From Zobellia alginiliquefaciens (GTDB taxonomy: Bacteria; Bacteroidota; Bacteroidia; Flavobacteriales; Flavobacteriaceae), in the NCBI RefSeq assembly GCF_029323795.1, contig NZ_CP119758.1:3720001-3784000 (forward strand): a stretch of 64,000 bases of DNA. The letters run 5' to 3'. The notes beneath the pieces were generated by a model. That model was not told the DNA's origin. It ran no database searches and saw only the letters and a list, made by a program, of their open reading frames with translations. Of this stretch, positions 1-64,000 are shown piece by piece. Position numbers and translations under genes: made by a program. How positions within the stretch are numbered: the first letter of the stretch is position 1; the number at the start of each line of letters is the position of its first letter.

Positions 1-1066
1 CACTACCTCCAGAAATGGAAATGGAATTACGGGATTCCGGTGAAGATTTGGCAAAAGTAAGATCGGCCCAATCTGTATTTGGGAAGTTAATAGGGTCTGT
101 TCCAGATGCATAATTGTCAATCTGTTGTTGTGTATAGGGCAGCGGTGTTCCGTTTCGTTCTGCGATTTCATTATTGTAAATGGCGTACTGTTCTGAAGAC
201 ATTAAGTTTGGCGCAACCGAAAATTTGGAGACGTTATAGGAAGAACTTAAATTAATGCTTGGTTTTCCGGATTTACCTCTTTTTGTAGTAATCAAAATAA
301 CACCGTTAGCCGCTCTAGCTCCGTAAATAGCAGCGGCACCATCCTTTAGTACGGTTAGGGACTCGATATCTTGTGGAGCCAGATGGGAAAATGTACTGGC
401 TGTGATTCCATCAATCAATATTAAAGGCGAATTGTTTCCCAAGGTAGACTTACCTCTAATAAGAAGGGTTAAATCATCATCATTAGTTGAACCTGGTAAG
501 CCACCTCTATCCGCTATGATCAATCCCGGTACGGTTCCAGAAAGGGATTTGGCTAAATCTTTGTTACCTGCCTTGGCAATCTGTTCTGAACTTACGGTAC
601 TTACAGACCCGGTAAGCTCACCTTTTTTACGTGTCGTATACCCCAAAACTACCACTTCATCAAGTTTAGCGGCGTCTTCTTCTAAAGTTACGTTGATCTC
701 GGTTTGGTTACCTACTTGGATTTCCTTTGAAGAATACCCAATATAGGAATATACAAGAGTAGTTTGGTCATCTGGTACTTCAATACTATAGTTACCGTCA
801 AAATCTGTGGAAGTACCATTAGTGCTACCTTTTACAAGGATAGTAACACCGGCAAGTGGTCCCATTGCATCAGATACCGTACCTGTTACCGTACGTTGCA
901 CGGAGTTAGCTGTGAGGTCATTTTCTAAAGACGATTCGGTAGAAGTTGATTTTGCATGCCCTTTCATGGGAATCGCTATTGCTAAGATTAGCACGAATTT
1001 TAAAACGTGTAACCTTTTGATAGAGTTGCCTAGGCAATCCCCATCAATGAACCATTTAATTTTCAT
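1..1066 (-). CDS. SusC-type TonB-dependent outer-membrane receptor, N-terminal part, cut by window edge
   Basis: This is the first ~355 residues of a SusC/RagA receptor; the remaining roughly two thirds lie beyond the left edge. I translated it back from the ATG at 1064-1066. A basic N-terminus and a hydrophobic stretch (about residues 20-36, ending near GHAKS) form a signal peptide. A CarboxypepD_reg-like domain follows (VTGTVSDAMGPLAGV, then FDGNYSIEV), then the flavobacterial junction DEVVVLGYTTRKK, and then a plug domain with IRGKSTLGNNSPLILIDGI and GARAANGVILITTKRGK. Such receptors import glycan oligomers with a SusD lipoprotein, which would lie downstream outside the window. It is a different gene from the complete susC near 42 kb; its junction reads VVVLGYTT rather than VVVVGYGT. 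The substrate cannot be told from this part. Confidence 0.93.
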   Translation of the reverse strand, partial: MKIKWFIDGDCLGNSIKRLHVLKFVLILAIAIPMKGHAKSTSTESSLENDLTANSVQRTVTGTVSDAMGPLAGVTILVKGSTNGTSTDFDGNYSIEVPDDQTTLVYSYIGYSSKEIQVGNQTEINVTLEEDAAKLDEVVVLGYTTRKKGELTGSVSTVSSEQIAKAGNKDLAKSLSGTVPGLIIADRGGLPGSTNDDDLTLLIRGKSTLGNNSPLILIDGITASTFSHLAPQDIESLTVLKDGAAAIYGARAANGVILITTKRGKSGKPSINLSSSYNVSKFSVAPNLMSSEQYAIYNNEIAERNGTPLPYTQQQIDNYASGTDPINFPNTDWADLTFAKSSPESRNSISISGGS

Positions 1067-1617
1067 AAATTTGAATTAGTTAGAGTTAAACATGCCCCAG
1101 AGTCAATGGGGTATTACTTTACTTCATGCATTGCATGAATTTCTAAAGGGGAGTGTTAGCGCACTCTCCTTTTATGGTCGGTTATATTTTAGCTTTTAAA
1201 GTATTAATTGTGTGAGTCATATTTGGTTATGGCGTATGCGATATTGATAATATTCAATTTGTTTCTACAAAAGAACCATAAAAAGAAGGGGGGGTATTTG
1301 CGAAATTTAACTAGCGATTGCACTATTTTACCATTTTTAAGGTTTTGTTGTGAAATTTGTGCAATAATTGAGTGTGTGCTAATTAAAAGTCTCGTTTAAT
1401 GAGAAATTCAAATCAATTCGCAGAAAAGAGGGGAGTGGCTCATAATGTAAATTTGAATAAACATTCGTTGAGCTAAACTACTTACCATAGAATGACAATG
1501 AGGGAATAATAGTTATTCTTTGGAGTATTACTTATAAAGATTGGGGTATAGGGAATAGCCTATAACTGCTTTTAGGATGCAATAGTGTGGAAATCTTTAA
1601 ACGTAAAAGCTAGAAAC
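1067..1617 (-). other. 551-base non-coding leader/promoter region of the partial susC
   Basis: No convincing gene lies here. The only open frame (1208-1399, plus strand) is low-complexity and has no recognisable protein. The region must hold the susC promoter, but I found no clear TAnnTTTG box with a matching TTTG on the minus strand. The 110 bases next to susC contain three consecutive inverted repeats, listed separately. The end near 1617 is simply the 3' side of the response regulator gene. Confidence 0.6.
1092..1172 (-). promoter_or_regulatory. Three consecutive inverted repeats in the susC leader
   Basis: Three dyads lie 26-107 bases upstream of the susC start codon. The first pairs ATGCCCC (1092-1098) with GGGGTAT (1108-1114), with one G-T pair. 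The second is TTCATGCA/TGCATGAA around a single base (1123-1139). The third pairs AAAGGGGAGTG (1145-1155) with CACTCTCCTTT (1162-1172), loop TTAGCG, with one G-T pair. The middle dyad has almost no loop, so it suits a DNA operator better than an RNA hairpin. The outer two could fold in the transcript. The role is inferred only from position. Confidence 0.45.
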
Positions 1618-2016
1618 TTAAAGGTTTAAAAAAACAGATTTTATTTGTTCTGTGTTTATGGGCTTAACAAAGTAATCTGCAATAAAATGTACCCGTTGAG
1701 CTCTTTCAATATCTATAGGGTCCAAAGAAGAGGAAATCATGTAAATACGTATTTTCTTATTTAATTGCTTTTCAATTTTAGAGTATTCCTTTAGAAATTG
1801 AAAACCATCCATGATGGGCATATCAACATCCAAAAGGATGACATCAGGTAATTCAGAATCAATATTTAGATTTTCCAATAAATACGCCAAAGCCATTTCA
1901 CCATCACCAAAAGTTACTGTTTCTACAGGTAACTTCATGGTTTCCATTTTTTTAACTACAGTGTAACGATAGATATAATCATCATCTATAATACAGATTT
2001 TTGGTGTTTCTTTCAT
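1618..2016 (-). CDS. Single-domain (CheY-like) response regulator
   Basis: A 132-residue protein that is only a receiver domain. The acidic cluster is D11-D13 (IIDDDY), the phospho-acceptor is D63 (ILLDVDMP), a serine switch position lies in MISSS (about 95-97), and the conserved lysine is K118 (FVKPI). There is no output domain, so it probably acts by protein contact or relays phosphate. Its start is 4 bases after the stop of the upstream PAS histidine kinase, so the two form an operon and the kinase is the likely partner. This kinase-plus-lone-receiver arrangement is common in Bacteroidota. The controlled process is not evident from the sequence. Confidence 0.9.
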   Translation of the reverse strand: MKETPKICIIDDDYIYRYTVVKKMETMKLPVETVTFGDGEMALAYLLENLNIDSELPDVILLDVDMPIMDGFQFLKEYSKIEKQLNKKIRIYMISSSLDPIDIERAQRVHFIADYFVKPINTEQIKSVFLNL

Positions 2017-2020
2017 TGGG

Positions 2021-4675
2021 TCAATTAAAATTTATTGTAAAGGTTGTGCCTTCATTTACTTTACTTGTGGCGTAAATGGTACCGCCCAAAGCTTCTATTT
2101 GAGACTTGGTTAAGAACAAACCTACTCCTTTGGCGTCTGGATGTCTGTGGAAAACTTTATTTAGACCAAACAGTTTATGACCGTGTTGTTCTAAATCTAT
2201 GCCCAACCCATTATCTCTAAAATCTAACATTATTTTACCATCTTCAATTATGGTTTCAATTTCAATTTCTGGTTTCCGATCTTTAGATCTGTACTTTATA
2301 GCATTGCTTAGTAGATTTAAAAAAATACTATCCATATATATTTTATGATACTCAATCCCGGGGCATTTAGAAAAATCTGCTTTAATGATAGCGCCTGTTT
2401 TCAGGATTTCCCCAGCCAATACCTCCTTGGTTTTATTCAGTACTTTTTCAAATTCAACTTCTTGAATATCTTCATCGGAATACAGACTCTTTGTTTTTAA
2501 CGCTTCTACCAAGGTATTTAGTGTTAAAGTAAGATGATTTATTACTGTTTCAAATTTTTCGAACAAACTTGCTCGTAGCGTTTCATCATCTGTTGTTCTG
2601 TAAATATCAAGGAGAGAGTTAAGATTGCTAACTGGTGAACGTAAGTTATGGGAAGTGATATGAGTAAAATCTGCAAGCTGTTTGTTCTGCTCCGTTAATT
2701 TTTTTGCGAATCCTTCTAGGTTTTCTTTAGCTTTAATAAGTTTCCTCTCTGCAGCTTTTTGCTTGGTAATATCGCGTATGGCCAGAGAGACTAAAATTCC
2801 TTCTTCCCATTGCAATGGAGCCATGTTTATCTGAATGGGTATTTTTTTACCCATTTTTTGTATAGCAAATAGCTCTTCTATGATACCAACTTGTCTTGTG
2901 TTATTATTGATAGAAAATTTGGCAGCTTTAACCGAAGCGGTAATACACGGAATTAGAGGTTCTACGGAAGCGTGTACTAATTCATTGGCGGAATATTGAA
3001 ACAAACTTTCCGTTTGTTTATTTACCAATTGAATAGAACCTCGCTCATCTATTATTATCATGGCATCCGGAGCGGATTCTAACAGGCCTTTAAATTTCTT
3101 TTCGGCCATTCTAAGTTCGGTTACATCTTGCGTTGTACCAATTATCTCCACAATTTCGTCCTTATCATTGGTGATAACTTTACCCATTACGTGAATGGTC
3201 TTTAATTTTCCGGAAGGGGTAATAATTCTATGTGAAAAACTCTTAAATAATTTTGTTTGTAAGGTCTCTTGTATATGATCGGAAATTATTTGTCGATCAT
3301 CAGGATGTATGAGGCTTTCAAATTTTTCTTGATTAAAATTTGAGCTATCTTTTTCACTTTCAAAAATCCTATGTAAACTTTTTGACCAATACCCTTTGTT
3401 TGTAATAAAATTGCGTCGCCAATGGCCCATTAAGGTCATTTGTTCGGCAAAATTGAGAAGTTGATTTTTGGCAAGAAGTTCGTTTTGATAGTTTTTTATT
3501 TCTGAAATATCGGTTGCCAAGGCTATAAAGCCAATATTTTTACCTTGATTATCCTTAACAGAGGAGACAGTAGCTTGGGCGGGTAGGGAGGTACCATCTT
3601 TATTAATGTAAGTCCATTGTCTAGTGTCGTTTACATTTTCATTCCTTAAATCTTTATAATGATTAAATCCTACAGGATTTTTACCGTATTTAGCGGCTAG
3701 GTCGGCTTTAAATTTTTTGACTTCTTTTTCCGGATGAAAGCCTGAGGGTTTCATTTTTCCAATTACTTCTTCGGCAGCATAACCTAAGAATTTTTCAGCA
3801 CCTTTATTAAAGTGTTTTATCATACCATTAGCGTCCGTAGAAAAAATAGAAAGTGCTTCAGAATTGAATATGGCGTTTAACTCGGCCTGTGCTTTGTTAA
3901 GTTCTAATTTGTTTTGCTTTATTTCTGTTATATCTTGAACGATACCAAAAATTCGGCTAGGGATGCCGTCAACCTCTTCTGTTTTTCCAATCAGTCTAAT
4001 CCATTTATGATTATCTTTTGCGGTAACGAGCTCAAGTTCAATATCAAATGATTCTCCTTTTTCGGTAACTGTAGGTATAAGTTTATTGATTTTTTCCTGA
4101 CTCTCTTTGGTATAAAAGTGAATTGTATTTTCAAAAGAGGGCTGAAAGTCTTCCGGTAGGTCATGTATTTTGCGTACCATTTTGCTCCAATATACTTTAT
4201 CTAAAGCTATGTTTGATTCCCAAGTACCAATTTTAGCAACCTCTTTTGTTTTTAAGAAAATGTCCTTTGTTCTCGCCTTTTTTAACTCATTTTCTTTGTG
4301 GGGTGTAATATCAATAGTATGAATAAAAAGCCCTCCTACCTTGTTTTTAGCTATATACCAAGGGCTAATGTCCCAGTACAACCATTGCACGGTACCATCT
4401 TTACGTTTAAAAGGAGCCTCGTCTTGTATACTTATGGCTTGGTCAAGACATTGCTGGTGAAGTTCTTTTACATCGTCGCTTATTTCAAAAAATAAGTCAT
4501 AGTAGCTTTTGCCGCTAATATTTATGCCTTGTAATTTATATTCTTCAACCCAACGATTAGAAGCAGCTATAAAACACATATTCTTATCGAGCATGGCAAT
4601 GGCAGTAGGTGCCTGTTCAATAAATATTTCGTGGTATGGTATTTTTGACTTCGATTTTTTAGAGGTTCTTTCCAA
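2021..4675 (-). CDS. Cytosolic multi-PAS sensor histidine kinase
   Basis: 884 residues with no signal peptide or membrane segment, so a soluble sensor. I count five PAS/PAC units (about residues 14-135, 140-255, 260-400, 405-525 and 528-650), several ending in DIT, DIS or DVT linkers typical of PAC segments. The kinase core follows: H-box TSHNLRSP with the phospho-histidine near 676, N-box with N near 791 (LLSNAIKYRS), DNGLGID near 821, and a GVGLFL glycine motif. Ligands are unknown; PAS units often bind haem, flavin or small metabolites, but no diagnostic residue could be assigned. It is co-transcribed with the lone receiver downstream and lies beside a susC gene, which may be coincidence. 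Confidence 0.9.
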   Translation of the reverse strand: MERTSKKSKSKIPYHEIFIEQAPTAIAMLDKNMCFIAASNRWVEEYKLQGINISGKSYYDLFFEISDDVKELHQQCLDQAISIQDEAPFKRKDGTVQWLYWDISPWYIAKNKVGGLFIHTIDITPHKENELKKARTKDIFLKTKEVAKIGTWESNIALDKVYWSKMVRKIHDLPEDFQPSFENTIHFYTKESQEKINKLIPTVTEKGESFDIELELVTAKDNHKWIRLIGKTEEVDGIPSRIFGIVQDITEIKQNKLELNKAQAELNAIFNSEALSIFSTDANGMIKHFNKGAEKFLGYAAEEVIGKMKPSGFHPEKEVKKFKADLAAKYGKNPVGFNHYKDLRNENVNDTRQWTYINKDGTSLPAQATVSSVKDNQGKNIGFIALATDISEIKNYQNELLAKNQLLNFAEQMTLMGHWRRNFITNKGYWSKSLHRIFESEKDSSNFNQEKFESLIHPDDRQIISDHIQETLQTKLFKSFSHRIITPSGKLKTIHVMGKVITNDKDEIVEIIGTTQDVTELRMAEKKFKGLLESAPDAMIIIDERGSIQLVNKQTESLFQYSANELVHASVEPLIPCITASVKAAKFSINNNTRQVGIIEELFAIQKMGKKIPIQINMAPLQWEEGILVSLAIRDITKQKAAERKLIKAKENLEGFAKKLTEQNKQLADFTHITSHNLRSPVSNLNSLLDIYRTTDDETLRASLFEKFETVINHLTLTLNTLVEALKTKSLYSDEDIQEVEFEKVLNKTKEVLAGEILKTGAIIKADFSKCPGIEYHKIYMDSIFLNLLSNAIKYRSKDRKPEIEIETIIEDGKIMLDFRDNGLGIDLEQHGHKLFGLNKVFHRHPDAKGVGLFLTKSQIEALGGTIYATSKVNEGTTFTINFN

Positions 4676-4873
4676 AATCCATGTAATTTATAGGAATACA
4701 CCTTCAATATAGTCATAATTTACCTATAAGTTTAGGTGATTCTGTAATTTTTGAAAAGACAAATATTTGATATTTGTGTGGATTACTTGATTAGGAAGTA
4801 CAATTGTAGTAGTCATTGTAGTTTCATGATTTTTGCAAAGAGGTAACAGGGGTTACGGTATAGAATTGATATA

Positions 4874-5737
4874 TTAATTCATCCTATACCTCTGTTTATA
4901 GGCACTTGGGGTAATGCTCGTAGCTATTTTAAATTGTCTATTAAAGTTTGATAATGTTCTAAACCCACTCTGGTAACAGGCTTGCGAAGGATTCATCTTT
5001 TTATCTATAAGTAATTTGCAGGCATGCCCTATTCTTATTTCACTTACAAATTCAGAAAATGTTTTATTGGCATGTGTTTTAAAATACCTACTGAACGAGG
5101 TAGGTGTCATATTGGTCAATTGCGCCATTTCGGTTATGGGTAGTTTTCGTTTAAAATGCTTCATTACATGAGCGTATACCCGGTTCATACGTTCCGTATC
5201 TCCTTCTCGCAAAGTATTTGTATAGCCAGAACTTGCAAGTAGGTTAAGGTCTTCGGTCTTAGCTAGAATATTTAGAATTTGTAATAGGCCCAATACAGAA
5301 TCGAATCCTTCTAAAGTGGGTAGATCGGCTATTTTTTTTCGAAGTGATTTTGCTGTTGCTCCCACTACTTTAAATCCGCGTAAGCTTTTTTTAAATAGTT
5401 GCCTTAATCTAATGTATTCTTCTTTGTGTAACAATGGCGCACTTATAAAATCATGATCAAAGTAAACTACAATGCCCTCCGCTTTTATTTTTTGGTCAGG
5501 ATGATCCATGTCACTTTTCCATAAATGGGGCAGATTTGGTCCGGTGAAGGTGATATCTCCTTCTTGAAATTGTTCTACATGGTCACCAATAAACCGAGTC
5601 CCTTTTCCTTTTAATACCATAAATAATTGGTATTCAGGGTGAAAATGCCAATTAGGGTCAAAAATGGGTTGTTTTAACTTTTGCACCACAAATGCGTGAG
5701 TCTTGGGGATAGGCGATTTTCTGAGGGCGGTTTTCAT
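4874..5737 (-). CDS. AraC-family transcriptional regulator with N-terminal cupin
   Basis: The N-terminal sensor half is cupin-like (WHFHPEYQLF, then GDHVEQFQEGDITF and PNLPHLW), matching AraC regulators that bind sugars or related small molecules. The last ~100 residues hold two helix-turn-helix units (ITEMAQLTNMTPTSFSRYFK and PSQACYQSGFRTLSNFNRQFK). I use the ATG at 5737, giving 287 residues; a longer frame begins at a GTG 36 bases upstream but adds an unlikely extension. It is transcribed divergently from the ThuA/dehydrogenase-TIM barrel-Gfo/Idh operon across about 160 bases, so it is the natural candidate regulator of that operon. The effector is not identifiable. Confidence 0.9.
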   Translation of the reverse strand: MKTALRKSPIPKTHAFVVQKLKQPIFDPNWHFHPEYQLFMVLKGKGTRFIGDHVEQFQEGDITFTGPNLPHLWKSDMDHPDQKIKAEGIVVYFDHDFISAPLLHKEEYIRLRQLFKKSLRGFKVVGATAKSLRKKIADLPTLEGFDSVLGLLQILNILAKTEDLNLLASSGYTNTLREGDTERMNRVYAHVMKHFKRKLPITEMAQLTNMTPTSFSRYFKTHANKTFSEFVSEIRIGHACKLLIDKKMNPSQACYQSGFRTLSNFNRQFKIATSITPSAYKQRYRMN

Positions 5738-5898
5738 AAATGATTTTTTCAATATGTTTTGACAGAACGACACTAATTTATCTTTAAAAATACATATAAT
5801 AATATATGATGATATAAAAGAGTCAAAATATGATATTAGAAAGTCTATACCGTCTTTGAAATAGTTATAAAATTGGGGTGTATCAAGAATACATGATT
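5738..5898. promoter_or_regulatory. Divergent promoter region between the araC-type gene and the ThuA-dehydrogenase operon
   Basis: A very AT-rich intergenic segment serving two divergent genes. Two imperfect direct repeats beginning ATATGAT (5804-5810 and 5828-5834), each followed by an A/G-rich tail ending AGAGT or AAAGT, lie 24 bases apart. AraC proteins bind direct repeats about two helical turns apart, so these are candidate operators. No clean -7 box was found on either strand. Confidence 0.4.
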
Positions 5899-8800
5899 AT
5901 GGGAAATATAAAGAAGGTGTTTTTTAGCTTTTTGGTAATGGGTGTCTTATTCCTGTCCTGTAAAGGGGAAACAAAAGAAAACAAGGCTTTGGACAATCGT
6001 CCGCGGAGAATGGAACTATTGTTTTTGGGCCACAATTTAGAGCACCATAATTCTAGGGCCTATATGCCAATTTTGGCTTCAGCTTTAGCCAAGGAAGGAA
6101 TAAATCTTACTTATTCAGAGAGCCTGTCGGATATAAATTCTGAAAACCTAGACCTATATGATGGGCTAATCATATATGCTAATCACGAAGAGATTAATAG
6201 CGAACAGGAAAAAGCATTGCTCAATTTTGTAGAACAGGGCAATGGGTTTATTCCTATTCATTCGGCCAGTTTTTGCTTTAAGAATTCAGAGAAATATATT
6301 GATTTGGTCGGAGCTCAATTCGCAACGCATGAAACTGGAACTTTCACGGCAGAAATAATCGATAGTACACATGCCGCTATGCGAAATGTTAAGGAATTCA
6401 AGACTTGGGACGAGACCTATGTACATGATAAGTTAGCAGATGATATTACGGTACTAATGGAGCGTGTTGAAGGTAACTATCGTGAACCCTATACCTGGGT
6501 AAAAAAATACGGAAAAGGAAAAGTTTTTTACACCGCCCTAGGGCATGATGAGCGGACGTGGGAGAATCTGGAGTTTCTTAACTTGATCAAAGAGGGGGTT
6601 CTCTGGTCGGTGAACGATAATGTAAAACAAAATTGGGAAGTTTTTGCTAAAGATATGCCCCAATTGAAATATGAAGAAAGGCTGAATATACCCAATTATG
6701 AAAAACGGAATCCTCCTTTAAAATATCAGTTGCCGTTAGCACCTGATGAGTCGGCAAAACTAATTCAAGTACCAGCCGGTTTTGAGTTGCAGTTATTTGC
6801 AGCTGAACCGGATATAATAAACCCTATTGCCGCAAATTGGGATGAAAAAGGTAGACTGTGGGTTATAGAAACCGTAGATTATCCAAATACGGTTCGTGAT
6901 GACAAAGGGGTAGGTGACGATAAGATTAAAATATTAGAAGATACTAATGGTGATGGTCGTGCGGATAAGGTAACCGTTTTTGCTGATAAACTTAATATAC
7001 CCACAAGTTTCGTATTCCATGATGGCGGAATTATAGTTGCCCAAGCGCCCCAATTCTTATTTTTGAAGGATACGGATGGTAATGATAAAGCTGATATTAA
7101 AGAGACCCTTATAGATGGGTGGGGAGTTTTTGATACTCATGCAGGACCTTCTAACCTTCAGAACGGAATTGATAATACTATTTATGGGGTAGTTGGTTAT
7201 TCCGGGTTTTCGGGACGTATTTTTGGTAAAGATGAGCAGTTTTCTCAAGGAATGTATCATTTTGATCCCAAAAAGAAAACCTTCGATTTCTTAACGAGAA
7301 CCAGTAATAATACATGGGGATTGGGCATAACCGAAGACAATTCACTTTTTGCCTCTACAGCAAATAATACACACAGTGTTTATTTAGGTATTCCGGACAA
7401 AAATTTAAAGGGCGTAGAGGGTATACCTATAAATGGAAGTTTAAAAATAGACGGGCATTATGATATGCAACCGATAACAGGAAATATTAGGCAAGTAGAT
7501 GTTTTTGGTGGATTCACTGCTGCTGCAGGTCACCACTTTTACACCGCTAGAGAGTTTCCTAGTGCTTATTTTAATAAAGTTGCTTTTGTTTGTGAACCCA
7601 CTGGAGGTATTGTTCATATGGCAAAAATTAATGAAACAGGAGCAGGGTATAAAGAAACGGATGGAGGTAATCTTTTTGCTAGTTCTGATGAGTGGGTATC
7701 ACCAGTTGAAGCTAAAGTAGGTCCGGACGGTGCCGTATGGGTGTTGGATTGGTATAATTTTATCATTCAACATAATCCTACGCCAAACGTAGACCGAGGT
7801 GGCTATAATGCAGTTAACGGAAAGGGAAATGCGTATGAAAATCCTCTTAGGGATAAATCTAGAGGACGTATTTATAGAGTTGTTTCCAAGGCCAGCAAAT
7901 CAAATGAAAGGATAGTTTTACATAAAGAAAAACCTGAGGAATTGATAAATACACTTTCTCATAGTAATTTGTTCTGGCGTATGACCGCCCAACGCTTGTT
8001 GGTAGAAAGTGGCGATGCAACGGTATTGAAAAAGTTAGCCAAATTAATTTCTAATACCCAAGTTGATGAACTGGGTATGAATCCGTCCGTGCTACACACT
8101 TTATGGACTTTAGAAGGGTTGGGAGCTATTGAATCAGACCCTGAAATATATGAGGTGGTAACCAATTCATTGTATCACCCTTCTGCAGCGGTGCGCAAAG
8201 CAGCTATACAAATATTACCGAAAACGGATAAAACCGATGAGGCCATATTAAACGGAAAACTGTTATTCGATAAAGACCCAAAAGTTCGTTTGGCTGCCTT
8301 GCTTTATTTTACGGAGCGCCCCCCTTCATTACAGGTGGGGAACCTACTGTACGAAATGAGTACTGAAAAGGAAATTGTGGAAGACCCATGGCTGTCCCAG
8401 GCTGTGTATGCTGCAGCTAGTTCGCATAGAAAGGGGTTTATGCAGCATATTAAAGTTGATACTAGTATTACAACCGAAAAAGACGAAAGTGTAGACAGAC
8501 ATAAAATGAACCATGAAGATAGTCATTGGAAAACAATGAAATTACCTCAATATATAGAAGATGCCGGGCTGGATATGGACGGAATCATTTGGTTTCGCAA
8601 ATCGGTTGCCATTTCAGAAGAGCTTTTAAATCGTAAAGCAACCATTTCCATGGGGCCGATTGATGACTCTGATGTTGTCTATATAAACGGCGTTAAGGTT
8701 GGAGGGACCGAGCAGAGCTATGCGGATGAACGTGTATATAAAATAGCTACAGGGATTTTAAAGAAAGGAGAAAACCACATTGCCATTCGCGTAGAGGACA

Positions 8801-9399
8801 CTGGTGGAGGTGGTGGAATATATGGTAAGGAAAATCTAATGTTTTTAGCATTAGGAAACGAGAAAATAGCATTGGCCGGAGATTGGAAATATGAAGTGGA
8901 AAAAAACCTTTTACAGAAAACAGATGACCTTTTTTCTAAATCCAGCATTGCCGAAGTTTTTGCCAAAGCCTATATGCATAAAATTGATGATGAAGAAAAA
9001 AACGATGATGTTGATGAGCGACTTGTAATTAGAATGCGTACGGTTAAGAACGAAATGAAATACGATCTCTCAGAATTTGTTGTGCCAGCGGGCGAACCTG
9101 TAGAATTAATTCTGGAGAATGTAGACTTTATGCAGCACAATTTGGTCATTGTAAAACAAGGAACGATGGATAAGGTAGGTGAGGCTTCAGATAAACTGGC
9201 AGCGGACCCTAATGGAGCTAAACAAAATTATGTTCCTGAAATGGATGAGGTTCTTTTTGCCACAGCATTGGTTGATCCACAGCAAACGGTAACCTTAAAA
9301 TTTACAGCACCCATTGAGCCAGGGGAATATCCGTTTATTTGTACGTTTCCGGGGCACTGGCGCATAATGAAAGGTGTAATGAAGGTTGTAGCTAATTAA
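5899..9399 (+). CDS. ThuA / PVC-type membrane-bound dehydrogenase / azurin-like cupredoxin fusion lipoprotein
   Basis: 1166 residues from the ATG at 5899, chosen for AAGAA 9 bases upstream and a direct lead into the lipoprotein signal (FLSC, lipid Cys near 21); GTG 5878 and ATG 5893 are in-frame alternatives. Domains: ThuA-like (about 36-245), PVC-type dehydrogenase beta-propeller (about 265-620; PAGFELQLFAAEPDI, then EDTNGDGRADKVT), HEAT repeats (about 660-820), a galactose-binding-like beta-sandwich (about 840-970), and a C-terminal cupredoxin (about 1040-1166). The cupredoxin has a complete type 1 copper set: H1080, C1148, H1153 and M1157 (ICTFPGHWRIM). ThuA proteins act on keto-sugars. 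An exported sugar oxidase passing electrons to its own copper domain is inferred. It is first in an operon with the next two genes. Confidence 0.85.
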   Translation: MGNIKKVFFSFLVMGVLFLSCKGETKENKALDNRPRRMELLFLGHNLEHHNSRAYMPILASALAKEGINLTYSESLSDINSENLDLYDGLIIYANHEEINSEQEKALLNFVEQGNGFIPIHSASFCFKNSEKYIDLVGAQFATHETGTFTAEIIDSTHAAMRNVKEFKTWDETYVHDKLADDITVLMERVEGNYREPYTWVKKYGKGKVFYTALGHDERTWENLEFLNLIKEGVLWSVNDNVKQNWEVFAKDMPQLKYEERLNIPNYEKRNPPLKYQLPLAPDESAKLIQVPAGFELQLFAAEPDIINPIAANWDEKGRLWVIETVDYPNTVRDDKGVGDDKIKILEDTNGDGRADKVTVFADKLNIPTSFVFHDGGIIVAQAPQFLFLKDTDGNDKADIKETLIDGWGVFDTHAGPSNLQNGIDNTIYGVVGYSGFSGRIFGKDEQFSQGMYHFDPKKKTFDFLTRTSNNTWGLGITEDNSLFASTANNTHSVYLGIPDKNLKGVEGIPINGSLKIDGHYDMQPITGNIRQVDVFGGFTAAAGHHFYTAREFPSAYFNKVAFVCEPTGGIVHMAKINETGAGYKETDGGNLFASSDEWVSPVEAKVGPDGAVWVLDWYNFIIQHNPTPNVDRGGYNAVNGKGNAYENPLRDKSRGRIYRVVSKASKSNERIVLHKEKPEELINTLSHSNLFWRMTAQRLLVESGDATVLKKLAKLISNTQVDELGMNPSVLHTLWTLEGLGAIESDPEIYEVVTNSLYHPSAAVRKAAIQILPKTDKTDEAILNGKLLFDKDPKVRLAALLYFTERPPSLQVGNLLYEMSTEKEIVEDPWLSQAVYAAASSHRKGFMQHIKVDTSITTEKDESVDRHKMNHEDSHWKTMKLPQYIEDAGLDMDGIIWFRKSVAISEELLNRKATISMGPIDDSDVVYINGVKVGGTEQSYADERVYKIATGILKKGENHIAIRVEDTGGGGGIYGKENLMFLALGNEKIALAGDWKYEVEKNLLQKTDDLFSKSSIAEVFAKAYMHKIDDEEKNDDVDERLVIRMRTVKNEMKYDLSEFVVPAGEPVELILENVDFMQHNLVIVKQGTMDKVGEASDKLAADPNGAKQNYVPEMDEVLFATALVDPQQTVTLKFTAPIEPGEYPFICTFPGHWRIMKGVMKVVAN

Positions 9400-9419
9400 T
9401 TATCTCTAACAACGGATAA

Positions 9420-10277
9420 ATGAGTAATACTATATCTTTTGGGGTAAGTACTTGGTTATGGCAATCACCCTTTACCTCAGGTTCTATTTCCCTGTTTCCA
9501 AAGATAAAAGAAATGGGTTTTGATACGGTCGAAATACCAGTGGAAGACCCTGCAAGGATAGATGGTAAGCTAGTTAGAAAAGCTTTGGACGATAATGGCC
9601 TTTGTGCTACTGTCTGCGGTGCGTTCGGTCCAACAAAAGATTTTACTGCAGACGATGCCGCTTTGCATAGCAACAGTTTCAATTATATAGCCGATTGTTT
9701 TGAGCTGTGTGCAGTTTTAGGGACCAATTTTTTTGCAGGGCCGATGTATTCGGCGGTGGGGAAAGCACGCATGGTTTCTGAAGAACAGCGCAAAATAGAA
9801 TGGAACCGTGCAGTAACCAATTTAGGTAAGGTGTGCAAAATGGCGGGGGATTATGGTCTATCCATTGCTTTGGAACCCTTAAATCGTTTTGAGTCGGATT
9901 TGGTCAATACGGCAAAAGATGTAATGCGGTTGGTCAATGATATTAATCAATCAAATGCAAAGGTTTTACTTGATGGGTTTCACATGACTATTGAGGAGCA
10001 GAATATTAGGGAAGCCATTAACTTAGTAGGAGATAAATTAATTCACGTACAGGTATCGGAAAATCATCGGGGCATTCCCGGAACGGGACTTACAGCGTGG
10101 GGCGATTTTAAGAAGGGCCTTGATGACATAAATTATAAAGGGGCACTGGTGATTGAAAGCTTTACGCCGGAAATTAAGGAACTGGCAGGTGCCGTTTGTA
10201 TCTGGAAAAATTTGGCAGATAGCCAAGACCAGTTTGCTGTTAAAGGCATCGATTTTTTGAAGAAAACATTCGCATAA
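9420..10277 (+). CDS. D-tagatose 3-epimerase-like TIM-barrel sugar isomerase/epimerase
   Basis: 285 residues of the xylose isomerase-like TIM-barrel family, with no signal peptide, so cytosolic. The metal ligands are visible: E152 (LEPLNRFE), D185 (LLDGFHM), H209 (HVQVSENHRG) and E246 (VIESF), closely matching the Glu152/Asp185/His211/Glu246 set of D-psicose 3-epimerase. Relatives either epimerise ketoses at C3 or, in oxidative deglycosylation pathways, split 3-keto-glycosides by elimination. It lies 20 bases after the ThuA fusion gene and 12 before the Gfo/Idh gene, which favours the second kind of role, but the sequence cannot decide between them. Confidence 0.85.
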   Translation: MSNTISFGVSTWLWQSPFTSGSISLFPKIKEMGFDTVEIPVEDPARIDGKLVRKALDDNGLCATVCGAFGPTKDFTADDAALHSNSFNYIADCFELCAVLGTNFFAGPMYSAVGKARMVSEEQRKIEWNRAVTNLGKVCKMAGDYGLSIALEPLNRFESDLVNTAKDVMRLVNDINQSNAKVLLDGFHMTIEEQNIREAINLVGDKLIHVQVSENHRGIPGTGLTAWGDFKKGLDDINYKGALVIESFTPEIKELAGAVCIWKNLADSQDQFAVKGIDFLKKTFA

Positions 10278-10289
10278 TAAAAGAGAACT

Positions 10290-11420
10290 ATGAGTAGAGA
10301 AAAATTAAATATAGCCATTGTCGGGCTTGGTTTTGGAGCTGAGTTCATTCCTATTTATAAAAAGCATCCGTATGCAAATTTGGTAGCGGTATGTCAGCGT
10401 AACGAAGAAAAGTTAATTCAGCTTGCAGATACTTTTGGAATTGAAAAACGCTTTACTTCGTATGAAGAACTACTGAAGGACCCGGATATAGATGCGGTTC
10501 ATATCAACACACCCATACCTGATCACGGCAGGCAATCTATTCAGGCTTTAAAAGCGGGTAAACATGTGGCATGTACTGTACCTATGGCTACAACTTTAGA
10601 GGAGTGTGAGCAAATAGTTCGTTTAACGGAAGAAAGCGGTCTAACTTATATGATGATGGAAACCGTGGTATATGCCAGGGAGTTTTTATTCATGAAAGAA
10701 TTATATGAAAGTGGTAAACTAGGTAAAATTCAATTTCTAAAAGCTAGTCACCAGCAAGATATGGATGGTTGGCCCAACTACTGGCCGGGGCTTCCGCCTA
10801 TGCACTACGCTACTCACTGCGTTGGTCCTGTTTTAGCCTTAAATAGGGCCGAGGCAGAATATGTGTCCTGTTTTGGTTCTGGTACTATTCGTGAGGATTT
10901 GATACCCCATTACAGCTCACCTTTTGCCGTGGAAACCACTCATATCAAATTTAGAAACTCGGATTTGAGTGCTCAGGTATACCGTTCACTTTTTGATGTA
11001 GCACGTCAGTACAGGGAAAGTTTTGAAGTGTACGGTTCTAAAAAATCCGTAGAATGGCCACTTATTGAAGGTGAACCCCTAGTAGTGCACACCGCAAAAA
11101 AACCGGAACCGGAAATTCCTGAGGAGATAGAAAGTCCTGATTTCGCAAAATTGTTACCAAAAGAAATTCAGCATTTCACCACCCAAGGGGTTTATGATTC
11201 CGAAGAACATCAACACCTTAGTTTTACACAAGGAGCGGGCCATGGAGGCTCACATCCACATTTGGTGCATGAATTTGTAAATGCCCTAATAGAGAAAATA
11301 GCACCCTACCCAAATGCAAGGCAATCGGCAAATATTACTTGTGTTGGTATTTTGGCACATGAATCGGCATTAAAAGGAGGTGAGCTTATAAAACTACCGG
11401 ATTTCACTCTTGAAAATTAA
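10290..11420 (+). CDS. Gfo/Idh/MocA-family oxidoreductase with atypical active-site motif
   Basis: 376 residues with an N-terminal Rossmann fold (IAIVGLGFGAEFIP) and the C-terminal alpha/beta domain of the family. No export signal, so cytosolic. The usual GKHVxxEKP loop reads GKHVACTVPMA, so the conserved catalytic lysine is replaced by valine. The second motif contains HYATHC, which may supply other acid/base or metal-binding groups. Typical members oxidise or reduce sugars at C2 or C3 with NAD(P). It ends the operon and a hairpin terminator follows. With the epimerase-like and ThuA proteins it suggests keto-sugar chemistry. The family call is secure; the reaction is not. Confidence 0.88.
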   Translation: MSREKLNIAIVGLGFGAEFIPIYKKHPYANLVAVCQRNEEKLIQLADTFGIEKRFTSYEELLKDPDIDAVHINTPIPDHGRQSIQALKAGKHVACTVPMATTLEECEQIVRLTEESGLTYMMMETVVYAREFLFMKELYESGKLGKIQFLKASHQQDMDGWPNYWPGLPPMHYATHCVGPVLALNRAEAEYVSCFGSGTIREDLIPHYSSPFAVETTHIKFRNSDLSAQVYRSLFDVARQYRESFEVYGSKKSVEWPLIEGEPLVVHTAKKPEPEIPEEIESPDFAKLLPKEIQHFTTQGVYDSEEHQHLSFTQGAGHGGSHPHLVHEFVNALIEKIAPYPNARQSANITCVGILAHESALKGGELIKLPDFTLEN

Positions 11421-11447
11421 ATAGTATATAAGTACCAATAAAATTAG

Positions 11448-11485
11448 AAGTTGAGGTTGATAACATTTTTAAATCTCAACTTTTT
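11448..11485 (+). terminator. Rho-independent terminator of the ThuA-epimerase-Gfo/Idh operon
   Basis: An 11-bp stem (11448-11458 with 11472-11482, one G-T pair) with a 13-base loop, running into five T residues at 11481-11485. It lies 28 bases after the Gfo/Idh stop. Confidence 0.8.
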
Positions 11486-11537
11486 CTGTTTTATGTTCTC
11501 GGAGTTCTAGCGTGTAAACTGTAAGAATCTCAAATAT

Positions 11538-11570
11538 TTTGTTTGAAGTCCACTTTAAATATGATCTTTG
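11538..11570 (+). promoter_or_regulatory. Candidate Bacteroidota promoter for the NtrB/NtrC pair
   Basis: TTTG at 11538-11541 lies 21 bases before GATCTTTG (11563-11570), a one-mismatch form of the TAnnTTTG -7 box. Transcription would start some 15 bases before the kinase start codon. A perfect TATTTTTG at 11581-11588 also exists but is too close to the start codon to be the obvious choice. Confidence 0.4.
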
Positions 11571-11591
11571 TAATAAGAACTATTTTTGTGT

Positions 11592-12680
11592 ATGACTACT
11601 GTTAAAGACAAATTAAAAGAGCGTATAAAGGAGTTGACCTGTCTTTATGAGGTAACTTCAATAATAGCAAACTCCGACTTTGATCAGATAGAAACATCTT
11701 TGGAGGCTATAGTGTATTGCTTAAAAAATGCATGGCAATTTGATGAGGTAACGCAGGTACATCTCAGTTTGGGTGATTATACGATCCAAACCGAAGGTTT
11801 TCGTGATTCCATGACCATGATGGATTCCAACATAAAAGTCTTCAATAAGATCAGCGGAATTATAAAAGTAGGATACCCAGAGGACAGATATTTTTATGCG
11901 GATTTCCTTGAGGAGGAAAAAGACCTTTTGAATAATGTTACCATCGCTATTGGAAACTTGCTAGAAAGAAAACAAATTAGGGAAAGTGAAGCCAAAGTGA
12001 AACGGCAGATGGAACGAACGGACAGGCTTCATATTTTAGGGGAAATTACCGCCGGTATTGCGCACGAGCTCAATACACCCTTGGCTAATATTTTAGGTTT
12101 TACGGAACTACTAAAAGAAAGAATAGATGACTCAGGAGCCGTTCGTGATCTGGATAAAATTGTTGAGAACACTATATTTAGTCGTGAGATCGTAAAAAAA
12201 CTGATGTTCTTTGCGTGTGAGATGCCCCAGGAAATGCAGCCGGTAGAGCTTAATAAAATGATAGAGAGTACGTTAAAATTACTGACGCCTTCTTTACGGA
12301 CCAAAAATATTAAGCTTACTAAAAAGTTTGGATCAGATGATATACGGTTGCGTGCCGATAAAGTTCAGTTTACACAGGTGCTTTTCAATTTGGTTATGAA
12401 TGCCATTTACTATTCTCCGGTAAAGGGCACGGTTGGAGTGTCTGTCGTTGAAAAGGGAAAGAAAATTCAAATTTGCATTTCAGATGAAGGCGAAGGAATT
12501 GATCCAAAGATAGAAGATAAAGTTTTCGAGCCCTTTTTTACCACCAAACCTTTGGGGGAAGGCTCTGGCTTGGGTTTGAGTGTTGTTCACGGTATAATTA
12601 GCAGCCACAAGGGTACAATTCAACATAGGCCAAACAAACCAAAGGGAACGGTTTTCGTTCTAGATTTTCCTAAATTGTAA
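11592..12680 (+). CDS. NtrB-type sensor histidine kinase
   Basis: 362 residues from the ATG at 11592 (an in-frame TTG lies 6 bases earlier). There is no membrane segment. The N-terminal ~125 residues look GAF-like, followed by a helical linker, the HisKA dimerisation helix with H158 (GIAHELNTPL), and an ATPase domain with NLVMNAIYYS, DEGEGID, FEPFFTTK and GSGLGLSVVHG. The core resembles NtrB-class kinases that partner sigma-54 activators. The response regulator starts 3 bases after its stop, so the pair is co-translated. The signal sensed by the GAF-like domain is unknown. Confidence 0.9.
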   Translation: MTTVKDKLKERIKELTCLYEVTSIIANSDFDQIETSLEAIVYCLKNAWQFDEVTQVHLSLGDYTIQTEGFRDSMTMMDSNIKVFNKISGIIKVGYPEDRYFYADFLEEEKDLLNNVTIAIGNLLERKQIRESEAKVKRQMERTDRLHILGEITAGIAHELNTPLANILGFTELLKERIDDSGAVRDLDKIVENTIFSREIVKKLMFFACEMPQEMQPVELNKMIESTLKLLTPSLRTKNIKLTKKFGSDDIRLRADKVQFTQVLFNLVMNAIYYSPVKGTVGVSVVEKGKKIQICISDEGEGIDPKIEDKVFEPFFTTKPLGEGSGLGLSVVHGIISSHKGTIQHRPNKPKGTVFVLDFPKL

Positions 12681-12682
12681 GT

Positions 12683-14005
12683 ATGCTTAAAAGAGAGAAT
12701 ATTTTACTGGTAGATGATGATATTAATATTTTGGAGCTTTTACAGCGTCATCTTCAATCAATGAATTACCATACGTACAAGGCTGTTTCGGTAAAAGAAG
12801 CGTTGTATATATTGAAAGATACTTTTATTGATTTGTTGATAACGGACATTCAAATGCCCGAGGTAGATGGCTTACAATTGTTAAAATTCTCGGATGAGCA
12901 TTATCCTGAAATCCCAAAACTGGTTATTACCGGTTACCCATCTGTTGATGGGGCCTTAGAAGTAATTAAATCTGGCGCAATAGACTATTTAACCAAACCT
13001 TTTACAAAAGAAGAGCTTAGACTGGCGGTTGAAAAAGCTTTTGCGCATGGCGAGAGCCGCAAAAACATACGGCCTAAAAAAGCTAATGGGAATAGGGCCG
13101 TTCATAGTGAAATGATAGGGGAGTCTGCAGCTTTTCAAGAGATAACGGATGTAATAGAAAGAGTAAAGGATAATAAGGCCACCGTATTGATACAAGGTGA
13201 AAGCGGAACAGGAAAGGAACTTGTGGCGCGTGCCATACATTATTCAGGAAAGTTTTCTCGAGCACCTTTTGTAGCGGTTAATTGCGGGGCGATTCCAGAA
13301 AATTTGCTCGAATCCGAGCTGTTCGGTTATGTAAAAGGAGCATTTACGGGAGCGAACGATAACCGTTCCGGTTTCTTTCAGGCAGCGGAAGGTGGTACAC
13401 TTTTCTTAGATGAGATAGGAACCGCACCGCTAACCGTGCAGACAAAGTTATTGCGTGCTTTACAGGAAAAGGAAATCACCAAAGTGGGTTCCAGAAAAAA
13501 CGAAAAGATAGATATACGTATTATTGCCGCCACAAATGCAGACCTACAGAACGATATTCAAGAAAAGAGGTTTAGAGAAGACCTCTATTATAGGCTTACG
13601 GTAGTAGAAATTAATGTGCCTCCACTAAGAAATCGTAAAAGCGATATCCCGTTATTGGTAGATAAATTTTTGTTGAAATACGGTGTAGAGTACAAAGACC
13701 GATTGTTAAAGATATCTCCCGATGCTTTAGAGATATTAAAAAGATACAACTGGCCAGGTAATATTAGGGAGTTGGAGAATGTAGTACAGCGGGCCGTAAT
13801 CATGTGTGACGGTGCCATTGGAGTTAAAGACCTTCCCGAGGCATTAAAATACCAAATAGATTTCCCGGAAGAAAACTATAAACCACTACGGGAAATGGAA
13901 AAAGAATATGTTCAGCGTGTACTTCTCCATACTCAGGGTAACAAGACAAAAGCGGCAGAAATTCTTCAAATAGACCGTAAAACTTTACGTGAAAAAATTA
14001 AATAA
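12683..14005 (+). CDS. NtrC-type sigma-54-dependent response regulator
   Basis: 440 residues. Receiver domain (about 5-118) with D11-D13, phospho-acceptor D55 (LLITDIQMP) and K105 (LTKPF). AAA+ activator domain (about 143-375) with Walker A GESGTGKE, the sigma-54 contact loop GAFTGA (219-224), and Walker B LFLDEIG near 241-246. The C-terminal Fis-type helix-turn-helix is NKTKAAEILQIDRKTLREKIK, minus its usual last few residues. An intact GAFTGA means it should open sigma-54 promoters. I found no convincing -24/-12 site nearby, so its targets are probably elsewhere, although the nitrogen gene gdhA downstream makes nitrogen control attractive. Confidence 0.94.
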   Translation: MLKRENILLVDDDINILELLQRHLQSMNYHTYKAVSVKEALYILKDTFIDLLITDIQMPEVDGLQLLKFSDEHYPEIPKLVITGYPSVDGALEVIKSGAIDYLTKPFTKEELRLAVEKAFAHGESRKNIRPKKANGNRAVHSEMIGESAAFQEITDVIERVKDNKATVLIQGESGTGKELVARAIHYSGKFSRAPFVAVNCGAIPENLLESELFGYVKGAFTGANDNRSGFFQAAEGGTLFLDEIGTAPLTVQTKLLRALQEKEITKVGSRKNEKIDIRIIAATNADLQNDIQEKRFREDLYYRLTVVEINVPPLRNRKSDIPLLVDKFLLKYGVEYKDRLLKISPDALEILKRYNWPGNIRELENVVQRAVIMCDGAIGVKDLPEALKYQIDFPEENYKPLREMEKEYVQRVLLHTQGNKTKAAEILQIDRKTLREKIK

Positions 14006-14011
14006 CTACAC

Positions 14012-14043
14012 GGGAGAATTTACCCAATCGGGTAAATTCTCCC
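14012..14043 (+). terminator. Perfect 14-bp hairpin after the ntrC-type gene
   Basis: GGGAGAATTTACCC (14012-14025) pairs exactly with 14030-14043 around a 4-base AATC loop, 7 bases after the stop. It has no long T-tract, only short T-runs downstream, so it may terminate weakly or protect the 3' end. Confidence 0.7.
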
Positions 14044-14151
14044 CACTACATTTTCTGTCTTGTAAAATTTAATTTATTTTTTAGTTCTGATAATCAGGTT
14101 GTTGTGTGCGTCTAGGTTTTTGTTCTTCCAATAGGCATACCATTTGCTTTT

Positions 14152-14163
14152 GATGACGTCATC
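14152..14163. promoter_or_regulatory. Perfect 12-bp palindrome upstream of the first rnk-like gene
   Basis: GATGACGTCATC lies 34 bases before the ATG of the first Rnk-like gene, in a 191-base gap with no other gene. Its position between promoter and start fits a dimer-binding operator. No second copy was noticed near the second rnk-like gene. Confidence 0.35.
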
Positions 14164-14196
14164 CGTAATAGGTGGCTAAATTGAAAAGTAAACGAG

Positions 14197-14607
14197 ATGA
14201 AGTATGGTAGTCTGGTTATAGAAAAGAATGATTATACGGTACTGAAAAAGTACCTAAATTCTAATTTGTACCTAGTAGACTATATACATCAAGACGCACT
14301 TGAAACCTTAGATAAAAATTTAAAGAGCGCATTGGTTTTAAGTTCTGAAGATATGCCAAATGATATCGTTAGAATTGAGTCTACGGTAACGATGTCCAGC
14401 ATATCCAATGTTGACTATACTTTTCAACTGGTTTTATTACAAGATGAAGATTCTCCGAATCAAAAAATATCGGTTACAAGTACCATGGGTGCTTCTGTAA
14501 TTGGTCGCTCAGAAGATGATATTATTAATTATGGGCCTCCCGCAGATCGTATTTCTTTAAGAATAAGAAAGGTAGGCGGAGTAGAAGCGGAGGGAGTAGA
14601 AGTGTAA
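14197..14607 (+). CDS. Rnk-like GreA/GreB C-terminal-fold protein, copy 1
   Basis: 136 residues. It has a short helical N-terminal part and a C-terminal half of the GreA/GreB type (KISVTSTMGASVIGRSEDDIINYGPP). It lacks the long coiled coil of true Gre factors, as in Rnk, which binds RNA polymerase without cleaving RNA. It is clearly paralogous to the 138-residue protein at 16635: both begin MKYG-LVIEK and share DMPxDxxR plus the MGAxVIG turn. It is the first gene of a cluster around glutamate dehydrogenase. A role in tuning transcription is inferred from the family. Confidence 0.8.
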   Translation: MKYGSLVIEKNDYTVLKKYLNSNLYLVDYIHQDALETLDKNLKSALVLSSEDMPNDIVRIESTVTMSSISNVDYTFQLVLLQDEDSPNQKISVTSTMGASVIGRSEDDIINYGPPADRISLRIRKVGGVEAEGVEV

Positions 14608-14638
14608 AAAGTAATATGTTTAATTTAAAATAGAATCG

Positions 14639-15004
14639 ATGATGAAGAAATTTGTATTAGCCTTAATGCTTTCAGGAAGTTTTTTATATGCTCAAGATGA
14701 AACTAAGATCAACGCGAATAACGTGAAAGTAGGAGATGTCCTAGAGATAGGTGCACCCGTAACCACGAATTATAAACATATAAAATTTCCAAGAGCCAAT
14801 TTTATTATAAAAAGAGGTGGTTTGGCAAATTACAAAGCTTTGCAAGGCAATAATGTAGTTGTAACCTCTGTAGAAAACAAGAAAAACGGTTCTACCGAGA
14901 TAAAAATAAAGCGTAAGGATGGTAACCGGTTTTTTAGAACCCACACCGTTGTTGCTGCAGATATAAGCAATGCACTGGCTTCAGGTGAGTTGCTAATGAA
15001 TTAG
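14639..15004 (+). CDS. Small exported protein of unknown function
   Basis: 121 residues. A clear signal peptide (MMKKFVLALMLSGSFLYAQ) is followed by a ~100-residue mature part rich in Lys and beta-strand-like stretches (VKVGDVLEIG, NNVVVTSVEN, STEIKIKRKDG). I do not recognise a family. The VGDVLEIG and VVVTSV segments suggest a small beta-barrel. It has no cysteines and no lipobox, so it is probably free in the periplasm or secreted. It follows the first rnk-like gene by 31 bases and is closed by a strong hairpin. A second ATG directly after the first leaves the start uncertain by one codon. Confidence 0.7.
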   Translation: MMKKFVLALMLSGSFLYAQDETKINANNVKVGDVLEIGAPVTTNYKHIKFPRANFIIKRGGLANYKALQGNNVVVTSVENKKNGSTEIKIKRKDGNRFFRTHTVVAADISNALASGELLMN

Positions 15005-15024
15005 TTTGATAGTTGGTTATTTAT

Positions 15025-15086
15025 ATCTACCCGATTGTCCGCACCTGAGTTTTTTGTTGAATTCTCAGGAATATCGGGTAGATTTT
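15025..15086 (+). terminator. Nested hairpin terminator
   Basis: An outer 11-bp perfect stem ATCTACCCGAT (15025-15035) with ATCGGGTAGAT (15073-15083) encloses a second hairpin CCTGAG/CTCAGG (15044-15049 with 15064-15069). A T-rich run follows the outer stem. It separates the small exported protein from the next gene. Confidence 0.7.
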
Positions 15087-15113
15087 AATTTATAGTTTCT
15101 AACAAATCATAAA

Positions 15114-15320
15114 ATGAATGGGTACAAAAGAAGTATTTGCAGTACCTGTAGGTACGTTACGCATTGTGTGATTACAACCAACAAAAACACTATTAACTCC
15201 TGTAGTGAATACGTTCATCTATTTGAAGATGAACCAATGATAAACGCAATTTTGGTACAAAAGAAACAAGTACCAAAACGCGTAATTCAAAAACGAAGAC
15301 CTAAAAAGGTCTTATTTTAA
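15114..15320 (+). CDS. Small cysteine-rich basic protein, unknown
   Basis: 68 residues. Four cysteines lie in the first half (CSTCRYVTHC, then a Cys in NSCSEYVH), spaced like a small zinc-binding knuckle, and the C-terminus is very basic (KRVIQKRRPKKVLF). There is no signal peptide. It sits 10 bases upstream of glutamate dehydrogenase in the same direction, which supports a real gene. A zinc- or nucleic-acid-binding role is only suggested by composition, and no named family is recognised. Confidence 0.6.
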   Translation: MNGYKRSICSTCRYVTHCVITTNKNTINSCSEYVHLFEDEPMINAILVQKKQVPKRVIQKRRPKKVLF

Positions 15321-15330
15321 GTGTAAATCT

Positions 15331-16623
15331 ATGATTGTAAAAACTCCTGAGCAGAAAACGGCTGTAAAGCAAGGCATGCTCTCCAACGTCATGCGACAAT
15401 TTGATAATGCCGCGGACATCATTGGTTTAAACTCTAATATCAGAAAGATATTAGAAGTCACCAATAATGAATTGGTCGTTCATTTTCCTGTGAGGATGGA
15501 TGATGGCAAAGTTGAAATATTTACGGGCTATAGAGTACAGCATAACAATTCTTTGGGCCCCTATAAAGGTGGTTTGCGTTATCACCCAACGGTAGATATA
15601 GATGCGGCTAGGGCTTTGGCCATGTGGATGACTTGGAAAACTTCTTTGGCAGGTTTGCCTTATGGCGGTGCTAAAGGAGGTATTCAGTTAGACCCAACAA
15701 AATATTCAAACGAGGAATTGCAGCGTATTACCAGAAGGTTTACCTATGCATTGGGCGACAATATTGGTCCTGAGTTGGATATTCCCGCTCCGGATGTAAA
15801 TACCAACCCGCAGACTATGGCTTGGATTTTGGATACGTATATGTCTACAAAATCTCCGGCAGAAAGGTCAACTAACATGCATGTGGTAACCGGAAAACCT
15901 ATTGGCGCCGGTGGCTCACAAGGTCGTGATAGGGCAACGGGCTACGGTGTTTTTCTGAATATTAAATTTTGGGCAGAACACAAGAATATAGAGTTAAAGG
16001 ATAAACGCTTTATTGTCCAAGGTTTTGGTAATGTGGGCTTTTGGGCAGCTTACTTTCTTGAGAAAGAAGGGGCCTCAATGGTTGCCGTTCAAGATGCTTA
16101 CGGTAGTATCATAAATGAAGAAGGTATTTCCGTAGATGATCTATTGGCGTATACTAAGGCTAATAAAGGCAGTATCATGGGCTTTTCCGGAGCGGAAACC
16201 TTAGAGAATGCGGATTTTTTCGGTTTGGATTGTGATATATGTATTCCTGCAGCCTTGGGTAACGTAATTACTGCGACTAATGCTTCAAAAATAAAAGCAT
16301 ATTTAATTGCAGAAGGTGCAAATGGACCAACAGATGTTGAAGCGGAAGAAATTTTGTTAAAACGAGGCGTTACCATCTTACCGGATATTCTTTGCAATTC
16401 CGGAGGGGTAATAGGAAGTTATTTTGAATGGCTTCAGAACCGTAACGGTGAGATTTGGCAGTTAAATGAAGTTTTGGAAAAACTGGAAAAAAAGCTTAGG
16501 GAATCGTTCACTAAGGTAGTGGAAACTTCGGTTAAAAGAGAGATTGATATGAGAACCGCCGCGTTTATCATTGCAATTGAAAGACTTGAAGAAACGTATG
16601 TACAAAGAGGAATTTTTCCATAA
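15331..16623 (+). CDS. gdhA: Glutamate dehydrogenase (Glu/Leu/Phe/Val family)
   Basis: 430 residues, the normal length for the hexameric enzyme. It interconverts 2-oxoglutarate plus ammonium and L-glutamate in the cytosol. The substrate motif GPYKGGLRYHP and the catalytic-lysine loop LPYGGAKGGI are present, as is the dinucleotide-binding GFGNVG turn and the NAEGANGP-type segment (AEGANGPTD). NAD versus NADP preference cannot be read with confidence. An Rnk-like gene follows 11 bases after its stop and a small Cys-rich gene precedes it, so they probably share a transcript. The NtrB/NtrC pair upstream would fit nitrogen-responsive expression. Confidence 0.96.
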   Translation: MIVKTPEQKTAVKQGMLSNVMRQFDNAADIIGLNSNIRKILEVTNNELVVHFPVRMDDGKVEIFTGYRVQHNNSLGPYKGGLRYHPTVDIDAARALAMWMTWKTSLAGLPYGGAKGGIQLDPTKYSNEELQRITRRFTYALGDNIGPELDIPAPDVNTNPQTMAWILDTYMSTKSPAERSTNMHVVTGKPIGAGGSQGRDRATGYGVFLNIKFWAEHKNIELKDKRFIVQGFGNVGFWAAYFLEKEGASMVAVQDAYGSIINEEGISVDDLLAYTKANKGSIMGFSGAETLENADFFGLDCDICIPAALGNVITATNASKIKAYLIAEGANGPTDVEAEEILLKRGVTILPDILCNSGGVIGSYFEWLQNRNGEIWQLNEVLEKLEKKLRESFTKVVETSVKREIDMRTAAFIIAIERLEETYVQRGIFP

Positions 16624-16634
16624 ATACTAGTAAA

Positions 16635-17051
16635 ATGAAATACGGTGGCTTGGTTATAGAAAAGAAAGAATATGTGTTGTTGAAGAGATTCATGAACCTT
16701 TCAGGCTATTATAAGGATAAAACTTTACGTAAATCAGTAGAGAAATTGGTGGGTGAGTTGGAATCGGCTCAAATACACGATGAGGCGGATATGCCCGAAG
16801 ATGTAATCCGGTTCAATTCTACTATTACTATTACCTCCGAAAATGGGTGGACAAAGAAGTTTAAACTGGTACTTCCCACGGAAAGCGATGTATACAATAG
16901 TAAAATATCCATCTTAACTCCAATGGGAGCTGCTGTAATTGGTTATGCTCAAGGCGATTCTTTAATATGGGATTTCCCTGCGGGAGAGCAACGTATGCGC
17001 ATAGAACTTGTAGAACAAGAACATAAGTATATAGATATAGATAGTATCTAA
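16635..17051 (+). CDS. Rnk-like GreA/GreB C-terminal-fold protein, copy 2
   Basis: 138 residues, paralogue of the protein at 14197. The N-terminal ~45 residues are helical (KSVEKLVGELESAQ), then DMPEDVIRFNSTI, and the Gre C-terminal fold with SKISILTPMGAAVIGYAQGDSLIWDFP. The GDSLIWDFP ending is closer to classical Rnk and GreA than copy 1. It starts 11 bases after the glutamate dehydrogenase stop, so it is almost certainly co-transcribed. It probably contacts RNA polymerase, but a link to nitrogen metabolism rests only on position. Confidence 0.82.
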   Translation: MKYGGLVIEKKEYVLLKRFMNLSGYYKDKTLRKSVEKLVGELESAQIHDEADMPEDVIRFNSTITITSENGWTKKFKLVLPTESDVYNSKISILTPMGAAVIGYAQGDSLIWDFPAGEQRMRIELVEQEHKYIDIDSI

Positions 17052-17058
17052 TTTTAGA

Positions 17059-17147
17059 AGATAGCTAATCGGAGCTCTCTTATTGGCACTGTAAATTCAT
17101 GGCAATTTTTTTACTCTTTTGAAGTCCAATAGGGGAGCAAGCTATCT
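17059..17147. terminator. Long imperfect stem between convergent genes, likely bidirectional terminator
   Basis: AGATAGCT (17059-17066) pairs with AGCTATCT (17140-17147). Inside it GCTCTCTTATTGG (17074-17086) pairs with CCAATAGGGGAGC (17126-17138) with two G-T pairs. The loop contains a run of seven T. The structure lies between the rnk-like gene and the convergent lactonase gene and overlaps the latter's stop. Confidence 0.5.
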
Positions 17148-18293
17148 AAATTTTAAACACACAGGCTGAGGCAATTTTGCTTCATGACCCGTAAAGGACA
17201 ATAGTCCAGAGCTTGCATCTCTTTTAAATACAGTTATATTTCCCGTTTTTCTGTTCGCTACGAGCAGAAAATTATTATCCGGTGATAGTGAGAAGTTTCT
17301 AGGCCAATCACCCTGAACGGACTCGGTCCCCAGTAAATTCAACTGTCCTGTATCGGATACGGAAAAGGTTGCTATACTGTTATGGCCTCTATTACTTGCA
17401 TATAGAAATTTACCATCATTGCTCAAGTGAATATCGGCACAGGCGTTATCTCCATCGTAATCTTCCGGTAAAGTACTTTTCTTATCAATTCTGGTAAAAG
17501 TTCCCGTTTCGGTATCCACATTGGCAGAAACTACGGAACTTCCTAATTCATTAATTATGTACACCCTGTTTTTTGTTGGATGAAAAATAAGATGACGTGG
17601 ACCATCCCCAGGATCCAATTGTAAGGCTATATGCACCTTTCCTAGCTTATCATCACTATCAATGGGGTAGGCGAGTATTTTATCGATTCCTAAATCTACG
17701 GCATATAAAAAGTCACCTGCTTTACTGAATTTTACACAGTGCGCATGCGCCGATTTCTGATTTTTATGAGGTCCTGTGCCAACATGTTGTTTGGCATCTG
17801 GTTGGTCTATGATATTTCCTTTTTCATCAACAGGGTACATAACAATACCTCCTGAACCATAATTGGCAGCGGCAAGAAGATCTTCCTTAGGACTTAACTC
17901 AATGTAACAAGCACCATCGCCTTCACTGGAAAAATTTGAGGTTTTGGTTAATTGAGTTCCGTCTTCGTTCCACTCAAATGCCGATACACTTCCCGGTTTT
18001 GTTCCGTTGGAAGAATATACGCGCTTGCCATCTTTGGAGAGGTATAAATACCCAGAATTGTCTTCTTTCACCAAATGCTCTGAATTTGATAACTCTCCGG
18101 TCTCAGCATTAAAGTCTAATTGATATATACCTTGTTCGTCACCGCTTGCATGCGTCCCGACGAGTAGTTTTAAATTTGAATTTTCAATCTCTTGTTCAGC
18201 ATTGTCCATAACCGTTTTTTTAGGCTCGTTTTTACATGAAAGTAACGTTGTTACGAGAATAAAAAATACTAGATAATTTGAAAAATGTTTCAT
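17142..18293 (-). CDS. Lactonase-fold seven-bladed beta-propeller lipoprotein (6-phosphogluconolactonase-like)
   Basis: 383 residues. Lipoprotein signal with lipobox LLSC (Cys near 20). The rest is the lactonase/YbhE propeller: a repeated pattern of SKDGKRVYSSN, SKAGDFLYAVDLGID, HPTKNRVYIINELGS, SNDGKFLYASNRGHNS and SPDNNFLLVANRKT. Family members hydrolyse sugar lactones; being lipid-anchored outside the inner membrane, this copy would meet free aldonolactones rather than 6-phosphogluconolactone. It is the last gene of the long minus-strand block, 18 bases after the GH9-like gene. A lactonase at the end of a locus full of sugar oxidoreductases fits an oxidative branch, which is an inference. 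Confidence 0.85.
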   Translation of the reverse strand: MKHFSNYLVFFILVTTLLSCKNEPKKTVMDNAEQEIENSNLKLLVGTHASGDEQGIYQLDFNAETGELSNSEHLVKEDNSGYLYLSKDGKRVYSSNGTKPGSVSAFEWNEDGTQLTKTSNFSSEGDGACYIELSPKEDLLAAANYGSGGIVMYPVDEKGNIIDQPDAKQHVGTGPHKNQKSAHAHCVKFSKAGDFLYAVDLGIDKILAYPIDSDDKLGKVHIALQLDPGDGPRHLIFHPTKNRVYIINELGSSVVSANVDTETGTFTRIDKKSTLPEDYDGDNACADIHLSNDGKFLYASNRGHNSIATFSVSDTGQLNLLGTESVQGDWPRNFSLSPDNNFLLVANRKTGNITVFKRDASSGLLSFTGHEAKLPQPVCLKFR

Positions 18294-18311
18294 GTTAAAA
18301 ATGACGTTAAA

Positions 18312-20252
18312 TTAGTGCTGTACGTTCAGGGTCAAAGATTGTTCAAATCCTAAGAACCCGTAAGATAGTTCTAAAATATTTACATCTGTATTTTTGGGAA
18401 TTTTAAACTTGGTAGTAAAGATTCCAGTGTTTATACCTGTTTCGGTAAGCGCTATTTTTTCAGTTTGTTCCCCTGTTTTTAATAGAACCCAGCCTTTATC
18501 TTTAGTGTTTCTGTCCACATTAAGAGCTGCTTTTAACAGGATATTCACCGTCTGACCGGGTTTTACCTCGCTAATTTCTGTTGTACTTTCAGAATCAAGA
18601 ATTTTTAGACTATGACTGCCCAAAGTAGAAAAGGTTAGCGTAGCTTGCCATCCACGGTTGGAGATGCCCCAACCTTCTGTTGCGTAGGCATTTTTACCAA
18701 AAACCCGACCTTCATTTTTACCTTCAATCGCTTCCACGGTTTCGGCTATAGGAAATTGACTATCCAATGGAGAACCATCTAAAGTTCCTCTTACTTTGCC
18801 CAATTCCCCATACCCATGCGGATGGGATTGTGGCCATCCTTTTTCAACCCCTGGCCAATAACCACCAATTTTCACTCGGTCATCACTTTTGTTGCTCAGG
18901 TGGGTGCCAACAGGGTTTACACCAAAAACAAAATCAGTTTGTGCCCATCCTAATGCTCGTAGCTCAGGGTCTTCCAATAGGTAGGCTATAGCGAACATAG
19001 ATCCGCCAAGAGCAGGTGCACCTCCCAATTCTTTGGTTTTTGGGTGAGCCCATTCGGTTTCGCTATGCATGCGATATTTCCAGAAATTATTGGTTTTTTG
19101 TTTCATGTGAAGTGCCCAGGCTTCCAGTTTTTCTTTGGTCTCTTTTGGTGCTTTTTCAGGCGCCAATAATAAAAAGAAAGATAATGCTTGTGGGGTAATA
19201 TGTTCTGCATTTCTAATCCACCACATATGTCTGGGATTTTCAAAATCCCAATTCTTTATAATATCCGATGCACCGGCTTGTGCCCATTTTAGAAATTTTT
19301 CCGGTGAACCATCTTTTTCATGTCTTTCACATTCATACATTAAAAGATTACGAAAAACCGATTGCCCGTAGGCATTGCCCATTTCATTGAATTCCTGAAA
19401 ACCTTGGTCTACCCATTTGGTACTATACGTCCAAAACCGGACCACCTTATGCCGGTCATAGGCTTCCCAGTTGTCCAAGCAGGCTTTTCGATATTTTTGA
19501 TAGGTTTCTTCGTCTAGATGCGGTTTTAGAAAAGTATGGTATGCAGCGCAAACTGCAGCCAGTTGATCTAAAGTATTCCAATAATCATAGGTCATTCTGG
19601 GTTGTCCTTGGTAGCCTAAAGTACCATGGCGTTTTTTTACGGGACCGTTATAATCTACATACTTGTACGCAAATTCGGCATGCCAAAGAATCAGTTCAAT
19701 GAGGTCGGCTACTTTTTTATCGCCCAATTCAGATTTCCAGTTGTCAAAAAGCGCAGGGTTACTGGCATATTGTAGAATTTCAAAAATAGTTTCTAATCCG
19801 TAAGCACCACCATCACGCGTAGGTCCTCCACCGTAGACCGCAGCCATATCATAGGTGTTTAAATCTGAAAATCCTCTGGCATCTACAAAAAAGTCATAGG
19901 CTAATTTTGAGGATGTTGTTTCCAGAAGGTGATCGGCTACTAAAAATGGAACCGAACTGCCATGGCCATCAACCGTAATTATAAATTCATCGGTAATTCC
20001 GTCCGGATTAAAATCTGAAAACCAACCTTCGTTGTTCAGTATTTCTCCTTCAAAAACAACTTTTGAAGTGCCGGTGTTTGTAATTTTAAAAGAAGTACCA
20101 TCTTCGGCCCCATAGCAAACAAAGCGTTTTGATTCGTTTAGGTTATAGCCTAATTGATTGACATAGGGTTCAAACTTTCTGGTTTCATTTGTTTCCTGGG
20201 CATTGCAATACATAGAAGCCAATATTAAGGCTGCCAATACTATTTTTTTCAT
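18312..20252 (-). CDS. GH9-like exported glycoside hydrolase candidate
   Basis: 646 residues with a signal peptide (ASMYCNAQ). The N-terminal ~100 residues start YVNQLGYNLNESKRFVCYG, like the Ig-like domain before GH9 catalytic domains. The middle is all-helical with (alpha/alpha)6-type spacing, including TRDGGAYGLET. Near residue 440 comes FVFGVNPVGTHLSN, like the NPxGxS element of GH9, and YATEGWGISNRGWQ sits where GH9 enzymes have their catalytic Glu motif. A ~90-residue C-terminal beta domain follows. Classical GH9 active-site motifs are only partly conserved, so this may be a divergent exo-acting branch or a distinct (alpha/alpha)6 family. It lies between a sulfatase and the lactonase. 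Confidence 0.6.
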   Translation of the reverse strand: MKKIVLAALILASMYCNAQETNETRKFEPYVNQLGYNLNESKRFVCYGAEDGTSFKITNTGTSKVVFEGEILNNEGWFSDFNPDGITDEFIITVDGHGSSVPFLVADHLLETTSSKLAYDFFVDARGFSDLNTYDMAAVYGGGPTRDGGAYGLETIFEILQYASNPALFDNWKSELGDKKVADLIELILWHAEFAYKYVDYNGPVKKRHGTLGYQGQPRMTYDYWNTLDQLAAVCAAYHTFLKPHLDEETYQKYRKACLDNWEAYDRHKVVRFWTYSTKWVDQGFQEFNEMGNAYGQSVFRNLLMYECERHEKDGSPEKFLKWAQAGASDIIKNWDFENPRHMWWIRNAEHITPQALSFFLLLAPEKAPKETKEKLEAWALHMKQKTNNFWKYRMHSETEWAHPKTKELGGAPALGGSMFAIAYLLEDPELRALGWAQTDFVFGVNPVGTHLSNKSDDRVKIGGYWPGVEKGWPQSHPHGYGELGKVRGTLDGSPLDSQFPIAETVEAIEGKNEGRVFGKNAYATEGWGISNRGWQATLTFSTLGSHSLKILDSESTTEISEVKPGQTVNILLKAALNVDRNTKDKGWVLLKTGEQTEKIALTETGINTGIFTTKFKIPKNTDVNILELSYGFLGFEQSLTLNVQH

Positions 20253-20282
20253 TCTATCTTCAGTTTGTATAACGGAGTTATT

Positions 20283-21770
20283 TTATTGGGTAACCGCATA
20301 TTGAGTACGCAGCTCGTTAAGTTCTTTTTTCATTTCAGCAACCTTTTTTTCGGTGGCCGAAGTACCATACATATTGTTCATTTCCGAAGGGTCATTTTTT
20401 AAGTCATAAAACTCCCACTCTTCCCCGTTAGGAACATCCTCGCCATAAAACCGAATGAGTTTGTAGCGTTTATTTGCAACCCCTTCATGACGACGTACCG
20501 CATGTGCTCCAGGGTATTCATAGTAATGGTAGTACATAGATTTTCGCCAGTTTTTAGGGGCTTTTCCCTTTAGAAGCGGTACTACACTTTTACCTTGCAT
20601 ATCATTTGGAATAGGGGCATCGGCAAGATCAAGAAAGGTTTCTGCAAAATCTATATTCTGAACCAATTCGGTATTGACGCTTCCCGGTTTAACGGTACCG
20701 GGCCATTTTACGATAAGGGGTGTACGGAAAGATTCTTCATACATAAAACGTTTATCGAACCAGCCGTGTTCACCCATATAAAAACCCTGATCAGAAGAAT
20801 AGATTACGATGGTATTTTCATCAAGCCCTTGCGCTTTCAACGAAGCCATTATTTCGCCCACACTTTCGTCTACGGACCAAATGCAACGTAAATAGTCTTT
20901 AATGTAGGTTTGATATTTCCATTTAACAAGGTCTTTGCCTTTAAGGTTATCCGCTTTGAACTTTTCAAAACGCTGTTTGTACCTTGGGTCGTTCGCGTAG
21001 CGGTCACCTTCGGCTTTTAAATCAATATGGGTATTCATGCTTGTGGCAATATCCATTTCTTGTTTATGGGCCGCTGTAGTACGTGTAGCATAATCATCAA
21101 AAAAGTTGTCCGGCTCGGGAATTTCTACGTCTTCATATTTGTTCATATAGCGCTCCGCAGGGTCCCAATTACGATGTGGTGCTTTATGGTGTACCATCAT
21201 CATAAACGGTTTGTCCTGATCACGCTCGTTTTCAAGCCAGTTAAGGGCTCGGTCTGTAATAACATCCGTTACATATTCACCTTTGTAATTGGTATTACCT
21301 TCTTCGGTGATAAAATCGGGATTGTAGTATTTTCCTTGTCCCGGTAACACCTCCCAATAATCAAAACCTTGCATTTTACCTGGCAGGTGTATCTTTCCGA
21401 TCATAGCCGTTTGATAACCGTTCTGACGAAGGATTTTCTGAAACTGTTGTTGATCGTGGTCAAAAATGGTTTTCTTGGTGTTGTCCAGTTTTTTATGGAG
21501 GTGGCTCATTTTTCCCGTCAATAAAGTGGCTCTACTAGGGGCACATATAGAATTTTCAACATAAGCTTTATCAAATCGCATTCCCTGGGCAGCCAATTTA
21601 TCAATGTTTGGGGTAGGGTTTAAAGTTTGAAGTTTACCGCCATACGCACCAATAGTTTGATAGGAATGGTCATCGGAAAAAATCCAAACAATATTAGGTT
21701 TCTTTTCTTGTGCGATTGAGAGTAGTGGAAGTAGTGAAGCCACTAAAAAGAAGAATTTGTTGAGTTTCAT
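20283..21770 (-). CDS. S1-family sulfatase (formylglycine type)
   Basis: 495 residues from the ATG at 21770, which begins directly with the signal peptide (KLNKFFFLVASLLPLLSIAQ); an in-frame start 21 bases upstream is less likely. The metal-binding start is NIVWIFSDDHSYQTIGAYGG. The formylglycine site is C76 in ICAPSRATLLTG, and GKIHLPGKM is the second lysine/histidine motif. The C-terminal EFYDLKNDPSEMNNM is typical of the family. It removes sulfate esters from oligosaccharides in the periplasm. It starts 29 bases after the stop of another sulfatase, so the two are co-transcribed. Regiospecificity cannot be read from sequence alone. Confidence 0.95.
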   Translation of the reverse strand: MKLNKFFFLVASLLPLLSIAQEKKPNIVWIFSDDHSYQTIGAYGGKLQTLNPTPNIDKLAAQGMRFDKAYVENSICAPSRATLLTGKMSHLHKKLDNTKKTIFDHDQQQFQKILRQNGYQTAMIGKIHLPGKMQGFDYWEVLPGQGKYYNPDFITEEGNTNYKGEYVTDVITDRALNWLENERDQDKPFMMMVHHKAPHRNWDPAERYMNKYEDVEIPEPDNFFDDYATRTTAAHKQEMDIATSMNTHIDLKAEGDRYANDPRYKQRFEKFKADNLKGKDLVKWKYQTYIKDYLRCIWSVDESVGEIMASLKAQGLDENTIVIYSSDQGFYMGEHGWFDKRFMYEESFRTPLIVKWPGTVKPGSVNTELVQNIDFAETFLDLADAPIPNDMQGKSVVPLLKGKAPKNWRKSMYYHYYEYPGAHAVRRHEGVANKRYKLIRFYGEDVPNGEEWEFYDLKNDPSEMNNMYGTSATEKKVAEMKKELNELRTQYAVTQ

Positions 21771-21799
21771 ATGGAGTTGTTTTGAGTTCAAGTGATTTG

Positions 21800-23251
21800 T
21801 TATAGTTTCCCGATTTCTCGGTTCTCGGTACCTTTTTCGATACCAACGTTAAGGTCGCCAAGTTCTTTTCTAGCTTTATTGACCTCAAGCATCAGTTCTT
21901 TTACTTTTTCTGGGTAATAAGCAATTACGTTGAACCTTTCGCCTGGGTCACGCATCATGTCGTAAAGTTCAGGTTCCTCAACAACCGTTTTTATGCGTCT
22001 ACCACCATTACCGTTATTACCGGGTTCTGTGTTATAGCTGGCGTAAGTATGGGGCAATACCAGTTTCCAATTGCCTTTTCGTACTCCGTTTAGGTTGTTC
22101 TTCCCGTGATAATATAATATGGTGTTACGGGGCGTTTCGGAAAATTTTCCTTTCCAGAGAGATGAAATATCTACGCCATCTATTTTATGGTTGGATAATT
22201 TTCCGTTTGTAATGGCCGCGAACGTAGGAAGTAAATCTACGGCACAGGCCAATTTGTGCGTAACCGTTCCTTCTGGAGTATTGCCTGGCCACCGAATGAT
22301 AAAGGGCACACGTTGTCCGCCTTCCCAACTGGTGGTTTTCCCCTCGCGTAAACCACCGGAAGACCCAGCATGATTTCCGAAATTTAGCCAAGGCCCATTA
22401 TCCGTGGTAAAAATAAAGATGGTATTATCGGCAATTCCGTTTGTTTTAAGGGCCTTATCGATTTCACCAACGGACCAATCAATTTCCATCATCGCATCGC
22501 CGTAAAGTCCTTGCTCGCTTTTTCCCCTAAACTTATCCGAAACGCCCAGCGGTATATGGGCCATGGTGTGCGGTACATATAGAAAAAAGGGCTCGTCTGC
22601 ATTTCGATTTATAAAGTCGACAGCTTTTTCAGTGTAGATCGTAGTTAGTTGGTCTTGATCCTGTAAATTCTTGATGTAGGATGTAGCTTTGTTTCCTTCA
22701 ATTAAAGGTAGGTCCGGAAAGTTAGCTCTGTTCATCTTATCGGAAAGATTTTCACCGGTAACATTATCTTGTGGCCACATGTCATTAGAGTAGGGCAGGC
22801 CAACAAATTCGTCAAACCCATGTTGTAGAGGTAAGAATGCTTTTTGCCAGCCCAAATGCCATTTCCCAAAACATGCCGTTTTATAGTCTTGCTTTTTGAA
22901 CATTTCTGCAATGGTAAGTTCGTCTTTGTTCAGTCCAATGTCATGTTTTGGGAAAAGTGCACCTGAAAACCCTATTCTATTGGGGTAACAACCGGTTAAA
23001 AGACCTGCTCGCGATGCGCTGCAAACCGGTTGCGCGGCATAATAATTGGTAAATCGTGTGCCTTTAGCGGCCAGATGGTCAATATTTGGGGTTTCAAAAC
23101 CCGTGGCACCATACACACCAACATCCCCATAGCCTTCGTCATCAATAAAAACGAGAACTACGTTAGGTGGGCGATTATTTTGATTTTGTCCAAAGCAGGG
23201 ATTGATAGGGAGTAGGGCGATTAAAACGAGAAAAATAGACGAGTATTTCAT
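21800..23251 (-). CDS. S1-family sulfatase (formylglycine type)
   Basis: 483 residues with signal peptide (SSIFLVLIALLPINPCFGQ). Metal ligands in NVVLVFIDDEGYGDVG, the formylglycine cysteine C77 in VCSASRAGLLTG, GKWHLG, and the DNGPW segment (FTTDNGPW) are all present. The overall pattern resembles arylsulfatase A / N-acetylgalactosamine-6-sulfatase-like S1 enzymes. It is exported to the periplasm. It follows the GH117 gene after a 176-base gap containing a 15-bp perfect inverted repeat, so the sulfatase-to-lactonase genes may form their own transcript or a differently expressed segment. Confidence 0.95.
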   Translation of the reverse strand: MKYSSIFLVLIALLPINPCFGQNQNNRPPNVVLVFIDDEGYGDVGVYGATGFETPNIDHLAAKGTRFTNYYAAQPVCSASRAGLLTGCYPNRIGFSGALFPKHDIGLNKDELTIAEMFKKQDYKTACFGKWHLGWQKAFLPLQHGFDEFVGLPYSNDMWPQDNVTGENLSDKMNRANFPDLPLIEGNKATSYIKNLQDQDQLTTIYTEKAVDFINRNADEPFFLYVPHTMAHIPLGVSDKFRGKSEQGLYGDAMMEIDWSVGEIDKALKTNGIADNTIFIFTTDNGPWLNFGNHAGSSGGLREGKTTSWEGGQRVPFIIRWPGNTPEGTVTHKLACAVDLLPTFAAITNGKLSNHKIDGVDISSLWKGKFSETPRNTILYYHGKNNLNGVRKGNWKLVLPHTYASYNTEPGNNGNGGRRIKTVVEEPELYDMMRDPGERFNVIAYYPEKVKELMLEVNKARKELGDLNVGIEKGTENREIGKL

Positions 23252-23283
23252 GTAAGCGGTGGTTTGGTTGTCATTGAACTATA

Positions 23284-23344
23284 AAAGGACTTTTTTGAAC
23301 GAGCAAGAGGATAGATAGCTCCTTGATCCTCAAAAAAGTCCTTT
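23284..23344 (-). terminator. 15-bp perfect inverted repeat between GH117 and sulfatase genes
   Basis: AAAGGACTTTTTTGA (23284-23298) is exactly complementary to 23330-23344, with a 31-base spacer. On the minus strand the second arm carries a T-rich end, so it can act as a terminator or processing hairpin downstream of the GH117 gene. A shorter alternative stem (GAGGAT/ATCCTC) overlaps it. Confidence 0.6.
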
Positions 23345-23427
23345 GCTAAATGTAAGGTATTTATTAAGCTTTTACCACTGTTTAACAACCTACTCACGGA
23401 CTGTTATAATTTCAAAGGGAAACTGTT

Positions 23428-24729
23428 TTATCGTCCTTCGGGATTTCTATTTTCATTAGGTTTTTGTGCAAAATAAACTTCAGGGTCATGATACACTCCT
23501 GTTTTTTTATAAGAGGGAATATCAACATCTAAACTCAGGTCACAATCAAAACGCGCCATAATGGAATATGCTTTTTTAGAGCTCCTGCCCGCATTTGTGA
23601 AATGACTAAGTCCCCAAGTAACTCCTCTTCCGTTACCCGAATCGGTAAAAGCATCCGCAGCAAAAGGAGCTGCTGCCGTAGGTGCTAGGGACACAACCGA
23701 AGCAATTTCAAAATTGACACCATCTTTGGCATATTGCATGGTGTATCTTTCATTACCATCTTTTATGGCCAATGTGGCTACACCTTCCTTAAACGGGAAA
23801 TAAGTGGTCTCGTGTCCGGAAGTCATAACTGGGTTTAAAGGGTGTTTTTCAAATGGACCAAGGGGATCTTCGGCAATGGCAAGACCATGACCTACGGCAT
23901 ACTTATCACGAATGTCCGGCCACTTATTATAGGCGGCTTTGTAATACAGGTGAATTTTTCCCTTGTAAACTATGGGCTGTGGATCGTGTGTGGCATCCTG
24001 ATCCCATTCCCCTTTCTTTCCAAAAGGAATTACAGAATCTCCTCCATGTGTCCATGGACCGGCAGGTGAATCGGCATACGATACGGAAACCGGGCACCAG
24101 TCACCTCTCAATCCACTTGGCTCGTTAAAGGCTTGGTAGTAGAGGTAGTATTTTCCTTTCCAAATTAAAATATCGGGAGTAGCAACCGAGCGCCAACCAG
24201 GATTTGGTTTTTCAGGTCTTTTAATAGCGATACCTTCTTCTTTCCATGAGTTTCCGTCTTCACTCGTAGCATACCAAATATCGCAAAGGTCCCAATCCGT
24301 AGAGGGAATTTCATCTGTAGCCTCTTTAGCACGGTTCCAACCAATAGGTGGCACTTTGGTGTCCCTTTTGGTGTAGTACATGTAGTATTTGCCATCTACC
24401 AAAATGGGTCTTGAAGGGTCACGACGCGATACGGTTCCATCACCGCCATTGTAGTCAAAACCTTTTAAACGTGTGTATTTAAATTGAGAAAAAAGTTCGT
24501 TGTCCTGTACTCTTGGAGCTGGATAATCAAACATACGTTCGGCTGCAGCACTCAATGGCATATCGGGTTTTTCCGCAGGTAGTTTATGTGGAAATACTTG
24601 ATGTTCCGTTGAAGCGGTTTCTTCGGAAGCGGCAGGAGCTTTTTCTGATTTAGAATCTGAACAGGCAATGAAAGAACCCGCCAGTAAAAAACTCAAAAAA
24701 TAGTGTTTGTACAGAGGTTTGAGCTGCAT
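23428..24729 (-). CDS. GH117 family exo-hydrolase, lipoprotein (alpha-1,3-L-neoagarooligosaccharide hydrolase-like)
   Basis: 433 residues with lipobox IAC (lipid Cys 23). The N-terminal helical element KPDMPLSAAAERMFDYP is the GH117 dimerisation-type start, followed by the five-bladed propeller. Catalytic residues by family analogy are D104 in SRRDPS, D249 in ATHDPQPI, and H306-E307 in TSGHETTYF. GH117 enzymes release 3,6-anhydro-L-galactose from the non-reducing end of neoagaro-oligosaccharides, though not all paralogues have that activity. The protein should face the periplasm or cell surface. Its start shares 17 identical bases with the GH2 gene at 28985. A second GH117 lies at 59.8-61.1 kb, and divergence between them may mean different substrates. 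Confidence 0.93.
   Translation of the reverse strand: MQLKPLYKHYFLSFLLAGSFIACSDSKSEKAPAASEETASTEHQVFPHKLPAEKPDMPLSAAAERMFDYPAPRVQDNELFSQFKYTRLKGFDYNGGDGTVSRRDPSRPILVDGKYYMYYTKRDTKVPPIGWNRAKEATDEIPSTDWDLCDIWYATSEDGNSWKEEGIAIKRPEKPNPGWRSVATPDILIWKGKYYLYYQAFNEPSGLRGDWCPVSVSYADSPAGPWTHGGDSVIPFGKKGEWDQDATHDPQPIVYKGKIHLYYKAAYNKWPDIRDKYAVGHGLAIAEDPLGPFEKHPLNPVMTSGHETTYFPFKEGVATLAIKDGNERYTMQYAKDGVNFEIASVVSLAPTAAAPFAADAFTDSGNGRGVTWGLSHFTNAGRSSKKAYSIMARFDCDLSLDVDIPSYKKTGVYHDPEVYFAQKPNENRNPEGR
24713..24729 (-). repeat. 17-bp direct repeat covering a start codon, copy 1
   Basis: AGAGGTTTGAGCTGCAT (plus-strand reading) encodes the first codons MQLKPL of the GH117 lipoprotein. The same 17 bases recur at 28969-28985 at the start of the GH2 gene. 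Confidence 0.7.
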
Positions 24730-24778
24730 AATATGTGGTTTAGAGTTTGAAATGAGTTTTTAGTTTGTAAGTGTTTAG

Positions 24779-25930
24779 TTATTTGTTTTTTTCGATTTTT
24801 AAAGGAATCTGAATATTGAACGATTCTCGAACCCCATTAGCATCAAGAGTATCGGCAGCGCATAGCAGTGCAACCGGTTCTCCATTTTCTCTGAAAACTT
24901 GCGGCCGTTCTAGATGGGTAAATTGTTGTTCGCGGCCATTTTTCCAGGTTACAATGCGCTTAGAGATTTCAAAGTTCTTGGCCTTTTCCCACTTAATACC
25001 ATCTTCAGAATCATAATGTACCAAAGAGAATTCACGTTTTTTGCCTTCATGTTTTATACGTTTTACAATCGCTCTAAATTTACCGTCTTGGTACCAGATA
25101 TAAGGGTCTTCCGCAGGGAAACGTTCACCTTCGAATGTAAAGACAGGATCAGGATATTTTTTGAAGGGACCTGTGGGCGAATCCGCAATAGCTACCATAT
25201 GTACTACAGGACCACCGCCTGGCAATGGGTCTGTTTTGCCAACAGCCTTATATACCATTAATATTTTTCCATTTGGCATTTGACAAACGGATGGGTTTGA
25301 AGTCATTAGAGCGTCATAAGAATCATCATTAGGGGAAACATCTAAAACGGGCTTGTCAAAACGTTTCCAAGGTCCGTTGGGGGAGTCGGCAACGGCAACA
25401 CCAATACGTTGATTGTTACGGTGTACCCAGTTAATCTTGGGTTTACCGGGGGTACTTACAATCTTTTTGTCTCCGGTATTACCCATATAATACAAGTAGT
25501 ATTTTCCGTTAAACTTATGCACAGTTGGGTTATGGGTGGTAGAACCGTCCCAAAATTCAGCACCGCGGTCGGGTAATGTCACATCTTTATGCTCAAAAGG
25601 TCCGAAAGGCGATTCTGAAACCGCATGGGCCACTTCTGAATAATTTACCCATTCCCAACCTATATTCTTAAGCCATCGGGAATAGAACATATGGTATAGT
25701 CCGTCTTCTCCTTTGACCAACGACCCGCCCCAGATGCTCAAACTATCATTTCTGAAAACGGATTTTGGAGAAACTTCACCGAATTCTATTTTATAATCGG
25801 GAACCGCTTCGTTCGCAGCAATATTTGAGTTTGCCAAGGTTTCAGCTTCCGAGTTTGATTTCTTTTCCGATTTGCACGAAAAGAGAAGTGAAACTGTGGC
25901 AAAGGCAAGAATTACATTTAATTTTTTCAT
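24779..25930 (-). CDS. Five-bladed beta-propeller hydrolase (GH43/GH117-like), lipoprotein
   Basis: 383 residues from the ATG at 25930; an in-frame TTG 15 bases upstream would overlap the preceding gene. Lipobox FSC (Cys 19). The body has propeller-style repeats: GLYHMFYSRWLKN, HAVSESPFGPFEHKD, HNPTVHKFNGKYYLYYMG, VADSPNGPWKRFDKP, NPSVCQMPNGKILMVYKAVG and EDPYIWYQDGKFRAIVKR. Acidic residues in HNP, SNP and EDP contexts are candidates for an active site. It is homologous to the C-terminal domain of the 824-residue protein at 55.6-58.1 kb, but I cannot assign either to a numbered family. The start is 4 bases after the GH2 stop, so translational coupling is likely. Confidence 0.75.
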   Translation of the reverse strand: MKKLNVILAFATVSLLFSCKSEKKSNSEAETLANSNIAANEAVPDYKIEFGEVSPKSVFRNDSLSIWGGSLVKGEDGLYHMFYSRWLKNIGWEWVNYSEVAHAVSESPFGPFEHKDVTLPDRGAEFWDGSTTHNPTVHKFNGKYYLYYMGNTGDKKIVSTPGKPKINWVHRNNQRIGVAVADSPNGPWKRFDKPVLDVSPNDDSYDALMTSNPSVCQMPNGKILMVYKAVGKTDPLPGGGPVVHMVAIADSPTGPFKKYPDPVFTFEGERFPAEDPYIWYQDGKFRAIVKRIKHEGKKREFSLVHYDSEDGIKWEKAKNFEISKRIVTWKNGREQQFTHLERPQVFRENGEPVALLCAADTLDANGVRESFNIQIPLKIEKNK

Positions 25931-25934
25931 ATTT

Positions 25935-28900
25935 CTATTTGTCAAAATTTATCAATGAATAAACGTGTGTTGGTTTAGACCAATCGCTCTTTCCATTTTT
26001 TGTTTTTTTCATAATGCTGATAAAATGCGGAGCGTCCCCTTCATAGGCAATAACGGTCATACCTCTGGTTATAGTGGTGCTTTTATACTGAAAGTAAGTT
26101 TCTCTTAACCCATATTTCACGGTATATTCCACATCGTTAGATTCTCCGGAATAGCCCACAATAAGTTTGTCACCAACAACAAATGCATCCCAGATAACTG
26201 GTGGTAATACTTTACCATTAGGTTTGGCCATCCGCGTTTCGGAAGGCTTGCTTTCACCTTTTTCATTCGTGGCGATAACTTTAAAGGAGTATTCTTTTCC
26301 GTTCTCTAAATTGTTCAGTTCTATGAAATTGGTCATCGTCTCTTTTGATTTTACAATTTCCCCTTTATTATCTTGATGCGTAACATGGTAGGTATTTACA
26401 TTAAAAACAGGATTAAAATGAATTCTAACGGAAGCATCACCATTTTCTATTGTTGAAATTGAGGGTCGTTCAGGAACGGTTAGGGCAATACGTTTTTTCT
26501 TTCGGGGATAACCGTTGGGGGAAAGAACGCGAACATCTAAACTGGTGACATCAGTGAGATACGGTTTCCAATTCATACTGATTTTACTTGCAGTATCTCC
26601 TGGTTGTAACGTGGGAAGTTCTACGGCATTCTTAGCTAAGGTGTCTCCTTTGGTATTATGAAGCGACCAGACTAAACTGTGGTTTCTTAAGGTATAACTT
26701 GGGTAATTTCCCGAGTTCTTGGTCGTAATCGTAATTTGTGCGTGGCCTTTTTTAACATCCAAGTCCAATACTTCTAACTGCTCAACAGGACTATGCTCAT
26801 TTTCTATTCTGTTATATAACTTCCGCTTTTGGCGCCAAGCATTTACAAGTCCCCATACCCGATTTTCCTCAGGTGATGTTGCTGCGTAACCACTTCGGTA
26901 GTCATTGAATGTCCACAACGAAGCTCCAATTACAAAAGGTTTTTTGTTTTGTAAACTTGAGTTCCATTCTGATATTTCAGGAATATCACCGTCCAAGGAG
27001 GTGGTAGCCATTGGTTTTATACCATATTCAGAAATAAAAATAGGTTTATCGGGCCATTTGGAACGTAGGGTTTTAAACACTTCTTCCGGTTTACCTTGAA
27101 ACGGATACAGGTTGTGCATAATCATATCTACCAGCGAATTCGGGTCGTTCTCGGGAGTTGCCGTATCACGCCATCCACTGTTACTTACACAGGTTACTAA
27201 GCGGTAGGGGTCAAGCTCGTTCTTAACATAATCAATGGTCAGTTTAGCGTAATCGTAGTGATCTTTTAGCTCGTTGCCAACACTCCAGCCAATAATACTA
27301 GGATGGTTTACATCGCGGTCTATCATCTCTTTTAGCCATTGTTTTGCCAACGGATAATCTGGAGCCGTAAACTCAGGATTGGTAAGTTCTCTTACATTGA
27401 CTTCCTCAAAAATTAGAATCCCTTTTTCATCACAGCGCTCAATCAACTTTTTATTCTGTGTGCCATGCATGATGCGCATAAAATTGGCACCGGCATTTTT
27501 CATTAGGTCTACATCTTTATTGATTAAATATTGCGGTTCTGAGGAACCCCAATATCTATGGTCGCTTACACGGTTAAAACCTGCTAAGCGTACAGGTTCG
27601 CCGTTTAAAATTAATTGGGAATCGGTCAATTCTACTTTTCTGATACCAAAACGGTCTCTTTGAGTATGAACTACTTTGTCGTCTTCAGTTGCCGTTGTGG
27701 TTATATGGTATAAATGAGGCGCATCAAAATGCCATAATTTAACTGCACTTGCCGGCAACGTACTTGCTAACTGAACTTCTTTTGTGCTATTTGCCGGTAT
27801 AGTTATCGTGTGTTGTAAATCAGTTGTTTGTGGAGCTTCGTCAATGTGGGAAGCAAGCAAAACCATACGCTTTTTTGCGGATGAATTTTTGACCCGAATT
27901 TTAATTTTCAGGTTTGCAGAGCCTTTTTTTAGGTCGGGTTCGGCATGTATGTACTGATAACTGATGCGCACATCATTGTTTTTTACCAAATGCACATCAC
28001 GAATGATTCCGCCCCAATTCCATGTAGCACCTACCAATGCACTATTATCAACCTCCACGGCCACTACATTGGGACCGTTAAAATTGAGTTCGTCGGTCAC
28101 GTCAAATTCAAACGGAGTAAAACCGCCTTGATGACTACCTATCAACTCTCCGTTCAAGAATATTTTTGCCAGGTGATATACGGCATCAAACTTGATCCGA
28201 ATACGTTCTTCTGAGCTCTTTTTCCAGTTTGGAGGGAGGTTAAAGGTTTTGCGGTACCAACCTATTCCCGTGTAATTGGAATATTCGTTTAGCATTCCCC
28301 AATGTCCCGGTACACTTAGGTTTTTCCAATTGGAATCGTCAAAATCAGATTTAAAGATGGTTGCTTTTTCTTCTTTGGAAGTTTCCATTTTTTCGGTGGA
28401 AACCGGGCGGAACATAACGGCATCTGCAACCACGGTATTTGCCGTTATTGCGGTCACTTCAATATAATTGGTATCGGTTTTATCAAAAGTGAATACACCT
28501 AAACTTAACCATTGGTCACATCGGTTTCGTTGGTTAAAATAAGAAGAGGTAAGACCACCAGCATGATTTACGTTTACTTGGGCAGTAAGGTGCGAAGCGA
28601 AAGGAAACCATACAAAGGCCTCGTAAAACCCAGATTGGGGTAAATCTGGACTGTACCTCACATAATTGTTCTCAGACTCATCTTTTCCAAAACTACGCTG
28701 TAGGTAGTTTTTGCCATAGAAAGTAGAACCTCGGTCGCCTTGTGTCTTCAATATCCATTCTCCTTTTACCTTTACATGTTCTTTACTGGAATTCTCAATT
28801 ACAATATCTTCAGGAGTTTCGGAAACAGTAATGTAATTGGAACCTTCGCCGTAAATAGTATGGAATTTCCAATCACCGCTTAACAAAAGTTCTTCTTCTC

Positions 28901-28985
28901 CAGCGGCAACATATTCTGCCTTTTGAGCATGACAAAACCAGAGACTTAAAATGAAAATGCTGGTTAGGAGAGGTTTGAGCTGCAT
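25935..28985 (-). CDS. GH2 beta-galactosidase-like enzyme with inserted golvesin-type binding domain
   Basis: 1016 residues with a signal peptide (SLWFCHAQ). The GH2 sugar-binding domain begins at LLLSGDWKFH (about 33-42) and resumes at WKNLSVPGHW (about 220). Between them lies a ~120-residue golvesin/Xly-like domain (YVRYSPDLPQSGFYEAFVWFP, VNHAGG, DQWLSLGVFTFD, VVADAVMF). Then come the Ig-like domain, the TIM barrel with acid/base E572 (WSVGNELKDH) and nucleophile E653 (IFISEYG), and a C-terminal fibronectin type III domain (about 860-950). The catalytic pair is intact, so an exo-beta-galactosidase-type activity in the periplasm is likely. The order sulfatase-GH2-propeller-GH117 suggests stepwise cutting. 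Confidence 0.92.
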   Translation of the reverse strand: MQLKPLLTSIFILSLWFCHAQKAEYVAAGEEELLLSGDWKFHTIYGEGSNYITVSETPEDIVIENSSKEHVKVKGEWILKTQGDRGSTFYGKNYLQRSFGKDESENNYVRYSPDLPQSGFYEAFVWFPFASHLTAQVNVNHAGGLTSSYFNQRNRCDQWLSLGVFTFDKTDTNYIEVTAITANTVVADAVMFRPVSTEKMETSKEEKATIFKSDFDDSNWKNLSVPGHWGMLNEYSNYTGIGWYRKTFNLPPNWKKSSEERIRIKFDAVYHLAKIFLNGELIGSHQGGFTPFEFDVTDELNFNGPNVVAVEVDNSALVGATWNWGGIIRDVHLVKNNDVRISYQYIHAEPDLKKGSANLKIKIRVKNSSAKKRMVLLASHIDEAPQTTDLQHTITIPANSTKEVQLASTLPASAVKLWHFDAPHLYHITTTATEDDKVVHTQRDRFGIRKVELTDSQLILNGEPVRLAGFNRVSDHRYWGSSEPQYLINKDVDLMKNAGANFMRIMHGTQNKKLIERCDEKGILIFEEVNVRELTNPEFTAPDYPLAKQWLKEMIDRDVNHPSIIGWSVGNELKDHYDYAKLTIDYVKNELDPYRLVTCVSNSGWRDTATPENDPNSLVDMIMHNLYPFQGKPEEVFKTLRSKWPDKPIFISEYGIKPMATTSLDGDIPEISEWNSSLQNKKPFVIGASLWTFNDYRSGYAATSPEENRVWGLVNAWRQKRKLYNRIENEHSPVEQLEVLDLDVKKGHAQITITTKNSGNYPSYTLRNHSLVWSLHNTKGDTLAKNAVELPTLQPGDTASKISMNWKPYLTDVTSLDVRVLSPNGYPRKKKRIALTVPERPSISTIENGDASVRIHFNPVFNVNTYHVTHQDNKGEIVKSKETMTNFIELNNLENGKEYSFKVIATNEKGESKPSETRMAKPNGKVLPPVIWDAFVVGDKLIVGYSGESNDVEYTVKYGLRETYFQYKSTTITRGMTVIAYEGDAPHFISIMKKTKNGKSDWSKPTHVYSLINFDK
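28969..28985 (-). repeat. 17-bp direct repeat covering a start codon, copy 2
   Basis: Identical to 24713-24729. It encodes the MQLKPL start of the GH2 enzyme. The two downstream genes are otherwise unrelated. Confidence 0.7.
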
Positions 28986-28999
28986 TTAGTCAAAATATT

Positions 29000-30439
29000 T
29001 TAATAGTTTTTCTTAACGAAAGGATGTTTTACTTTTTCTTTTGGTTTTCTAAAAACCCACGGTTTCCATGCTTCGTAGCGTTCTTTCCATTCCTCTAAAG
29101 TTCGGGTGGGGTATTTTGATGAAAGTCCACCTTTTCTAAATTCTTGGGAAACACCTTTGTCATTAATAGACCTCCTCCAAACATAAAGTTCTTCCAACAT
29201 TTCATCCTTAAGGTCTCCATAGTCAGGGGCAGAAGCAAGATTGTTCAGCTCATAAGGGTCAGCTACAATATCATAAAGCTCAAACTCTGGTTTGGTAGGG
29301 GCAAAGAATTTGGCCTGATCTTCGTTAAGTTTTCCTTCCAAATTCATAACATTCATTTCTGCCAGCATAGGATACATATCTTCCTTGTAACCACTGTATT
29401 GCAAATAGGCTCGTTCAGGCATTAGGTTATGAATCAATTTGTATTTATTTGAACGGATAGCCCGCATAGCATCATGTGTTCCTCCCATACGACCGCGTGC
29501 CGCGAAAATGTACTTCCTGTTTTTGGATTCCTCTTTAAATAGATTCTTTCCTTGTAATGGATGCTCAGGTTTTGCGCCGGCTACATCTAAGATGGTAGCA
29601 GTAATATCAATGGTTTGAACCATATCTTTGTTCACTTGGTTAGGAGCTACGTGCCCGGGCCATTTTATAATAAGAGGAACCTGTAAACCTGGGTCGTACA
29701 AAAATTGCTTGCCACGAAAATGGCATCTACCGTTGTCTCCAATTAAGAAAATCAAAGTGTTATCCGTCAAACCTTCTTTATCAAGTCGGTGTAGAATGTC
29801 GCCAATTTCTCTGTCGCAAACTTGCATTTGTTCAAGGCCATTCGCCCAATCGCGTCGAGCAAAAGGCGTATCAACATAATAGGGGGGAAGCTCTATTTTT
29901 GATGGGTCTATGGGGTTTTTAGGGTCACGGTTCCAAGCTCTATGTGTTCCTCCCAAGGTAATCTGAGCGAAAAAAGGTTGCCCTTTTTTACGCTCCTTCC
30001 AATCCTTACCCATAAAACCTAAGTCGCCGCTAAAATTGGCATCGGTTTTATTATAGATTGAAAGAGATGTAAAATAACCCGCTTCTTTGAGAAGTAAAGG
30101 CATAGGTTTAATGTCAAAAGGCAATGGTTTTTTTTCTTCTTTTGCCGTTCTGTGTTGTTCTGCCCCAATATAATTTTGATGATACCCCGTAAGCATTGCA
30201 GAACGGGAGGTTGAACAAACGGGAGAAGTACAGAAAGCATTGGTATAGCGCACACCTTCAGAGGCCAATTTATCGGTAACCGGGGTTTCAATTCCTTTAG
30301 TTCCGTAACAGCTTAAATCTGGACTCCAATCTTCTAGCATTATCCAAACAATATTGGGGCGTTCGGAAGAATCGCTTTGCGATATCGCTGTAAAAGGCAG
30401 AAGTATAAGCGCCAGATGTAGAATTTTAATCAGTTTCAT
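29000..30439 (-). CDS. S1-family sulfatase with CSTSR active-site motif
   Basis: 479 residues with a signal peptide (ILHLALILLPFTAISQ). Metal-binding NIVWIMLEDWSPDLSCYG, formylglycine site C75 in VCSTSRSAMLTG, YNKTDANF in place of the GKWH motif, and LIGDNGRCHFRGK near residue 230. Threonine at the third position of the CxPxR motif is less common than Pro or Ala but tolerated. The NKTD variant recalls the heparan N-sulfatase-like branch of S1. The C-terminus has FELYDIVADPYELNNL. It is exported, 14 bases upstream of the GH2 gene and 23 bases after the other GH2. The bond cleaved is unknown. Confidence 0.93.
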   Translation of the reverse strand: MKLIKILHLALILLPFTAISQSDSSERPNIVWIMLEDWSPDLSCYGTKGIETPVTDKLASEGVRYTNAFCTSPVCSTSRSAMLTGYHQNYIGAEQHRTAKEEKKPLPFDIKPMPLLLKEAGYFTSLSIYNKTDANFSGDLGFMGKDWKERKKGQPFFAQITLGGTHRAWNRDPKNPIDPSKIELPPYYVDTPFARRDWANGLEQMQVCDREIGDILHRLDKEGLTDNTLIFLIGDNGRCHFRGKQFLYDPGLQVPLIIKWPGHVAPNQVNKDMVQTIDITATILDVAGAKPEHPLQGKNLFKEESKNRKYIFAARGRMGGTHDAMRAIRSNKYKLIHNLMPERAYLQYSGYKEDMYPMLAEMNVMNLEGKLNEDQAKFFAPTKPEFELYDIVADPYELNNLASAPDYGDLKDEMLEELYVWRRSINDKGVSQEFRKGGLSSKYPTRTLEEWKERYEAWKPWVFRKPKEKVKHPFVKKNY

Positions 30440-30462
30440 ATGGGATGATGCTATATTAATAT

Positions 30463-32754
30463 TTACTTTTTAAGTTCTTTTATGGGAGACCAATCCGTTA
30501 TATCGGATTTTATTTTCACAAAGAAAGGTTCGTTGTGTGGCCATTCAATTTTAACAGCTCCTTTTAGGTTTGTGGTCTTCTTTTTATTGAGGTTTTGTTT
30601 GTTGTTTCCGTATTTAACTGTAAAAATGGAGTCTTTTTCGCTCACGGTATAGCCTATGCCTATACCATTATCTGTCTTGCCCAAAAATTCTATAACGGGA
30701 GAATTGGAGCTTTCAACAAACGGTTTCTCCCATTCTTTTGAAGAGGAGGTTTTAACTTCAATTTGCATGGGCGACCATAGGGAAACATCTATTCGAGTTG
30801 CACTTTGCTCATTTTTGAAACTGAATTCGAGGGAGTCGTCCCCAGGTTTTACGATCGGGAGATCAATTCGTTCTTTACCGATTGATTTGTCTCGGTCGTT
30901 AAAAAGCTCGTATACCAGCGTATACCCCTCCATAATATAAGCGGGAATATCTTGTTTGTTTCTAGGGCGCAAAGTGATTGTTATTCCATTTTTGTCCATG
31001 GTAGCACCTAAACTTTGAACGGGTGCATAAATATCCTGAATTTGCTTGTATGCCTTTTTCTTATTGCGCCAAACATCAACCACACCCCAAGCTCTATTTT
31101 CTGATGGTGGAGTTGCCTTGTAATCGCTGCGATAATCATTATACGTCCACAAAGACGAACCTACCACGTAAGGTAATGTTCTAATTTTGCCCAGTTCGCT
31201 TATAAGTCGGTCCGTGAATTTAGCATCGGGAGTGAGTCCTATTTGGTTATCACCTATTTCGGAAATGAAAATAGGTTTTCCAGGAAATTTTTCATGAGCT
31301 CTACCCACTTTTTCATAGGTTTCCCCATAGGAGTTCATGCATAATAAATCTAGTTTTTCGTAAGGTTCGTTCCCTGGCTTGGCTAAGGGTAAATGGGATG
31401 TAAAACTGACCACCGTTTTTAGTCTTGTGGAATCTAAACTGGCCACATGGTCGATCATATCGTTTACATATTCATATTGCCCCGGTGTCATGGTCATTTC
31501 TTGCCAATCACCATCAGGGTCGCCTATTTCGTTGCCCACACTCCAACCCACAACACTTGCGTGGTTGAAATCGCGAGCAATCATTTCATCTAGCCATTTT
31601 TTCGTTCTTGGATTATCTGGAATTGCGTTTGGAGCACCACGACCCCAAATCGGAATTTCTTCAATAAGCATGTACCCAATACTATCACAGAATTTTAAGA
31701 GGTTTTCAGCAGAAGGTGCATGCATAATTCTTGAGAAGTTACCGCCCAGTTTTTTGATATCTAAAATGTCGTTTTTTATCAACTCATCGGGTTCTGTGTT
31801 CCCGTACAGACGATGGTCATGCACTCGGTTGAAACCGTTTAATCGTACAGGTTCGTTGTTAAGATAAAGTTGTTCGCCAATGGCTTCCATTTTGCGAATA
31901 CCGAACTTATCTTTTACCCTATCAATTTCTTGGTTACCTGCTGAAACATTACTTTTCAGTTCATAAAGGTTTGGACGGTCAAAATGCCATAGTTCAACCT
32001 CTTTCAACTCATTTGAGAATTTTAATGTCTTTTCAACGGTCTTATTTGCGGGCACCTGTATTTTAAGTGTTTTATTATGCCACTGCTGCCCATTAGGGTT
32101 GTTGATTTTGGTATTTATTTCAAGGTTTTGCACCTCATTGGAATTGTTCTCGATTTTATACGAAATGGCAAAGTCAACTTCGTTAGAAGTAAAATCCGGC
32201 ACAGCGGTAATGTGTTGCCATACAAAACGTACATTATTGTTTGCGAGTAGCGAAACATCTCTGCTGATACCGCCCCATGCCCACCAAGCGCCTCTTTTAA
32301 ACGTATTATCGGCCATGACCAAAAGAGAGTTGGGTTTATCGGTCCGTACTTGGTCTGTTATATTGAATTCAAAAGGGGTATAGCCTCCTTCGTGCTCACC
32401 TAATAATTTGCCGTTCAACCATACTTTGGATGTTTCGTAAACAGCATCGAATTTTAATCGGATTTGTTTGTCGTTCCAGTTCTCGGGAAGGGTAAAATCT
32501 CTTTGGTAATAGCCTTTACCCTTAAAGTGGGCATATTCATTTTCAACATCCCAATTACCAGGAACGGTAAGGGTGTCCCATTGTGCATAATCTGCATTTA
32601 GTAGGTCTTGATCACTCTCATCGCTGGAGGCAAAAAAGTGCCAGTTCCCATTCAGGGATAGAATTTCGTTTTCAGAAGACGTTTCCGAATTTTTCTCTGT
32701 ACAGGCGCTTAGAAAGGCAATGGTAAAAAGTGCAATGGAAGCAAAATTTCTCAT
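30463..32754 (-). CDS. GH2 beta-galactosidase-like enzyme, lipoprotein
   Basis: 763 residues with lipobox LSAC (Cys 18). It shows the standard three-domain GH2 core: sugar-binding domain (WDTLTVPGNWDV, KVWLNGKLLGEHEGGYTPFEF), Ig-like domain, and TIM barrel (FGIRKMEAIGEQLYLNNEPVRL) with acid/base E409 (WSVGNEIGDP) and nucleophile E499 (IFISEIGDN). It shares the SLWTYNDYRSDYKATPPSENRAWG block with the 1016-residue GH2, so the two are close paralogues. This copy lacks the golvesin-like insert and carries a ~150-residue C-terminal beta extension. Lipid anchoring suggests periplasmic or surface action. It lies between GH97 and sulfatase genes, all within 25 bases of each other. Confidence 0.92.
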   Translation of the reverse strand: MRNFASIALFTIAFLSACTEKNSETSSENEILSLNGNWHFFASSDESDQDLLNADYAQWDTLTVPGNWDVENEYAHFKGKGYYQRDFTLPENWNDKQIRLKFDAVYETSKVWLNGKLLGEHEGGYTPFEFNITDQVRTDKPNSLLVMADNTFKRGAWWAWGGISRDVSLLANNNVRFVWQHITAVPDFTSNEVDFAISYKIENNSNEVQNLEINTKINNPNGQQWHNKTLKIQVPANKTVEKTLKFSNELKEVELWHFDRPNLYELKSNVSAGNQEIDRVKDKFGIRKMEAIGEQLYLNNEPVRLNGFNRVHDHRLYGNTEPDELIKNDILDIKKLGGNFSRIMHAPSAENLLKFCDSIGYMLIEEIPIWGRGAPNAIPDNPRTKKWLDEMIARDFNHASVVGWSVGNEIGDPDGDWQEMTMTPGQYEYVNDMIDHVASLDSTRLKTVVSFTSHLPLAKPGNEPYEKLDLLCMNSYGETYEKVGRAHEKFPGKPIFISEIGDNQIGLTPDAKFTDRLISELGKIRTLPYVVGSSLWTYNDYRSDYKATPPSENRAWGVVDVWRNKKKAYKQIQDIYAPVQSLGATMDKNGITITLRPRNKQDIPAYIMEGYTLVYELFNDRDKSIGKERIDLPIVKPGDDSLEFSFKNEQSATRIDVSLWSPMQIEVKTSSSKEWEKPFVESSNSPVIEFLGKTDNGIGIGYTVSEKDSIFTVKYGNNKQNLNKKKTTNLKGAVKIEWPHNEPFFVKIKSDITDWSPIKELKK

Positions 32755-32763
32755 GGGTACTTT

Positions 32764-34716
32764 TTATTTTTTGATAAATTTTATGACGGCACCACCATGT
32801 TCCGCTAGGTGAACCGTAAGTGTTTTTTCCTTGGAGACCGTTTCCGATGATTTTTTAAAAGGAACGGCCGTGTTCCATTGGCGCAGGTTAGCTTCGTTAT
32901 TGAGTCCTTCTAAATTGATGCGTTTGGCTTTGGTGTCATCCGTAAATATTTCAGCAGTATACTCACCATCGCCTAAAAAGCTACAGTCAATTTGTAGTTC
33001 TTGGGCCGGGCCACTACGTAGAACGCCCAAATACCAATTGTTGTCCGTACGTCTGGCTATGGCCGCTAATTCACCAATTTTACTTTGGGGAAAGACAAAG
33101 GTCTCATCCCAGACCGAAGGTACGGTCTTAATAAAATCCAACGCGGGTTGAATGCTCTTGGTTTTAAGTAGAAACTGAGTATTTTCCGCAATACAGTTAA
33201 AAGGGGAGTAGAAAGTAACCAATGTGGCCAATTGATGAGCCCATGTGGTTTCCCCCGGTTCAGTAAACCCTAATGGCGTGTAATCTCCGTGTCCGGTTAC
33301 GTATCTTGTAAACGGCAATGCCGCATTGTGGGAAGCCGTTAAGGGACCTTCTTTCATATGGTTGACCTCCAAACCTCGTATACCTTCACGTGTAACTTCG
33401 TTCGGGTAGGTTCTGTATTCGCCGGAACTTTGTTGGCAGCCGTGAAAATTGACCATCAATTGTCTTTCTGCCGCTTTTCTCAATAAGGCTTCATCAAACG
33501 ATATGATACTTTTACTCTGGCCGTTCATAAAATCCACTTTTACTCCAACGGCACCAGTTTGCTTCACGCTATCTAAAAAATGGCCCATTAAGGCATAATC
33601 GTTTTCTGGGAAGTTAATTTCCTTGGAGTGTTTCCATACAAAAATACCAACACCTTTTTCCTCCGCATAGTCACAAAGTTTGGTAACCGACTCCCATTTG
33701 TTTGCCCATCTTTCCCAGCCTTCATCTACCATGGAATAGGCAAAATTTAAAGCTTGGGCATCATCTACCATATCATGTTCTTCGTTATAATCTACATATT
33801 TCCCTGACCACCAGTGCCAAACGGATTTTCCGGGAATTATCCAATCTGTATTTTTAAAAATTTCAGGATCAGGAGCAGGGTTTAACGATGCCACCATGGT
33901 GTTGTTCGCTAAATCATTAAGGTTATCTGCCAAAAGAATACAGCGCCATGGAGTGGTAACCTTTCCGTTGATAGCAAAACCATTATCGCCTTCCTCAAAA
34001 TTAGCTTTGAACGTGTTGTTGCCAATGGCTTCTAGTCGCATACCGCTGTAGTTATAGAGAGCAGCTTCTGCTAGCAAGGCATAACCACCTTGTGGAAGCT
34101 CACAAGTTAGTGTTAACCCTTGTATCGGCCCCATTTTAGAAACGGTAGGCATTTCGGAAATATCGGCGGAGAGCCATTCGCCGGCGTGCGATTTTAATTT
34201 CCAGTCGCTATCGCGTTCAAAGTACCAGACTTTGGTTTCGCTGGGCAATTTAAAACTACTTTCTTCACCCTTTACATTTTGAGTACCATTACCAGATACA
34301 ATATACCGGTAGGCTACACCTTCATTAGAAAGCTGAAATTCTAAATTCCATTGGCTTCCATCTGCTTCTGAAATTATGTACGTGTATTGATTTCCTGTAT
34401 AGGAAGCTTCGCTCTTAATTCCGTTTAACGGATATTCTGTTTTTATTTCTTTTTGTTCTTCAAGTATTATTTCTGCATTTTTCCCCAGTTGCCTCTCATC
34501 AATAAAAATACCTAATAGGGAAGTATCAAGAACAATCTTTTGGTCTTTATGAATCTGAAAAGCAAGTTGTCCGTTGGTTGCCGTAAATAAGGAAACGGTT
34601 GTATTGCCCCTTGTCATTGAGGTAGCCGTTTCTTTCTGAGAATTACTATTTCTACAGGCCGAAATCAACATAAAGAGACCAATGACAAGGCTAAACTGGT
34701 ATTTTACTTTTTTCAT
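32764..34716 (-). CDS. GH97 family retaining alpha-galactosidase-type enzyme, lipoprotein
   Basis: 650 residues with lipobox ISAC (Cys 21). It has the GH97 N-terminal beta-sandwich (about 35-290), the TIM-barrel catalytic domain (about 290-560, starting DWIIPGKSVWHWWSG) and a C-terminal beta domain. GH97 contains inverting alpha-glucosidases (SusB-like) and retaining alpha-galactosidases. Here D395 (VKVDFMNG) and E450 (RGLEVN) are 55 residues apart, the spacing of the nucleophile and acid/base of the retaining Bacteroides enzyme (Asp415/Glu470). I therefore favour alpha-galactosidase over alpha-glucosidase activity. It lies directly between the FAD oxidoreductase and GH2 genes. The likely substrate is alpha-linked galactose in the target galactan or its branches. 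Confidence 0.9.
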   Translation of the reverse strand: MKKVKYQFSLVIGLFMLISACRNSNSQKETATSMTRGNTTVSLFTATNGQLAFQIHKDQKIVLDTSLLGIFIDERQLGKNAEIILEEQKEIKTEYPLNGIKSEASYTGNQYTYIISEADGSQWNLEFQLSNEGVAYRYIVSGNGTQNVKGEESSFKLPSETKVWYFERDSDWKLKSHAGEWLSADISEMPTVSKMGPIQGLTLTCELPQGGYALLAEAALYNYSGMRLEAIGNNTFKANFEEGDNGFAINGKVTTPWRCILLADNLNDLANNTMVASLNPAPDPEIFKNTDWIIPGKSVWHWWSGKYVDYNEEHDMVDDAQALNFAYSMVDEGWERWANKWESVTKLCDYAEEKGVGIFVWKHSKEINFPENDYALMGHFLDSVKQTGAVGVKVDFMNGQSKSIISFDEALLRKAAERQLMVNFHGCQQSSGEYRTYPNEVTREGIRGLEVNHMKEGPLTASHNAALPFTRYVTGHGDYTPLGFTEPGETTWAHQLATLVTFYSPFNCIAENTQFLLKTKSIQPALDFIKTVPSVWDETFVFPQSKIGELAAIARRTDNNWYLGVLRSGPAQELQIDCSFLGDGEYTAEIFTDDTKAKRINLEGLNNEANLRQWNTAVPFKKSSETVSKEKTLTVHLAEHGGAVIKFIKK

Positions 34717-34731
34717 ACTACTGATTTTTTT

Positions 34732-37023
34732 TTATGCGAAAACCGATATTTTAAAAACCGAAACAGGTATTTGTTCTTCATTTTGAATAAATTCGAAAAG
34801 AAGTTTTTCCGTGGAAATGGATTCTTCCAATTCAACAGTGTTTATGGCTTGGTAATTTCCTGTCACTTCCTTAAGAATAGAACCTGAAGCATCTTTTATC
34901 CGGTAATCGGATACTACAAAAGGAATGACCTCCTCGGGGTGGCCCATCAATGTAGTTTCTAAGGCATGGTCATAATCGCAGTCAAAAAAGAGCTTAATGG
35001 TTTTAATATCTACTTTTTCATTCCAGTGCAGCGCAAGGCTAGGAGATTTGTCCTCTATATTCGCTACCCAAGCATTAGTGTTTCCGTTCGAAGTAGGACG
35101 TACTTCGCTATTTTTTAGATTATCGGTCTGAAAAACTGATAGTGATTTTGATAGTTTAAGAGCTATGTTTTTTCCTTCAGGGCGACGTTGAGGCGTCCAA
35201 AATTCAAAACTATCTACATTAATTTCAGCAGGTGGGTCTTGTCTCCCGTAGTTAGAAACAGCTTTGTTTATTTTGTTCTCTACAGTCATTAAACCGGTAA
35301 CACGATCATCTGAAAGACGAACTTTAATATTTTCATTTTTCATAAGACAGAAAAATGAATAATGGTCTTGACTTTGCGTTTTAGTAGTTGAAAAAGTGAC
35401 GGTCTGCTTCCCTTTTTTAAGCTCAACTTCTTGTTTGTCGATAACAATATCAGGAGTGAAATGCGTACATGCCGAACTGCTTTTAAGTTGTAGTTCCAAA
35501 ACGGTATCCTCTACAGCCTCAACTTCAATTTCAAGGGTTATATTTTCGTTGGCTTTTAAAGGTAGCATCTGTGCAAGACCAAAGGTTAAGGTCTGCCAAT
35601 CATCCGCGGCAGCGAAACCATTGAATTCCAAAGTGGAACTAGCATGGATAGTTGCGTTAGTTGTTAAGTCCGCAGTATCTTCCAACGAAAGTCTAGGAAT
35701 ACTCTGCCCATCTCTATTCAGTGCCAATTGCAATTTTTCTATTTTATCTTTAGATGCAATATCTCTGGGAAGTAATCCTTCTTCTTTACATAGAACCGCT
35801 GCTTTGCCTACCGCCTGCCCACCATGGGCACACGTAAGCATAACACGAGAGGAACCAAAGGCAACATGACTGGCACTGATGATTCTACCCGCTAAAAAAA
35901 GATTATCTATGTTCTTGGAATAATAGCAACGATATGGGATAGAGTATACTCCCTTGCCGTGCCATTGCGTGCACGAGTTATGTTCACTGTAGATGCCATC
36001 TGCAGGGTGAAGGTCCATTGCCCAACCGCCAAATGAAATCGCATCGTAATAATCGCGTTGTTCTACAATATCTTTTTGGGTCAGCATAAAATCGCCCTCA
36101 AACCGACGACTTTCTCGCTTTCCGGGAATCGTACCTACCCATTCTAGCGTAAGGTTATTCGCTTCCGGATATTTTCCGCTGTTCTTTACGTAATCCCAAA
36201 TGCCATAAACAACTTTCCAAAGCTCAAATTTAATGTCTTCGGACTGATGAACGGTGTCAAGGCGACCGCCATGCTCAACCCACCATAATTTACAACCATG
36301 GTCTCCGAGTTGATAATTTTTTATTCGAGGAAGGTTTTCTGCATTTTTTATAGCAAAAGAAGGTGCTGTATATGAAACAGGCTTGCCTACATCTTTGGTG
36401 TAAAAATAAAGAGAATGCCCTAAAAGGTTCCCATAATCTTTAATATTAGGGGCAAAACCTTCATCAAACTCTCCTTTGGTCTCAGCACCCATTCTAAAAG
36501 AGGCGCCCGCCATAAAAGCAACAATACCATCACCGGAGGCATCACAAAATAAAGGCGATGAGGCGATATACGTAGTAGAGTTCTGACTACAAAAAGCGGT
36601 CACATTTTTCACTTTTTCATCACAGCCTTTTTCAACCTCATACACCGCTGTGTTCAACAGTAAGGTGATGTTTTTTTCTTCATAGACTTTCTCAAGCAAA
36701 ACCGTATCAAAAATTAACGGGTTTCCTTCTTTGTTACGTTTTAGGTTTTCTAATAGGATCTCATTGATTAATCCACCTTCACGGCTCCAACGGTTGTTGT
36801 TCCCCATGTGGGAGGTGGCACCCAAGCTCCATAAACGAACCTCGGAAGACGCATTGCCGCCAAGCACGGGTCGGTCTTGTATAAGGACAACTTTTAGGTT
36901 TGAGCGGGCTGCCGTAATTGCAGCGCAAACACCTGATAGACCACCACCTACAACCACCAAGTCTGCTTCTAGGGGTATGGTCTTTGTTTTTCTGGTTTGG
37001 GAACTATATGCTTCTGAAATCAT
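34732..37023 (-). CDS. FAD-dependent oxidoreductase (FAD_oxidored type), cytosolic, with C-terminal binding module
   Basis: 763 residues with no signal peptide. FAD-binding VVVGGGLSGVCAAI (about 26-39), then VLGGNASSEVRLW, the family block with SREGGLINEIL, and a second flavin contact region (LFLAGRIISASHVAFGSSRVMLTCAHGGQAVG) near residues 375-410. The C-terminal ~160 residues (from about 600, FWTPQRRPEGKNIALKL to SVFKISVFA) resemble a discoidin-like sandwich. The same fold family occurs in the exported oxidoreductase at 47.7-49.5 kb, which has a signal peptide and an N-terminal module instead. The substrate is unknown; oxidation of a sugar or sugar acid after uptake is a guess from location between a symporter and GH97. 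Confidence 0.85.
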   Translation of the reverse strand: MISEAYSSQTRKTKTIPLEADLVVVGGGLSGVCAAITAARSNLKVVLIQDRPVLGGNASSEVRLWSLGATSHMGNNNRWSREGGLINEILLENLKRNKEGNPLIFDTVLLEKVYEEKNITLLLNTAVYEVEKGCDEKVKNVTAFCSQNSTTYIASSPLFCDASGDGIVAFMAGASFRMGAETKGEFDEGFAPNIKDYGNLLGHSLYFYTKDVGKPVSYTAPSFAIKNAENLPRIKNYQLGDHGCKLWWVEHGGRLDTVHQSEDIKFELWKVVYGIWDYVKNSGKYPEANNLTLEWVGTIPGKRESRRFEGDFMLTQKDIVEQRDYYDAISFGGWAMDLHPADGIYSEHNSCTQWHGKGVYSIPYRCYYSKNIDNLFLAGRIISASHVAFGSSRVMLTCAHGGQAVGKAAVLCKEEGLLPRDIASKDKIEKLQLALNRDGQSIPRLSLEDTADLTTNATIHASSTLEFNGFAAADDWQTLTFGLAQMLPLKANENITLEIEVEAVEDTVLELQLKSSSACTHFTPDIVIDKQEVELKKGKQTVTFSTTKTQSQDHYSFFCLMKNENIKVRLSDDRVTGLMTVENKINKAVSNYGRQDPPAEINVDSFEFWTPQRRPEGKNIALKLSKSLSVFQTDNLKNSEVRPTSNGNTNAWVANIEDKSPSLALHWNEKVDIKTIKLFFDCDYDHALETTLMGHPEEVIPFVVSDYRIKDASGSILKEVTGNYQAINTVELEESISTEKLLFEFIQNEEQIPVSVFKISVFA

Positions 37024-37069
37024 AAAATGCGATTTGTACTTTAGTAATTAGATTTGGATTTTATATGCC

Positions 37070-38746
37070 TTAATTGGATTGCGCCATTTGATCAGGGTGT
37101 TTTTTAGTGGCTTTAAAAATGATATAACTACCTAAAAGCATTACTAAAAATCCCATGCTACCCACTAATATGGCACCAGTTTCGGCTATGAACGACAGTA
37201 TTAAAATCATTAGGCCGGTGAGCGCTACGCCTATACCTATGACCCGAGTACCTTTTTTGTTTCCAGAAGCAGCATCATCTTCCGCTTCCGATGTTTTTTG
37301 AGCAACTTTAAGTTGGTAATTGTCATATTCTACCGTTGTGGTATTTTGTGTACGGGCATATATTTCAAATGCCGCTAGTAGAACGATGGGAATACCCATT
37401 CCAAATCCCATTTCCTGAGCCCTGTCAAATGAAAAATTTAGAAGGGTAGGGGCCAAGAATTTGAAAAAAGCATTAATTGTTAAGGTGATAACCGTAACAA
37501 TCAGAGCGCTTTTACCTGTTTGATGTCTACTGAATAAAGCCCACATAGGAGGTAGGAACATAGCACCGCCAGTTATGGCCGCTAGACTCATAACTACTTC
37601 TACAATACCGCCCATATAAGGAACCAATAATGCTATGATAATGGTAAGAACGCCAAGAAATATGGTGGCCAATCTACCTACTTTTACAAGTCTATCTCCG
37701 TCTGCATTAGGTCTAAAGTGCTTATAAACGTCATTTGCCAAAACTCCTGCAGAAATGTTCAGGGTGGTATTTACCGAGCTGGAAGTAGCGAAAATCATTC
37801 CGCCCAACATTAGGCCCAACATTCCTACCGGCAACACTTCTTTGCACATTAGGAGATAGGCGCCTTCATCTGCCAAGCCGCCCAATTCCGGATTAAGAAC
37901 TCTATAGATCATTGGCGGCAACATCCAAACTAAAGGACTTACCAAATAGAGTCCGCCAAAGAGCCAACCTACTTTTTTTGCATCTTTGGGCGTGGCTACA
38001 CTAGTATAACGTTGTACATAGGCCCAGTTTCCTGCAATGAAGAAAAGGTTGTACAATCCAAAGGCAATCATAAAGCCCCAAGTGTATTCTTCGTTCACCA
38101 AAGCAAAAAAGTTTTCGGGAGCTTGTGTAATGAAATTGTTCATCCCCCCAATTTTATCTAGCGAAAGGGGAACCACTATTAAAACAGCTGCAGTTAGTAC
38201 AACGAACTGAAGTACATCTGTAACAATTACTGCCCAAAGTCCGCCAACAGCGGTGTATATTAATATTAAAATACCTAAGACGATAATGCTCGTGCTTATA
38301 GGGAAACCCGTTGATACTTCCACAATTTTAGCGACTGGGTACAAAAAGGCACCCGTGGTAAAGATGGATATTAATAGAAATAGGTAAGTGTATATTTTTT
38401 GAGTGCTGTAACCTAAACGATCCGTAATGAATTCTGCTGCGGTCAAAGCTTTTGTTTTTTGCCATTTAGGTGCAATGAAAAAACCGATTAGAACACCGGC
38501 TATGCACATGGTCGTTTGTATGGTAATGGCGACCCAACCACTTGAATATGCAATGGAGCCCCATACCACAAATGTTCCTGCGGAAAAGAAACTCATAAAC
38601 AGGGAGAGACCACTCATCCACCAAGGTAGGGCACCACCTGCGGCAAAAAATGATTTCATGTTTTTACCCGACTTTGAGAAGCTTAATCCACATACAAAGA
38701 CAAGTAAAGTGAAAATCAGTATAACTGTAATATCTATTGGGCCCAT
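37070..38746 (-). CDS. Sodium:solute symporter (SSS family)
   Basis: 558 residues, strongly hydrophobic, with about 13-14 transmembrane helices from the start (ITVILIFTLLVFVCGLSF) to the end (TGAILVGSMGFLVMLLGSYIIF). SSS landmarks include MKSFFAAGGALPWWMSGLSLFMSFFSAGTFVVWG and the central AVGGLWAVIVTDVLQF element. SSS carriers in glycan loci bring the final monosaccharide, often galactose or an anhydro sugar, across the inner membrane with sodium. The gene follows susD after a 101-base gap that holds a 13-bp perfect hairpin, and precedes the cytosolic FAD oxidoreductase by 46 bases. The cargo is not predictable from sequence. Confidence 0.93.
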   Translation of the reverse strand: MGPIDITVILIFTLLVFVCGLSFSKSGKNMKSFFAAGGALPWWMSGLSLFMSFFSAGTFVVWGSIAYSSGWVAITIQTTMCIAGVLIGFFIAPKWQKTKALTAAEFITDRLGYSTQKIYTYLFLLISIFTTGAFLYPVAKIVEVSTGFPISTSIIVLGILILIYTAVGGLWAVIVTDVLQFVVLTAAVLIVVPLSLDKIGGMNNFITQAPENFFALVNEEYTWGFMIAFGLYNLFFIAGNWAYVQRYTSVATPKDAKKVGWLFGGLYLVSPLVWMLPPMIYRVLNPELGGLADEGAYLLMCKEVLPVGMLGLMLGGMIFATSSSVNTTLNISAGVLANDVYKHFRPNADGDRLVKVGRLATIFLGVLTIIIALLVPYMGGIVEVVMSLAAITGGAMFLPPMWALFSRHQTGKSALIVTVITLTINAFFKFLAPTLLNFSFDRAQEMGFGMGIPIVLLAAFEIYARTQNTTTVEYDNYQLKVAQKTSEAEDDAASGNKKGTRVIGIGVALTGLMILILSFIAETGAILVGSMGFLVMLLGSYIIFKATKKHPDQMAQSN

Positions 38747-38786
38747 TCTTAATGCTGGATTTACTGTTTATAAGTTTGCTAGTTAA

Positions 38787-38818
38787 GAAATAGGAGGTAA
38801 ACTTGTACCTCCTATTTC
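38787..38818 (-). terminator. 13-bp perfect hairpin between susD and symporter genes
   Basis: GAAATAGGAGGTA (38787-38799) pairs exactly with 38806-38818 around a 6-base loop, in the gap after susD. No strong T-tract follows on the minus strand. It may be a partial terminator or a 3'-protecting hairpin that keeps susCD transcripts more abundant than the downstream genes. Confidence 0.65.
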
Positions 38819-38847
38819 ATTAAAACTAACAAAAACTAACACACTTT

Positions 38848-40656
38848 TTAATATCCTGGGTTTTGGGTAACAACTTTTTCTGTGGCATCAATTTCCGCCT
38901 GTGGTATAGGCCATAAGTAATGCTTGCCTGCATCAAAAGTTCTTTCTTCCAATTCTCTATAATCTAGGTTGCCTAACTCCACCCTTGGTTGTGTTGGTGC
39001 TCCGGTATAATCTATATGACCGTCATCATCAATGTTAGGTACAAAACCTAAATCTCCTATTTTACTGAATCCGTTTGCGGGGCCACCCAAAAGAGTGGTG
39101 TTCAATACTTTTTCGGCAATTTTCCATCGCCTAATATCAAACAATCTTAAACCTTCATCTGCAAACTCTACTTTACGTTCCCTTCTAACAATTTTTCTAA
39201 GCTCTGCCTGATCGGTAGTGGATACAGCAGGAAAAGGAACGCCACTATTGGCATAAGCTCTTTCACGCACGGAATTAAGAGCGTCTAAAACGCTACCGTC
39301 TATGGAACCAGCTTCAATTTTAGCTTCTGCATAGTTTAAAAGTACTTCGGCATACCGAATCAAATAAATGGTCTGTTCTGATTGTAATGGGCTAGGTCCA
39401 CCGGATAATGAGCCCAATAACCTTGGGGCATCCGAGAATTTTTTCCAGAAATAACCACTAAAAGCGGTAAAACGGTTAGCGCCGCCGGTTACATATTCCG
39501 TACCGTCATAAGGATCAACTATGGTACGTCCTGCAGGATTGGCCGAATTTGGGTTGAATACACGCTCTACTTTAACACCGTCTTCTATTCGCCATGTAGC
39601 AATACTATCACTATGCTGTTGAATAATATGGCCCGTCCAAACTCTGTTGGGCAAGGCAATTGTTGCCGCCAATCTTGGATCACGATTTTCGAACGGATTA
39701 GCAGGGTCGTATTCTGGATCTTCGTCAATAGGTAATCCGTTTATTGTTTCATAACTGTCTACCGTTTGTTGCGCAGGTACCAATTGGCACCATCCACCAA
39801 ATCTACTACCTTGTCTTTGAGACAGGCCGTGGGTTTTTGTTCCGTTAATATAGGAAAGGTCAAATAACACTTCGGAAGAACCTACACCAGCATCTGTAAA
39901 TAGCCCCTCGTAATCTGGGTACAATGAAGGAGTTTCTGGCGAGTTCATTACTTTAAGAGCGGCACTTTCCGCTAATTCGTAGTCTTCATTATAGAGAGCA
40001 ATACGCGAGATTAGTGCGTTTGCAGCGTTTGCCGATGCACGACCTCTCTCCGTAGCCGGTTGGGTAGGAGGGAGTATGGCAGCAGCTTCCTGCAAATCAG
40101 ATATAATGCTTGCTACTATTTCAGCCTTTGGGGTCCTGGCTACTATTTCCAGTTCTTCTAGCGAGGTTACCTCGGTTCTAAAGGGAACATCTCCATAAAG
40201 TTCCGTTAGGTAACTATAGAAAAGAGAACGTAGAAAAAGGGCTTCTGCCTTAATTTGCTCAAAACGATTAGGGTCTGATGCGTCTGCCGCCTTGTCCATA
40301 TTGGTCAATAGGTTGTTAGCGCGTTGCACTCCTGTATAGAAATTGTTCCAAAAACCATTTACAAGGCTTTCAGTAGAGGTAAGGCCTCCAGTGGTTGCAG
40401 CAATGGTTCCCCCTACATTACCTCTGTTAAAAGCGTAATCTGTGGTGTGATCCAATAATTGTGGAAAAGGAACCGAACTAACATAATTTATTTGTTCGTA
40501 AATACCGGTCAAGGCTACCTCTAGTTGCGCTTCCGTTCTAAAGAAGGTTGCATCGGTAGGACTTCCGGGATCTTCTAGATTAAGGACATTGTCTTCGCAT
40601 GACCCAAAAACAAGTAGGCCGATACTTAAGATGATGATATATTTTATATTTTTCAT
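38848..40656 (-). CDS. SusD/RagB-type starch-binding-like outer-membrane lipoprotein
   Basis: 602 residues with lipobox FGSC (Cys 20). The SusD/RagB pattern is clear: NLEDPGSPTDATFFRTEAQLEVALTGIYEQI near the start, RANNLLTNMDKA, AEALFLRSLFYSYLTELYGDVPFRT, the TPR-like helices (RASANAANALISRIALYNEDYELAESAA), YLIRYAEVLLNYAEAKIEAG, and the C-terminal RKVEFADEGLRLFDIRRWK and HYLWPIPQAEID. It caps the SusC barrel at the cell surface and binds the glycan. It is 18 bases downstream of susC. Ligand specificity is not readable, but the surrounding enzymes indicate a red-algal galactan. Confidence 0.97.
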   Translation of the reverse strand: MKNIKYIIILSIGLLVFGSCEDNVLNLEDPGSPTDATFFRTEAQLEVALTGIYEQINYVSSVPFPQLLDHTTDYAFNRGNVGGTIAATTGGLTSTESLVNGFWNNFYTGVQRANNLLTNMDKAADASDPNRFEQIKAEALFLRSLFYSYLTELYGDVPFRTEVTSLEELEIVARTPKAEIVASIISDLQEAAAILPPTQPATERGRASANAANALISRIALYNEDYELAESAALKVMNSPETPSLYPDYEGLFTDAGVGSSEVLFDLSYINGTKTHGLSQRQGSRFGGWCQLVPAQQTVDSYETINGLPIDEDPEYDPANPFENRDPRLAATIALPNRVWTGHIIQQHSDSIATWRIEDGVKVERVFNPNSANPAGRTIVDPYDGTEYVTGGANRFTAFSGYFWKKFSDAPRLLGSLSGGPSPLQSEQTIYLIRYAEVLLNYAEAKIEAGSIDGSVLDALNSVRERAYANSGVPFPAVSTTDQAELRKIVRRERKVEFADEGLRLFDIRRWKIAEKVLNTTLLGGPANGFSKIGDLGFVPNIDDDGHIDYTGAPTQPRVELGNLDYRELEERTFDAGKHYLWPIPQAEIDATEKVVTQNPGY

Positions 40657-40674
40657 TTTATAGAAATTATACGA

Positions 40675-43600
40675 TTAGAAAGTTACGTTAAGCCCCATGG
40701 TAAATACCTTGGTTACAGGGTAAAATGACCCAGTTGAGAATTGCGGGGTTAATGGGTCTATGCCATCTGGCATATTATCCCAAGTTGCCAAGTTCTGACC
40801 TGATAGGTAGATTCTAGCATTCGCAATATTGAATTTATCGATAAAATCTCGTGGCAGTTTATAGCCTAAGGTTACATTTCTTAACCTTACGTATGAGGCA
40901 TCGTGCATCCAGGTTTCGTTAACTCTCCAGTTTGAGTGAGAACTACCTGGGGTTAAACGAGGATACTCTGCATCTGTATTATCAGGAGTCCAGTAATCAC
41001 CTTGCCATTCTTGAATTTTACCGGCATTGTAAAACGCCCAACCTGCATCACCTTCCAACACTACATCACGTCCTCCTGCTCCTAATAGAGAAATAGAAAG
41101 GTCTAGACCTTTATACGCTGAGAAAAGCTCAAGCCCCCAGTTTTCGGTAGTAATGTTGCTTCCTATAATGGTACGGTCATCATTTGTGATGGCACCATCA
41201 GGAACGCCATCCGGTCCAGAAATATCGGCATATTTAATATCACCGGCCTGAATAGCTCCAAAACCAGGACTTGGTAATGCGCTGTTCAGATTTCCGTCTG
41301 TGTCAAAATCACTTTCTTGATATAAGCCTTCTACCTTTAGACCGTAGATAGCACCTATTTCCTCGCCAACTCTATTTATCGTGTTTGTAGGAGGTAATTG
41401 GTTCAATCCGCCCAAATCTTTGATTTCATTATCAAAACCGGAATAGTTAAGGTTAATGCCATATCTAAAATCCTCACCAATCATATCGTTCCATCCAATT
41501 GAAATGTCATAACCTGTATTCCAAACTTCACCGGCATTTTGGACTGGAGCATCAAGGCCAACGGAAGTAGGTATGGTAACGCCTAATAAAATGTCTTTGG
41601 TCTTACGTACATAGTATTCACCGGTAAACGAAAGTCTACTGTTTAAAAATTTTGCATCGACACCAATATTTTGGGTCTCACCCGTTTCCCATTGTAATTG
41701 TGAATTTGCCAGTACCGTCTGTGCCCCACCAACAATTGGCGTACCACCAATTACAGCATTGGCGTTACCTAGACCAAATAGTGACGTATAAGGGAAATTA
41801 ACCTCCTGTGCCACCGCAGAGCCATCAGCTCCTTGTACAGCGTCTCCATTGTTATCCGTTTGATTTGCCGAAAAGATAAATTGATTCCCTAGTTGACCCC
41901 AAGAAGCCCTAAACTTAAGGAAGTTCAACGTTTCGCTATCTTTTAAGAAGTTTTCTTCCGATACTACCCATCCCAAAGAGAATGAAGGAAAGGTTGCAGA
42001 ACGAAAACCTTCTGCAAAACGAGAGGAAGCATCTCTCCTAACATTGGCCTCTAAAAGATACTTGTCTTTATAAGAGTAATTGAATCTACCAAATAGAGAC
42101 TCTAGTCCGTTAAGTGTGGAATTTCCTGAGTTTAGCTGGGTATCAGGTAATCCATTGTCTAAACCTCTGTAGTCATCAAGTACGAAACCTCTTCTGCTTG
42201 CAGACCATATTTCAGATTGAAATTTTAAAAATTCATATCCACCTAAAACAGAAACGTTGTGGTCTCCAAATTCTTTTCCCCAGTTGGCAACAGCGTTGAA
42301 GTTGTCTTGGAAAGTGGTAAAAGTTTGTTTGAACAATGAACTTTCAGAAGAACCACCTCCAACAGAAGTTTGCATTGTTCCTCCAGAACCTTCGTAATAC
42401 ATATATTTAGCTCTATAGTCGTCTTGATCTCTGTCAAAAAACTGAGGAGCATAGGTTGCAGAAATAGAGAAATTGTTAAAAGGCCGGTATGTTACTTTGG
42501 CAAGCGCTCTAAAGTAATTAGAAATTGTTTCGTCTTTTGCCGTCGAGTTTGCAAGTGCAACAGGATTACTGCCACCAAAACCAGAGCCGTAAGTGCCGTC
42601 ATCATTATACGCAACAAATAGCGGCTGTAATCGGTATGCAGACCGCGTAAGGTCTTGCAGTCTTGCAGGCTGGCTTTTTACTTCTCGTCTAAAGTTCAAG
42701 TCAAAGGCAACATCTAGCTTTTTGCTAAGCGCATAATCTATGTTGAACCTACCGTTGTATCGCTGAAAATCAAAATTTGCTATGTTACCTTCTTGATCTG
42801 TAAAAGAGATAGAACTAGCGGTCTTCAGTTTTTCTGAACCACCACGAACGGACAAGCTGTGGTACTGTTGTATTGCTGCAGAACTAAAAAGAAGGTCTAC
42901 CCAATCCGTATTGGGCAATGCCTCTGTACCAACCCCATTCCCAGAACGGTATTGATTTAAGGTTTCTTCCGAGAATGCACCTGGCTCAGCGCTATTAAAG
43001 GCTTCCATATATCCCAAAGCGTCCATGAACTTTAAGTTTTGCGCTACGCTTTGTATACCTACGTAGGTATTATAAGTTGTTGATATTTTACCTTCCTTAC
43101 CTCTTTTGGTAGTAATAAGAATCACACCGTTAGCGGCACGAGACCCGTAAATTGCAGAAGCCGAAGCATCCTTAAGAACAGATATGGATTCAATATCACT
43201 AGGGTCCAATCCGTTAATGTCATCCGGGATACCATCTACCAAGATCAAGGGATTGTTCTTAGCGCCATTTCCTAGAGTGCCTACACCGCGAATACGAATA
43301 GCGGCACCATCGGCACCGGGCTGGCCACTGGACTGGGTTGCGGTAAGACCAGGAACAAGACCTGCTAGTGCCTGAGAGGCTTGGGCAACCGGTTGTTTTG
43401 CTATTTCTTCCGCTTTTACCGTTTCTACAGAACCGGTTAGATTAACCGCTTTTTGGGTCCCGTAGCCCACTACGACCACTTCGTCTAGTTGTGACGCTTC
43501 TTCCGCCATGGTAGCATTGATCGTGGATTGGGAGTTTACTGGTTTTTCAATGGTTCCGTAACCAATTGAACTGAATACCAGAGTGGCATCTTCAGGTACT

Positions 43601-43782
43601 TCAATGGAAAAATTGCCATCAAAGTCGGCCACAATTCCATTTGTTGTTCCCTTTTCTACAATGTTGACCCCGGGTATGGGAACACCTTGTTCATCACTTA
43701 CGGTACCCGAAACCGTAATTTGGGCCGATATTTCGCTAAATGCAAATACCGTGAGGAGAAAGCATACAATTGCTTGTTTCAT
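40675..43782 (-). CDS. SusC-type TonB-dependent receptor
   Basis: 1035 residues from the ATG at 43782, which leads straight into the signal peptide (KQAIVCFLLTVFAFSEISAQ); a longer frame starts 36 bases upstream. CarboxypepD_reg-like domain (ITVSGTVSDEQGVPIPGVNIVEKG), TonB-box-like DEVVVVGYGTQ, plug domain (IRGVGTLGNGAKNNPLILVDGIPDDI; YGSRAANGVILITTKRGKEG), then the 22-strand barrel ending YPVTKVFTMGLNVTF. It imports glycan oligomers into the periplasm with the SusD encoded just downstream. It is the first gene of the large block and is divergent from the GntR-type regulator. Its promoter carries the tandem 10-bp repeat shared with the FAD oxidoreductase operon. Confidence 0.97.
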   Translation of the reverse strand: MKQAIVCFLLTVFAFSEISAQITVSGTVSDEQGVPIPGVNIVEKGTTNGIVADFDGNFSIEVPEDATLVFSSIGYGTIEKPVNSQSTINATMAEEASQLDEVVVVGYGTQKAVNLTGSVETVKAEEIAKQPVAQASQALAGLVPGLTATQSSGQPGADGAAIRIRGVGTLGNGAKNNPLILVDGIPDDINGLDPSDIESISVLKDASASAIYGSRAANGVILITTKRGKEGKISTTYNTYVGIQSVAQNLKFMDALGYMEAFNSAEPGAFSEETLNQYRSGNGVGTEALPNTDWVDLLFSSAAIQQYHSLSVRGGSEKLKTASSISFTDQEGNIANFDFQRYNGRFNIDYALSKKLDVAFDLNFRREVKSQPARLQDLTRSAYRLQPLFVAYNDDGTYGSGFGGSNPVALANSTAKDETISNYFRALAKVTYRPFNNFSISATYAPQFFDRDQDDYRAKYMYYEGSGGTMQTSVGGGSSESSLFKQTFTTFQDNFNAVANWGKEFGDHNVSVLGGYEFLKFQSEIWSASRRGFVLDDYRGLDNGLPDTQLNSGNSTLNGLESLFGRFNYSYKDKYLLEANVRRDASSRFAEGFRSATFPSFSLGWVVSEENFLKDSETLNFLKFRASWGQLGNQFIFSANQTDNNGDAVQGADGSAVAQEVNFPYTSLFGLGNANAVIGGTPIVGGAQTVLANSQLQWETGETQNIGVDAKFLNSRLSFTGEYYVRKTKDILLGVTIPTSVGLDAPVQNAGEVWNTGYDISIGWNDMIGEDFRYGINLNYSGFDNEIKDLGGLNQLPPTNTINRVGEEIGAIYGLKVEGLYQESDFDTDGNLNSALPSPGFGAIQAGDIKYADISGPDGVPDGAITNDDRTIIGSNITTENWGLELFSAYKGLDLSISLLGAGGRDVVLEGDAGWAFYNAGKIQEWQGDYWTPDNTDAEYPRLTPGSSHSNWRVNETWMHDASYVRLRNVTLGYKLPRDFIDKFNIANARIYLSGQNLATWDNMPDGIDPLTPQFSTGSFYPVTKVFTMGLNVTF

Positions 43783-44141
43783 AAGAGTAGTTTTAGTTGA
43801 TAATTGAGAGTTATACAATACAGACCAATAAAAGTCTAGTCTGGTCTAGTCTGTTTAACAAATAAATAACATTATTCTATATTTGCCAAATATTTTTTGC
43901 TAAATGTTGAATTTTAGGGTGTAAGGATTGGTATTCTCTTAAATATCCTGATAATTTATAAGATTTTTCTTGCTCGAAAATGAGGTGTCACAAGATTATT
44001 AAGCTGATTTTGTCTAAATTAGAAACTGAAAAATCGATGATTATTCTATAAAGTGGAGCGAATTGTTGCAAATTGGGCTACAGAATAGATAATTTTGGTT
44101 TTAGTATTTTTGCGTTTTTCCAAATTGACAAGACAGAACAG
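43783..44141. promoter_or_regulatory. 359-base divergent control region between susC and the GntR-type regulator
   Basis: It contains no gene. On the minus strand TTTGG (43886-43890) lies 19 bases from TTTATTTG (43859-43866), a one-mismatch Bacteroidota promoter for susC, with the tandem repeat 43836-43855 directly downstream. On the plus strand TTG (44066-44068) lies 21 bases before TAATTTTG (44090-44097), a perfect TAnnTTTG box that would start the regulator transcript about 40 bases before its ATG. Confidence 0.6.
43836..43855 (-). promoter_or_regulatory. Tandem 10-bp repeat operator candidate at the susC promoter
   Basis: CTAGTCTGGT is followed immediately by CTAGTCTGTT (plus-strand reading). 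In another register GTCTAGTCTG at 43834-43843 is perfectly repeated at 43844-43853. The repeat begins 3 bases downstream of the predicted -7 box, so it would cover the transcription start. The same design occurs at 49577-49596. A repressor-type site for the adjacent GntR-family protein is inferred. Confidence 0.65.
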
Positions 44142-45158
44142 ATGGTAAAGCTTAGTATAGAAAAGAACTCAAAGAAGCCCAAATACCTTCTGCTGGCAGA
44201 CAGTATTACCTCTCAAATTGAACAAAAGCAACTGGTTCTTAATCAGCGTTTACCTTCAGTAAACAAGCTATCGGCACATTTTAATTTTAGTCGAGAAACC
44301 GTATTTAAAGCGCTCAACCACCTTAGTGAAAAGGGCATCGTTAGGGCCGTGGACAAGATAGGTTACTTTGTTAATGACCTTTCCGTAGAGACGGAATTCA
44401 AGGTGTTTTTTATGTTGGATAAATTTACTCCTTTTAAAGAGGATTTATATAACTCTTTAATTGCTCGGTTAGGTGATAAAGTAAAGGTTCGTCTTTATTT
44501 TCATCATCAAAACGAAGAGATATTTGCCCCATTAATTCTAGACAATCTTAAAAATTATACACATTTCGTTATCACTACATATATAAGGGATTCTAAAACA
44601 GTGAAGAAGGTGCTGAACAAGGTTCCACCGGAAAAACTTATAATTCTAGATAAATATGAGCCTAATATTGATGGGGATTGTGGCATGGTTTTTCAAGATT
44701 TTGAAAATGACATTTTCAATTTGCTGTCAGAGAATCTTGAAAGGGTGAAAAAGTATAACAAATTGATGCTATTGAACCCATTAAATGCACCTCACGGAGA
44801 TTTTGTTCAGAAAGGCTTTGAACGATTTTGTACTGAATTTTCTTTTGAAAGCGATGTTCAAAATGGCTTTTCTACGGATTATTTTGAGAAAGGTTGTCTC
44901 TACATCACTATTGATGCTTATGATAGAGATATGGTAGAGATTATAAAAATGTGTCGCAAAGTGGGTTGGAAATTAGGTAATGAAATAGGCCTTATCAGCT
45001 ATAATGATACGAGTACGAAGGAAATTTTAGATGGAGGAATCTCCGTTATCAGTACCGATTTTAAGAAAATGGGAGAAGAAGCCGCTAAAATGATTTTAGA
45101 AGGACGAAGAGAGCGGAAAGGAAATGAGAGCCAACTGATTCTTAGAAGCTCTTTCTAG
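44142..45158 (+). CDS. GntR-family regulator with LacI-type effector domain
   Basis: 338 residues from the ATG at 44142; a longer frame begins at a TTG 69 bases upstream and is unlikely, because a good promoter box lies inside that extension. The winged helix is at about residues 5-75 (LADSITSQIEQKQLVLNQRLPSVNKL, FSRETVFKALNHLSEKGIV). The remaining ~260 residues resemble a periplasmic-binding-protein/LacI effector domain (FKVFFMLDKFTPFKEDLYNSLI; FVITTYIRDSKTV; EIGLISYNDTSTKEIL; GISVISTDFKKMGEEAAKMIL). It is divergent from susC and is the natural regulator of this locus, presumably responding to a sugar released from the glycan. It converges on the CstA gene with only 9 bases between. Confidence 0.92.
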   Translation: MVKLSIEKNSKKPKYLLLADSITSQIEQKQLVLNQRLPSVNKLSAHFNFSRETVFKALNHLSEKGIVRAVDKIGYFVNDLSVETEFKVFFMLDKFTPFKEDLYNSLIARLGDKVKVRLYFHHQNEEIFAPLILDNLKNYTHFVITTYIRDSKTVKKVLNKVPPEKLIILDKYEPNIDGDCGMVFQDFENDIFNLLSENLERVKKYNKLMLLNPLNAPHGDFVQKGFERFCTEFSFESDVQNGFSTDYFEKGCLYITIDAYDRDMVEIIKMCRKVGWKLGNEIGLISYNDTSTKEILDGGISVISTDFKKMGEEAAKMILEGRRERKGNESQLILRSSF

Positions 45159-45167
45159 AAATAGAAT

Positions 45168-46610
45168 TTACCCTAAACTCACATAAACTTTTTTTCGCTG
45201 AACGGCATAATACCAGAACAGTAATGAAAATCCAATGGTAAGGACTGTACCGCCTATGTAGGCAATGTTGTTCTCTAGTTCAAAGCCTTCTGGAGCAATA
45301 AGTATATATGTGGTACATACCATGGTCATAAATATGGCCGGAATTAGGGTTATCCAATACAATTTGTTTTCATAAATAAGATATGCGGTAATCGTCCATA
45401 AGACCACGGTGGACAAGGTCTGGTTGCTCCAAGCAAAGTACCTCCAAATAATTCCAAAATCAATTTGAGTGAGAACAAAGGCGATGATAAATAGGGGAAT
45501 ACTGATGTAAAGCCTATTTTTAATCTGTTTCTGGTCGGTTTTAATAATATCTGATAAAATTAATCGTGCCGAGCGAAATGCGGTATCACCTGATGTAATT
45601 GGGGCTGCAACAATTCCCAATAGTGCTAAAACACCTCCTATTTTACCTAGCATGTTTAAAGAGATTTCATTAGCCGCCCAAGCTGCGTTATTTCCATTGG
45701 CCAACATAGCGTCGTTTAGACCGCCTACATTGCCAAAGAACGTCATTGCAGCGGCAGCCCAGATCAGTGCTACGATACCTTCGGTAATCATGGTGCCGAA
45801 GAAAATTTTTCTCCCTAACCGTTCATTTTTCATACATCTGGCCATAAGTGGGGATTGTGTAGCATGAAAACCAGAAATAGCTCCACAGGCAATGGTAACA
45901 AAAAGAATGGGGAAGAGCGGCGTTGCTTCCGGGTCAGACGTCATGTTCACTAAATTTGCCGGTACCAATTCCGGAATATGATAGTCTCCAAAAAAGAGGG
46001 CGATGACCAATCCAAAGGCCATTAAGAGCATGGCAATACCAAAAATAGGATACAATTTTCCTATCATTTTGTCTATTGGGAGTAAGGTGGATAAAATGTA
46101 ATATACTAGAATTATACCTACCCATATCCAAAGATTCCACATGTTTCCGGTCATGCCATCTATAATTTTTGCCGGTCCCATTAGGAAAACGGTCCCCACA
46201 AAAATTAATAATATCACCGTGAAAAAACGCATAATATGTTTCATCTGAGGCCCCAGATAGATGCCCACTATTTCGCTAATACTCAATCCGTCATGTCTAA
46301 CGGAGAGCATACCGGAAAAATAATCGTGAACGGCTCCGGCAAAGATACTTCCCAGGACAATCCACAGAAAAGCGGCAGGTCCGAACATGGCTCCCGCAAT
46401 GGCACCAAAAATGGGTCCTAGTCCCGCAATATTCAAAAATTGAATAAGAAATATACGCCAAGCCGGTAGTGGCATAAAATCAATATCATCCCGTAAACGA
46501 ATTGCAGGGGTTTCCTTTTCCGTGTCGATTCCGAAAATACGTTCTACCAGTTTGCCATAGGTATAATAACCCAGTATAAGTACAAGAACAGAAATAATGA
46601 AGGAAACCAT
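45168..46610 (-). CDS. CstA-family inner-membrane transporter
   Basis: 480 residues with about 12-13 transmembrane helices. The family start is visible: YYTYGKLVERIFGID, then FLIQFLNIAGLGPIFGAIAGAMFGPAAFLWIVLGSIFAGAVHDY, later GFHATQSPLMARCMKNERLGRKIF and APITSGDTAFRSARLILSD. It is shorter than the ~700-residue E. coli CstA because the C-terminal portion is reduced, as in many Bacteroidota copies. Known members import pyruvate and possibly peptides. A CstA inside a glycan locus is unusual; it ends the operon behind the exported FAD oxidoreductase and the SGAT-motif protein, so it may carry an oxidised small acid produced by them. Confidence 0.9.
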   Translation of the reverse strand: MVSFIISVLVLILGYYTYGKLVERIFGIDTEKETPAIRLRDDIDFMPLPAWRIFLIQFLNIAGLGPIFGAIAGAMFGPAAFLWIVLGSIFAGAVHDYFSGMLSVRHDGLSISEIVGIYLGPQMKHIMRFFTVILLIFVGTVFLMGPAKIIDGMTGNMWNLWIWVGIILVYYILSTLLPIDKMIGKLYPIFGIAMLLMAFGLVIALFFGDYHIPELVPANLVNMTSDPEATPLFPILFVTIACGAISGFHATQSPLMARCMKNERLGRKIFFGTMITEGIVALIWAAAAMTFFGNVGGLNDAMLANGNNAAWAANEISLNMLGKIGGVLALLGIVAAPITSGDTAFRSARLILSDIIKTDQKQIKNRLYISIPLFIIAFVLTQIDFGIIWRYFAWSNQTLSTVVLWTITAYLIYENKLYWITLIPAIFMTMVCTTYILIAPEGFELENNIAYIGGTVLTIGFSLLFWYYAVQRKKVYVSLG

Positions 46611-46634
46611 AAAGAGTAGATTTTAAACGGCAGA

Positions 46635-47753
46635 TTAGCTATTATCCTCTAAAAATTGAACTACAAGATAAGAATTCTTCTCTTTGTTAGAACCTGCAAA
46701 ATTGCGTAGATTCTTGAGAATTTCGGAGGAAATTTGCGATTTATTTTCTAAATGTGATAAAAAATCTCGTATCTGATTTTTAGTGAGCACACTTAACTGT
46801 CCGGAAATGGAGGTCACCGTAGCTTCCGATGCAGTATCTATGTGTTGCAATAACAAGCTTCGAGTGTTGATGTCAATATAAGGTAAAGCATCCCAAAAGG
46901 GTTGCATCTTATTCGGTTCTTTTGAAAAGGATTCCGCTAAATTTTTAATGATGAACGAACGTACTAGTGGAATACCCGACTTAAAAAGCTTTGATATTCT
47001 TGAAAAATTGGTGTCATATTGATTTTTGGTCAGATTTTCAAGGGCATACATTTGATAGTTAATGTTCTCATTGTTCAACATGCGAACCAACATTCCTTCA
47101 GTTTGTTGTGCAACGGTAAATGCTTTTATTTGGTCTTTAATATCACCATGCACCAGGTGCCAGGCTACATAACAGGAGTAAAGGGCACCGGAGACAACAG
47201 ATTCTTTTACCTCTTTTATAGTGGCACCGGACAAAGCATCTACGCCTTCTATTGTTGAAGGCTTCGGTTTTGTGACCAGCTCATCTATAGCCCTTCTTTT
47301 TAAAATGGAATTGTGGTCTTTCAGCAGTTCATGAAGCTTCCAGTAGTCGGAGAACAAAAATTCGTCATGGTCATGTTTGGTCAACGGTTCTTCGCTAGAT
47401 CGGTCAAAACCGGCGTAATCGCCCAAAAGCGTCCAATACAAAGTAATATGCATCAGTCTACAATCGCCATCGGCACAAACTGGGGTAATAATATTTGAGG
47501 AATACAGCACCGGTGCATCCGAATTATCTTGAAAAATATTTACTTTTTGAGCACCTACGGAATCCACAACAATTTCCATTGGGGTTTCTGATCTATTTAG
47601 AATAGTGCCTTGTTTCCAACTCAACACAAAAAACTCCGGACTCTTATCCAAAACCGTTTTTTCCGAACTATTAGGAAAAGAAACAGCCGACCCAAACTGA
47701 GCTTCACAAAGATGGGTTAGAAGTAAAAGGATGCCTAATGCAAGTCTTCTCAT
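46635..47753 (-). CDS. Exported protein with FMN-attachment-like SGAT motif and HEAT-like C-terminus
   Basis: 372 residues with a signal peptide (LALGILLLLTHLCEAQ). The segment GVDALSGATI (171-179) matches the D..SGAT motif of FMN-binding domains, in which the threonine (here T178) carries phosphoester-linked FMN added by ApbE. Upstream are a cysteine pair (C93, C98 in PVCADGDC) and HDHDEFLFSDYWKL. Downstream is a GALYSCYVAWHLVHG helix and a ~170-residue helical region like HEAT repeats. The first half is not a textbook FMN-binding domain, so flavinylation is a prediction. Its start overlaps the stop of the exported FAD oxidoreductase (ATGA), so the two should be made in step and may exchange electrons. 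Confidence 0.6.
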   Translation of the reverse strand: MRRLALGILLLLTHLCEAQFGSAVSFPNSSEKTVLDKSPEFFVLSWKQGTILNRSETPMEIVVDSVGAQKVNIFQDNSDAPVLYSSNIITPVCADGDCRLMHITLYWTLLGDYAGFDRSSEEPLTKHDHDEFLFSDYWKLHELLKDHNSILKRRAIDELVTKPKPSTIEGVDALSGATIKEVKESVVSGALYSCYVAWHLVHGDIKDQIKAFTVAQQTEGMLVRMLNNENINYQMYALENLTKNQYDTNFSRISKLFKSGIPLVRSFIIKNLAESFSKEPNKMQPFWDALPYIDINTRSLLLQHIDTASEATVTSISGQLSVLTKNQIRDFLSHLENKSQISSEILKNLRNFAGSNKEKNSYLVVQFLEDNS

Positions 47754-49543
47754 TTTTTAGACGTAGGAATCTTTTCGTATTTCTGTTCTTCTATTAAATC
47801 TAGATATTCCTGTAAATAACCTGTGTAAATTTCACGTGGCATAACCTCGTATTTTTTACAAAGGGAAGCCGCATAACCAACGGCAGCACCCATTTGCCCG
47901 GTAGTAAGCATAACACGTGGCCCACCGAGCCCTGCGTGGGAGCAGCTGAAATTACGACCGGCCATAAAAAGGTTGCTAATGTTTTTAGAATACAGGCTTC
48001 TGTACGGAATGTAATATTGCGGCCCTCTATAAAATAAGGCTTCCGAAATGAAATCTGGATTTTTCTCGTCCTCTAATACCGTTTGGTAATGAACGTCTAC
48101 CGCTCTTTTCTCGATAACGACGCCATCGGGAAATTCACGTCCTTCTTTAGCATCGTTAAAGGTAAAAATATGGTCGCCCACTAGTCTTCTCGATTCCCGT
48201 TTTCCAACCAAGTATGAAACCCACTCCAATTTTCGGTTCTTGTTTACCTCGTCTTTTTTGGCATTGGAAAATGAACCATAAATAGCACGTAGCATGTGGT
48301 CGCGTATTTCTTCGGCATCGTCAATTTGGCTCAGGTCGTTTCTACTGAACTCCCATTGCCATTCGCCATTGACTTCTGCATAATCCTTTGATACCGGCAT
48401 GGCCCAAGGTACTTCTGGAAAACTCTGCGGACTATCCGTGTCTTTAGATCCCCAAAGAACGGAAGAACCCATAACAGCATTATCCGCTTCTTTTGGACTC
48501 CATAATTCACCGTGCTCTTCCCAATATTCTCCGTAGGTATCTACGCTTTCACGACCGTACGAGAATTCGGCGCCAGCCCAAAAACCTATCCAGCCATCAC
48601 CTGTAGAGTCTACAAAATAGGGTGCTGTAAACCGTTTTCTTTCCCCTGTAAACGTTTGTCTGGCATCTACATATTTTACACTGTTTTCTTCCGAAATAGC
48701 ATCATAAGCACGCCAGTTTAGGAATAAATCTATATTATCATAGCTCTTAACATTTTCGTCTCTTTTTTGCTGGTCCAGTTTAGATTCTGCCGAACCGTTA
48801 GGGTAGTGCTTGGTGTCTATTTTTTTAAGGATACGCTCAAAATTGCCATAAATACCTTCGGTATGAACACGTATCTCTTCACTGGCGTTACCCCCTAAAA
48901 CTGGGCGATCATGAATCAATGCCACCTTTAAACCTTGTTCTGCACCGGCTATTGCTGCAGCGCAGCCTGCCAATCCTCCGCCTACAACCACTAAATCATA
49001 GGTTTTTAATTCCTCTGGTGCATTTGGTTCCGCAGCTAGTTCTTGACGCCAAGCCGCTAACTTTTTAGGAGATGATGGAGGTGTTGTTTTTTTGGTAGAA
49101 AAATAGATGGCATCACAGCGGCCGTTAAAACCAGTAAGGTCAACTAACTCTATATGTGTTTCATTTTTCTTATTGATTTTTGTTTCGCCTGCATATTGCC
49201 AGCCCCAACCGGAACGTGTGCCCAATACCGTATCTAGTACGGCCTCGTTCACTTTTAACTGAAATTTTCCAGGAGCTTCCCATTCCCCTGGAACCCAGTT
49301 CATAGTGCGCACCCAAATATGGTACGAACCGGATTTATTGAAATTAACTTTTGTGGAAGCATTTTTTACGGGTTTTCCCATACCATGTGCATTCAGATAA
49401 GGAGAACCCATTTGCTCAACGAATTGTGGGTCTACCAGCCAACCACCCGGATTATCAAAGCTTTCGGCTTCAACGAGTACGTCTTGAGCGAACAAAGAAA
49501 TTGAACTAAAGAGGAGCAGGGTAACAATCAGTAACTTTTTCAT
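47750..49543 (-). CDS. Exported FAD-dependent oxidoreductase with N-terminal carbohydrate-binding module
   Basis: 597 residues from the ATG at 49543 (an ATG 9 bases upstream is the alternative). Signal peptide KKLLIVTLLLFSSISLFAQ. Residues about 22-150 form a beta-sandwich module (VLVEAESFDNPGGWLVDPQF, GSYHIWVRTMNWVPGEWEAPGKFQLKVN, THIELVDLTGFNGRCDAIYF). The FAD_oxidored domain follows: LVVVGGGLAGCAAAI, PVLGGNASEEIRVH, and LFMAGRNFSCSHAGLGGPRVMLTTGQMGAAVG. An exported flavoenzyme needs a periplasmic electron partner, and the overlapping downstream gene encodes a probable FMN-carrying protein. It is first in an operon whose promoter shares a tandem repeat with susC. The substrate is probably a sugar. 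Confidence 0.85.
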   Translation of the reverse strand: MKKLLIVTLLLFSSISLFAQDVLVEAESFDNPGGWLVDPQFVEQMGSPYLNAHGMGKPVKNASTKVNFNKSGSYHIWVRTMNWVPGEWEAPGKFQLKVNEAVLDTVLGTRSGWGWQYAGETKINKKNETHIELVDLTGFNGRCDAIYFSTKKTTPPSSPKKLAAWRQELAAEPNAPEELKTYDLVVVGGGLAGCAAAIAGAEQGLKVALIHDRPVLGGNASEEIRVHTEGIYGNFERILKKIDTKHYPNGSAESKLDQQKRDENVKSYDNIDLFLNWRAYDAISEENSVKYVDARQTFTGERKRFTAPYFVDSTGDGWIGFWAGAEFSYGRESVDTYGEYWEEHGELWSPKEADNAVMGSSVLWGSKDTDSPQSFPEVPWAMPVSKDYAEVNGEWQWEFSRNDLSQIDDAEEIRDHMLRAIYGSFSNAKKDEVNKNRKLEWVSYLVGKRESRRLVGDHIFTFNDAKEGREFPDGVVIEKRAVDVHYQTVLEDEKNPDFISEALFYRGPQYYIPYRSLYSKNISNLFMAGRNFSCSHAGLGGPRVMLTTGQMGAAVGYAASLCKKYEVMPREIYTGYLQEYLDLIEEQKYEKIPTSKK

Positions 49544-49576
49544 AAGTGGCATGGAATAGAAATAGTGAAAATAAAA

Positions 49577-49596
49577 CTAGTATGGTCTAGTATGGT
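49577..49596 (-). promoter_or_regulatory. Tandem 10-bp repeat operator candidate at the FAD oxidoreductase operon
   Basis: CTAGTATGGT is repeated twice without a gap, perfectly. It lies 5 bases downstream of TATATTTA (49602-49609), a one-mismatch -7 box on the minus strand, and 33 bases upstream of the start codon used here. No good TTTG was found at the -33 distance. The layout matches the susC promoter repeat. Confidence 0.65.
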
Positions 49597-49741
49597 TTTG
49601 GTAAATATATAAAATTATTTTTAATCTAATAATCTAGCGTCAAATAAGTGATGTTAATATTAATTGTAGGGTAAATATGAAGATTTGATATAAAGGTGAT
49701 TTTTAAGTTATATAGTAAAGCCCAAATAAATAGACATAAAA

Positions 49742-49770
49742 AAATCCCCGAAGCCATGCTCCGGGGATTT
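49742..49770 (-). terminator. Rho-independent terminator after the atypical GH2 gene
   Basis: AAATCCCCG (49742-49750) pairs with CGGGGATTT (49762-49770), and the loop has a further AGC/GCT pairing. On the minus strand the stem is followed by seven T residues, the classic form. It closes the block that runs leftward from beyond 64 kb. Confidence 0.9.
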
Positions 49771-49791
49771 CTTAATGGATGAAAAGATTAT

Positions 49792-52716
49792 CTAATGCCA
49801 CTCACTTAGCACAAAACTGTTAAGCCAAACTGCTTTTTGGTCTGTTCCTTTAAAAATGAATTGAATGTTACTTTTTCCATCGGATTCAAAATATATCTCG
49901 GTGGGTTGAAACGGCGAAGTTTGCATGGTCTCGCCCTCGGTAACGGTAACGTTCGATAGGGTAGAGGTTCCATTGGCATCTGAAATGGTCACATCCAGCT
50001 CTTTGGTATACGGAATTTTGTAAATTCTATATGTAGCCATTTTTTCTTGATTGGGGTCCATACTATCTGTATTGGTTCTTGGTGCATGATGAACCGTATT
50101 CAGTTTATATTTTCCTTTTTTCAAACCAGAAAATTTTAAGGTCAGCCCCTCTTTTGAAACTCCTAAAACCCCTTCGCCATGGGCAAATCCATATTTACCT
50201 ATGACGTTGATTTCGCCCAACCAGCGTGTAGAGCTGGCATCGCCATTACTTTGAACAGTAGCTGAAAAACCACCAAGTTCTTCAAATTGTTTGGTAGAGG
50301 CAGCATTATCTTTTCCATTCCACGGAATCCAATCAAACTGCACCAATTGTTCATCTCCACCTAAATCTACCCGAATGCTCTCAAAATCATAAATAGGTTC
50401 GGCAGTAGAAGTAATCATGTCAAAATTCGCTTTTTCGGTAGTAACTGTTTCTGTTGCTGATTTAAGTCCCTTTGCCTTTGCTGTGATGGTTATCTGCCCA
50501 GGAGAGTTTCCTGCACGAATCAAAACAGGAGCTACTCCATATTCCGTTTGCATAGGGTTAGAGCCAATACCTTCCTTGTCTCCAATTATTTCGGCATCAC
50601 CCTTTACTGAGAATTCTACAGCTACATCTGCATCACCAAGCAAGATGCCATTTTTGTCCACTATTTTGGCATATGCCACCAGAATATCGGAACCATCGGC
50701 AACGAACTTACGTCCTTTCATATCTGGCTCTAGGATGATTCTATAGGCTTCTTCCGGAGTTTTTGTAGTTTCGGAAACCACAATTTTACCATCTAACAAT
50801 CCATTGGCGGTCAGTGTTCCTTTTTCATATTTTGAAATGGAAAATACAAATGGTGCGTGTTTTAAATATTTGTACTTATCCGCTCGCGAAGGATGTTCCT
50901 CGGCAATTGTTTTACCGTTTACTTTAAGCTGTACTTTTTCCGAATTACTAAAAATCACCACTTCTTTTGTGTCTTCATTCCAATCGGACGCAATATGTAA
51001 ATAGGGGTAATCCGTTAGTTCAGCTGGGTACCAAGCCAAGTTTTCCTCAGGTCTAGGATAGCGAAAGGCCGTCATGAAACCACCTCTACTTCTATTTTTA
51101 GGTGTTTTAGTAGGGTGAAAAGTATAGTAGGCATGGGCTGTCCACGAAATAAGTCCCAGTTTCATTGGGTCGTTCATGTATTCATTAACCGCCTCCGGAC
51201 CGCGACGGCCTTCCATGGCAACCATAGGCTCATCTCCGCTCCAATAATAAGGGCCGTACACCATTTGACCATAAATATCGGTCAAGCCGGAAGTCTGCCA
51301 GCCTGTCCACCTACTACTTTGTGATGCGGTATACCTAACCGGATCTTCCTGTTTGATAACATTATGAGCCCTTGGAACATAACCTCTATGGTTTATACCA
51401 GCCCCCCAAATAAAAACGGACGTATGGTTTCTGTGGTTGCGCACCATTGCTCTGGCGGACTTTTCAAAATTATCGAACCAAGCTTCGTTACCTATTGACA
51501 TCCACGTAGGGGCTTCTTCATACACCAGCATACCGAGTTCGTCACAGGCTTCCAACAACGAATTGTCATGCGGATAATGTGCCGTACGAATGACGTTCAT
51601 TCCCAATTTTTTTAATTGAAGAATATCTTTGTAATGCAGTGAATTGGGCATGGCATCCCCAATAAAACCATAGTGCTGGTGTAAATTGGTTCCAATGAGT
51701 TTTAGAGGTTTTCCGTTGAGAACAATACCGTCATGATTGTTCATTTCAATCTTACGGAATCCGGTTTTTACCTCTATCTGATCTACTACTTTATCGGCTT
51801 CTAAAACCAAAGTATTTACACGGTATAGGTTAGGTTCATCTATAGACCAAAGCTTCAAGTTGTCTTCAATACTTCCTATTACATTAAATTGAACATCTGC
51901 ACCGGAAGCAATGGTTTTTGTCTGCTCCAATTTTAAAACCACCAAACCTTTATCATCAACAACCCTATTTATAACCGTAGTTATTTTAGGTTGATTATTT
52001 TCGTTCCGAACCGTAGTTTTAATATTAATCGTTGCATTCATATTCACCGGATCTACGGTGGGGGTGGTAATGTATTGGCCTGCGTTTTCGGCTTCCCAAT
52101 TAAAGGTGATATGTAACGGATTGGTTTCGACCAAATACACATCGCGATACAGACCGGCAAATTTAATATAGTCCATAGGGCCTGGGTCCGGCGGCACGTC
52201 TTCGCGCTTGCGGTTATCGGCTAAAACGGTAACTAAATTTTTTGCATCTCGATTTACAAAATCGGTAATATCAAAATGGAAAGGGGTGTACCCACCAACG
52301 GCATGCTGACCTATGTGTTTGCCATTTACCCATACATCCGTTACTTGGTGAACGCCTTCAAATTCAAGAAAAACTTTGCTTTGGGAGTTGTCCGAAACCT
52401 CAATTTCTTTTCGGTACCATCCTACTTTTCGCATAAAAGTATCTTGGTATTTATCATCTTGAACGCCGTTCAAGTCCATTGTGGTGAGCTCCAGCCCGTG
52501 AGGAACGTTTACGGTTTCCCAGCTGGAATCATCAACATCCGTCTTAAAAAAATCGGCATCAGGATGACCCAAATGAAATTTCCACCCTTGATTAATATTG
52601 AGTTTGGTACGATCTGTTTTTTCAAAACCTTCGGGTAAGGTCGTTTGTTGTGCATGAGCTGTAAGATGAAATAGCAGCGTTATGAGTATAGATTTTACTA
52701 TGAGTTTATTATGCAT
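49792..52716 (-). CDS. GH2-family protein lacking the usual acid/base glutamate
   Basis: 974 residues with a signal peptide (KSILITLLFHLTAHAQ). The GH2 sugar-binding domain (INQGWKFHLGHPDADFF; WETVNVPHGLELTT; VWVNGKHIGQHAVGGYTPFHFDI), Ig-like domain and TIM barrel (VLNGKPLKLIGTNLHQHYG) are all recognisable, followed by about 350 residues of beta-rich C-terminal domains, one resembling DUF4982. Where GH2 enzymes have WGxGNE, this one has WGAGINH (N442, H443), so the acid/base Glu is replaced by His. E502 (MVAMEGRRG) fits the nucleophile. It may use another proton donor or a substrate with a good leaving group. It is the last gene before a canonical terminator. Confidence 0.87.
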   Translation of the reverse strand: MHNKLIVKSILITLLFHLTAHAQQTTLPEGFEKTDRTKLNINQGWKFHLGHPDADFFKTDVDDSSWETVNVPHGLELTTMDLNGVQDDKYQDTFMRKVGWYRKEIEVSDNSQSKVFLEFEGVHQVTDVWVNGKHIGQHAVGGYTPFHFDITDFVNRDAKNLVTVLADNRKREDVPPDPGPMDYIKFAGLYRDVYLVETNPLHITFNWEAENAGQYITTPTVDPVNMNATINIKTTVRNENNQPKITTVINRVVDDKGLVVLKLEQTKTIASGADVQFNVIGSIEDNLKLWSIDEPNLYRVNTLVLEADKVVDQIEVKTGFRKIEMNNHDGIVLNGKPLKLIGTNLHQHYGFIGDAMPNSLHYKDILQLKKLGMNVIRTAHYPHDNSLLEACDELGMLVYEEAPTWMSIGNEAWFDNFEKSARAMVRNHRNHTSVFIWGAGINHRGYVPRAHNVIKQEDPVRYTASQSSRWTGWQTSGLTDIYGQMVYGPYYWSGDEPMVAMEGRRGPEAVNEYMNDPMKLGLISWTAHAYYTFHPTKTPKNRSRGGFMTAFRYPRPEENLAWYPAELTDYPYLHIASDWNEDTKEVVIFSNSEKVQLKVNGKTIAEEHPSRADKYKYLKHAPFVFSISKYEKGTLTANGLLDGKIVVSETTKTPEEAYRIILEPDMKGRKFVADGSDILVAYAKIVDKNGILLGDADVAVEFSVKGDAEIIGDKEGIGSNPMQTEYGVAPVLIRAGNSPGQITITAKAKGLKSATETVTTEKANFDMITSTAEPIYDFESIRVDLGGDEQLVQFDWIPWNGKDNAASTKQFEELGGFSATVQSNGDASSTRWLGEINVIGKYGFAHGEGVLGVSKEGLTLKFSGLKKGKYKLNTVHHAPRTNTDSMDPNQEKMATYRIYKIPYTKELDVTISDANGTSTLSNVTVTEGETMQTSPFQPTEIYFESDGKSNIQFIFKGTDQKAVWLNSFVLSEWH

Positions 52717-52735
52717 TGGCTGTAATTTGATTGTT

Positions 52736-54994
52736 TTAGTTTTTGCTTTCCAGTTCTTCTATGGTCCAATAATCTTCTCGGTCTTTTTGGTCTCTTCTGA
52801 TTTTGGCAACCTGCCAAGGAGCAACGCCTCTTTCATTGTTCAAGTGCGTTCTGATATAGGTGACGACGCTTGCAATGTAATCATCATCTTGTTGTTTCAT
52901 ACCTGCCATAACACCGGAATATTCTTTGCCATCAACAGGTCCCGTAAGACCATTTAGAAGAATTTTCACGGGAATATCCCATTTTTTGGCGGTCACCCTG
53001 GGAGAACCGATCAATGAAGGAGCCATGCCTTCAATACCATTACCATTTTTACCATGACAGGACGCACATAAATTTTTAAAATGCGTGTATCCCTTTACAA
53101 TTCTGCTGCGGGTATGAGTATTCTGAAGCACGTGTTTCTTCTTGATTTGCTCTATTTCTAGAGGTACTTCTTTTAGACTCTCTTCACCAATGACCGCAAT
53201 AGCTTCGTTTGATGGATTTGAGGAAATGACCTGGGCAATGGTTTTGTTTCCTGCTTTGTCTTTTGCAGACCTTAGAGAAAGCACCAGTTGTTGCAACACT
53301 TCTGGGTTTGTATCATTTTTTAATGTCTGGACCGCTTCAATAACTTCTTGATCACCGGATTTTAGCAAAGGTTCGGCTACCCGAAGCGCTGCCATACGTA
53401 CCCGGGCATCATCATCTTGCAGAGCTGATAGAATAAGAGATTTGTCAATGGCATCAAGACCATCTAGAGCCCAGATAGCATGTAGTCTACCCAATGCATA
53501 ATCCGTATCACCTAGCATTGAACCCATAAAAGGGTCACCGCCAGTTACAATATCTTTTAAATCCGGAACTATGGATTTGTCTTCCTTGAGTACCAAAAGT
53601 TTTTGAGCGGTAAGACGGTACCAACCGTTAGGGTGATGCAGATAATCCAATAATTGGGCATTTGATTTGTTCAAGAGGTTTTCCTGTTTGGCAGGTGCAA
53701 TTTCTTCATGAACTATTCTGTAAATTCTACCTTTTCCAATATTCTTGTCAAATCCTTTCCGTTCTACCACAGGACGTAAAAAACTACCTTTTCTAACCCA
53801 GTTGCCCTCTTGAATAATTCCGCGGTACATGTCTACAACGTACAAACAACCGTCAGGTCCGGTTTGAGTGTCAACTGGTCTAAAGTTGGTATCTGTGGAT
53901 GCCAGAAACTCTGTTTCACCATACGGATTGGAAAGTACTTTTTTTCCGTTCACTAGGTTCACTTTCGCTCTACGAATCAAGCGCCCAACTGGTTCGGGAA
54001 TGAAAAGGTCGCCATACATGGGCAATTTATCGCCTAAAAATACCGACTGCCCGCAACTTGCGGTAAAATGGTTGAGTGTACCGTCTTCTCGAAGCCTATG
54101 GAGACCGCCCTGCACATCTGGTGTTCCAATAATTGGCCACACTTTTTCAAAACCTTCTTCCCATTTGCCTTCCATTTCTAGATTACCATAATAGGGATGT
54201 TGTTGATAGCCCAATGCAGGGGTTTCGCCACCTGCGCTGGAATAATAAATCTGACCTACTTCGTCTTGCGTCATGCCCCATTGACCCGAAGGTGCATCCA
54301 TTAAAGTATCAACCTCCATTTCACCCTTTGTAAATCTATAGCGCAAAGAGCCATTGGATTGATAAAGGTAATTATCCAGCCCCCAAATCATTGTGGCGGA
54401 TTGGTGCTCTAGATTTGCATTGTCACGTTTATTATTTTCTAGGATGAGCTTTTTTTCATCGGCAACATTGTCGCCGTCCGTATCCCTGTACGTGTAAAGG
54501 CTGCGGTTGTATGTCTCGCCAATGATCACCCTGTCGTCTAACGGAAGTAGAATTCTCGGCAGAATCAAACTATCAACAAAAACAGTACTCTTATCCATTT
54601 TGCCGTCTCCGTCCAAATCCTCAAGCACAGAAACTCGGCTCCACGGTTCATTTTCGTCCGTACCATCTATATCTTGCATATAGGTCAGCATTTCGGCAAC
54701 ATACAGTTTGCCATCGGGAGCCCATGCAATAGTTACGGGTTCATTGATCATGGGTTCACTGGCAACCAGCTCCATTCTATAGCCTTCAGGCAGGTGCATA
54801 GTTTTCATACTTTCCTCGGGCGACATAAAAGTGACCGGCGGGTCTTTTACAAGTGTAGGTTTAGAGTAAATAACATCTGCGTAAACCGGTTTTTCTTTTT
54901 TACAACTGCCGAGGGAGTTTAGTAAAATAGCGGAAATAAAAAATACGTGGTTGTTGGTAAAGATTTTTTTGAGTTGGTAAGGGAATTGAGTCAT
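52736..54994 (-). CDS. PVC-type membrane-bound dehydrogenase fused to cytochrome c, lipoprotein
   Basis: 752 residues from the ATG at 54994, which gives a normal lipoprotein signal (NSLGSC, Cys 31); an ATG 60 bases upstream adds a Lys/Thr-rich tail. The dehydrogenase propeller (about 65-430) starts PEGYRMELVASEPMINEPVTIAWAPDGKLYVAEM and contains EDLDGDGKMDKSTVF. HEAT-like repeats follow (about 455-600). The C-terminal cytochrome c has C643-x-x-C646-H647 (NLCASCHG) and VMAGM as a likely axial methionine. The enzyme would oxidise a sugar-like substrate outside the cytoplasm and pass electrons to its own haem. It is the counterpart of the copper-domain fusion at 5.9-9.4 kb. It sits 19 bases upstream of the atypical GH2 gene. 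Confidence 0.88.
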   Translation of the reverse strand: MTQFPYQLKKIFTNNHVFFISAILLNSLGSCKKEKPVYADVIYSKPTLVKDPPVTFMSPEESMKTMHLPEGYRMELVASEPMINEPVTIAWAPDGKLYVAEMLTYMQDIDGTDENEPWSRVSVLEDLDGDGKMDKSTVFVDSLILPRILLPLDDRVIIGETYNRSLYTYRDTDGDNVADEKKLILENNKRDNANLEHQSATMIWGLDNYLYQSNGSLRYRFTKGEMEVDTLMDAPSGQWGMTQDEVGQIYYSSAGGETPALGYQQHPYYGNLEMEGKWEEGFEKVWPIIGTPDVQGGLHRLREDGTLNHFTASCGQSVFLGDKLPMYGDLFIPEPVGRLIRRAKVNLVNGKKVLSNPYGETEFLASTDTNFRPVDTQTGPDGCLYVVDMYRGIIQEGNWVRKGSFLRPVVERKGFDKNIGKGRIYRIVHEEIAPAKQENLLNKSNAQLLDYLHHPNGWYRLTAQKLLVLKEDKSIVPDLKDIVTGGDPFMGSMLGDTDYALGRLHAIWALDGLDAIDKSLILSALQDDDARVRMAALRVAEPLLKSGDQEVIEAVQTLKNDTNPEVLQQLVLSLRSAKDKAGNKTIAQVISSNPSNEAIAVIGEESLKEVPLEIEQIKKKHVLQNTHTRSRIVKGYTHFKNLCASCHGKNGNGIEGMAPSLIGSPRVTAKKWDIPVKILLNGLTGPVDGKEYSGVMAGMKQQDDDYIASVVTYIRTHLNNERGVAPWQVAKIRRDQKDREDYWTIEELESKN

Positions 54995-55254
54995 ATACTT
55001 TTTTTTGAGTCGGTACTCGTTGTTAGTTTTTGTTTGGGTCTTAGTAAACATCAATACAAATTTTCTCCAGAGGTAAAAATAATCATAGCACTTTGCTGAA
55101 TTTGTTACATATGATCAGATGGCTATATCAAATGGATTTTTAGTGATTTTTCCTTTGTAGAAAGCTCCTGAACATCATTTTTGTTCCTTTCGGAAATGTT
55201 AATTAGTTCAATTTGATTTTAAAACATTTGCAGATTCATCTAGTATAATTTTAT

Positions 55255-55530
55255 TTAAATATAGTTGAAGACCTTTCTCCATTTTTGAAAAAGAGCGGTC
55301 TTTATATCCCCTTTTTGTGCCATGAGGGCTATGAGTTCATCTATATTAGGTGTGGGGACAATAGGCTCTTGGCCAGTATTATCTTTGTGGTAAAAACCAA
55401 TATCGCCAAGACCGATGTCGTCGGCCATAAGGAGAATGATATTCGGGTTTTCTTGTGCCATACATGAGATATGAATCATAGCAAGAAATAGGAAGCAAAC
55501 TAGTCTGTAGAGGTGTTTGATTGGTTTCAT
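55255..55530 (-). pseudogene. Remnant of an S1 sulfatase gene (N-terminal fragment)
   Basis: A 91-residue frame starts with a signal peptide ([14 protein letters not shown]) and a perfectly good sulfatase N-terminus ([20 protein letters not shown], then [11 protein letters not shown]). It breaks off before the formylglycine motif. The last ~23 residues ([23 protein letters not shown]) look like a different part of the protein, so a large internal deletion is likely; a normal S1 sulfatase is about 480 residues. With no active-site cysteine it cannot be an active sulfatase. It lies between the propeller hydrolase and the PVC-type dehydrogenase genes. Confidence 0.8.
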
Positions 55531-55589
55531 TTAAGTGTTGTTTTTTTAATCAGAGTATGACGGGCAAACTAGTTGAACTGAAGATGATT

Positions 55590-58064
55590 TTACTCATGAA
55601 GCAACTTTGAATACGCTATAATCAGCTTACCTTCCTTTGTTTTTCCAAGTAGTTTTCCTGCAAAATTGTTTTCGGACAATCCGTTTCCCCTGCCGTTAAA
55701 TTCAATAATCAGGTCTTTACCTTTTTTCTTGGTCTTGGTTACTTTTGATCCTCTTCCAAAATCGACTTCCTCTGAAGCACCAAATCGTAAAGAGGGCAGT
55801 TCTATATCGTTTTGGGCGTCAAAATCCGCTTCTGAATGTATCAAGACCCTTATCTTCTTTGTTGATGGGCCTATTTTCTGTTTGTTCAAGAGCTGAATGC
55901 GCTTGTGTACGGTAAGGGGAACAATGATGTTTTTTGAGCTGTGCTTATCTCGTGCTAAATCGTCTGCTTTTGGTACATCTATAACAGCCAATGAAAGATG
56001 CGTTGCCCTACCATGTTCGTCTTGAAGTACATGTGGTCGTTCCAATTTATACCAATGGGTTCTAGAACCATCTTCATAGGAAGTATTGTCTGGAGTGTAC
56101 GCCGTACCGGGGTTGAATTTCCAATGGATACCATCAGGTGAACGTAAGTAGATGGCCCGATAGTCCCAAAAAGCATTGATCAACATATGATATTGCACAT
56201 CATCTTTCCAAAGCACTGGGTCTTCGTAATTGGAGTTTCGGTATTTTTCTGGAATGATTTTGTTATATCTAATTTGGTCAGTAAGTACGGTATAGGGCCC
56301 TAATGGATCATCGGTCTTACTTTGCATCATTTCTCCTGCTTTTGTTACCCACAGAAAACGCCCATCTTCTTGTTGCACACCCGATAAGTTTCTGTAATAC
56401 CGATAGGATAGTTTTTTGTTTTCATTCGTACTTTTCCAGTCTACGGTCATAATTCCTAACCGTTTCCAAGGGCCGTTCATAGATTTTGAAGTGAAAAGTG
56501 TAGCTTCCCAATCTACTAAAGAGTAGAAGAGATATGAGCCATCATTTAACAAAACTATATCTGGATTGTGCCCCAACCCATTATGAAAGTCATATACTGT
56601 TTCTTCTTTCACTTTATAGGGTCCTGTAGGCGTTTCGGAAACCACATGGGCAACGGTTGAATTGGGCCACTCCCAATGACCTTTGGTTGCGTTTGCTGGC
56701 CACCTAGTTACCAACATATGGTATTTGTTGTCTTTGTCTTTTACAGGTCTTCCTCCCCAGTAACTCCATTCCGGGTCTTCAATTCCGTTGTCTGCATCTC
56801 GTGGAAGAACAGCATCCGCTCCCCAGAGGTCGGTTCTTAGTTTTTTGTGTATGGGCATCGGAAGAATTAGGTCGCTAAAAGAAGTTCCCAAAACAGTTCT
56901 TACCTTGGCTTTTATCATTTTTGAGGCTCTACTCTTATTGCCGGAATAATCGTGAGCGAAAACTATATAAGAATTAGTTACGTCCTTTTTTGGTGTAAAG
57001 TCTATATATTCAGTGTCATTTATGTCATGTGCTATTTGTCTTAGATTCTTGCCTTCTGTATCACCTCTATAGATTGAATAGTTGGCCACATCAATATCAA
57101 CACTTTTGTTCCACTCCAACTTAATTTCAGTATTAAGGGCTTCAATTTTTAGGGCGGTTGGAGGAGCGGGTGATGCATTATCAATTTTCTTGAGATGTAC
57201 TTTGTTAGAGCCTGTAGACTCAGAAGTATCAAGGCGAGTAACTACGTAATTATAAGCAATACCGTTGATGAGGTTAGTGTCGGTAAAACTAAAATTTTGG
57301 GTAGTCGTGAGTTTTTGATACGCTCCATTTTTTCCCTTACTTCGGTAGATTGAAAATTGAGTGTCTGAATTCGCTTTTTCATCTTTCCAATCCAATTGAA
57401 TACCTTTTTCAACGATTTCTCCTGACAGCGTAGGACCTCTTTTCTCGGGAGTTTGCAGGCTCAGGTTTACATAATCCAGATAAACCTTAACGTCTTCACT
57501 TGAGTAAAATGAAACCCGTACACTTGGGGCGCCCGCTAGGGCATCTTCTTTTGTTACGGTATAATTTCCTGAGAAGTGTTCAACCGTTTTGTCTGAGCCA
57601 ATGAGCTTTACTTTTTCGACTAAAAGTCGCGCTTGTTCACCAAAGAAGAGATGTAATGAAACCGTACCGTTGCTGATATATTCTAAATCGGCACCCATAC
57701 TCCAATGTAATACATCACCTTCCTTTAAGATTCGGTAATTCGAGTTGGTGTTTAGTGGTTTCGAATGGATATAAGCATAGTCAAAAGAACTAAAGTACTT
57801 TCCTTGAACCAAGCCCATGGAATGTCCTTCTTTTTGAGGTTGGTTAGAGGGCGTCCAGAAAGGAGACTGTAACCCAAGACGCCAAGAACCGGCATTTATC
57901 AAATTAAAATCACCATCATTTACATTAGGGTAGGGGGCGTTATCCCCAAGAAGAACGGTTTGGGCCGATACACCCAGATTCCAAAAAATAAAGAAAATAA
58001 TAGAACATAACTTAAATGTAATTGCTAGATTTTCTTTTTTTAGATGGTAATTTAGATGTATCAT
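55590..58064 (-). CDS. Multidomain hydrolase: binding module, two fibronectin III domains, five-bladed propeller
   Basis: 824 residues with a signal peptide (IIFFIFWNLGVSAQ). A beta-sandwich binding module (about 36-205; GDNAPYPNVNDGDFNL, VKVYLDYVNLSL) is followed by two fibronectin type III domains (about 208-297 and 300-390). A propeller domain (about 420-720) then carries WSYWGGRPVKDKDNKYHMLVTRW, HVVSETPTGPYK, GHNPDIVLLNDGSYLFYS and YEDPVLWKDDVQYHMLINAFWD. The propeller is homologous to the lipoprotein at 24.8-25.9 kb. About 100 residues of beta structure end the protein. The fold and acidic residues suggest a glycoside hydrolase related to GH43 or GH117, but the family is not assigned. 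It is 45 bases downstream of the GH29 gene. Confidence 0.75.
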   Translation of the reverse strand: MIHLNYHLKKENLAITFKLCSIIFFIFWNLGVSAQTVLLGDNAPYPNVNDGDFNLINAGSWRLGLQSPFWTPSNQPQKEGHSMGLVQGKYFSSFDYAYIHSKPLNTNSNYRILKEGDVLHWSMGADLEYISNGTVSLHLFFGEQARLLVEKVKLIGSDKTVEHFSGNYTVTKEDALAGAPSVRVSFYSSEDVKVYLDYVNLSLQTPEKRGPTLSGEIVEKGIQLDWKDEKANSDTQFSIYRSKGKNGAYQKLTTTQNFSFTDTNLINGIAYNYVVTRLDTSESTGSNKVHLKKIDNASPAPPTALKIEALNTEIKLEWNKSVDIDVANYSIYRGDTEGKNLRQIAHDINDTEYIDFTPKKDVTNSYIVFAHDYSGNKSRASKMIKAKVRTVLGTSFSDLILPMPIHKKLRTDLWGADAVLPRDADNGIEDPEWSYWGGRPVKDKDNKYHMLVTRWPANATKGHWEWPNSTVAHVVSETPTGPYKVKEETVYDFHNGLGHNPDIVLLNDGSYLFYSLVDWEATLFTSKSMNGPWKRLGIMTVDWKSTNENKKLSYRYYRNLSGVQQEDGRFLWVTKAGEMMQSKTDDPLGPYTVLTDQIRYNKIIPEKYRNSNYEDPVLWKDDVQYHMLINAFWDYRAIYLRSPDGIHWKFNPGTAYTPDNTSYEDGSRTHWYKLERPHVLQDEHGRATHLSLAVIDVPKADDLARDKHSSKNIIVPLTVHKRIQLLNKQKIGPSTKKIRVLIHSEADFDAQNDIELPSLRFGASEEVDFGRGSKVTKTKKKGKDLIIEFNGRGNGLSENNFAGKLLGKTKEGKLIIAYSKLLHE

Positions 58065-58109
58065 TTTCTGAGTGACTACAGTATTGTTATATGACTTAAT
58101 AGAGAAATT

Positions 58110-59642
58110 TTAACGGCGCTCGATTTTTAAAACATAAGCGAAATCGCATGGTTTTTCTTTTGGAAATTGAACAACGAGACCTTCGGGTTTTTGTTCCCAT
58201 CTGACACGGTCTTTACTTCCCAACATTGAAATACTTTGAATGTCTCCAGGATAGAGCTTTCCCTTACTGCCTAAAGTTCTAATGGTAATTTGTTTCTCTG
58301 GCCATTCCATACAGATGGCGTACAAGTTTTTTCCGTTTTGGGTAAACCGAATATCTTCCGAAGTGTATTTTGGTATCAATTCCCCATGGCTTTTACCTTG
58401 TCCGTGATGGCCGGGATTGGTTACTTCCGTGGGGCCTTCTCCGTAAAATATCCATGGCATGGTGTTATAAATGGCTTCTCCATTAATTTTTAGCCATTGC
58501 CCCATGGCATAAAGTTCCTTTTTAGTTTCATCGGCAAAGCTACCATCGGCCTTTGGAGGCACATTTAAAAGCATTCTACCATTTTTGCTGGTCATGTCAA
58601 TGAGCATATCAATCAATGTGCCGGCCTCTTTTACCTTGTTGGCAGGATTATAGAACCAAGGACTGGGCCATACAAAGTGACGTTGCATATTGATATCTGC
58701 CATCCATGGGTCATATTGCATTCCCTGCAGGTTCCCATCTTCTATATCGCGAATTCCTATTCCTGGTGGAATATCATGGGTTTTATAAAAGACTTCTACT
58801 TCTTTGCCTAATTCAAGTCCCTTGTTGAAATAATCACTGATTAATTTTTGTTGATAGCTTTCCGGTACACTGATTAATTCGTTATCCCCGGCCGGTAAAA
58901 GTCGGCCTCGATCTGTGTACTTTTTTAATTCGCCTTTTACGGTTCCCCCAAAGCCGGTATCGAACCAGATCATATCCGGTTCGTACGTATCTATAGCTTC
59001 AGAAATGCGGTCAAACCAAGCTTTGAAAATAACCTCCGCCAATCGGCCTTCATTGGCATTAGCGTACTTTGAATTGTCTTCATAGGGGTTGAGGTAAGTT
59101 GAGTCTTCTTTGGATAGTTGGCCCCACATACGGCTCCAAAAATCACCTGTGTGGAAAGAGGATATCAAGGGCATATTTCGTTTACGTAGTTCTTTTGCCA
59201 AGCTACCGTAAATATCTACTTTTGGTCCTTTTTTTACCGAATTCCAATCCGTTATATCGCTATCCCAATTTACGACCCCGCTACCGTGCCATGCTACTGG
59301 GCCGCCAAATTGAGCGCCTGCATCCTCCATTAAATCGACCCAATTTTTGGCATCGAATTTTTCTCCTTTCCATTTATCAATTGCTTCAAGGATGGTCATT
59401 TGGGTGTTTTTGGAAGCTACTTGTACAGTTTGCGGCCCCCAATGACAGTAAATCCCGAATTTCAATCCATAAAGCCAATCTGGCGTATTGTGTTTTTGTA
59501 AAGACGACCAATCTGCTGCATACGGCACAGCCGGTATTTCATTTTCATGGTTCGAATTTTGAGCATAATTTATTGTGGTTATCACAAAGAAAATCAGGAA
59601 TATTGGTAGTTTAAGCCGGTTAATCTTAGTTAGGTTTTTCAT
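58110..59642 (-). CDS. GH29-family alpha-L-fucosidase-like enzyme
   Basis: 510 residues with a signal peptide (PIFLIFFVITTINYAQ). The GH29 TIM-barrel pattern is clear: LYGLKFGIYCHWGPQTV near 58, NWVDLMEDAGAQF, AWHGSG, and D228 in MIWFDTGFGG as the likely nucleophile. The C-terminal half has DMTSKNGRMLLNVPPKADG and a beta domain ending CDFAYVLKIERR. GH29 members cleave alpha-L-fucosides, but in marine galactan loci related enzymes also act on alpha-linked L-galactose, which differs from fucose by one hydroxyl, so galactosidase activity should be kept open. The start codon overlaps by ATGA the stop of a degenerate upstream reading frame. Confidence 0.9.
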   Translation of the reverse strand: MKNLTKINRLKLPIFLIFFVITTINYAQNSNHENEIPAVPYAADWSSLQKHNTPDWLYGLKFGIYCHWGPQTVQVASKNTQMTILEAIDKWKGEKFDAKNWVDLMEDAGAQFGGPVAWHGSGVVNWDSDITDWNSVKKGPKVDIYGSLAKELRKRNMPLISSFHTGDFWSRMWGQLSKEDSTYLNPYEDNSKYANANEGRLAEVIFKAWFDRISEAIDTYEPDMIWFDTGFGGTVKGELKKYTDRGRLLPAGDNELISVPESYQQKLISDYFNKGLELGKEVEVFYKTHDIPPGIGIRDIEDGNLQGMQYDPWMADINMQRHFVWPSPWFYNPANKVKEAGTLIDMLIDMTSKNGRMLLNVPPKADGSFADETKKELYAMGQWLKINGEAIYNTMPWIFYGEGPTEVTNPGHHGQGKSHGELIPKYTSEDIRFTQNGKNLYAICMEWPEKQITIRTLGSKGKLYPGDIQSISMLGSKDRVRWEQKPEGLVVQFPKEKPCDFAYVLKIERR

Positions 59643-59779
59643 TTGTTTTTTGGTTTTAAATTCCGAATGATAAGAAGGGCATCTGCTTCATAACGCCATG
59701 GCCGATAATCCCAAAAACCAAGCTCTTTCATTTCATATTTTTCTTCGGGAGTGAACTTGCCCGTAAGGGGATTGGACTT
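59639..59779 (-). pseudogene. 3' remnant of a deleted protein-coding gene
   Basis: Reading from just after a stop codon at 59780-59782, an open frame of about 46 codons ends in a TGA at 59639-59641 that overlaps the ATG of the GH29 gene as ATGA. Its translation is protein-like (PLTGKFTPEEKYEMKELGFWD, then RPWRYEADALLIIRN), yet it has no suitable start and is far too short for its apparent fold. The ATGA overlap is typical of intact coupled genes, so this is probably the 3' end of a gene whose 5' part was deleted between here and the GH117 gene. The family is not recognised. Confidence 0.6.
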
Positions 59780-59846
59780 TTAGAAAATAAAGGCAAATAT
59801 TGATTCCGTTCTTTTTTAAAAGGGAGCTAAAGCTTTAGAAAAGACA

Positions 59847-61109
59847 TTACTTTTGATTTAATTGCTTTGTCTCATTAGCTACACGCTCACGTTGTTCGGC
59901 ATTTAAACCGTGTTGTAGCAAGTATTCTAACCTAGGTGTGTTATGATGGCGTTTCATTTGTTTGTCATCCACGTCTAGGCTTAGATCGCAATCGAAACGG
60001 ACTAGAATAACATGATTTTTTTTCCAATCGCGATTAGGATTTGCAAAGTGAGAAATACCCCAAGTAATACCACGACCATCCTTTGTGTCCGTGAAAGCAT
60101 CTGGAACAAAAGGCCCGCCGGCATTGGGCATCATTTCAACCATAGCCGCAATTTCAAAATTCACCCAATCTTCGGCATATTGAATCGTATTGGCTTCATT
60201 ACCATCTCTAATGGCAAAAGCGGCAACTCCTTTTTTAAACGGAAACAAGGTAGTCTCGTGTCCGGAGTTCATAATCGGGTTCAAAGGATGTTTTTTAAAC
60301 GGACCTAACGGGTCATCTGCTATGGCAAGACCGTGCATGCGTACGTTGTTCTTTCCATTAACTTTTCCAAAATCCGATTTGTAGTACAGGTAAATTTTTC
60401 CATTATGGACGATGGGGTAGGGATCATGAATTGAAAATTGGTCCCACGAGCCAGGAGCCCCATTGGGAATCACTTCTTTCTTAAAAGGTGTCCACGGACC
60501 GTTTGGAGAATCGGCATAAGAAACGGCAACGGGACAATTGTCTCCGCCACTTTTTCCCGGGGCTTCAGAAAAAGCTTGGTAGTATAAATAGTATTTCCCT
60601 TTCCACTTTAAAATATCAGTAGTGGTAACCGAGCGCCAGCCAACTTGTGGTTTTGGAGGTCTCGGAACGGCAACACCTTGTTCTTCCCATGTGAATCCAT
60701 CTTTAGAGGTTGCATAGAAAATATCTGATAAATCCCAATCTGCAGAAGGTATGGTATCATTAGATTCTTCAACTCTTGATATTCCTACTGGCGCCACTGG
60801 AGTTTCACGGTGGGTGTACCAAATATAATATTGGCCATTTTCAAAAATCACCTTTGAAGGGTCACGCCGGGTTATAGTACCATCGTTCCCATTGTAATCA
60901 AAGCCTTTAAGTTCCGTATATTTAAACTGAGTGTAAAGTTCATTGCTTTCTTGACGAGGGCCTAAATAATTATCATAGTTCCGTTGTAAAGCAGCGCTTA
61001 AAGGTCTGTTGGGTTTCTCCTCTGGCAAGTCATAAGGGAACGCCTTTTCTTGGCCTTGAGCCATAATAAAAGTGCTCAAACTTAATGTTAGTAAAATATA
61101 TTTTTTCAT
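59847..61109 (-). CDS. GH117 family exo-hydrolase, secreted (alpha-1,3-L-neoagarooligosaccharide hydrolase-like)
   Basis: 420 residues. The signal peptide (LLTLSLSTFIMAQGQ) has no lipobox, so this copy is probably soluble, unlike the lipoprotein copy at 23.4 kb. The N-terminal KPNRPLSAALQRNYDNYLG and ELYTQFKYTELKGFDYNGNDG are hallmarks of GH117. Catalytic residues by family analogy are D83 (TRRDPS), D229 (SIHDPYPI) and H284-E285 (NSGHETTLF). The C-terminal helical tail (RLEYLLQHGLNAEQRERVANE) may serve dimerisation. Family activity is release of 3,6-anhydro-L-galactose from neoagarobiose-type ends. It is the second gene of the right-hand block visible here, after the Asp-box protein, and the deleted-gene remnant follows it. 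Confidence 0.94.
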   Translation of the reverse strand: MKKYILLTLSLSTFIMAQGQEKAFPYDLPEEKPNRPLSAALQRNYDNYLGPRQESNELYTQFKYTELKGFDYNGNDGTITRRDPSKVIFENGQYYIWYTHRETPVAPVGISRVEESNDTIPSADWDLSDIFYATSKDGFTWEEQGVAVPRPPKPQVGWRSVTTTDILKWKGKYYLYYQAFSEAPGKSGGDNCPVAVSYADSPNGPWTPFKKEVIPNGAPGSWDQFSIHDPYPIVHNGKIYLYYKSDFGKVNGKNNVRMHGLAIADDPLGPFKKHPLNPIMNSGHETTLFPFKKGVAAFAIRDGNEANTIQYAEDWVNFEIAAMVEMMPNAGGPFVPDAFTDTKDGRGITWGISHFANPNRDWKKNHVILVRFDCDLSLDVDDKQMKRHHNTPRLEYLLQHGLNAEQRERVANETKQLNQK

Positions 61110-61158
61110 ATTACTGTTCTGGTATTTGTGGTTGAAATATGTTTTATAAAGTTGTTTG

Positions 61159-63780
61159 TTATAGCTTAATGGTTTGGTTGGGCTTAGGGTGTTGCGTTAC
61201 ATACCACCCGCTACCACGAGTAGAGACATAGAATTTTCCTGGCGTATAGTTGTCTATGGCAATATCGTTTATACGATCACTTTGACCATTGCCCCGATTA
61301 ATTTTGGTCCAAGTTTTTCCGGCGTCTTGGGAAAGATAGGTACCTGCATTTTTTGTGCCGATGGAAACGTTACCCAGAGTAGATACCAAAATGGTATTCG
61401 GGTTATAATACGCCGTTTCAATACGGTTGGTCCAAGGATAATCAAAAATAGGTTTCCAGGTACGTAAGTCATCATCGCTCACCCAAACTCCTCCGGCATT
61501 TGGCTTTCCTCTTTTGGTTCCGGCGGTAATATAGGCTTTCCCGTCTCTGGAAAAATGAATGTCATTTATGCCTTGACTGCCCGATATGTTCTCGGTGGAC
61601 GTAACTTTTACCCAGGAAGTACCATTATTAACGGATTTAAAAAGACCTCCATGTTTATTCTGTATGGTGGCATACAATGTGTTGGGGTCTTTCGGGTCAA
61701 AGGCTATTTTGGTAGCATCTCGTGAATCGGGCAGACCTGTATTGGCTTCTTGCCAGGTTTTGCCGCCATCATGACTTTTATGAACTCCAAATCCGGTTAC
61801 GGAATTACCTACCCATTCCATATCAATAGAATTCTTAGGGACTACAAAGTACATGTTATCCGGATTTTTAGGGTCTATGATAAGGTGATTTTGATGTACG
61901 CTTTGGTCTCCACTATGCGCCTTTATCTCCCATTTAGGAATGGCAATACCGTGTTCTTTCCATGTTTTTCCATTATCAACGGATTTTAACAATTTACCTT
62001 TTGCAGCCTGTCTGAAGAACAGAGCATAATGAACCAAGGTATCTTTTGGATGTATGGCATACCAACTGAGTGATGTTTCATGGTCCAGAAAATTATGGGA
62101 TTCTGCACCTTGAGCTCCGGGACGAACCTGAGACCCTTCATCGTTGGTTATCCACAAACTGTTTTCTCCCGCCATGCAGAATACCTTATTCTTTATATCC
62201 GGATGTTGGTAGAAACCATGACCTGGCAGATTACTGTTTCCGGCCCCTACATAACTTTCCGTATCCGGAGTGGTATACTCATCATCAGTATCTACCCAAG
62301 TTTCACCTTTGTCGTAGCTCATTAGGGATATTTTGGCCATTTGGGTGTGAAGCACTGTACCGTCTGCATTCCATCGTATAAAATTGGACCCTTTACGTTC
62401 ATAGAAGTCCCTGTCTACCCAATCTTTTAGGTAACGAAGAGAGATGTTGGTTTCCATAGGGTTGCCTCTTTCTTTCCAGTAGGCATAATCTTTGGAGGTC
62501 GTTTTCCAGGCTTTTCCGTTACGAAGGGCAACATGCCAATTTTTACCTCCGTCTTTACTGCGCCAAATCTGACCGGGTTTGAAGTTGTTCCGAGAAGCGT
62601 TGGAATATTCATTGTTAAGGTAAATATTATCTGCATCATTAGGGTCTACCGCAATAGTGTTAAAACGGATGGTAATGGCCGAGGGCATTTCCGGGAATTT
62701 TTCCTTAAAATCATGGTCTTTCATATCAAAAACATAAGCTGCGCAGTGTACATAGCTCTTTTTGACATCTGCATTCTTTTGAAATTGCCGCATATCCAAA
62801 GGCAAGTTGCCATCTAATTTTTCCCAACTTTCGCCACGGTCAATACTTTTGAAAATCCCACCCTTGTCATTGGTCAATGTTTTACCATCTGCTTTCCACA
62901 TGGGGTTACATATAACGTATAGGGTTAGGACATCATTTTTTTTGTTGTAGTGATGGCTCATAGCTCGCATTACATCATAATCAAAACCATTGTTTTTTTG
63001 GGACCAGTTGTTTCCACCATCCGCGCTTTTATAAAAACCATAGTTGGTACTGGCGTATATAATATTTGAGTCTTTTGGGTCTACCAATAAAGTTTCGAAT
63101 TGGGTTTTTGGATGCAAACCTTTGTTCAGTACTACCCAGTTTTTACCCTTGTCCGTACTTTTCCAAAGTTTGTTTAAACTAGGTTCATGTTCTTTAGAGC
63201 CGTGGGGTTTGCTATTGGGGAACAACATTCTACCTAAATGTCTCATTTCACCACCACCGGCATACCAGATATTATCGTCTTTAGGGTCGACGGTTACGCA
63301 GGAAACGTATTTGCCTTTAAAAACAGGATGATTGAGATTTTTCCAAGAGCGGCCTCGGTCTTTGGTAATGAAAATACCCTTATTCTTGTCATCGCTACAA
63401 AAACCAAAATCATGGTTTTGGTGGGAGAAATCTACACTAAAAAGTTGCATGGGGCCTCGGTGCCCTTCCCTGTAACCGGATTCATCACCGTTCAATATGG
63501 TATTGTACGTTTTTCCCTTATCAAAAGAAACGTAAGAATTACCCATATTAGGGCTTATATAGAGAGCATTTGGGTCCGTAGGGTGCCAAAAGGCGCATTT
63601 GTTGTTGCCACTCATGCCAGGGCCAAATTGTTGCCAAACCACAGAAGGGTCGGATGATACTTTTTCGGTCTTTAGGCGTTTGAAAAAAGTAGAACCTTTT
63701 TGCGGTGCTTGAGCGAATATCAGCATTCCCATGAAGAGAAAGGATAGGGTGGCTATTTTAGAAAGGGAGGTTTTACTCAT
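61159..63780 (-). CDS. Large Asp-box (BNR) beta-propeller protein, secreted
   Basis: 873 residues with a signal peptide (IATLSFLFMGMLIFAQ). At least ten Asp-box turns of the S-x-D-x-G-x-T/S-W type are spread along it, for example TKDRGRSWKNL, STDKGKNWVVL, SADGGNNWSQK, SIDRGESWEKL, SKDGGKNWHVA, SHDGGKTWQEA and SQDAGKTWTKI. The number suggests two seven-bladed propellers, the architecture of GH74 and of sortilin-like proteins. GH74 catalytic aspartates cannot be assigned with confidence, so it may be a glycosidase, a lyase-type enzyme or a binding protein. It lies upstream of GH117 by 49 bases in the same operon. Confidence 0.75.
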   Translation of the reverse strand: MSKTSLSKIATLSFLFMGMLIFAQAPQKGSTFFKRLKTEKVSSDPSVVWQQFGPGMSGNNKCAFWHPTDPNALYISPNMGNSYVSFDKGKTYNTILNGDESGYREGHRGPMQLFSVDFSHQNHDFGFCSDDKNKGIFITKDRGRSWKNLNHPVFKGKYVSCVTVDPKDDNIWYAGGGEMRHLGRMLFPNSKPHGSKEHEPSLNKLWKSTDKGKNWVVLNKGLHPKTQFETLLVDPKDSNIIYASTNYGFYKSADGGNNWSQKNNGFDYDVMRAMSHHYNKKNDVLTLYVICNPMWKADGKTLTNDKGGIFKSIDRGESWEKLDGNLPLDMRQFQKNADVKKSYVHCAAYVFDMKDHDFKEKFPEMPSAITIRFNTIAVDPNDADNIYLNNEYSNASRNNFKPGQIWRSKDGGKNWHVALRNGKAWKTTSKDYAYWKERGNPMETNISLRYLKDWVDRDFYERKGSNFIRWNADGTVLHTQMAKISLMSYDKGETWVDTDDEYTTPDTESYVGAGNSNLPGHGFYQHPDIKNKVFCMAGENSLWITNDEGSQVRPGAQGAESHNFLDHETSLSWYAIHPKDTLVHYALFFRQAAKGKLLKSVDNGKTWKEHGIAIPKWEIKAHSGDQSVHQNHLIIDPKNPDNMYFVVPKNSIDMEWVGNSVTGFGVHKSHDGGKTWQEANTGLPDSRDATKIAFDPKDPNTLYATIQNKHGGLFKSVNNGTSWVKVTSTENISGSQGINDIHFSRDGKAYITAGTKRGKPNAGGVWVSDDDLRTWKPIFDYPWTNRIETAYYNPNTILVSTLGNVSIGTKNAGTYLSQDAGKTWTKINRGNGQSDRINDIAIDNYTPGKFYVSTRGSGWYVTQHPKPNQTIKL

Positions 63781-63810
63781 ATCACTGTGGTTTGGAAAAT
63801 GGAAGCCTAT

Positions 63811-64000
63811 TTATTTTATCAAGTTGATATACAGTGTGTTTTGATCTAAAATATTTTTGTTATCACCGTTTACAGGTCGAATGTTGGCCGTTAGCTTATA
63901 GGGCGATTCGGTAGATAGCTTTTCTTCCACCTGAACCACTGTGGTAATATTGGCATATCCCGCATAAGCAATAAATTTGGACTCCGCCACTTTTTCGCCT
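63811..64000 (-). CDS. C-terminal end of an unidentified protein, cut by window edge
   Basis: The last ~63 codons of a minus-strand gene, ending in TAA at 63811-63813. I translated it directly: the visible part is beta-strand-rich (KFIAYAGYANITTVVQVEE, then PYKLTANIRPVNGD, ending TLYINLIK). This looks like a C-terminal beta-sandwich such as an Ig-like or carbohydrate-binding module of an exported enzyme. The rest lies outside the window, so neither family nor function can be named. It is 30 bases upstream of the Asp-box protein gene and in the same direction, hence the same operon. Confidence 0.65.
   Translation of the reverse strand, partial: GEKVAESKFIAYAGYANITTVVQVEEKLSTESPYKLTANIRPVNGDNKNILDQNTLYINLIK

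Follow-up and report, generated by a model that had tools for sequence, protein, structure and literature searches.

The window, the whole 64,000-nucleotide stretch of DNA that was analysed from the marine seaweed degrader Zobellia alginiliquefaciens, contains an open reading frame at positions 49792–52716 encoding a 974-residue glycoside hydrolase family 2 (GH2) protein of beta-galactosidase type with a histidine at the acid/base position. The gene and all of its features described below lie on the reverse strand. The protein begins with a likely Sec signal peptide (approximately residues 1–23, ending in LTAHAQ and judged by eye; 52648–52716), followed by the GH2 sugar-binding domain (residues 42–199, PF02837; 52120–52593) and the GH2 immunoglobulin-like domain (residues 216–321, PF00703; 51754–52071). 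The TIM barrel extends over approximately residues 329–547 (51076–51732), of which PF02836 covers 329–484 only, the end of the barrel being a putative one. The C-terminal portion contains DUF4982 (residues 584–646; 50779–50967) and GH2 C-terminal domain 5 (residues 669–755; 50452–50712). The matches to GH2_N, GH2, GH2_C, DUF4982, and GH2_C5 all exceed their Pfam cut-offs, and the scores for the first three (76.7, 49, and 72 bits, respectively) place the protein in GH2 by similarity.

The gene is flanked by genes for a FAD_oxidored protein (47750–49552, reverse strand) and a DUF7133-HEAT-cytochrome c protein (52736–55054, reverse strand), both of which are also its neighbours in the four other Zobellia loci compared. 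Outside Zobellia, relatives of these two proteins were not found beside the gene in the loci compared. An oxidise-then-eliminate mechanism, suggested by the two neighbours, was set aside as a general explanation because they adjoin the gene only in Zobellia among these loci. A further DUF7133 protein, with ThuA and cupredoxin parts, is encoded at 5878–9399. The same locus encodes a GH29-type alpha-L-fucosidase family protein (PF01120; 58110–59642, reverse strand) and an anhydro-galactosidase-type protein (59847–61109, reverse strand), the latter recognised from its PDB matches. Its nearest solved relatives are 4U6D (E 5.8e-199) and 4U6B, with the anhydro-galactosidases 4AK5 and 3P2N at E of about 1e-56, and its family is presumably GH117. 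GH117 itself is described as using a histidine general acid in the available text of a QM/MM study (PMC11574756), so that two candidates for a histidine acid lie within about 12 kb. Also encoded in the window are GH97, sulfatases, two GH2s of the ordinary kind, and, judged by eye, a SusC/SusD-like pair. An 824-residue protein at 55590–58064 (reverse strand) matches no Pfam family and has only a chance-level match among solved structures; it is kept in two other Zobellia loci and by eye resembles a propeller-type glycosidase. At 45168–46610 (reverse strand), a CstA-like carbon-starvation transporter (by eye) lies between a GntR-type regulator and glycosidase genes.

Residues 437–445 of the GH2 protein read WGAGINHRG. 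The Asn-Glu acid/base pair is replaced by N442-H443, within the altered motif N442-H443-R444-G445 (51382–51393), while the nucleophile position, E502 as located by sequence alignment, is kept within PMVAMEGRRG. The H443 codon is CAT (51388–51390), the E502 codon is GAA (51211–51213), and the next glutamate after H443 is E457. The original prediction of a GH2 gene at 49792–52716 with N442-H443 and an intact E502 thus agrees with the coordinates, the codons, and the alignment. It had also held that the swap is not a feature of the whole locus, and the other two GH2s of the window indeed carry intact pairs (E572/E653 and E409/E499). Across the genome, all seven additional GH2 ORFs that were retrieved, these two among them, have Asn-Glu and a glutamate in the nucleophile column. 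Its description of the Asn-Glu pair as near-invariant across GH2 was, however, too strong. According to the available text of a 2025 paper on GH2 subfamilies (PMC12243196), the nucleophile is invariant, and the acid/base pair reads SD in GH2_16, SE in GH2_14, and TV, NA, or NQ in GH2_19, while GH2_21 has Trp or Lys/Arg/Asn at the acid/base position with another glutamate proposed as a stand-in. The pair is consequently usual and not required, as characterised GH2_21 and GH2_16 enzymes lack it (PMC12243196, available text). Nowhere does the main text of this paper, as available, use the word "histidine", and a histidine at the acid/base position goes unmentioned in it; no report of a histidine at this position of GH2 was found among the titles and abstract openings listed by searches of the open-licence PMC literature. 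A lambda-carrageenan GH2 (PMC12549532) was considered and rejected, since it is an ordinary beta-galactosidase by its authors' account in the available text.

Collection of the INHRG homologues yielded a single clade of 25 distinct sequences (hereafter the NHRG clade), and the variant is therefore not limited to one sequence, an outcome that the original prediction had left open. The N-H-R-G motif and E502 are present together in all 25 (the window protein and 24 relatives, 34–96% identical) but in none of the 21 other GH2s or the 12 GH2_21-like proteins aligned with them, a distribution beyond chance; the 21 are the GH2s passing E 1e-60 and 600 residues, weaker GH2s being excluded. The usual GH2 pair is absent from the clade, which reads N-H in 25/25, and the glutamate nucleophile after strand 7 is E502 in 25/25, with glutamate in the same column of the sequence alignment in all 33 other rows. 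Omitted from the 25 rows were L001 and L062 (the window gene again), the partial copies L065 and L066, the exact copies L039 and L040, copies in flank loci, and L041, a near-copy from Zobellia barbeyronii that is likewise NHRG. The six matches ranked directly below the clade in the family-level search all read N-E (lower matches were partly fetched), as do, at the aligned site of the first folding alignment, all 28 rows of other GH2s (24 from viral contigs). Because close relatives share the histidine, the swap looks like a settled alternative design and not a broken gene.

The searches place the clade in a limited set of hosts. Full-length relatives (E < 1e-180, 40–100% identity) occur in 13 of 199 genomes at the family level, the source genome included, and at least 2 of 395 genomes of the class sample hold clade relatives at E ≤ 1e-150, at most two candidates per genome being scored. 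In the phylum sample, three of 395 genomes contain a match to the degenerate DNA pattern for W-G-(A/G)-G-(V/I/L/M)-N-H-R-G, with no hit for the backwards control pattern among the matches listed. The phylum pattern search added G702, and the class search added G402, which belongs to another family. Additionally, the plasmid collection contributed four Persicobacter proteins from two strains and one protein from Catenovulum, a gammaproteobacterium. The known hosts are therefore Flavobacteriaceae, another family of Bacteroidia, Persicobacter, and one gammaproteobacterial plasmid. The whole Catenovulum gene encodes 981 residues from a GTG start with no internal stop and contains GINHRG and MEH, although its row (L067) comprises only the last 610 residues in the alignment and trees. 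Upstream of the NHRG gene on a Persicobacter plasmid (L068, 1406–14306) are repeated cassettes of an RHS-core protein, a small protein, and an AAA ATPase. Queries of viral contigs with the clade, with the group reading (L/P)-N-E-(S/T) (hereafter the N-E-S/T group), and with two other GH2s recovered no relative; a broader GH2 query of these contigs gave 31 loci, which were taken as controls. Two types can be distinguished within the clade, one with INHRGY and AMEG and the other with INHRG(P/S) and MEH or CEH.

The residues surrounding the active site fall into a retained and a changed set. N442, H443, R444, G445, E502, R377, H380, and W525 are kept in 25/25 clade rows. D354 (51655–51657), a clade-specific acid after barrel strand 1 and a candidate partner for H443, is present in all 24 clade rows with a letter at this column and in none of the 21 other GH2s, and the whole Catenovulum gene reads GDA here. 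At the end of barrel strand 3 lie E400 and E401 (51514–51519); E401 is present in 25/25 clade rows and shared with 8 of the 21 other GH2s, and E400 is present in 24/25, with Ala in L020. Residues that vary little or not at all within the clade but are rare outside it include D354, Y399, E400, W413, G440, H443, R444, G445, V447, W470, M485, Y487, W562, and E566, while those common to the clade and ordinary GH2s include N344, H346, R377, H380, N442, E502, and W525; columns 445–500 are aligned less certainly because loop lengths differ. Judged from the alignment, the retained set would be what the first, covalent half of the retaining mechanism needs, and the changes appear to lie largely around the proton donor. 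Both hhalign and MAFFT place H443 opposite the glutamate, whereas phmmer against 5EUV treats the ESPD of 5EUV as an insertion following the Asn, so that H443 is matched to the next Asn. This disagreement at the gap beside H443 means that a loop deletion removing the glutamate is also possible. Under either alignment, His directly follows the invariant Asn.

The histidine appears to have arisen once. In trees built with the columns of both motifs removed (quick searches without bootstrap), the 25 NHRG rows lie on one side of a branch with an SH-aLRT of 100, and the His state requires one change on the tree, a count as small as this being seen in none of 500 shuffles. Both trees place the 13-row N-E-S/T group as sister to the NHRG clade, with SH-aLRT values of 89 in the first tree and 97 in a second that adds the 12 GH2_21-like proteins, which were retrieved by a query based on 6HPD. 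These proteins form a separate clade in the second tree (SH-aLRT 100). Forcing them together with the NHRG clade costs 13.3 log-likelihood units with a p-AU of 0.059, so that separation of the two is favoured but not proven. The GH2_21-like rows (L106–L117) have Trp in seven cases, Glu in four, and Gln in one at the acid/base column; since His is not among these residues, a separate change to His would be required even if the two groups formed one clade.

Purifying selection acts on the gene. Whole-gene dN/dS is 0.029–0.081 in four of six comparisons and not computable against L043 and L040. Three of the four have a dS near saturation, which leaves the L038 value (dN/dS 0.081, dS 0.28) as the only firm one. 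The barrel (residues 330–545) is the most conserved of three parts of the protein in five of the six comparisons. Against L039, L042, and L044 it is 94.9–97.2% identical, compared with 79.0–89.1% for the flanking parts, and it is also the most identical part against L043 and L040. Against the nearest relative, L038, the barrel is instead the least conserved part (95.8% versus 96.3 and 97.8%). Synonymous divergence from L038 is uneven: dS reaches 0.99 in the barrel but 0.22 and 0.09 in the remaining two parts, a pattern reminiscent of recombination in the barrel. Among five N-E relatives, the barrel is the most conserved part in 10/10 pairs. This same order of conservation indicates that constraint on the NHRG barrel is not relaxed.

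The predicted structure was examined using two AlphaFold models with mean pLDDT values of 64.8 (model 1) and 69.5 (model 2). The alignment for model 1 (A4) mispaired the E502 column in distant rows, and in that for model 2 (A7) distant rows were used only up to strand 4. Confidence is below 50 at residues 487–577 in model 1 and, in model 2, at residues 466–577 and at 441–444, which is the motif itself. In both models, strand 4 ends at residue 439, three residues before N442. The models are consistent with a clan GH-A barrel with flanking beta domains, with best VIA-align Z scores of 35.1 and 38.5 and a second barrel half of low confidence, and the VIA-align matches listed are GH2 chains. The match to 5EUV has Z 34.1 over 456 aligned residues (rmsd 2.6) for model 1 and Z 35.9 over 439 (rmsd 3.2) for model 2.

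Gene neighbourhoods across genera offer some insight into the substrate. The commonest companions of the NHRG gene are a GH29 family and one S1 sulfatase family, each in 9 of 15 genera; these are raw counts, seaweed degraders being gene-rich in both, and they come from flanks of 17–33 kb for most loci and 64 kb for the window, with L063 and L064 out of the count. Other loci carry GH30, GH28, GH16-type, or DUF5060 proteins. Genes for L-fucose catabolism accompany the NHRG gene in a few loci: an L-fuconolactonase-like amidohydrolase occurs in four genera (its representative scores 265.6 bits, below the cut-off of 400), and fucP occurs in L057 (501.1 versus a cut-off of 280.4). A tagaturonate reductase relative is likewise present in four genera (its representative scores 685.6 bits, above the cut-off of 359). 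In the available text of a Zobellia transcriptome paper, loci with sulfatases and fucosidases are assigned to fucose-containing sulfated glycans (PMC9296495). From these neighbourhoods, the target is likely, but unproven, to be a fucose-containing sulfated algal glycan, perhaps with uronic acids. The anhydro-galactose substrate considered in the original prediction is weakly supported; the GH117-type protein of the locus points toward it, but across genera GH29 and S1 sulfatases accompany the gene most often.

Taken together, the retained and changed residues suggest a mechanism, which is put forward tentatively and to which we give slightly less than an even chance: H443 would act as the acid/base of a retaining glycosidase within a His-carboxylate dyad. 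The NHRG clade, which is a distinct group within GH2 in both trees, would then consist of exported, exo-acting, retaining beta-glycosidases. E502 would attack C1 to form the glycosyl-enzyme, and H443, in the place of the acid/base Glu, would protonate the leaving group and subsequently activate water. A clade-constant carboxylate, most likely D354 or E401, would set the protonation state of H443 to complete the dyad. Additionally, R444 together with H443 would change a negative charge to a positive charge beside the +1 subsite. Such a charge would favour anionic leaving groups, whether sulfated or uronic, from a fucose-containing algal glycan. The wider proposal, that a His-carboxylate acid/base arose once in a retaining GH2 of seaweed-associated Bacteroidota and a gammaproteobacterial plasmid and is adapted to anionic leaving groups, is offered with a little more reserve.

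The main rival to this dyad, which we regard as unlikely though worth serious attention, is that another carboxylate (D354, E400, or E401) has taken over as acid/base, with H443 and R444 only binding substrate, a reading with which the data are also compatible. GH2_21 provides a precedent, as another glutamate is thought to replace the lost one (PMC12243196, available text), and every clade member has D354 and E401, with E400 in all but one. However, columns 407 and 411 hold no conserved Glu in the clade, where the counterpart of T2KN75 E402, the GH2_21 site after strand 3, was placed by eye; E401 also occurs in 8/21 GH2s with a normal Glu, and the invariance of H443 would need a separate reason. 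The original prediction had offered three options, namely another proton donor, a substrate that needs none, and a binding protein, and among these an active enzyme is favoured over a binding protein because all 25 sequences retain the nucleophile, R377, N442, and W525 and the barrel is constrained as in the N-E relatives. A pseudo-glycosidase that binds and holds algal oligosaccharides without cleaving them thus appears quite unlikely, despite the loss of a canonical catalytic residue and the example of the GH2_19 members with TV, NA, or NQ, which are uncharacterised and may be inactive (PMC12243196, available text).

Two further explanations preserve activity and dispense with the dyad. It is improbable, in our estimation, that the leaving group needs no protonation or that a small molecule supplies the base. 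Plant myrosinase shows the same pattern of a kept nucleophile and a lost acid, and there a small molecule supplies the base, but the neighbouring genes point to the breakdown of polysaccharides, whose sugar leaving groups are poor. A glycoside phosphorylase, in which His in place of Glu tolerates phosphate, seems highly improbable. Such a role for His is reportedly known from GH3 N-acetylglucosaminidases (Macdonald 2015), and the Glu-to-His change with its adjoining Arg would give a more positive site; nevertheless, the likely signal peptide would place the protein outside the cytoplasm, where phosphorolysis would be unlikely to pay. The His-carboxylate dyad remains our preferred, if tentative, reading.

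Few glycosidase families have been studied as thoroughly as GH2, and the acid/base Glu is an obvious criterion for calling its members active or inactive. A conserved clade with His-Arg in place of this Glu provides a testable case of a retaining enzyme that changes its proton donor and suggests that judging GH2 activity by the acid/base Glu alone can mislead. Furthermore, the NHRG clade directs attention to an open enzymatic step in how algal glycans, probably fucose-rich and sulfated ones, are degraded.

Among known systems, the closest comparison is with the GH2 beta-galactosidase of Paracoccus sp. 32d (5EUV/5LDR) and the N-E-S/T group, which have the same domains and barrel as the clade; 5EUV lies outside the trees and is tied to this group by its motif and as the best PDB match of group members. 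EEAPTW and IWGAGINHRG of the window protein correspond to EEIPGW and IWGVRINES in 5EUV. 5EUV and the N-E-S/T group keep the acid/base Glu, whereas the NHRG sequences carry His-Arg-Gly, and the segment leading up to their nucleophile is shorter. The clade resembles GH2_21 in that the acid/base Glu is replaced and the nucleophile kept, the GH2_21 residue being Trp and also Lys, Arg, or Asn (PMC12243196, available text). In contrast to the NHRG clade, the GH2_21-like proteins lack H346 and N344, and His is absent from their acid/base column. In this comparison 6HPD, on which a literature search gave nothing relevant, is taken to be the GH2_21 protein T2KN75, a probable identity, since the 6HPD-like proteins (71–78% identity) read WEGGNW. 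GH117, GH3 NagZ, and GH156 belong to other families, and their dyads come from structures or QM/MM, unlike the proposed NHRG dyad. The QM/MM paper on GH117 supports a His/Asp general acid and draws parallels with GH3 NagZ and GH156 in its available text (PMC11574756), and in all three a histidine paired with a carboxylate serves as the general acid, as is proposed here for H443 in the NHRG clade.
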